NCBI GenBank assembly: GCA_027596945.1
Contig: JADGJH010000386.1
Location: 1 to 19,754 of the forward strand
DNA length: 19,754 nucleotides
DNA from: Physocladia obscura
Taxonomy: Eukaryota; Chytridiomycota; Chytridiomycetes; Chytridiales; Chytriomycetaceae
Direction of reading: 5' to 3'
A program made the translations under genes and the position numbers. This document shows, one piece after another, positions 1 to 19,754 of this stretch (the stretch's first letter is position 1; each line of letters starts with the position of its first letter). The notes under the pieces are model-generated. The model did no database searches and was not told the DNA's origin. It saw only the letters and a list, made by a program, of their open reading frames with translations.

Positions 1-303
1 AAAAAAAGTTACACAATGCATAATTATTCATAAAGATGCCTTTTAAATTTCCAAAATGTATTATTATGTATTATCAGGATTTTGTGAATTTCCTGATGTA
101 CTTATATTGTTGCAATGTACTGCAGTTTCTAACTCACTATAGCTTGTTGCTGGCAGTCCAGTATTTCCAGCATTTTTAAACAAGTGTTTGTCAAATCAAG
201 AAATGCTGCTGTTGTTGACATTGTTTGTGTTGCGACAACGGCGGATTTCTGACATTTAAAAGTGGCACTGTTTTGTTGTTTCTGTGAGTTTTTTTCTCTA
301 TCT
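1..303. other. AT-rich flank downstream of the aspartokinase-like gene
   Basis: I see no convincing gene here. A 62-codon minus-strand reading frame (129-317) overlaps the stop codon of the next gene in another frame, has no recognisable domain and is best read as 3' untranslated sequence. The neighbouring gene's AATAAA signal (complement of 303-308) directs 3' processing into this stretch. Confidence 0.5.
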
Positions 304-308
304 TTATT
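303..308 (-). promoter_or_regulatory. Poly(A) signal overlapping the stop codon
   Basis: The minus strand reads AATAAA with the TAA stop of the aspartokinase-like gene inside the hexamer. The consensus is seen directly; its use is inferred. Confidence 0.4.
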
Positions 309-2502
309 TGAAGACAATCGCCTTGTGGACAGCTCTTACAGCATCATTGACTGCATCTTCTGCAACAACAACACTTGCACCTTCAGACCCAACTCCCTGT
401 GAACACATTTCGAAATGAATCCTTGCTCCACCTAATGCCCCAAGTAGTTTATCAATCAACCCAGTATTCCTGTTTGACTTGTTGTCAAAGCCAGCATCAA
501 CACCAGCTGTTATCAGTGATACTATTCCTTTTGCTTGATGAACAGTCACATTCACTGACTTGAGACATTTAAGTTTTTCAACCGCTAGTTTTAAGTTTGA
601 TGACTTTTCATTCCAAATTCTCTGTCTCGTTTTCCTCCTCCTACTAATATGTTTTTTTGATCTATCAACTGGCCATCAGTATCATCGTCTGCAACAGCAA
701 CAGTGACAGCTTTATAGTTGCTTGATGAAAGATAAACCTGAACCCCAAACTCGTCAAGAACTGCAAACACAAATGCGAGTACTTTATAAGTTTCATTAAG
801 TTCTGGGCCTTGCTGCTGTTGTTGTTGCTGCTGTCTCGCGAAATCTTTTTTTCGTCGTTTTTTTTCTTGATGCTGCATGTGATTACTGTTTAAATTATCA
901 TCGCTGGTGCTGCTGCCGCCACCCCTTTCAAGAACTCGATCAACACGGATCAAAGCCACACGTTTACGAAAAATCACCATGTTTTGCAAACCATTACTAC
1001 CATCACCACAATCACTATTAAGTTGGCCCTGCCCAATTATCCGCGTTCCAAATTTCTCTGTCACCTCAAGTATGCTCCAATTGGAACTAACAGCCGCACT
1101 AACAACATCTGCAATTCGCGCAATATACACAAGTGGAGCCACTCGATTCGAATTTCCAAGATCATCACAACTGCCACTGCCATATAGGGCAATATCAAGT
1201 GCCGTGCGTGAAAGCGCTGCCTCAGTGTCATCTCCGCTAAGTGCGCAAATTTTCGATGCAGCCTGCACAGACACCGCGTGGATATGATGTGATGTATTTG
1301 GTGACGCGATGCGGGGATCTATGGTGCGTATTCCGGCTATTTGGGTGTGCAAGAAAATGAGAGCTGCTGATGATATATTATTGTAATTGCTGTTAATAAG
1401 TGCTCGAACGACGAGGGCTGCAAACACCGAAGTGTGGCCGCGGTTGGGAAGGTGGATGCGGAACGATAAAAAATGCGGAAGAGGTCCAAATGAGCCTGTG
1501 TACAAATTTAAATATAACATTAAAATAATTATTTTTAATGTTAACCAGAAAAGACTGCAACGATTGAATCATCAACGGAATTTGATTTTTCATTGGAAAT
1601 GATATTGGTTTGTACGAGAGTTTTCGACAAATTTTCAACTACTTGGGCAAAGAATGTATCATCCATTGAATGGGTCGAGTGATTTGAATCCACGATATTA
1701 TTCGTCGATATTAGTTTCGCATTGATTCCCTATTATAAGTTGTGTTTTGTGTGTACAGAAATATGATAAGAAACAAAAGTAGTCCAATTGCAATTTTCAG
1801 ACCAACCACAGACTGAAGAGACGCGACTAAAATAATCGCAGCAATATTATCAGCTACAGATATTAGACTGTCGTAAGAGCTAGCTGACATTTCACCGATC
1901 ATCTGGAAATGCCAGCAACGACGGTTTGTTTTGTGTAAGTGTAAAATTAGATCTTATGAGTAGACAAGAAACCTGAATAGCATTCAAAAACTCTTTCACA
2001 CGGTCGAGAGCATCGCACACAGCAACTTCAGCGTCTTCACCAAGCTGCGCGTCGCGAACGGACCGACGGACAAGTTGAACCAGTTGACGTTGCATTTCTG
2101 CAATAAGTTGCGTGGGAGACTCTTCGCTGTCAAATTCGCCGTTGCATTCCACAGAACAATTACGAACTATTTTCTGTCTATTCCCTCGAGCCAAACTAAG
2201 TGCCGCTGCTGCAATAAGTCTTTTTTTTTTTTTGGTGAGGTGATAATCATTGCGAATAATAGGAAACCTTTCCGCGCATGACATAGCATCACACACCGGA
2301 CTGTGCAGCTTTATTGAAGAAACAACAATGGCTGTTCGGCTTTGCGCTGACGTTATTCTGGATAAGTCATTAGAGCCCTGAATCTGCGTTCAACATTTTA
2401 GTCGGAAAGCTCGAACCTTGCGAGCTCAGCAACTTCTGCAATCGAAGATTGGGATCCCAGAGACGCTGAATCCAGACGCAAAACTATCCATTGATCCTTC
2501 AT
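304..2502 (-). CDS. Aspartokinase-like protein (Hom3 type), catalytic motifs degenerate
   Basis: Seven exons (complement): 2417-2502, 2268-2357, 1973-2219, 1807-1902, 1546-1729, 645-1495, 304-603. All introns are GT-AG (59, 48, 70, 77, 50, 41 bases) and the joined frame gives 617 residues against about 530 for yeast Hom3. The order matches fungal aspartokinase: an N-terminal amino-acid kinase fold, then two ACT-type regulatory regions (roughly 395-617, ending with SQG and an AVNDAVRAVHKA helix). Colinear matches include WIVL (5-8), LNAIQMIGEMS (136-147), VFSGSFG (232-238) and GIRTIDPR (289-296). The family's catalytic signatures are replaced: KFGGTS is RLDSAS (9-14), the GE of the next conserved block is AD (158-159), GRGxTD is NRGHTS (252-257) and the VDG Asp is Ala288. 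An eight-glutamine tract lies in an inserted linker near residue 440. Aspartokinase normally phosphorylates aspartate at the head of Thr/Met synthesis; this copy is probably inactive as a kinase. Intact frames over seven exons argue against a pseudogene. The 41-base last intron is the least certain junction. Confidence 0.85.
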
Positions 2503-2592
2503 GTGGTTTTCGAGTCTTTTGTTGCCAGAATTTGGGGAGGTCAATTTTGAATATCATTTGATTCACCAAAAACACAAACAAAAGAAGAAAAA

Positions 2593-2680
2593 TTTTTTTT
2601 ATCTTTTTTTTTTTTTTTTTTTCTTTAAAAAAACTTAATTAAAAAAAAATTAAAAAAAATATTAAAAAAAAAAAAAAAAA
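2593..2680. repeat. Homopolymer poly-T / poly-A tract
   Basis: A T-rich block is followed directly by an A-rich block, so the two halves are roughly self-complementary. The tract separates two minus-strand genes: it lies just upstream of the aspartokinase-like start and downstream of the tyrosinase stop. It holds no coding sequence. Lengths of such runs are often unreliable in assemblies. Confidence 0.7.
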
Positions 2681-2697
2681 GAAGGAAGGATGTTGAT

Positions 2698-4633
2698 TTA
2701 GATAGAAATAGAATCAATACTATTTCCAACTGCATTGGCAGTAGCTAGATTTACAGGTCCGCAGTTTTCTATATTCCATCTGTCAATCCTCTCCTTTGTC
2801 CGCGCTTCGCTGTTTCTAATCTTGTTGTAATTCAATTGATGCATTTTAATCCACCTGTCAGTCGTTGGGTTCGGATACATTTGGTAGCACGGATCGCCGG
2901 CCGTCACGTTTGTTGGAGCACCTAGCGCCGGTACATACGGCTTGAGCGGCGTGTCAATATAATAACGAATAATTATTTTTTTTCCTCCTTCGTAATCGTA
3001 GGCTTCGGCATACGACCGATAAATGTATCGCAGTTTTTGGCCCGCGGGAATCGTGAGAGTCTTGTTTGTGCGTTGAAGGAACGTGATGAGAAGAGTTCCA
3101 TTGGCGCCACCTGAAATCTCGTAGTGTGTTTGGCTGTCATCCACAATCTTGTTAGCAGAAGAGTAGGATGTGCTGTCTTTTTTTTCGTCCCGGCGGCCAA
3201 ATACGGCAATTGTTGAGTTTGTTGATGCGCTGCCAAAAGAGTGTGGACTTATGATAAGGTCATCGAGCAGCTTGTTCATCCAGACATCTGCAAGGGTGAC
3301 TGTGACAGCACCTGTGCTGCTCGAACCACTGGCATCGGTTGAGTTAGTTGAGCCAGTTGAATTGGAAGTGTTGTTGTCGCTTGAATCTGCTGCTGCTGCT
3401 GGGACACCAGTAAAAGCTGGACAAGTGACAGACGGCATTGATAAATCACCAGCAGACGTGGTATATGTGAAGCACAGCAAATCTCCCTCAGGGTTGAGAA
3501 GTTGTCCAACTGTGATGCCCAAAGTGTCAACGTCCTGTGTCATTGTTGCAACGTCACTGGAAGTCAAGTCAATGGGGTCATTATTGGTTAAAGGCCCGTC
3601 ATAATCGTACATAAAAGCTGGGCAGCGTTGTTGCCAACGCCACCACACTTTATCGACAAGTGCATGATGTACTATTTTGACCAAAAACTATTAAAATTAC
3701 TGATTGCAAATTATTAAGACTTACGCCAAAAGAGAGGATCATTTGGAGATATGGAAGTATTTGCCATATCTGACGAGCAACTGGAGCTTCCTCCGCCAAT
3801 AGTTTCGTGGCCAGAGGCGTGACGGGACTTTCGTCATTATCATCAATTGAATCGCCCCGAAATGCGGCATAAGTCAAAGCCGAATAGCGCGCATTAATAT
3901 CTGGCGGAGCAGTTGTGGCAGAACCAACATCGCTGCAGCGGCCCAGACATTGAGTGACAGCGGTGGTGTGCATCCCCGGAGCGTAGCTCGAGATCCGAGT
4001 CCAGCCCGGCAACAGCCTAGCCAGGGAATGCAAACACGCCGTCAATAACGCAATTGTTTGGATCGGAACTTGTTGGCGAACCGAAATACGTCGAGGAGAG
4101 GACATCAGATGTCCACCAGTTGGTGTTTATTGCCGGCCAGTCCCAGTATACCACACCACCCGACCAGCCAGCCGTCTGCATTGCCTGCTCAAATACATAC
4201 ACCATTGCGCGGTGGTATGGGTAGAACTCAGCCGAACCGTGGGCCCACGGCGAGGCGCGTGCGTGGCTGGAATCCAGAATTCAGGGGAAAAAAGGGTAGG
4301 AGGTCAATTGTTGGATTAATCATCATAGAATCAGCGAAAGAATGCAGCCAATACTCACAAATTCGTAAAGTCTTTCAGCGAGATTGTTGCTGCGTCGGCT
4401 AAAACACCGCTTGGGTTCTGCGGACGATCGGCCAGAGCCTTTATGGCTGCAACATACTGCGTCTTCTGGTTTGCACTCAATGTACTCCACTCAACGCGCA
4501 ACAATGGTGAAGTGCACGCGCTGCCGGTGACTCCAATTATCGCCACCGCCACAAGTACAAGCGTCAGCCCACTAGCTTGCGAAATAATCGCCCACACATT
4601 TACAAGTTTCCTTCCACATCCATTTTTTCCCTC
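2698..4633 (-). pseudogene. Tyrosinase (type-3 copper oxidase), reading frame broken
   Basis: Exons (complement): about 4359-4633, 3725-4266, 2698-3671; introns of 92 bases (4267-4358) and 53 bases (3672-3724), GT-AG. Tyrosinases oxidise phenols to quinones at a dinuclear copper centre. The hydrophobic stretch LTLVLVAVAIIGVTGSA looks like a signal peptide. CuA histidines lie in NFHARASPWAH and EFYPYHR; CuB histidines in SRHASGHETIGG and, after the second intron, FWLHHALVDKVWW. The C-terminal part has a Ser/Thr/Asn-rich segment with several N-glycosylation sequons. Two frameshifts lie in exon 2: near 4005-4022, where the CuA frame meets TAG just after DGVFAFPG, and near 3820-3835, between ALTYAAFRG and SRHASGH. 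No GT-AG intron repairs either. They add to a multiple of three, so total exon length stays in phase. No in-frame ATG precedes the signal peptide (GTG at 4597); the ATGs around 4608-4616 are in other frames, and an upstream exon may be missed. Six retained histidines suggest recent damage or sequence error. Confidence 0.82.
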
Positions 4634-4636
4634 CTA

Positions 4637-5198
4637 AAATTTTTCTGCAAGTGATTAAAAAAAAAAACCTGTGAGTCACAGCAAATTTTTAACAATCATA
4701 AACTATATTATACTTACAGCCAATAAAATAATGCTAGAGTAATAGAAACTTTCTTTTAGCCCTTTTCATAGTTTTTTGCTTTGTTTTTTTTCTTCTTTTA
4801 GATGTACACTGTGACAAATTTAGATCTTCGTTGAAAGCTCGTCCCGAAAAACTTTTTTATTGAATTCTTGGCCCTGCAAAACAGCACGACTTATTGCCAC
4901 CCCACTAATTCTAATCAAAATAAATAAATAAAGTAAATATAAAAGATTCACCAAACCAATTTAAACAAGCTACAGATGAACCAAATTGGCTAGGCCAAAA
5001 ATATTACAAACTCAACATCTGAAACTTTCCATCAAATCTAATAATTTCCAAATGTAACATTTAACCTTTAATTCACCCCTCTTTGTAAAAACAAATGCTT
5101 TGCAACTGGCATTTAAATCTTCAGCCAAGAAAGTGCCCAACTATACATAACTTGCTATAAATTGAAGGAGGTTTTAATTTATTGAACATGCTCTTTGA
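4637..5198. other. AT-rich intergenic region upstream of the tyrosinase
   Basis: No gene is recognisable. A strong donor (minus-strand GTAAGT near 4716-4721) and acceptor-like ends (near 4634 and 4646) suggest a 5' untranslated intron, or a lost first exon, of the tyrosinase. The remainder is AT-rich spacer without clear motifs. Confidence 0.4.
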
Positions 5199-6000
5199 AT
5201 GGTTAGCTTTTGGGGAGGAATTTTAGATAAAAAGTGCGGGATGTGCAACCGCCGCTCTACGCGAAGACAAGACTGCATCAGCCTTCTTGCGGAGTGGAAG
5301 GCAGAACACGCGAAACTCGTGCCGGTACAGCCGGCAAAGAAACGTCAGCGCATAGAGTCGACGACCGGACGTGCAAACAACATCTGGATCTGCTTCGGGA
5401 TCGCAGACGGCGACGGCCAGCCTTGGGAAAGGGAAGGTGCAGCTTCACCACAATCTCAACGGCTGCGAAAAGAGTTGGGCCAAGCGGCGGACATTTTAAC
5501 GAGCGGTGCGCATAAAACGAGCGAAGCGGTGGGTGGCGTCACTCCAAACGATCTGGCAGCGTCTGCCACAGCCACGATCAAAGTGTCAACAGCAACTGCG
5601 TCGACCAGCACAAATGCGCCATTCTGTTTTGGAGGCGTGGATTTAGTTGGGCCGCCGCCGTTTATGATGCCAGATCTTGCCAGTCAAATGTGGACTAGCG
5701 AATCTGCACTGACTCCCTCTGTTAGGCCGCCATTCCAGTTTAGGCCACTGTCAAAACAGCGCAATCACACCACCTGCTTCTGCCCGCATCCCTGGTCAAA
5801 TTGACCTAATTGCGCGCATACAGAAAATGGAAGATTGCACAGATTAAGCTGAAGCCAAGACTACTGCACTGCAAGCACAGTTGCAGCAGTTAATTGCACT
5901 ACTGAGCACTATTACAGGCCAGCAAGCCACCATCACGAGCAACACCTCAGTAGGCGACCGTATTGCAAATACATTGGAGTGAATGGCCAAAACATACCTG
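5199..6000 (+). pseudogene. Unrecognised GC-richer reading frame, decayed
   Basis: A 201-codon open frame (5199-5804) stands out as GC-richer against AT-rich flanks. It begins with a Cys/Arg-rich segment (CGMCNRRSTRRQDC), then a charged helix with a basic patch (AKKRQR), then a low-complexity Ala/Thr/Ser/Pro-rich part. Near 5750 the sense appears to move to another + frame (the PASARIPGQIDLIARIQKMEDC segment), which continues as a Gln/Leu-rich potential coiled coil (TALQAQLQQLIALLS) to about 5990 but is cut by TAA near 5845 and TGA near 5980. I recognise no family. It could be a former host gene or the gag-like part of a mobile element, given the copia remains that follow. The frame change and stops make a functional product unlikely. 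Confidence 0.4.
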
Positions 6001-6181
6001 GACTTGCACCAGCCAAAGAAAATATAGACGAAAAATAAAAGACGCTTTGAAACAAAAATGGTTGGAAAGCAGTTGGAGATTGCTTGAGTTGTTTTTGAGT
6101 TCTTGAAGTTAATAGAAGGGTTGAGAAATTTCTAGAAAATTCTTCGAGAAAAATTAGATTAGCGATCTAATTTATAACAAA

Positions 6182-8690
6182 ATGAACATTCAATTTATTT
6201 AGATTGTGGTGCAAACTTTCATGTGATTCCTAAGGAATTAGAAATTCATGATGCTAAACAGGTGAATACAAAGTATTACATCACTGATTTCACTAACAAT
6301 CACACTCCTGTTCAGTTTGAAGGAAGTTTCACATATGCCGTTAGAGGTACAATAAAAATTTTTTTCAAGCCCTAATTTGTGGCAAAGTTACTGATGTATT
6401 AATCTCTTGTTTACAATGGCTAAAAGGGACAGAAGATCAAATTATTTTGACAGCTAAAATGCCTTCTACCAAAAATCTGGATCTATAGAATCACATGAAA
6501 TTGCCAAGGTGAATGACAGCATGTACCAAATGAATTCATTGACGACTCTGAAAGAGGATAAGGTACCAGCTGCAAAATTTATTTGCTCAACTGAATCACA
6601 GGTACCACATAATTTCCCAATTTTCTATGTCAAGGCTTGTATAATAAGACAAGAATTGATGACAACAAAAATCTAAAATTGGCAAAAGAAATTGAAAAAG
6701 GAGATAATGTGGAGGTAAAACAAACACATGTTTTTACCATTAGAAACAAACTTATTCATTCAAACTTAAGCAAAAATCAATGCAATGAAAATTTTTGCTT
6801 TATTGTACTCAGTTTATGTGAGAAATAGAATGAGTTATCAGGATGATCCATCAACATCTCCACATAAAATGTCGTTTAAAGAAGACCTTGACCTCACAAA
6901 ACTACATCCTTTTGGATGTCAAGTTACAATGCATTTAGCGAAAGAACAAAGAGGTGGAATTTTTCTTTGTTATATAGGAAATTCACTTTATAGAATTTAC
7001 AACACTGACAAAAGAAAAATTGTTACAAGTACACATTGCATTTTTCATCACAATGTTATCCCTGGCCTGAAAACAGACAAGAAAAAATTTGACAATGACA
7101 AATTAGAAAATTCTGAAGACTCAGCAGAAGCTAAACCAGAAATTCAAAGATACAACCTGAGATCAAGAATTTCTGGGGAGGCAAATACAATAAAACCCTC
7201 TGAATCAGAAGCTTCTTTATTCTCAAATGAAAATGAAATTCTTGACTCAAGTGAAGACTCACAATCAGATTCATCTGAATACCTTTCTGCATAGTGTGAA
7301 ACAACTGAAGAAAGTGAATCTGAATTTAGTTCGATTCATTACGAAATGGCTGAATCAGAAATACTTTCGGATTTCTCTATATTAGATGATAATTTGATGA
7401 ACTTAGAAATCTCATTATAGAATTTCTGACGAAGAAATTTCTGACACTGAAAGCCAAGCAAAAGCATCTGAGCCTGCAACAATTGTGTTATCAGAAGAAA
7501 CATAAACTAAAATGGCCAGATAGAAGATGGTCACAGTCTTGATTTTAAAATTGTCAAAAACCAAAACAGAACAGACCTAAAGCAAAAAAAAAGGTAAATC
7601 AGAAGAAAAGGATATATATCCAAACCCAAAAGTATCACCACTATATGGATCCATATCAGCTGACAATCTTCCACTGCCATGAAAGAAATGCTCAAACATA
7701 AATTTGCTGATTATTTCATTGAAGCAGAGAAAGCAAAACTCAATGCTTTGCATATGAAGAAAGTATAGTTGAAGGGCCAAAAACCAAAGAAAAGAAAACT
7801 TTGAAGGTCAAAATGGGTATACACTTATAAAATTGATCATGAAAACAATAGTGTTCAATGCTTTAAAGCACATTTGGTGTGATGGGCAGCACACAAAAAA
7901 AGTGTTGATTACACAGAAATTTTCTCTCCTGTGATGAGAATCCAAACACTCCACATCATTTTAGTTAATGCACAACATCTAAAAATGCTTATAGAGCAAG
8001 CTGATGTCAACACAGCATATCTGAATGCCATTTTGGATGGCATTTCCAGAAGGGTATGAAGAGTATGATGAAGGTGGAAATCCATTTGTGCTTTTGTTAT
8101 GAAAAAGTCTGTATGGATTGCATCAAGCTAAACAAAAATGGTACAAATTAATCACAAAGGACCTGAAAGATGCTGGTTTCATACAAGCAAAACAGATCCA
8201 TGTTTATTTATGAAATATTCAGAAACAAAAAGAGGATTTATTCTTTCACAAGGAGAGATTGATGATATCAAAAATATTTTGAAAAGGAAATTTTCTATCA
8301 AAGAAATGGATCAACCAAAACATGTTCTTGACTTAACCATTGAACATGTGCTGATGGAGTTTATCTTGGGCAACCAAAGTATGCCAAAGAAATTCTGGAA
8401 ACAATGGATATGCTAAACTGCAATCCAAGACCAACTCCAATGACTGTAGGTTGGGAACATGATGAAAACAGTCCCAAACTCAGTCCTGAGAGAAAAAAAA
8501 TTCTGATTCACTAACAATGAAATTCTCATATTTAGCTAATCAAACATGGCCAGATATTGCATTTACAGTCAATAAATTATCTCAATATCAAAAAAATTGT
8601 AGAGAACATGACTGAAAAGCACTGGTGCATCTGGCAAGGTGTATAAGACTTTGGTTTGTTCTATATGGCAAATTGTAATCCAATTGCCAC
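6182..8690 (+). mobile_element. Ty1/copia retrotransposon pol relic
   Basis: Successive fragments in different + frames follow copia pol order. A protease-like active site YLDCGANFHVIPK, normally D-S/T-G, is at 6196-6234. A degraded pre-integrase part follows (about 6400-6620). The integrase C-terminal segment YVRNRMS through KLHPFGCQVTMHL to YRIYNTDKRKIVTS is at 6785-7050, followed by an acidic linker. The reverse transcriptase comes next: YKIDHENNSVQCFKAHLV and VDYTEIFSPVMRIQTL (about 7815-7960), QADVNTAYLN (about 8000-8030), KSLYGLHQAKQKWYK (about 8103-8150), and a late ANQTWPDIAFTVNKLS segment (about 8536-8585). Stops and frameshifts occur in every part, the integrase core is missing and the RNase H end is truncated. 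The longest open piece is 6785-7294. It cannot make a working polyprotein. Confidence 0.85.
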
Positions 8691-8746
8691 TGTACACACA
8701 AATGAAAGTAATTACAACATTTTAAATGACTTAAAATGGTTCTACC

Positions 8747-8827
8747 TGTTGATTTGCCATGCCATGTGTAACAAGGGGTTTTAGAGATGATATAATTTTA
8801 TTGATTTGGTTTTTATACATTTTCCAG
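8747..8827 (+). repeat. LTR-like terminal fragment, copy 1
   Basis: It begins TGTTGATTTGCC, continues through GTGTAACAAGGGGTTTTAG and fades near 8827. The same sequence, lacking a six-base insertion, recurs at 19678 in the same orientation. TGTTGA is a common start for copia LTRs, and the position about 60 bases after the copia pol relic suits a 3' LTR beginning. No second LTR boundary or target-site duplication could be fixed. Confidence 0.6.
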
Positions 8828-9557
8828 TGTCTTGATGGCACCTTGGCTTGATTGATCACCTGCTATCTTAGCTAAGTGGCAAATGCTCTATTTGCCATTT
8901 TTTGATGATACCAGCAGTGCCTTTAATCAAGATCCGGTAGGTTGCACCAATTTTTCCATTTTTCCATTCAAATTTTCAAAGTTGGAGCACTTAGAAAAAC
9001 TTGCCTATCAATCCATCACTTTTGAAACATACATGTTGTCACAAGTGCATACAATTAATACAGAGCCATTTCTAGGCTTCCAGCATCTCCTAGCATCAAT
9101 TGTGAATGAGAAATAAAAATATTTCTATCTTTATAACCCATTATAACACATTGCACTGAGTACCACTACAGCAGCATGAGCTGTTGTACTAATAGTACCC
9201 TTGGCTAAAAGTACAGCTTTATTCATCTCTTTAATCATTACAATGTTACTCTTGTTATCTACACAAGCTGAGGTCTCATGTATGCATAACAAGTCCTGAG
9301 AGATTCACTATGTGTATATGTTATGTTACTCAATGATAAAGAAAATGCTGTTTAATAAAGCAGCTGAAAAACATACAGAAATATTGTGTATGATGTTTCT
9401 TGCGTACTTTACTATCTTTACACATTATTTCAGTGTGGTGATCACTGTAGATGGCATCTTTCAGTCTCAGTTAAGATTAGAACTTGAATTCCAAATCTTA
9501 AATAAAAGCTTTGTATTTCAATTCCTAATTATTGTACACAGAAAATTAATGGACTAA
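8828..9557. other. AT-rich stretch, probably older transposon debris
   Basis: No family is recognisable. Open stretches at 8883-9116 and 9312-9557 on + show no motif. The minus strand of about 9150-9290 holds a short uninterrupted stretch that includes ETSACVDNKSNIVMIKEMNK; its position, downstream of the gypsy RNase H, would suit more of that element, but I cannot confirm it. Confidence 0.35.
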
Positions 9558-10540
9558 TTATATTTTGCAGTGAATTATTCCAGACTGTTGCCACTGGTCA
9601 TGGAATTTAACAGAATTAATATTCCAAGACATTGCAAAGATTCTGCAGTTTGCTTGTTGACTCAATCCCAGCACACTATCCACATGATTTTCCAAATTAG
9701 TAGAATCATCAAATTCCCCCAAATTCCATTGACTCATAGTGTCAGCACCCCAAAAAAATTTGTGGAGAGATGTAAGTTCATGAACACAACTAAGGACCTC
9801 CTGCTTGTATTGCTCATACTTAGTCTCCACATCACTAAAGCACCCAGAAACAAAACACATACCATACTGTCTGCAAACAACATCTTGTCCAACCCAAGCA
9901 GATTATCCAAGCGGGGAAGCATCAGTAGTGACATAAATTTGACCTGCTCTGGAATCATACCAAATTGGACATAAGACTTGACAACTAGTTAAAGATTGAA
10001 TAATGTCTTTCTTTGCAGATGGGATTTTATTGCAATTTTTGACCAAGTTTGCACCTTTTTTCATCATACTGTTCAAGATGTCAGCCCTGGCAGCAAAATT
10101 TGGCACATAACAACAGAAAAAGGTAGCAAGACCCACAAAAGCGCAAATTTTCAAAGCCAACTCCAATGACCCCAGTCTGCTAACTTTCTTGCTTTGCGCT
10201 GACTAGGCTGCCTGCCTTTGCCATTGCACAAATGACCAACAGCTTTGCATTCTTGAGTACACCCAGATAGTGTAACTCCAGACTCTTAAATCCAATGTAA
10301 TGCCAGTATCAAAACTTTAGGATGGGCAGCCACAAAATTCTGAACTCCTTGTCTGGCAAAGCTACAATCTGTCTCATGAAACTTTGTGCCTTTAATAACA
10401 TAGTTGTCCAAAAATGACCTTTAATAACATAGTTGTCCAAAAATGAGCAGACATGCTGAGACACAAACAGTTGAAGAATTTTCATAGAAGTGCACAGCTG
10501 TCAGGGATTGAAACCCAAGAATTTCAATCAACAAAGGTGT
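9558..10540 (-). mobile_element. Ty3/gypsy retrotransposon RT-RNase H relic
   Basis: Read on minus, the pieces follow fungal gypsy pol order. A reverse transcriptase piece SFLDNYVIKG, in the place of the usual I/V-D-D-V-x-x-K-G, is near 10400-10450, followed by GVQNFVAAHPKVL near 10320-10355. The connection segment HYLGVLKNAKLL is near 10240-10280. KICAFVGLATFFCCYVPNFA (10100-10160) corresponds to the usual RAFLG-FYRRFIPNFA region, and the open frame runs to PIWYDSRAGQIYVTTDASPLG (9903-9965), the start of RNase H. In another frame FSDVETKYEQYKQEVLSCVHEL (about 9770-9835) matches the later RNase H segment normally ending in a tyrosine-rich EKE-like helix. Frame changes, stops and a mutated YIDD-like core show decay. 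Integrase and LTRs were not identified. Confidence 0.75.
10389..10446. repeat. 29-bp tandem duplication
   Basis: Two identical adjacent 29-base units (10389-10417 and 10418-10446), starting cctttaataacatagttg, lie in the reverse-transcriptase part of the gypsy relic. Because 29 is not a multiple of three, the duplication shifts the frame of the SFLDNYVIKG segment. Confidence 0.9.
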
Positions 10541-10888
10541 TCAAGTAAAATTTTCCAGATTTGAGTCCAGATCTTCATATAAATTCATCTGTTGCAGTTG
10601 TTCCAATACATGCAATAGAAGCAAGGGCACAGGACTCAAAATGTAGCATCCAGTTTCATTTTGTTCATGTTCAGGTGCTACTTGGTAATGCTGCAAACAT
10701 GCAAACCTAGTTTCATTTTGTTCATGTTCAGGTGCTACTTGGTAATGCTGCAAACATGCAAACCTAGATATCCCATATTTGTGCTTGATTGAAAAGAACA
10801 TAAGAATTTTCCCAACAAGCAACTTTGTTCCACCTAAACCCAAGTCAACAACAGGTGATTTAAGAGACTCCAAATCATACAGACACAT
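10541..10888 (-). pseudogene. Open frame upstream of the gypsy relic, probably part of it
   Basis: A 115-codon minus-strand open frame of unknown identity abuts the RT relic. It holds an in-frame duplicated 19-residue block (RFACLQHYQVAPEHEQNET twice). By position it would be the protease-to-RT spacer of the element, but no protease D-T/S-G motif is visible. Its openness may be chance. Confidence 0.3.
10653..10766. repeat. 57-bp tandem duplication
   Basis: Two identical adjacent 57-base units (10653-10709 and 10710-10766), starting gtttcattttgttcatg, encode the same 19 residues on the minus strand. Perfect identity implies the duplication is far younger than the relic that contains it, or is an assembly artefact. 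Confidence 0.9.
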
Positions 10889-11323
10889 ACTGCTAGAATT
10901 GTTGTGAGTTTGGAAAAAGTCAATGTATTCTGATCCATCTTCATCATAATTAGTGCGTTGAAAGAGTATTGATTTGTCAATTTGTAATTCTGTCTTGTTT
11001 TGGTACAGTTATTGCAAACCCTAATACAGTATATAACTTTGAATGCTTAAAACATACTCAAAATACAAGATATAGCATTCCTCTTTTAGCTACAATAACT
11101 TTGAATGAAGATAATTGAATTTTCTTCATATGTATCGATTTACAGTCCACAGAACAAATGAAATTGTGTCTGATGTATTGCAAGCACAAATCAAGGAAGT
11201 GTGCTTTACTTTATTAGAAATAAAGATCAATTTGAAAGACACGATATCAGAAAATTTTCCGTTTTTCATTTTTGTTGCATTTATTCCGTCTTATTTTGAA
11301 CTGTAAACATAATTTATGGCCAA
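10889..11323. other. AT-rich spacer downstream of CCT6
   Basis: No gene is recognisable. A 63-codon + frame (11115-11306) has no family resemblance and ends just before the CCT6 stop. The stretch marks the edge of the transposon-rich block and carries the CCT6 3' untranslated region. Confidence 0.4.
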
Positions 11324-13392
11324 TCAATTATCAACTGGGCCTGATGATCTTAAGCTTGAACGACCAGCCCTCATCATTTCATCCACAAGCAAAAAGTTGC
11401 TTGCAATAACCGAACTGTGAGAAATTCATACCGTCAGCAATGAAGAAAAAAATCGATTAAAACAAAAACAAGCAATTAATCAACTTCAGAAGAATCGTAC
11501 CAAGAATGCAGCAAGTGACGATGAACTCTGTAATTGTCAAAAATTCCTTCCAATACCGGATCACATGTTTCTCCAGTTTTCAAATCAACACCCACAATAT
11601 GACCTTCTGCATACTCTTCCTGCATCAGAACAATAACATCTTGAGCATCGAATCCAGCGTTTCTGGCAAGAGTTTTTGGGATGATAAGTAAAGCGTCTGA
11701 GAATGCCTGGACTCCCATCTTGGCTCTTCCTTTGACTGACGCTTTGCATTCATTCAGATGAGCTGACAGAGCAATATTGAAAGCGCCGGCTCCAGGAACA
11801 ACATGTTCATCCTCAATAGCATTCATCACTGCACGCAAACCGTCACGAACAGCGTCATTAATTTGAGTAATCGTGTGTGCATTCGGTCCAGTAATCAAAA
11901 GTGTGACAGATGCAGGGTTCGCGACGTTTTCCAAAAAAGTAAACTTTTCTTCACCGAGAACGTGCTCATACACCAGACCAGAGTGTCCTAAAACGCTTTC
12001 GTCCAAGTCGTCGACAGAGTTTTGCGCAACACCACCGCAGCAAAGTTGCAGACGCTCCATATTTCTTCTTTTTGCCCTTCTAAGGGCCAAAATATTATGT
12101 TTCGCGAGAACGTCGAGACTGAGCGGATCGATTCCTTTTTGGTTGATGATAACGAATCCTTTGTTTTTGTTTTTTCCATCGCACACTTTGTTTTTGAAAT
12201 CAACAATTTTCGCGAGGCGGGCATCAACGAATCTCCGCTCTGATTCCACAAGTTTTTCGCGTTGCTCGGCAGATGAATAGAAGAATCCAGAGTTGATTTC
12301 ACTGAGAGGCAAAAAAAAAAGAAGAAAAAAGTGAGAAACTTGGCGACTGCAAATAACTACAAATCTTACGCACCTCTTTTCATATTCTAATGAAACATTC
12401 AAAGTCAAAATAAACGCATCTTCAACTCTTTTTGGCATATCCGGGTGTCTCGCGCCGTGGTCCATGACCAAACCCTTAACTAAACGGGTATCAGTCTCAT
12501 TTTTGTGCATCATTTTCATTATTTCCACCATATGCAAGTCAATTGGTTGACCCGGACGGTGAATTGCCATAACTGCATCGACAATGGCTTCGGTAAGCGA
12601 ATCGGCAACTTCAGTGCGTACTTTCGTTCGAAGGGAAGAACGGGCGACAGATATCAAAAGGTCACGGTTGATAGTTTTTTTGAGCTTGAACTTTTCGAGG
12701 AACTAATAAAACAACAAAAAAAGCATTTGGAGCTAATTTTCAGATTTGAAGAAATACTTCAAGCAATTTTCAAACCAGCAAGGACTCCTTTTTCGCGATT
12801 TCAAAGCCTTCGGTAACAACTCTTGGATGCAATCCTTCGGAAATGTATCGTTCCGCCTGCTTCAGAAGTTCACCAATCATAATAACATTCGAAGTAGTTC
12901 CATCTCCAGTAATATCATCTTGCGCTGTTGCAGCACGCGCAATCATCGAGGCGGTTGGGTTTTGGATTTGCTGTGTTTCGGTTGTGATGAGAAAAAAAAT
13001 AAAAACAAGCAGACTAACCATTTCTGATAGAAGAACCTTTCCATCTTTGGTTAACTTAATATCTCCTGAGCCTCCAACAAGCCTGTTTTTGAAATGATTG
13101 ATAAAACGGTCGAATCTGAAAAAACAGTTGAAAACAAACGCACATTTTGATTGTTCCCTTCGGGCCCAGATTAGTCTTTAGAACATCCTGTAGGCCTAAA
13201 GCGGCATTGATATTGAGCTGCAATGCCTGACCGCGTCGGGCAACTTCGGCGTTGGGATTTGCTCGTTGAATTGCAGCCGAAGACCTGGACACAAACAAAC
13301 GCAAGTACAATTGCAGGCAGATTAGCTCTGTATTAGAATCAACGAATGCGCATTGGGGCTGATGTTTGCTGAAGTTTATTGGCTGCTCACAT
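11324..13392 (-). CDS. CCT6: T-complex protein 1 subunit zeta (CCT6)
   Basis: Exons (complement): 13391-13392, 13144-13284, 13019-13082, 12776-12970, 12703-based acceptor to 12374-12702, 11501-12301, 11324-11414. Introns are 106, 61, 48, 73, 72 and 86 bases, all GT-AG. The product is 540 residues, the usual size. CCT6 is one of eight paralogous ATPase subunits of the cytosolic TRiC/CCT ring that folds actin, tubulin and other proteins. Group II chaperonin motifs are in place: [11 protein letters not shown] near 40, [12 protein letters not shown] near 53-65, the ATP-site GDGTT at 91-95, [10 protein letters not shown], the apical-domain [41 protein letters not shown], and [11 protein letters not shown] in the second equatorial half. 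The last 30 residues ([21 protein letters not shown] and tail) sit in a separate 3' exon that is missed if the frame is simply read to the TAA at 11476. The start is AT at 13391-13392 joined to G at 13284, with a canonical GTGAGC donor. Housekeeping gene with clean frames. Confidence 0.95.
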
Positions 13393-13771
13393 TTTTGGTG
13401 TGGTTTTCTTGATTTCCACCCCATCTCAAAGTTGCGAAGACAATTCAAATCATTTAACGGAATTTGAAACTCAGTGATTTCTCTACTTATCATATACATC
13501 TGTATTTTAAAATACAGTTGTGTTTTAATTGCTCATTATTATTTTTACAATACGAGAATTTACTGAAGAATTTCACTCAGTCAATCCGTATTTGAAAATT
13601 ACAAAGTATTACATAAAATATATTTTTGCCTTCATTATTGTAATCATAAATTTCGAGCAGGGGCTGATGCCAAGCGAGTGAAGCCCGATTTTGTGACAAA
13701 ATCAAAAAAAAAGCAATTGAAAGTGGAAAAATTTTTGAAACCAAAAAAAGAAAATAAAGGCTGTTCTAATA
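13393..13771. promoter_or_regulatory. Divergent intergenic region between CCT6 and the DHA2 transporter
   Basis: About 380 AT-rich bases separate the two divergent start codons, so both promoters should lie here. A GATTTTG-TGA-CAAAATC hairpin (13687-13703) sits in the probable transporter leader; its role is unknown. I see no confident TATA box or named regulatory site. Confidence 0.4.
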
Positions 13772-15789
13772 ATGTCGGAGCAAACTAAAAACGACCTTCT
13801 TGTTTCTTCCACTCCAACGCAATCTTCCACCTCGGAAATTTCTGTTCCGATTGATGCATTGGTTGGAAAAACAACAATCGAAGTCCAAGACCCACCTGTT
13901 TCTCTCATAAATGCAGTCAAAGTCCCTCTTTCTCGGCCCCAATTCATTCTCGTCTTCGTCGGTTTATTACTGGGAATCATGATGGCGGCTTTGGATCAAA
14001 CTATCGTTTCAACCGCTTTGAAAGCGATTGTTGCAGACCTTGGCCATCAGGTTTTTATTTTCAAGCTTTTTGTTGAAGGTGTCTGATAAATTTTCTTGTT
14101 TGATTTCCAATCTCATTCAGGAACTTGTGCCGTGGATTGGTAGCGCGTATCTATTGACTGCCGCACCATTTGGAACAATGTATGGAAAATTTGCTGACTT
14201 GTTCGGAAGAAAATGGGTGTTTGTGTTTGCGTTAGTTGTTTTCGAAGTTGGCTCATTGCTGTGTGGCATAGCGCCGAATATGTCTGTTTTGATTTTCGGA
14301 CGAGCAGTTGCTGGTGTTGGAGGCGGTGGAATATTTAGTTTGGTTCTCATCATTATATCAGACATTGTGTCAATTCAAGACAGAGGTACCAATTTCTTTT
14401 CATATATTTATTTTTTCTTTTCTTATTAGTCTCGGCGAATGCACCAAAAATAGGAAAATTCCAGGGAATGATCGGAGCATGTTTTGGTCTTGCGTCTGTG
14501 ATTGGACCTCTTGTTGGAGGAGCATTTTCAGATAAAGTGTCTTGGAGGTATTCAAATCCATAAACTATTTCAGAAATTCTTATTCTTCATGAATCAGATG
14601 GTGCTTTTACGTTAATCTTCCCCTTGGTGCCATCACAGTAGCGACTGTTATAATATTCCTGAGGTTTCCAGTTCCCGAAGGAGCTTTAGTCGACAAGTTC
14701 AAACGCATCGACTTTCTTGGCACTGCGACGCTATTTGCTGCAATTATTTGTCTGGTCACTCCACTTCAGCTTGGAGGCAGTGTGTGGAACTGGGATTCTG
14801 CGCAAGTTATTGTCATGTTTATCCTCGCTCCGATTTTTTTCGCACTATTTGCGTATACTCAAATGAAGATTTCAGCCGAGCCAATCGTTCCTGCCTCATT
14901 ATTTTGCAACTCCAGTGTTCCCGCACTTTTGGGAATATCTTTTTGTGTTGGCGCGGCTTTCTTCGCAGCAGTTTATTATATTTCACTCTTTTTCCAAGTT
15001 GTTAGCAGCGACACTGCCACACAAGCTGGAATTCAAACGATTCCTCTTGTATTTGGTGTAGTTTCTCTTTCAGTTACGAGTGGAATTTACATATCAAAGA
15101 CAGGTTTGTTAAATTATGTCTTTTTCTAAACTCCTTCAATTTTTTTGCTTTCTTCAATGGCTTACAAAATCAAAATTGTAGGAAATTACAAAAGACTTCT
15201 AATTATCGGGCCAATATTTATGATTATTGGCGCTAGTTTGACAGCGACACTTGACTCCGACTCCTTCCAAGTTCAAAAGATTTTTTACCTGTTCATTTTC
15301 GGAATTGGTGCTGGCTCAATGATTCAAACGCGGGTTCTTGGAGCGCAAGCATCCGTTCCACCAAAACTTATTGCAATTGTGACAGCTGTATCTCAAACGG
15401 GCCAAACCCTTGGTGGTGCTTTTGCTGTTTCTATTTCTGGAACAATCTTTAACAACATTGTTTCGAGCGACATTTCAAACTATCCAGCCCTGGTTAATGC
15501 TATCGGCGAACTACAAGCAATGAATATTACTGTGGATCCAACGAGCGTTTTGGCATTGTCAGGAATTCTTCAAACCTCGCCTTTTGTTACAAATGGCGAT
15601 GTTGCAAATAGAAATCTGATTGAGGTGTTCAATCACGCTTACAAAGTTGCATATTTCTCGTTGTTGGTGTACCCGGCGCTGATTTTAGTCTTGGTTTTGT
15701 TTGTGGAGCAATTTAGTTTTGGAGCGAAGCCAGCTGACAAAGCTGCTAAAGTTACCAAAGATGCTGGTGTTGGTGCTGCCGGTCATTGA
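13772..15789 (+). CDS. MFS transporter, DHA2 (14-TMS) drug:H+ antiporter family
   Basis: Exons 13772-14050, 14121-14385, 14454-14547, 14598-15103, 15182-15789 join to 583 residues; introns of 70, 68, 50 and 78 bases are GT-AG. It is a polytopic membrane protein with 14 predicted helices after a roughly 50-residue hydrophilic N-terminus. Family marks are [10 protein letters not shown] in helix 1, motif [11 protein letters not shown] at 115-124, the motif C-like [10 protein letters not shown], and [13 protein letters not shown] at the end of helix 5 and start of helix 6. The hydrophilic C-terminal tail ([11 protein letters not shown] and on) is Lys/Ala-rich. Relatives export drugs, toxins or basic amino acids, or move siderophores, by proton exchange; the substrate cannot be told here. 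No secondary-metabolite cluster surrounds it. Intron 2 has two in-frame acceptors, 14429 (better pyrimidine tract) and 14453 (better fit to the family); the first would insert eight residues. Confidence 0.92.
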
Positions 15790-16635
15790 AGGCTCAAAAA
15801 AAAACAAGTATATTAATATATATTTTCAGTATTTATCACACGACTAGTGTGTTAATAAAAAAAAATTTTTTTTGAAGAATTTCAACTGATGTAACTACAA
15901 TATTTAGTGAAAGATGCAAGTTGCGGAAGGTTGTTCAATATATAAAATTGAACAAGTATTCTATTAAAAAATACCAACGTGTAAAGATGCAGGAAGTGAT
16001 GAAAAAAAGAGGGCTGGTGGGAATCAAATAGATTCCAAATAATAGTTATGCATAAGTGCAGTGAGATACTTGTGTAGTGAGCTAAGAAAAGGAAATCAGT
16101 ATGAAATATTAATACAAATATTAAAAATCAAAAAAGAGTTAACACTCAATTATTTTTTGTCCTGGAACTAGAATGATTATAATGAAATGGGCCCATCAGT
16201 GTATCAATTTAAATAAAAGAAAATAATGAAATTTAGTCAAAATATTTCTGAAATGCTGGGAGATCACTGTTCAAATGTTTTTGAATTCACTCTGGAACTA
16301 TTTTTTGGATTTTGGAAATATACCGAGCAGTTTGATTGTGTTGCATTGGCTCAAATTTTGTGGACTTTTTTAATGGTCGTAACAATGATGTTCAGCTTTA
16401 TGTGTTTTTTTGCCATATGCTTTGTGACGACATTTGTGTAGTTACAAATGGCAAATTTGAACAGGATGAAATTCCAATGGTAAATTTATTGTTGTATGAA
16501 AAAAATTGAAATTTTGCTTGTGGATGATTTCTTGATGATTTCATCCAAAATCAGCTGCAAGTCCGAGAGAAGGAATCAGACTGTGGGGTATACGGGTTGA
16601 AATTTTTTTTTTTTTTTTTTTGAAACCTTTTCAAA
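15790..16635. other. Intergenic region between the transporter and the repeat-protein gene
   Basis: AATAAA at 15854-15859 lies about 65 bases after the transporter stop and is a likely poly(A) signal; a short CACAC-GACTA-GTGTG stem precedes it. A 71-codon open + frame at 16226-16441 has a hydrophobic C-terminal half but no family resemblance; I leave it uncalled. A run of T (about 16604-16621) precedes the next start codon. Nothing else is recognisable. Confidence 0.5.
15854..15859 (+). promoter_or_regulatory. Likely poly(A) signal of the DHA2 transporter
   Basis: Canonical AATAAA about 65 bases downstream of the stop, followed by an A/T-rich tract. Use is inferred from position. Confidence 0.45.
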
Positions 16636-17653
16636 ATGGTGACGAATCCCTTGCAGTCAATTGGATCATGGCCAGTGGACTTGACACAAATGGTACAAAA
16701 CTCACCTTTAATTCGCATAAATGCCTGTAGATAGTGACAAGCGGGTCATTGACGTGAAGAATTAAGTTTTGCGCGGCTAATTCAGTGTTTGCTTCTGAAA
16801 TTTTCACAGGTGGCGATCGTTGTCGCCGTCGAACTTGCCGCCGTCCAATTACTGATTCCTGCATGGACCCATGCGCATTTGTTTGAAGAAATTCAAACGG
16901 CCAAAACCACTGCTTCATGGCCAATCGATTTGACGCAGCTGGTTTGCTTTTTTATTATTATTATTATTGAACAACCATGAACTTTTTTTATTTTTTATTT
17001 TCAGCCCGTTGATATTGTCGCGTATGAGCTTGCGGCAGCTCAGTTATTGATTCCGACTGATGAGGAAGAAAACTATGCGCAATTCGGGTCGACACCAATC
17101 GCTCCAACTCCGGCGATCCCAACAAAAAATCCTAGCACTGTCGAAATTGATATTTCAAAAAAAGTTTCGTTGGGACCTAGTTGGACAATCAACCTTGCAT
17201 TGCTTGTGAGTCTTTTACTATTATATATGTATATAAATTTATATATATACGGTCAAGGAATGATTTTTAAAAATTCATATGCTCTTTCAGCCAGATAATA
17301 TCGCCAAACTGGAAGTTGCGGCGATGCAGCTGTGGATGCCAGTGTGGATGAACGAGTCACCTCCAGAATCGACATCAGATATTCAATCGAGAGAATTGGC
17401 AGAAGATGAGGGAGTTTCCGAAACGCCAGTCTATAAACCGAAAACAACAATCGTCAAATTGGGAACAGTGAGAATCAAAGTTGTCGAGCAGCAACAGCCG
17501 GCAAGAAAACTGCCAGCGCCAGCGCAAAAACGAACCTTGAAATCGATGAAGTCGATTGACGCGATGCGCGGAGCAAACTGGCCGGTTTATTACGACTATG
17601 CATGGGAGCATCCGACAGGTCAAACAGATACGTCACGATCGTTGTTGGATTGA
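16636..17653 (+). CDS. Unrecognised 250-residue protein with an intron-straddling repeat motif
   Basis: Four exons: 16636-16692, 16810-16941, 17005-17205, 17291-17653. All three introns (117, 63, 85 bases) are phase 0 GT-AG. The ATG is in good context (TCAAAATGG). A 26-residue motif occurs three times, each cut by an intron after its ninth residue: SWPVDLTQM/VAIVVAVELAAVQLLIP (11-36), SWPIDLTQL/PVDIVAYELAAAQLLIP (55-80) and SWTINLALL/PDNIAKLEVAAMQLWMP (122-147). The consensus is S-W-x-x-D/N-L-x-x-L/M then x-x-x-I-x-x-x-E-L/V-A-A-x-Q-L-x-I/M-P, suggesting a short amphipathic helix. Between copies are polar, Pro/Thr-rich linkers; the C-terminal 100 residues are charged with a basic stretch and end in a Trp/Tyr-containing segment (ANWPVYYDYAWEHP). 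I know no family with this pattern and give no function. No signal peptide is evident. The recurring motif at identical splice positions is strong support for a real gene. Confidence 0.75.
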
Positions 17654-17697
17654 ATAATAAATAAAAAAAAGGGGAAGTATCAAGTAGGGAAGCCTGT
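17654..17697. promoter_or_regulatory. 44-bp convergent spacer with poly(A) signals
   Basis: Overlapping AATAAA hexamers on + (17656-17661 and 17660-17665) follow directly on the repeat-protein stop. On minus, AATAAA (17697-17702) contains the TAA stop of the NAA50-like gene. The two 3' ends must overlap as transcripts. Confidence 0.5.
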
Positions 17698-18307
17698 TTA
17701 TTTTGACCATGAATCGTTTTTTAGACTGAATCCAGCGTCCACAAGAACTTGGCTGATTTGTTTTTCATCACTGGCGATTGCGGCGACGGAGAATTCAATA
17801 GACTTTGTTTTTTCTGTGGCGGCCGCGACAACGCTTTCAACAAGCAGAGCCTCTGCGAATATATCCGAGATTCAGATATAGGCTGGCTAAGGTCTTTTCA
17901 CTTACCGAGGCCCAATTCGCGGTAAGGTTTTAGCACACACAGAGCTAACACGGTCAGTTTGTGTTGCGGCGGTTGAGCGTTTTTTGCATGTTTCCCGGTA
18001 ACTTCTTTCGGGTCAACATCTTTGCGGCACACCAATGCACCGACAGGCATATCATTGAAATAAACTGCCCGATTTGTCGTTTTATTTAGAGAGACAGACT
18101 CTGTTGCGAAAAAAAAAACAAAAACAAACCCAGTTTTGAGAGTTCATCGGCATTTAGCGACTCTTTGCAGAATCCGTCAATGTCGTTGCTGAATCCCTGC
18201 GGCATCTCGCGCTCAAGAAGCACTTTTAGCTGACCGAGGTTGTTTGGCGTCACTTCGCCCACCGCGGAGCGGAAGAACTTGGTTGGCCGAACGATTGTCA
18301 CGGCCAT
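17698..18307 (-). CDS. NAA50: N-alpha-acetyltransferase 50 (NAA50)-like GNAT protein
   Basis: Three exons (complement): 18130-18307, 17906-18064, 17698-17852; introns of 65 and 53 bases, GT-AG; 163 residues, close to 169 for human NAA50. NAA50 associates with the NatA complex and acetylates N-terminal Met. Family marks are GEVTPNNLGQLK (17-28), LSKLVYFNDMPVGALVCR (56-73), LTVLALCVLKPYRELGL (96-112) and a C-terminal DAGF like the usual YRKFGF block. Several functional positions differ: the acetyl-CoA loop R-x-x-G-x-G/A reads RELGLE (108-113), the position of human Tyr73 is Thr97, and the strand around human His112 reads IEFSVAAI without His. The Pro/His/Lys-rich insert at about 78-95 is longer than in the human protein. 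The Glu113 codon is split by the second intron, so that junction matters. Orthology is clear from the N-terminal half; activity is doubtful. Budding-yeast Naa50 is likewise regarded as inactive with an altered acetyl-CoA motif. Confidence 0.85.
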
Positions 18308-18640
18308 TTTCTGAGAGACAGGAGTTGATTCAGAGAAAAAAGTCGAAACTTTGAAAAAAAAAAGTGTGACACAAATGCAAACTATCAAGTAGCGAACGTG
18401 TTATGCGAATTTAAAGTGCAAATTTACCTTATGTCTCATTTCAAAATACTTTTTTACCAGTTTGATATGATTTCCTTGTATCATGGTTTAGATGTTGGAT
18501 GTTGAAAACCTTTCTCACCTAATTTCCAATTGAGTATTTTTCCACCTATTGAGCCTTCAAAAATAATTGCCCAATTCATAAGTTTGTTGAATTCATCACA
18601 AAATTTCACCTCAGGTTTGTGTAACAACTGGATTGATATT
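18308..18640. other. 5' flank of the NAA50-like gene
   Basis: AT-rich sequence with no recognisable gene. It should hold the NAA50-like promoter near 18308-18420. The rest adjoins a copia relic and may contain its unrecognised 3' end, but the LTR start seen at 8747 and 19678 is not found here in reverse. Confidence 0.4.
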
Positions 18641-18667
18641 TTCTAGGTCAATATTTCTTTCAGTTAC

Positions 18668-19000
18668 TTTTCATCTGTATATTGGCCAGTGATCTCATTC
18701 CCATTAGGGAAATTAAATTTTTGTTGTGCTGGTGATAAAACCTTTGTAAACATGTCAGCAATCATTTCTTCAGTTGGACAATATATCAGTTCAACACCTT
18801 TGGTTTTTAATAAAATTTCCTCTTATATCAACATTTTTCATCATTGCAAGGTGCTTAGGATTTGTAGCCACTGCAATTGTTGATTAATTGCCTTGGTATA
18901 TCTTAGTTGGATTGTCCATTGGGAATCCTAACCTTTCTAAGGTTTGTCGATACCATAAAGCTTCTTTAACAGCTTCTGATAATGCATAGAAATCTGTTTA
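18668..19000 (-). mobile_element. Ty1/copia RNase H relic
   Basis: The minus-strand pieces match the C-terminal RNase H end of copia pol. They run EAxWYRQTLERLGFPMDNPTK (about 18910-18970), then STIAVATNPKHLAMMKNVDIRGNF (about 18815-18890, the usual DNQSAIxLAxNP...R-T-KHIDI-F-I region), then, after a frame change, CPTEEMIADMFTKVLSPAQQKF (about 18720-18790, the usual PTxxQxADxxTKxL end). The Q of the DNQ motif is a TAA stop. It lies opposite in orientation to the copia relic at 6182-8690 and is only the last part of an element. Confidence 0.75.
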
Positions 19001-19320
19001 TGTTGATGTACCAATCATGAAGTTCATCAGGAAACCAGGTTAATACATAAAAATGAATTTTTATGTCTTGCAATGCATTGTAATGCATATCAAAGTTGTA
19101 AATGCACACAATGGGGCTGTGGTCATGCCCTGTGCTGCAACTCAGTGGTGAACTCTAATAAAATATTGAATTGACTGGTTTTCCACTCCGGAGAAGGCGC
19201 AGGATTATTAAAAATGGGATTTTTGCTTGAATTAAAGAATATTTTTATTTTTATTTTCTTCACCAATACTATCAAACAATGACTTGAAATATTCCAGCAA
19301 CTGCAGTGCAAAATTGATTC
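19001..19320. other. AT-rich stretch between copia relic pieces
   Basis: No recognisable gene. The minus-strand open frame 19123-19569 largely overlaps the more protein-like + frame that follows and shows no motif. This is probably transposon debris. Confidence 0.35.
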
Positions 19321-19677
19321 TTGAAAACTCTCCCTATTGGAACTGTCTACAAAGACCCTCGAAATCAACACAACTATGAAGTTATTGAAAAGAGAATTAA
19401 CACCACACTTTTGAAATATGGAGCGCCTTATTTTGGTCCAACTGAGCCTCTTCTTATTGATGTACCTGATAAATGGATGAAGATGACTAATCCTCAACAA
19501 GCTAACATTAATCAGTCCATGAAAGAGTGAATAACAGAGTTGGAAGAAACAGTGAAGCATCTCCAACAAGAACTGAATGGTAGCAATGACCCAGATGACT
19601 TTGAGAAACTAACGGTTATTGAAATAAAACATTCATTATTAGATAAAATAAAACAACTAATGAATGGGAATGAATAT
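19321..19677 (+). pseudogene. Unrecognised broken frame next to an LTR-like end, possible transposon ORF
   Basis: The frame opens with GTVYKDPRNQHNYEVIEK and runs 69 codons to TGA (19528-19530); the same frame resumes at once with a charged, Leu-heptad-like helix (ITELEETVKHLQQELNG) and continues to about 19680. The sense across the stop suggests one former protein with a nonsense mutation. It abuts the LTR-like end at 19678, so an element-encoded protein is likely, but I see no CCHC knuckle or pol motif. Confidence 0.35.
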
Positions 19678-19754
19678 TGTTGATTTGCCGTGTGTAACAA
19701 GGGGTTTTAGAGATGAATAATATTTATTGTTTTGTTATGACTATTTCAGAAAAG
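19678..19754 (+). repeat. LTR-like terminal fragment, copy 2 (runs off the window)
   Basis: It begins TGTTGATTTGCC and continues GTGTGTAACAAGGGGTTTTAG, AGATGAATAATATTTATTG, matching 8747-8827 apart from a six-base insertion there and scattered changes. Same orientation as copy 1. The window ends inside the repeat, so its length is unknown. Confidence 0.6.

Follow-up and report, generated by a model that had tools for sequence, protein, structure and literature searches.

A conserved, probably inactive aspartokinase paralogue in the Chytriomycetaceae: a candidate non-catalytic partner of the active enzyme

Introduction

In fungi, aspartokinase is the feedback-controlled entry to the synthesis of threonine, methionine and isoleucine. 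The window considered here, the whole 19,754-nucleotide stretch of Physocladia obscura DNA that was analysed, carries a gene that a preliminary description of the sequence had aligned along its whole length with fungal aspartokinase, an end-to-end likeness that was confirmed on realignment, and yet its kinase motifs are replaced. The locus thereby raises the question of whether such a gene is a relic in decay, an enzyme with altered chemistry, part of some larger protein, or a protein maintained for a role other than phosphotransfer.

Gene structure and splicing

The gene occupies positions 304-2502 of the minus strand (start ATG, 2502-2500; stop codon, 306-304), and its seven exons (Table 1) were found, as previously claimed, to join into a frame of 617 codons with no internal stop, all six introns having GT-AG borders. 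The exon 1/2/3 junctions were fixed by comparison with the Rhizoclosmatium relative P0002, and the introns were checked with a home-made spliced aligner that applied the GT-AG rule to the protein queries P0002 and P0003. Spliced alignment of the Obelidium protein P0003 reproduced every one of the six introns exactly and opened two further gaps within low-complexity inserts; that of P0002 recovered five, misplaced intron 2 and opened one such gap. When the aligner was given no splice motif (P0002 only), its breakpoints lay no more than 3 bases from introns 1, 3 and 4 and no more than 6 bases from intron 6, with none at introns 2 and 5. Intron 2, of 48 bases, contains no in-frame stop and its retention would keep the frame; it is backed by the P0003 alignment and by an intron at the same column and in the same phase in the canonical paralogue described below. 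The position of the exon 6/7 junction is uncertain by several codons.

The additional aligner gaps (2120-2152, and 809-886 or 803-886) were rejected as introns and read as inserts, the second being possibly an in-frame intron. This second tract (809-886, minus strand) would encode a KKRRKK plus poly-Gln insert in the window copy that is missing from the relatives; it is stop-free with GT and AG at its borders, and may be either coding sequence or an in-frame intron.

Table 1. Positions in the window of the exons and altered motifs of the pseudo-aspartokinase gene
Feature	Position	Strand	Basis
Exon 1, with start codon	2417..2502	-	Gene model and spliced alignment
Exon 2	2268..2357	-	Gene model; 3' end backed by P0003, not P0002
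Exon 3	1973..2219	-	Gene model and spliced alignment
Exon 4	1807..1902	-	Gene model and spliced alignment
Exon 5	1546..1729	-	Gene model and spliced alignment
Exon 6	645..1495	-	Gene model and spliced alignment; 3' end uncertain by several codons; P0001 ends the exon earlier
Exon 7, ACT2 and stop codon	304..603	-	Gene model, domain match and spliced alignment
RLDSAS for KFGGTS (catalytic Lys to Arg)	2461..2478	-	Counted from gene model
RRSVRDAQLGEDAEV, orthologue-conserved block, differs from active paralogue	2024..2068	-	Counted from gene model
AD for GE (E. coli Glu119 to Asp)	1849..1854	-	Counted from gene model
NRGHTS for GRGYTD (Ser for the catalytic Asp; Arg retained)	1428..1445	-	Counted from gene model
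IAGIRTIDPR for VDGIFTADPR (DPR kept)	1311..1340	-	Counted from gene model
MCSQGVGSEGASVVV, altered ACT2 stretch	364..408	-	Counted from gene model

Five of the six donors of this gene (5' splice sites within 604-2416) begin with GTT; among 14 donors drawn from three other genes of the window plus the paralogue, with junctions placed by eye, 4 do so (Fisher p 0.05). GTT is thus a donor in use in this genome, yet one over-represented in the pseudo-aspartokinase gene, a hint of unusual splicing. An upstream exon that would restore KFGGTS was sought in all three minus-strand frames between positions 1 and 2700 and was not found, and a scan for bacterial-type promoters and terminators, a type of scan unsuited to a fungus, gave counts at shuffle level.

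The deposited model HK100_008046 (P0001; 1071 residues) presents a different structure, in which the upstream tyrosinase is fused to the pseudo-aspartokinase and the protein would accordingly be one part of a tyrosinase-aspartokinase fusion. To arrive at this public model, however, exons 2 and 4 have to be skipped, the tyrosinase frame is closed by a stop of its own near 2698, and a tyrosinase match at E 0.01 was returned by none of the five relatives. On account of that stop the fusion was treated as an annotation error, and a genuine fused product is scarcely credible.

Family membership and predicted fold

The window protein matched ACT_9 (PF22468) at 33.4 bits, above the cut-off of 27, and was not listed for AA_kinase (PF00696; cut-off 24.9 bits) at E 1. 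Of its five relatives, P0002 passed the PF00696 cut-off with 28.3 bits, P0006 reached 22.0 bits, and the other three gave no match at E 0.01. Nor was the window protein listed at E 0.01 for TIGR00657 (cut-off 208.7), for which the best relative scored 50.4 bits, or, together with all five relatives, for TIGR02078, the model of the paired Pyrococcus aspartokinase subunits. A profile constructed from the window protein and P0002 alone nevertheless returned two PDB matches at E 0.001, both of them aspartokinases. Modelling of the fold, put forward in the preliminary description as a check, was applied to the orthologues P0002 and P0003, and in both predicted models a kinase fold was followed by two ACT domains, the aspartokinase-type architecture, with the last 80 residues of low confidence in P0003. 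No acetyltransferase family was listed for the window protein, the C-terminus of which matches ACT, unlike that of N-acetylglutamate synthase.

Replacement of the phosphotransfer residues

All four motif changes reported earlier (KFGGTS to RLDSAS, GE to AD, GRGxTD to NRGHTS and VDG to IAG) were confirmed. The accompanying statement that every catalytic signature had been replaced was sustained for the Lys, Glu and Asp sites and not for the Arg of GRG or for DPR, both of which are still present; and the Asp of VDG, counted previously as a catalytic site, had to be withdrawn, as it is not invariant in aspartokinases, the DVSG of the Methanocaldococcus enzyme ruling it out as a fixed catalytic residue. 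Elsewhere in the kinase half, there is an Asp in the glycine loop, and the WKE found ahead of VDG in the active enzyme is lost.

The Lys of KFGGTS and the Asp of GRGYTD are presumably the equivalents of catalytic residues of NAGK. Those reported for NAGK are Lys8, Lys217 and Asp162 (PMC2851564), and in E. coli LysC the residues Glu119 and Arg198 are described as holding the substrate aspartate (PMC5481828), the E. coli numbers being transferred to the present protein by motif, without alignment to the E. coli sequence. The Asp of GRGYTD corresponds to D234 of yeast Hom3, and the D234A change is reported to cause threonine and methionine auxotrophy with Hom3 abundance unchanged (PMC8664586). 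Since this position is Ser in the window protein, and the aspartate-binding Glu and the catalytic Lys are both replaced, the pseudo-aspartokinase is probably inactive as an aspartokinase.

A canonical paralogue and the origin of the gene

A PF00696 search of the whole Physocladia genome produced six matches on four contigs, the pseudo-aspartokinase gene not being included. Among them was the second aspartokinase with KFGGTS whose existence the preliminary description had proposed to look for: a canonical gene on contig C1035 (L007) with KFGGTSVG, VGEKLS, GRGYTD and VDGIFTADPR all intact and a TIGR00657 score of 345 bits. Of the remainder, judged by eye from open frames, some were acetylglutamate kinase-like and glutamate 5-kinase-like, and one, an amino-acid-kinase gene on contig C31 (L010; about 2400-3230, minus strand), had a match to an isopentenyl phosphate kinase model that fell short of the cut-off.

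Introns 1 to 4 coincide in the pseudo-aspartokinase and canonical genes (columns 31, 62, 148 and 180; phases 2, 2, 0 and 0, respectively), and the last two introns differ in position. The agreement of four introns in both position and phase identifies the two genes as intron-retaining duplicates. Compared with the Hom3-type aspartokinase represented by this Physocladia paralogue, the window gene thus has the same amino-acid-kinase and two ACT domains, the same predicted fold and the same four intron positions and phases; it differs in the Lys, Glu and Asp residues, the glycine loop and the ACT stretches, and in carrying extra insertions. The canonical aspartokinase was searched for in Physocladia only. 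A protein search of the same genome for a second pseudo-aspartokinase locus found none, scoring six candidates that all lay within this gene; since the canonical paralogue escaped it, such a search is blind to distant copies.

Conservation among related genera

Protein searches, in each of which about 8,000 candidates (those sharing most words) were scored, identified orthologues in Rhizoclosmatium (P0002), Obelidium (P0003), Siphonaria (P0004), Podochytrium (P0005) and Chytriomyces (P0006), genera which, with Physocladia, are all placed in the Chytriomycetaceae. One of these searches listed no fungal active aspartokinases, and neither P0001 nor P0006. The relatives are 43 to 57% identical to P0002. 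Their models vary in completeness: P0004 is N-terminally incomplete, P0005 has an extra N-terminus and is missing the exon-2 region, and the likeness of P0006 to the other orthologues ends after about residue 230.

The replacements proved to be common property. Both the catalytic Lys and the first Gly of FGG are changed, to Arg and Asp respectively, in five of the six rows, P0004 being without the site; Glu119 is Asp throughout (6/6), and Ser occupies the position of Asp202 (Hom3 D234) in all six rows, although P0006 is poorly aligned there. The Arg198 position is more diverse: Physocladia has Arg, three rows have Lys, one has Ser and the last has a gap; the position of the VDG Asp is variable, and DPR is retained in five of six.

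Mean pairwise identity, calculated from ten pairs per region among the window protein, P0002, P0003, P0004 and P0005 (the broken model P0006 was excluded), was 0.59 for the N part of the kinase, 0.51 for its C part, 0.58 for ACT1 and 0.60 for ACT2, compared with a mean identity of 0.21 to 0.27 between the orthologues and the canonical paralogue. Invariant residues occupied 157 of the 487 columns that were gap-free in the four longest rows. When neutral change down to 46% identity was simulated, by substitutions only, it left 9.4 stops per lineage and none of 200 lineages stop-free. The argument from stops is weakened by the way in which database protein models are made, namely so as to avoid stops.

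These data bear directly on the possibility that the gene is a decaying pseudogene, intact-looking by chance. The unusual donors (GTT in five of six), the incomplete database models P0004 and P0006, and the poly-Gln and KKRRKK insert of the window copy would all be in keeping with decay; orthologues of five other genera nevertheless share the same replacements at 43 to 57% identity to P0002, and neutral drift would have left stops in frames that are open, so that decay is extremely improbable. The gene is probably under selection, and the earlier proposal of a pseudokinase of amino-acid metabolism rather than a decaying copy was upheld, both by the replacements common to the five other genera and by the KFGGTS paralogue in the genome. 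Judged from the alignments, it is highly probable that the protein is dead as an aspartokinase and conserved.

The changes from Lys to Arg and from Glu to Asp are conservative, and the Arg198 position is still Arg in Physocladia and Lys in three relatives, so that a different chemistry or phosphotransfer may persist. A neofunctionalised enzyme, using its altered site (Arg, Asp, Asp, Ser) with another substrate or in another reaction, is favoured by these two conservative changes and by the fixation of the replacements across orthologues. Alteration of Glu119 in E. coli LysC is moreover reported to shift specificity from aspartate to malate (PMC5481828), and the amino-acid-kinase fold has other uses, for example in the molybdenum storage protein, which is among the fold matches listed. 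Against such an enzyme, the Asp without which Hom3 is inactive has become Ser in every row, an Asp stands in the glycine loop, and the WKE stretch ahead of VDG has gone; new catalysis, ranked third among the readings, is accordingly considered rather improbable.

The regulatory half

According to the preliminary description the protein keeps its ACT-type regulatory half. This was correct with respect to the fold, as the ACT_9 match (33.4 bits) attests, but not with respect to the effector-site stretches, which are altered in the window copy from SQGASEINIS to SQGVGSEGAS and from STSEVHVS to SSNYKAVT. The top conserved 15-residue blocks of the orthologue alignment, in which spellings and x follow most rows, are MCSxGVGxxGxSVVV (ACT2), FLxAIEIxGEMSPxS (kinase), VxxSSSxYKTVTVAV (ACT1) and RRSxxDPxLGEDAEA (N part of the kinase), and three of the four are clearly unlike the canonical paralogue: SQGASEINIS has become SQGVGxxGxS, STSEVHVS has become SSxYxxVT, and the third is the pair NEAIKNSTIKAEVSK/RRSIKDPNLGEDAEA, with NEAIKNSTIKAEVSK at the place of P0002 RRSIKDPNLGEDAEA.

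The altered ACT2 stretch is one that we take to be effector-contacting. Because the effector-site stretches are changed, inherited threonine sensing is doubtful, and it is unlikely that the pseudo-aspartokinase is an unchanged threonine sensor. In Hom3, mutation of Ser399 or Gly452 is reported to lower threonine sensitivity (PMC11022571); the Ser399 position falls inside the altered ACT1 stretch, whereas at the Gly452 position the five rows reaching that far have an aligned Gly with gaps directly after, which counts against a lost threonine site. The regulatory half has thus been rebuilt, with its fold preserved.

A catalytic site and ACT stretches that have both been rebuilt, and are conserved in their new state, would fit a new ligand, and hence a stand-alone regulator: a homo-oligomer that senses another metabolite, or acts in nutrient signalling, apart from the active aspartokinase. 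The block RRSxxDPxLGEDAEA, specific to the pseudo-aspartokinase orthologues, is compatible with such a role, as is the reported link of yeast Hom3 to TORC1 signalling; the same source, however, describes the yeast signalling effect as needing Hom3 catalysis (PMC8664586), and an independent regulator, ranked second among the readings, is considered unlikely.

A candidate partner of the active enzyme

The reading ranked first is that of a clade-specific, full-length pseudo-aspartokinase serving the active enzyme as a partner without catalysis of its own, for which the chances are put at about even; the allosteric partnership suggested in the preliminary description is a reasonable proposal. Its ranking derives from three parallels: the oligomers and protein partner of Hom3, the dead paralogues of trypanosomes, and the association of NAGS with NAGK. 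Yeast Hom3 is reported to form a homodimer, and a hexamer with threonine, the contacts in a homology model being mainly ACT-ACT (PMC11022571), so that a paralogue of the same ACT fold would be well placed to enter the oligomer; feedback inhibition of Hom3 is furthermore reported to require a protein partner, Fpr1 (PMC8664586). In trypanosomes the dead paralogue DHSp is reported to activate deoxyhypusine synthase (PMC3663545), and the dead paralogue known as prozyme to activate S-adenosylmethionine decarboxylase (PMC5201418, PMC6221367). Like the pseudo-aspartokinase these are duplicates of metabolic enzymes that are without catalysis and exist beside an active copy; the enzymes are different, and the complex and its activation are reported as demonstrated in those systems and are proposed for the present protein. 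Yeast NAGK and NAGS are reported to form a metabolon (PMC3329491), and the amino-acid-kinase domain of NAGS to function in assembly and arginine regulation (PMC4490483), a comparable use of this fold for assembly or regulation beside an active kinase of that fold; as described in these sources, NAGS differs in having an acetyltransferase domain and arginine binding and no ACT domains.

The regulatory subunits of bacterial aspartokinases (3ab4_B, 5yei_D) are likewise non-catalytic, aspartokinase-derived chains with ACT domains. They consist of the ACT part only (164 to 178 residues), whereas the pseudo-aspartokinase keeps a conserved dead kinase half, which argues against its being a mere ACT adaptor. 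That its ACT half may not report threonine counts against the partner reading.

From the observed gene structure, the shared introns, the replaced residues and their conservation, the predicted fold and the canonical paralogue of the same genome, we infer a lack of activity, a hetero-oligomer and a direction of regulation, as follows. An intron-containing aspartokinase gene was duplicated and one copy very probably lost its phosphotransfer residues, before the split of Physocladia, Rhizoclosmatium, Obelidium, Siphonaria, Podochytrium and Chytriomyces. The dead copy has probably been maintained since then by selection on the whole protein. Its product would most likely pair with the active aspartokinase by way of the ACT domains and set the activity or feedback response of the latter, in the manner of the dead paralogue of trypanosome deoxyhypusine synthase. 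A bolder proposal, to which only a minor share of belief is assigned, is that in the Chytriomycetaceae the active aspartokinase and an obligate dead subunit together form the hetero-oligomer responsible for the committed step on the way to threonine, methionine and isoleucine, the dead subunit answering to a new effector via its rebuilt ACT pockets; if true, this would be a prozyme-type aspartokinase.

With a conserved dead twin, the aspartokinase pathway would gain a further level of control, and the pseudoenzymes of the amino-acid-kinase fold a new member, one with catalytic and effector regions both rebuilt. Dead-paralogue regulators and regulatory amino-acid-kinase domains are already known; the titles and abstract openings of the open-licence PMC literature contained no report of a pseudo-aspartokinase, and within that literature a conserved full-length example would be new. 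At least two of the orthologues (P0002 and P0005) are named Aspartokinase in public databases, and name-based pathway reconstructions would consequently enter an enzyme where the protein is probably dead.

Other genes in the window

The pseudo-aspartokinase gene is adjoined by the tyrosinase gene (2698 to about 4640, minus strand), identified by a Pfam match in the deposited model. A match to a retroviral polymerase SH3-like domain at 6770-7294 on the plus strand is likely to represent the remnant of a copia-type element. A gene of the TCP-1/cpn60 chaperonin family extends from 11476 to about 13300 on the minus strand, and a gene at 13739-15789 on the plus strand was judged by eye to encode an MFS transporter, the one open frame of it that was compared with Pfam giving no match at E 0.001.
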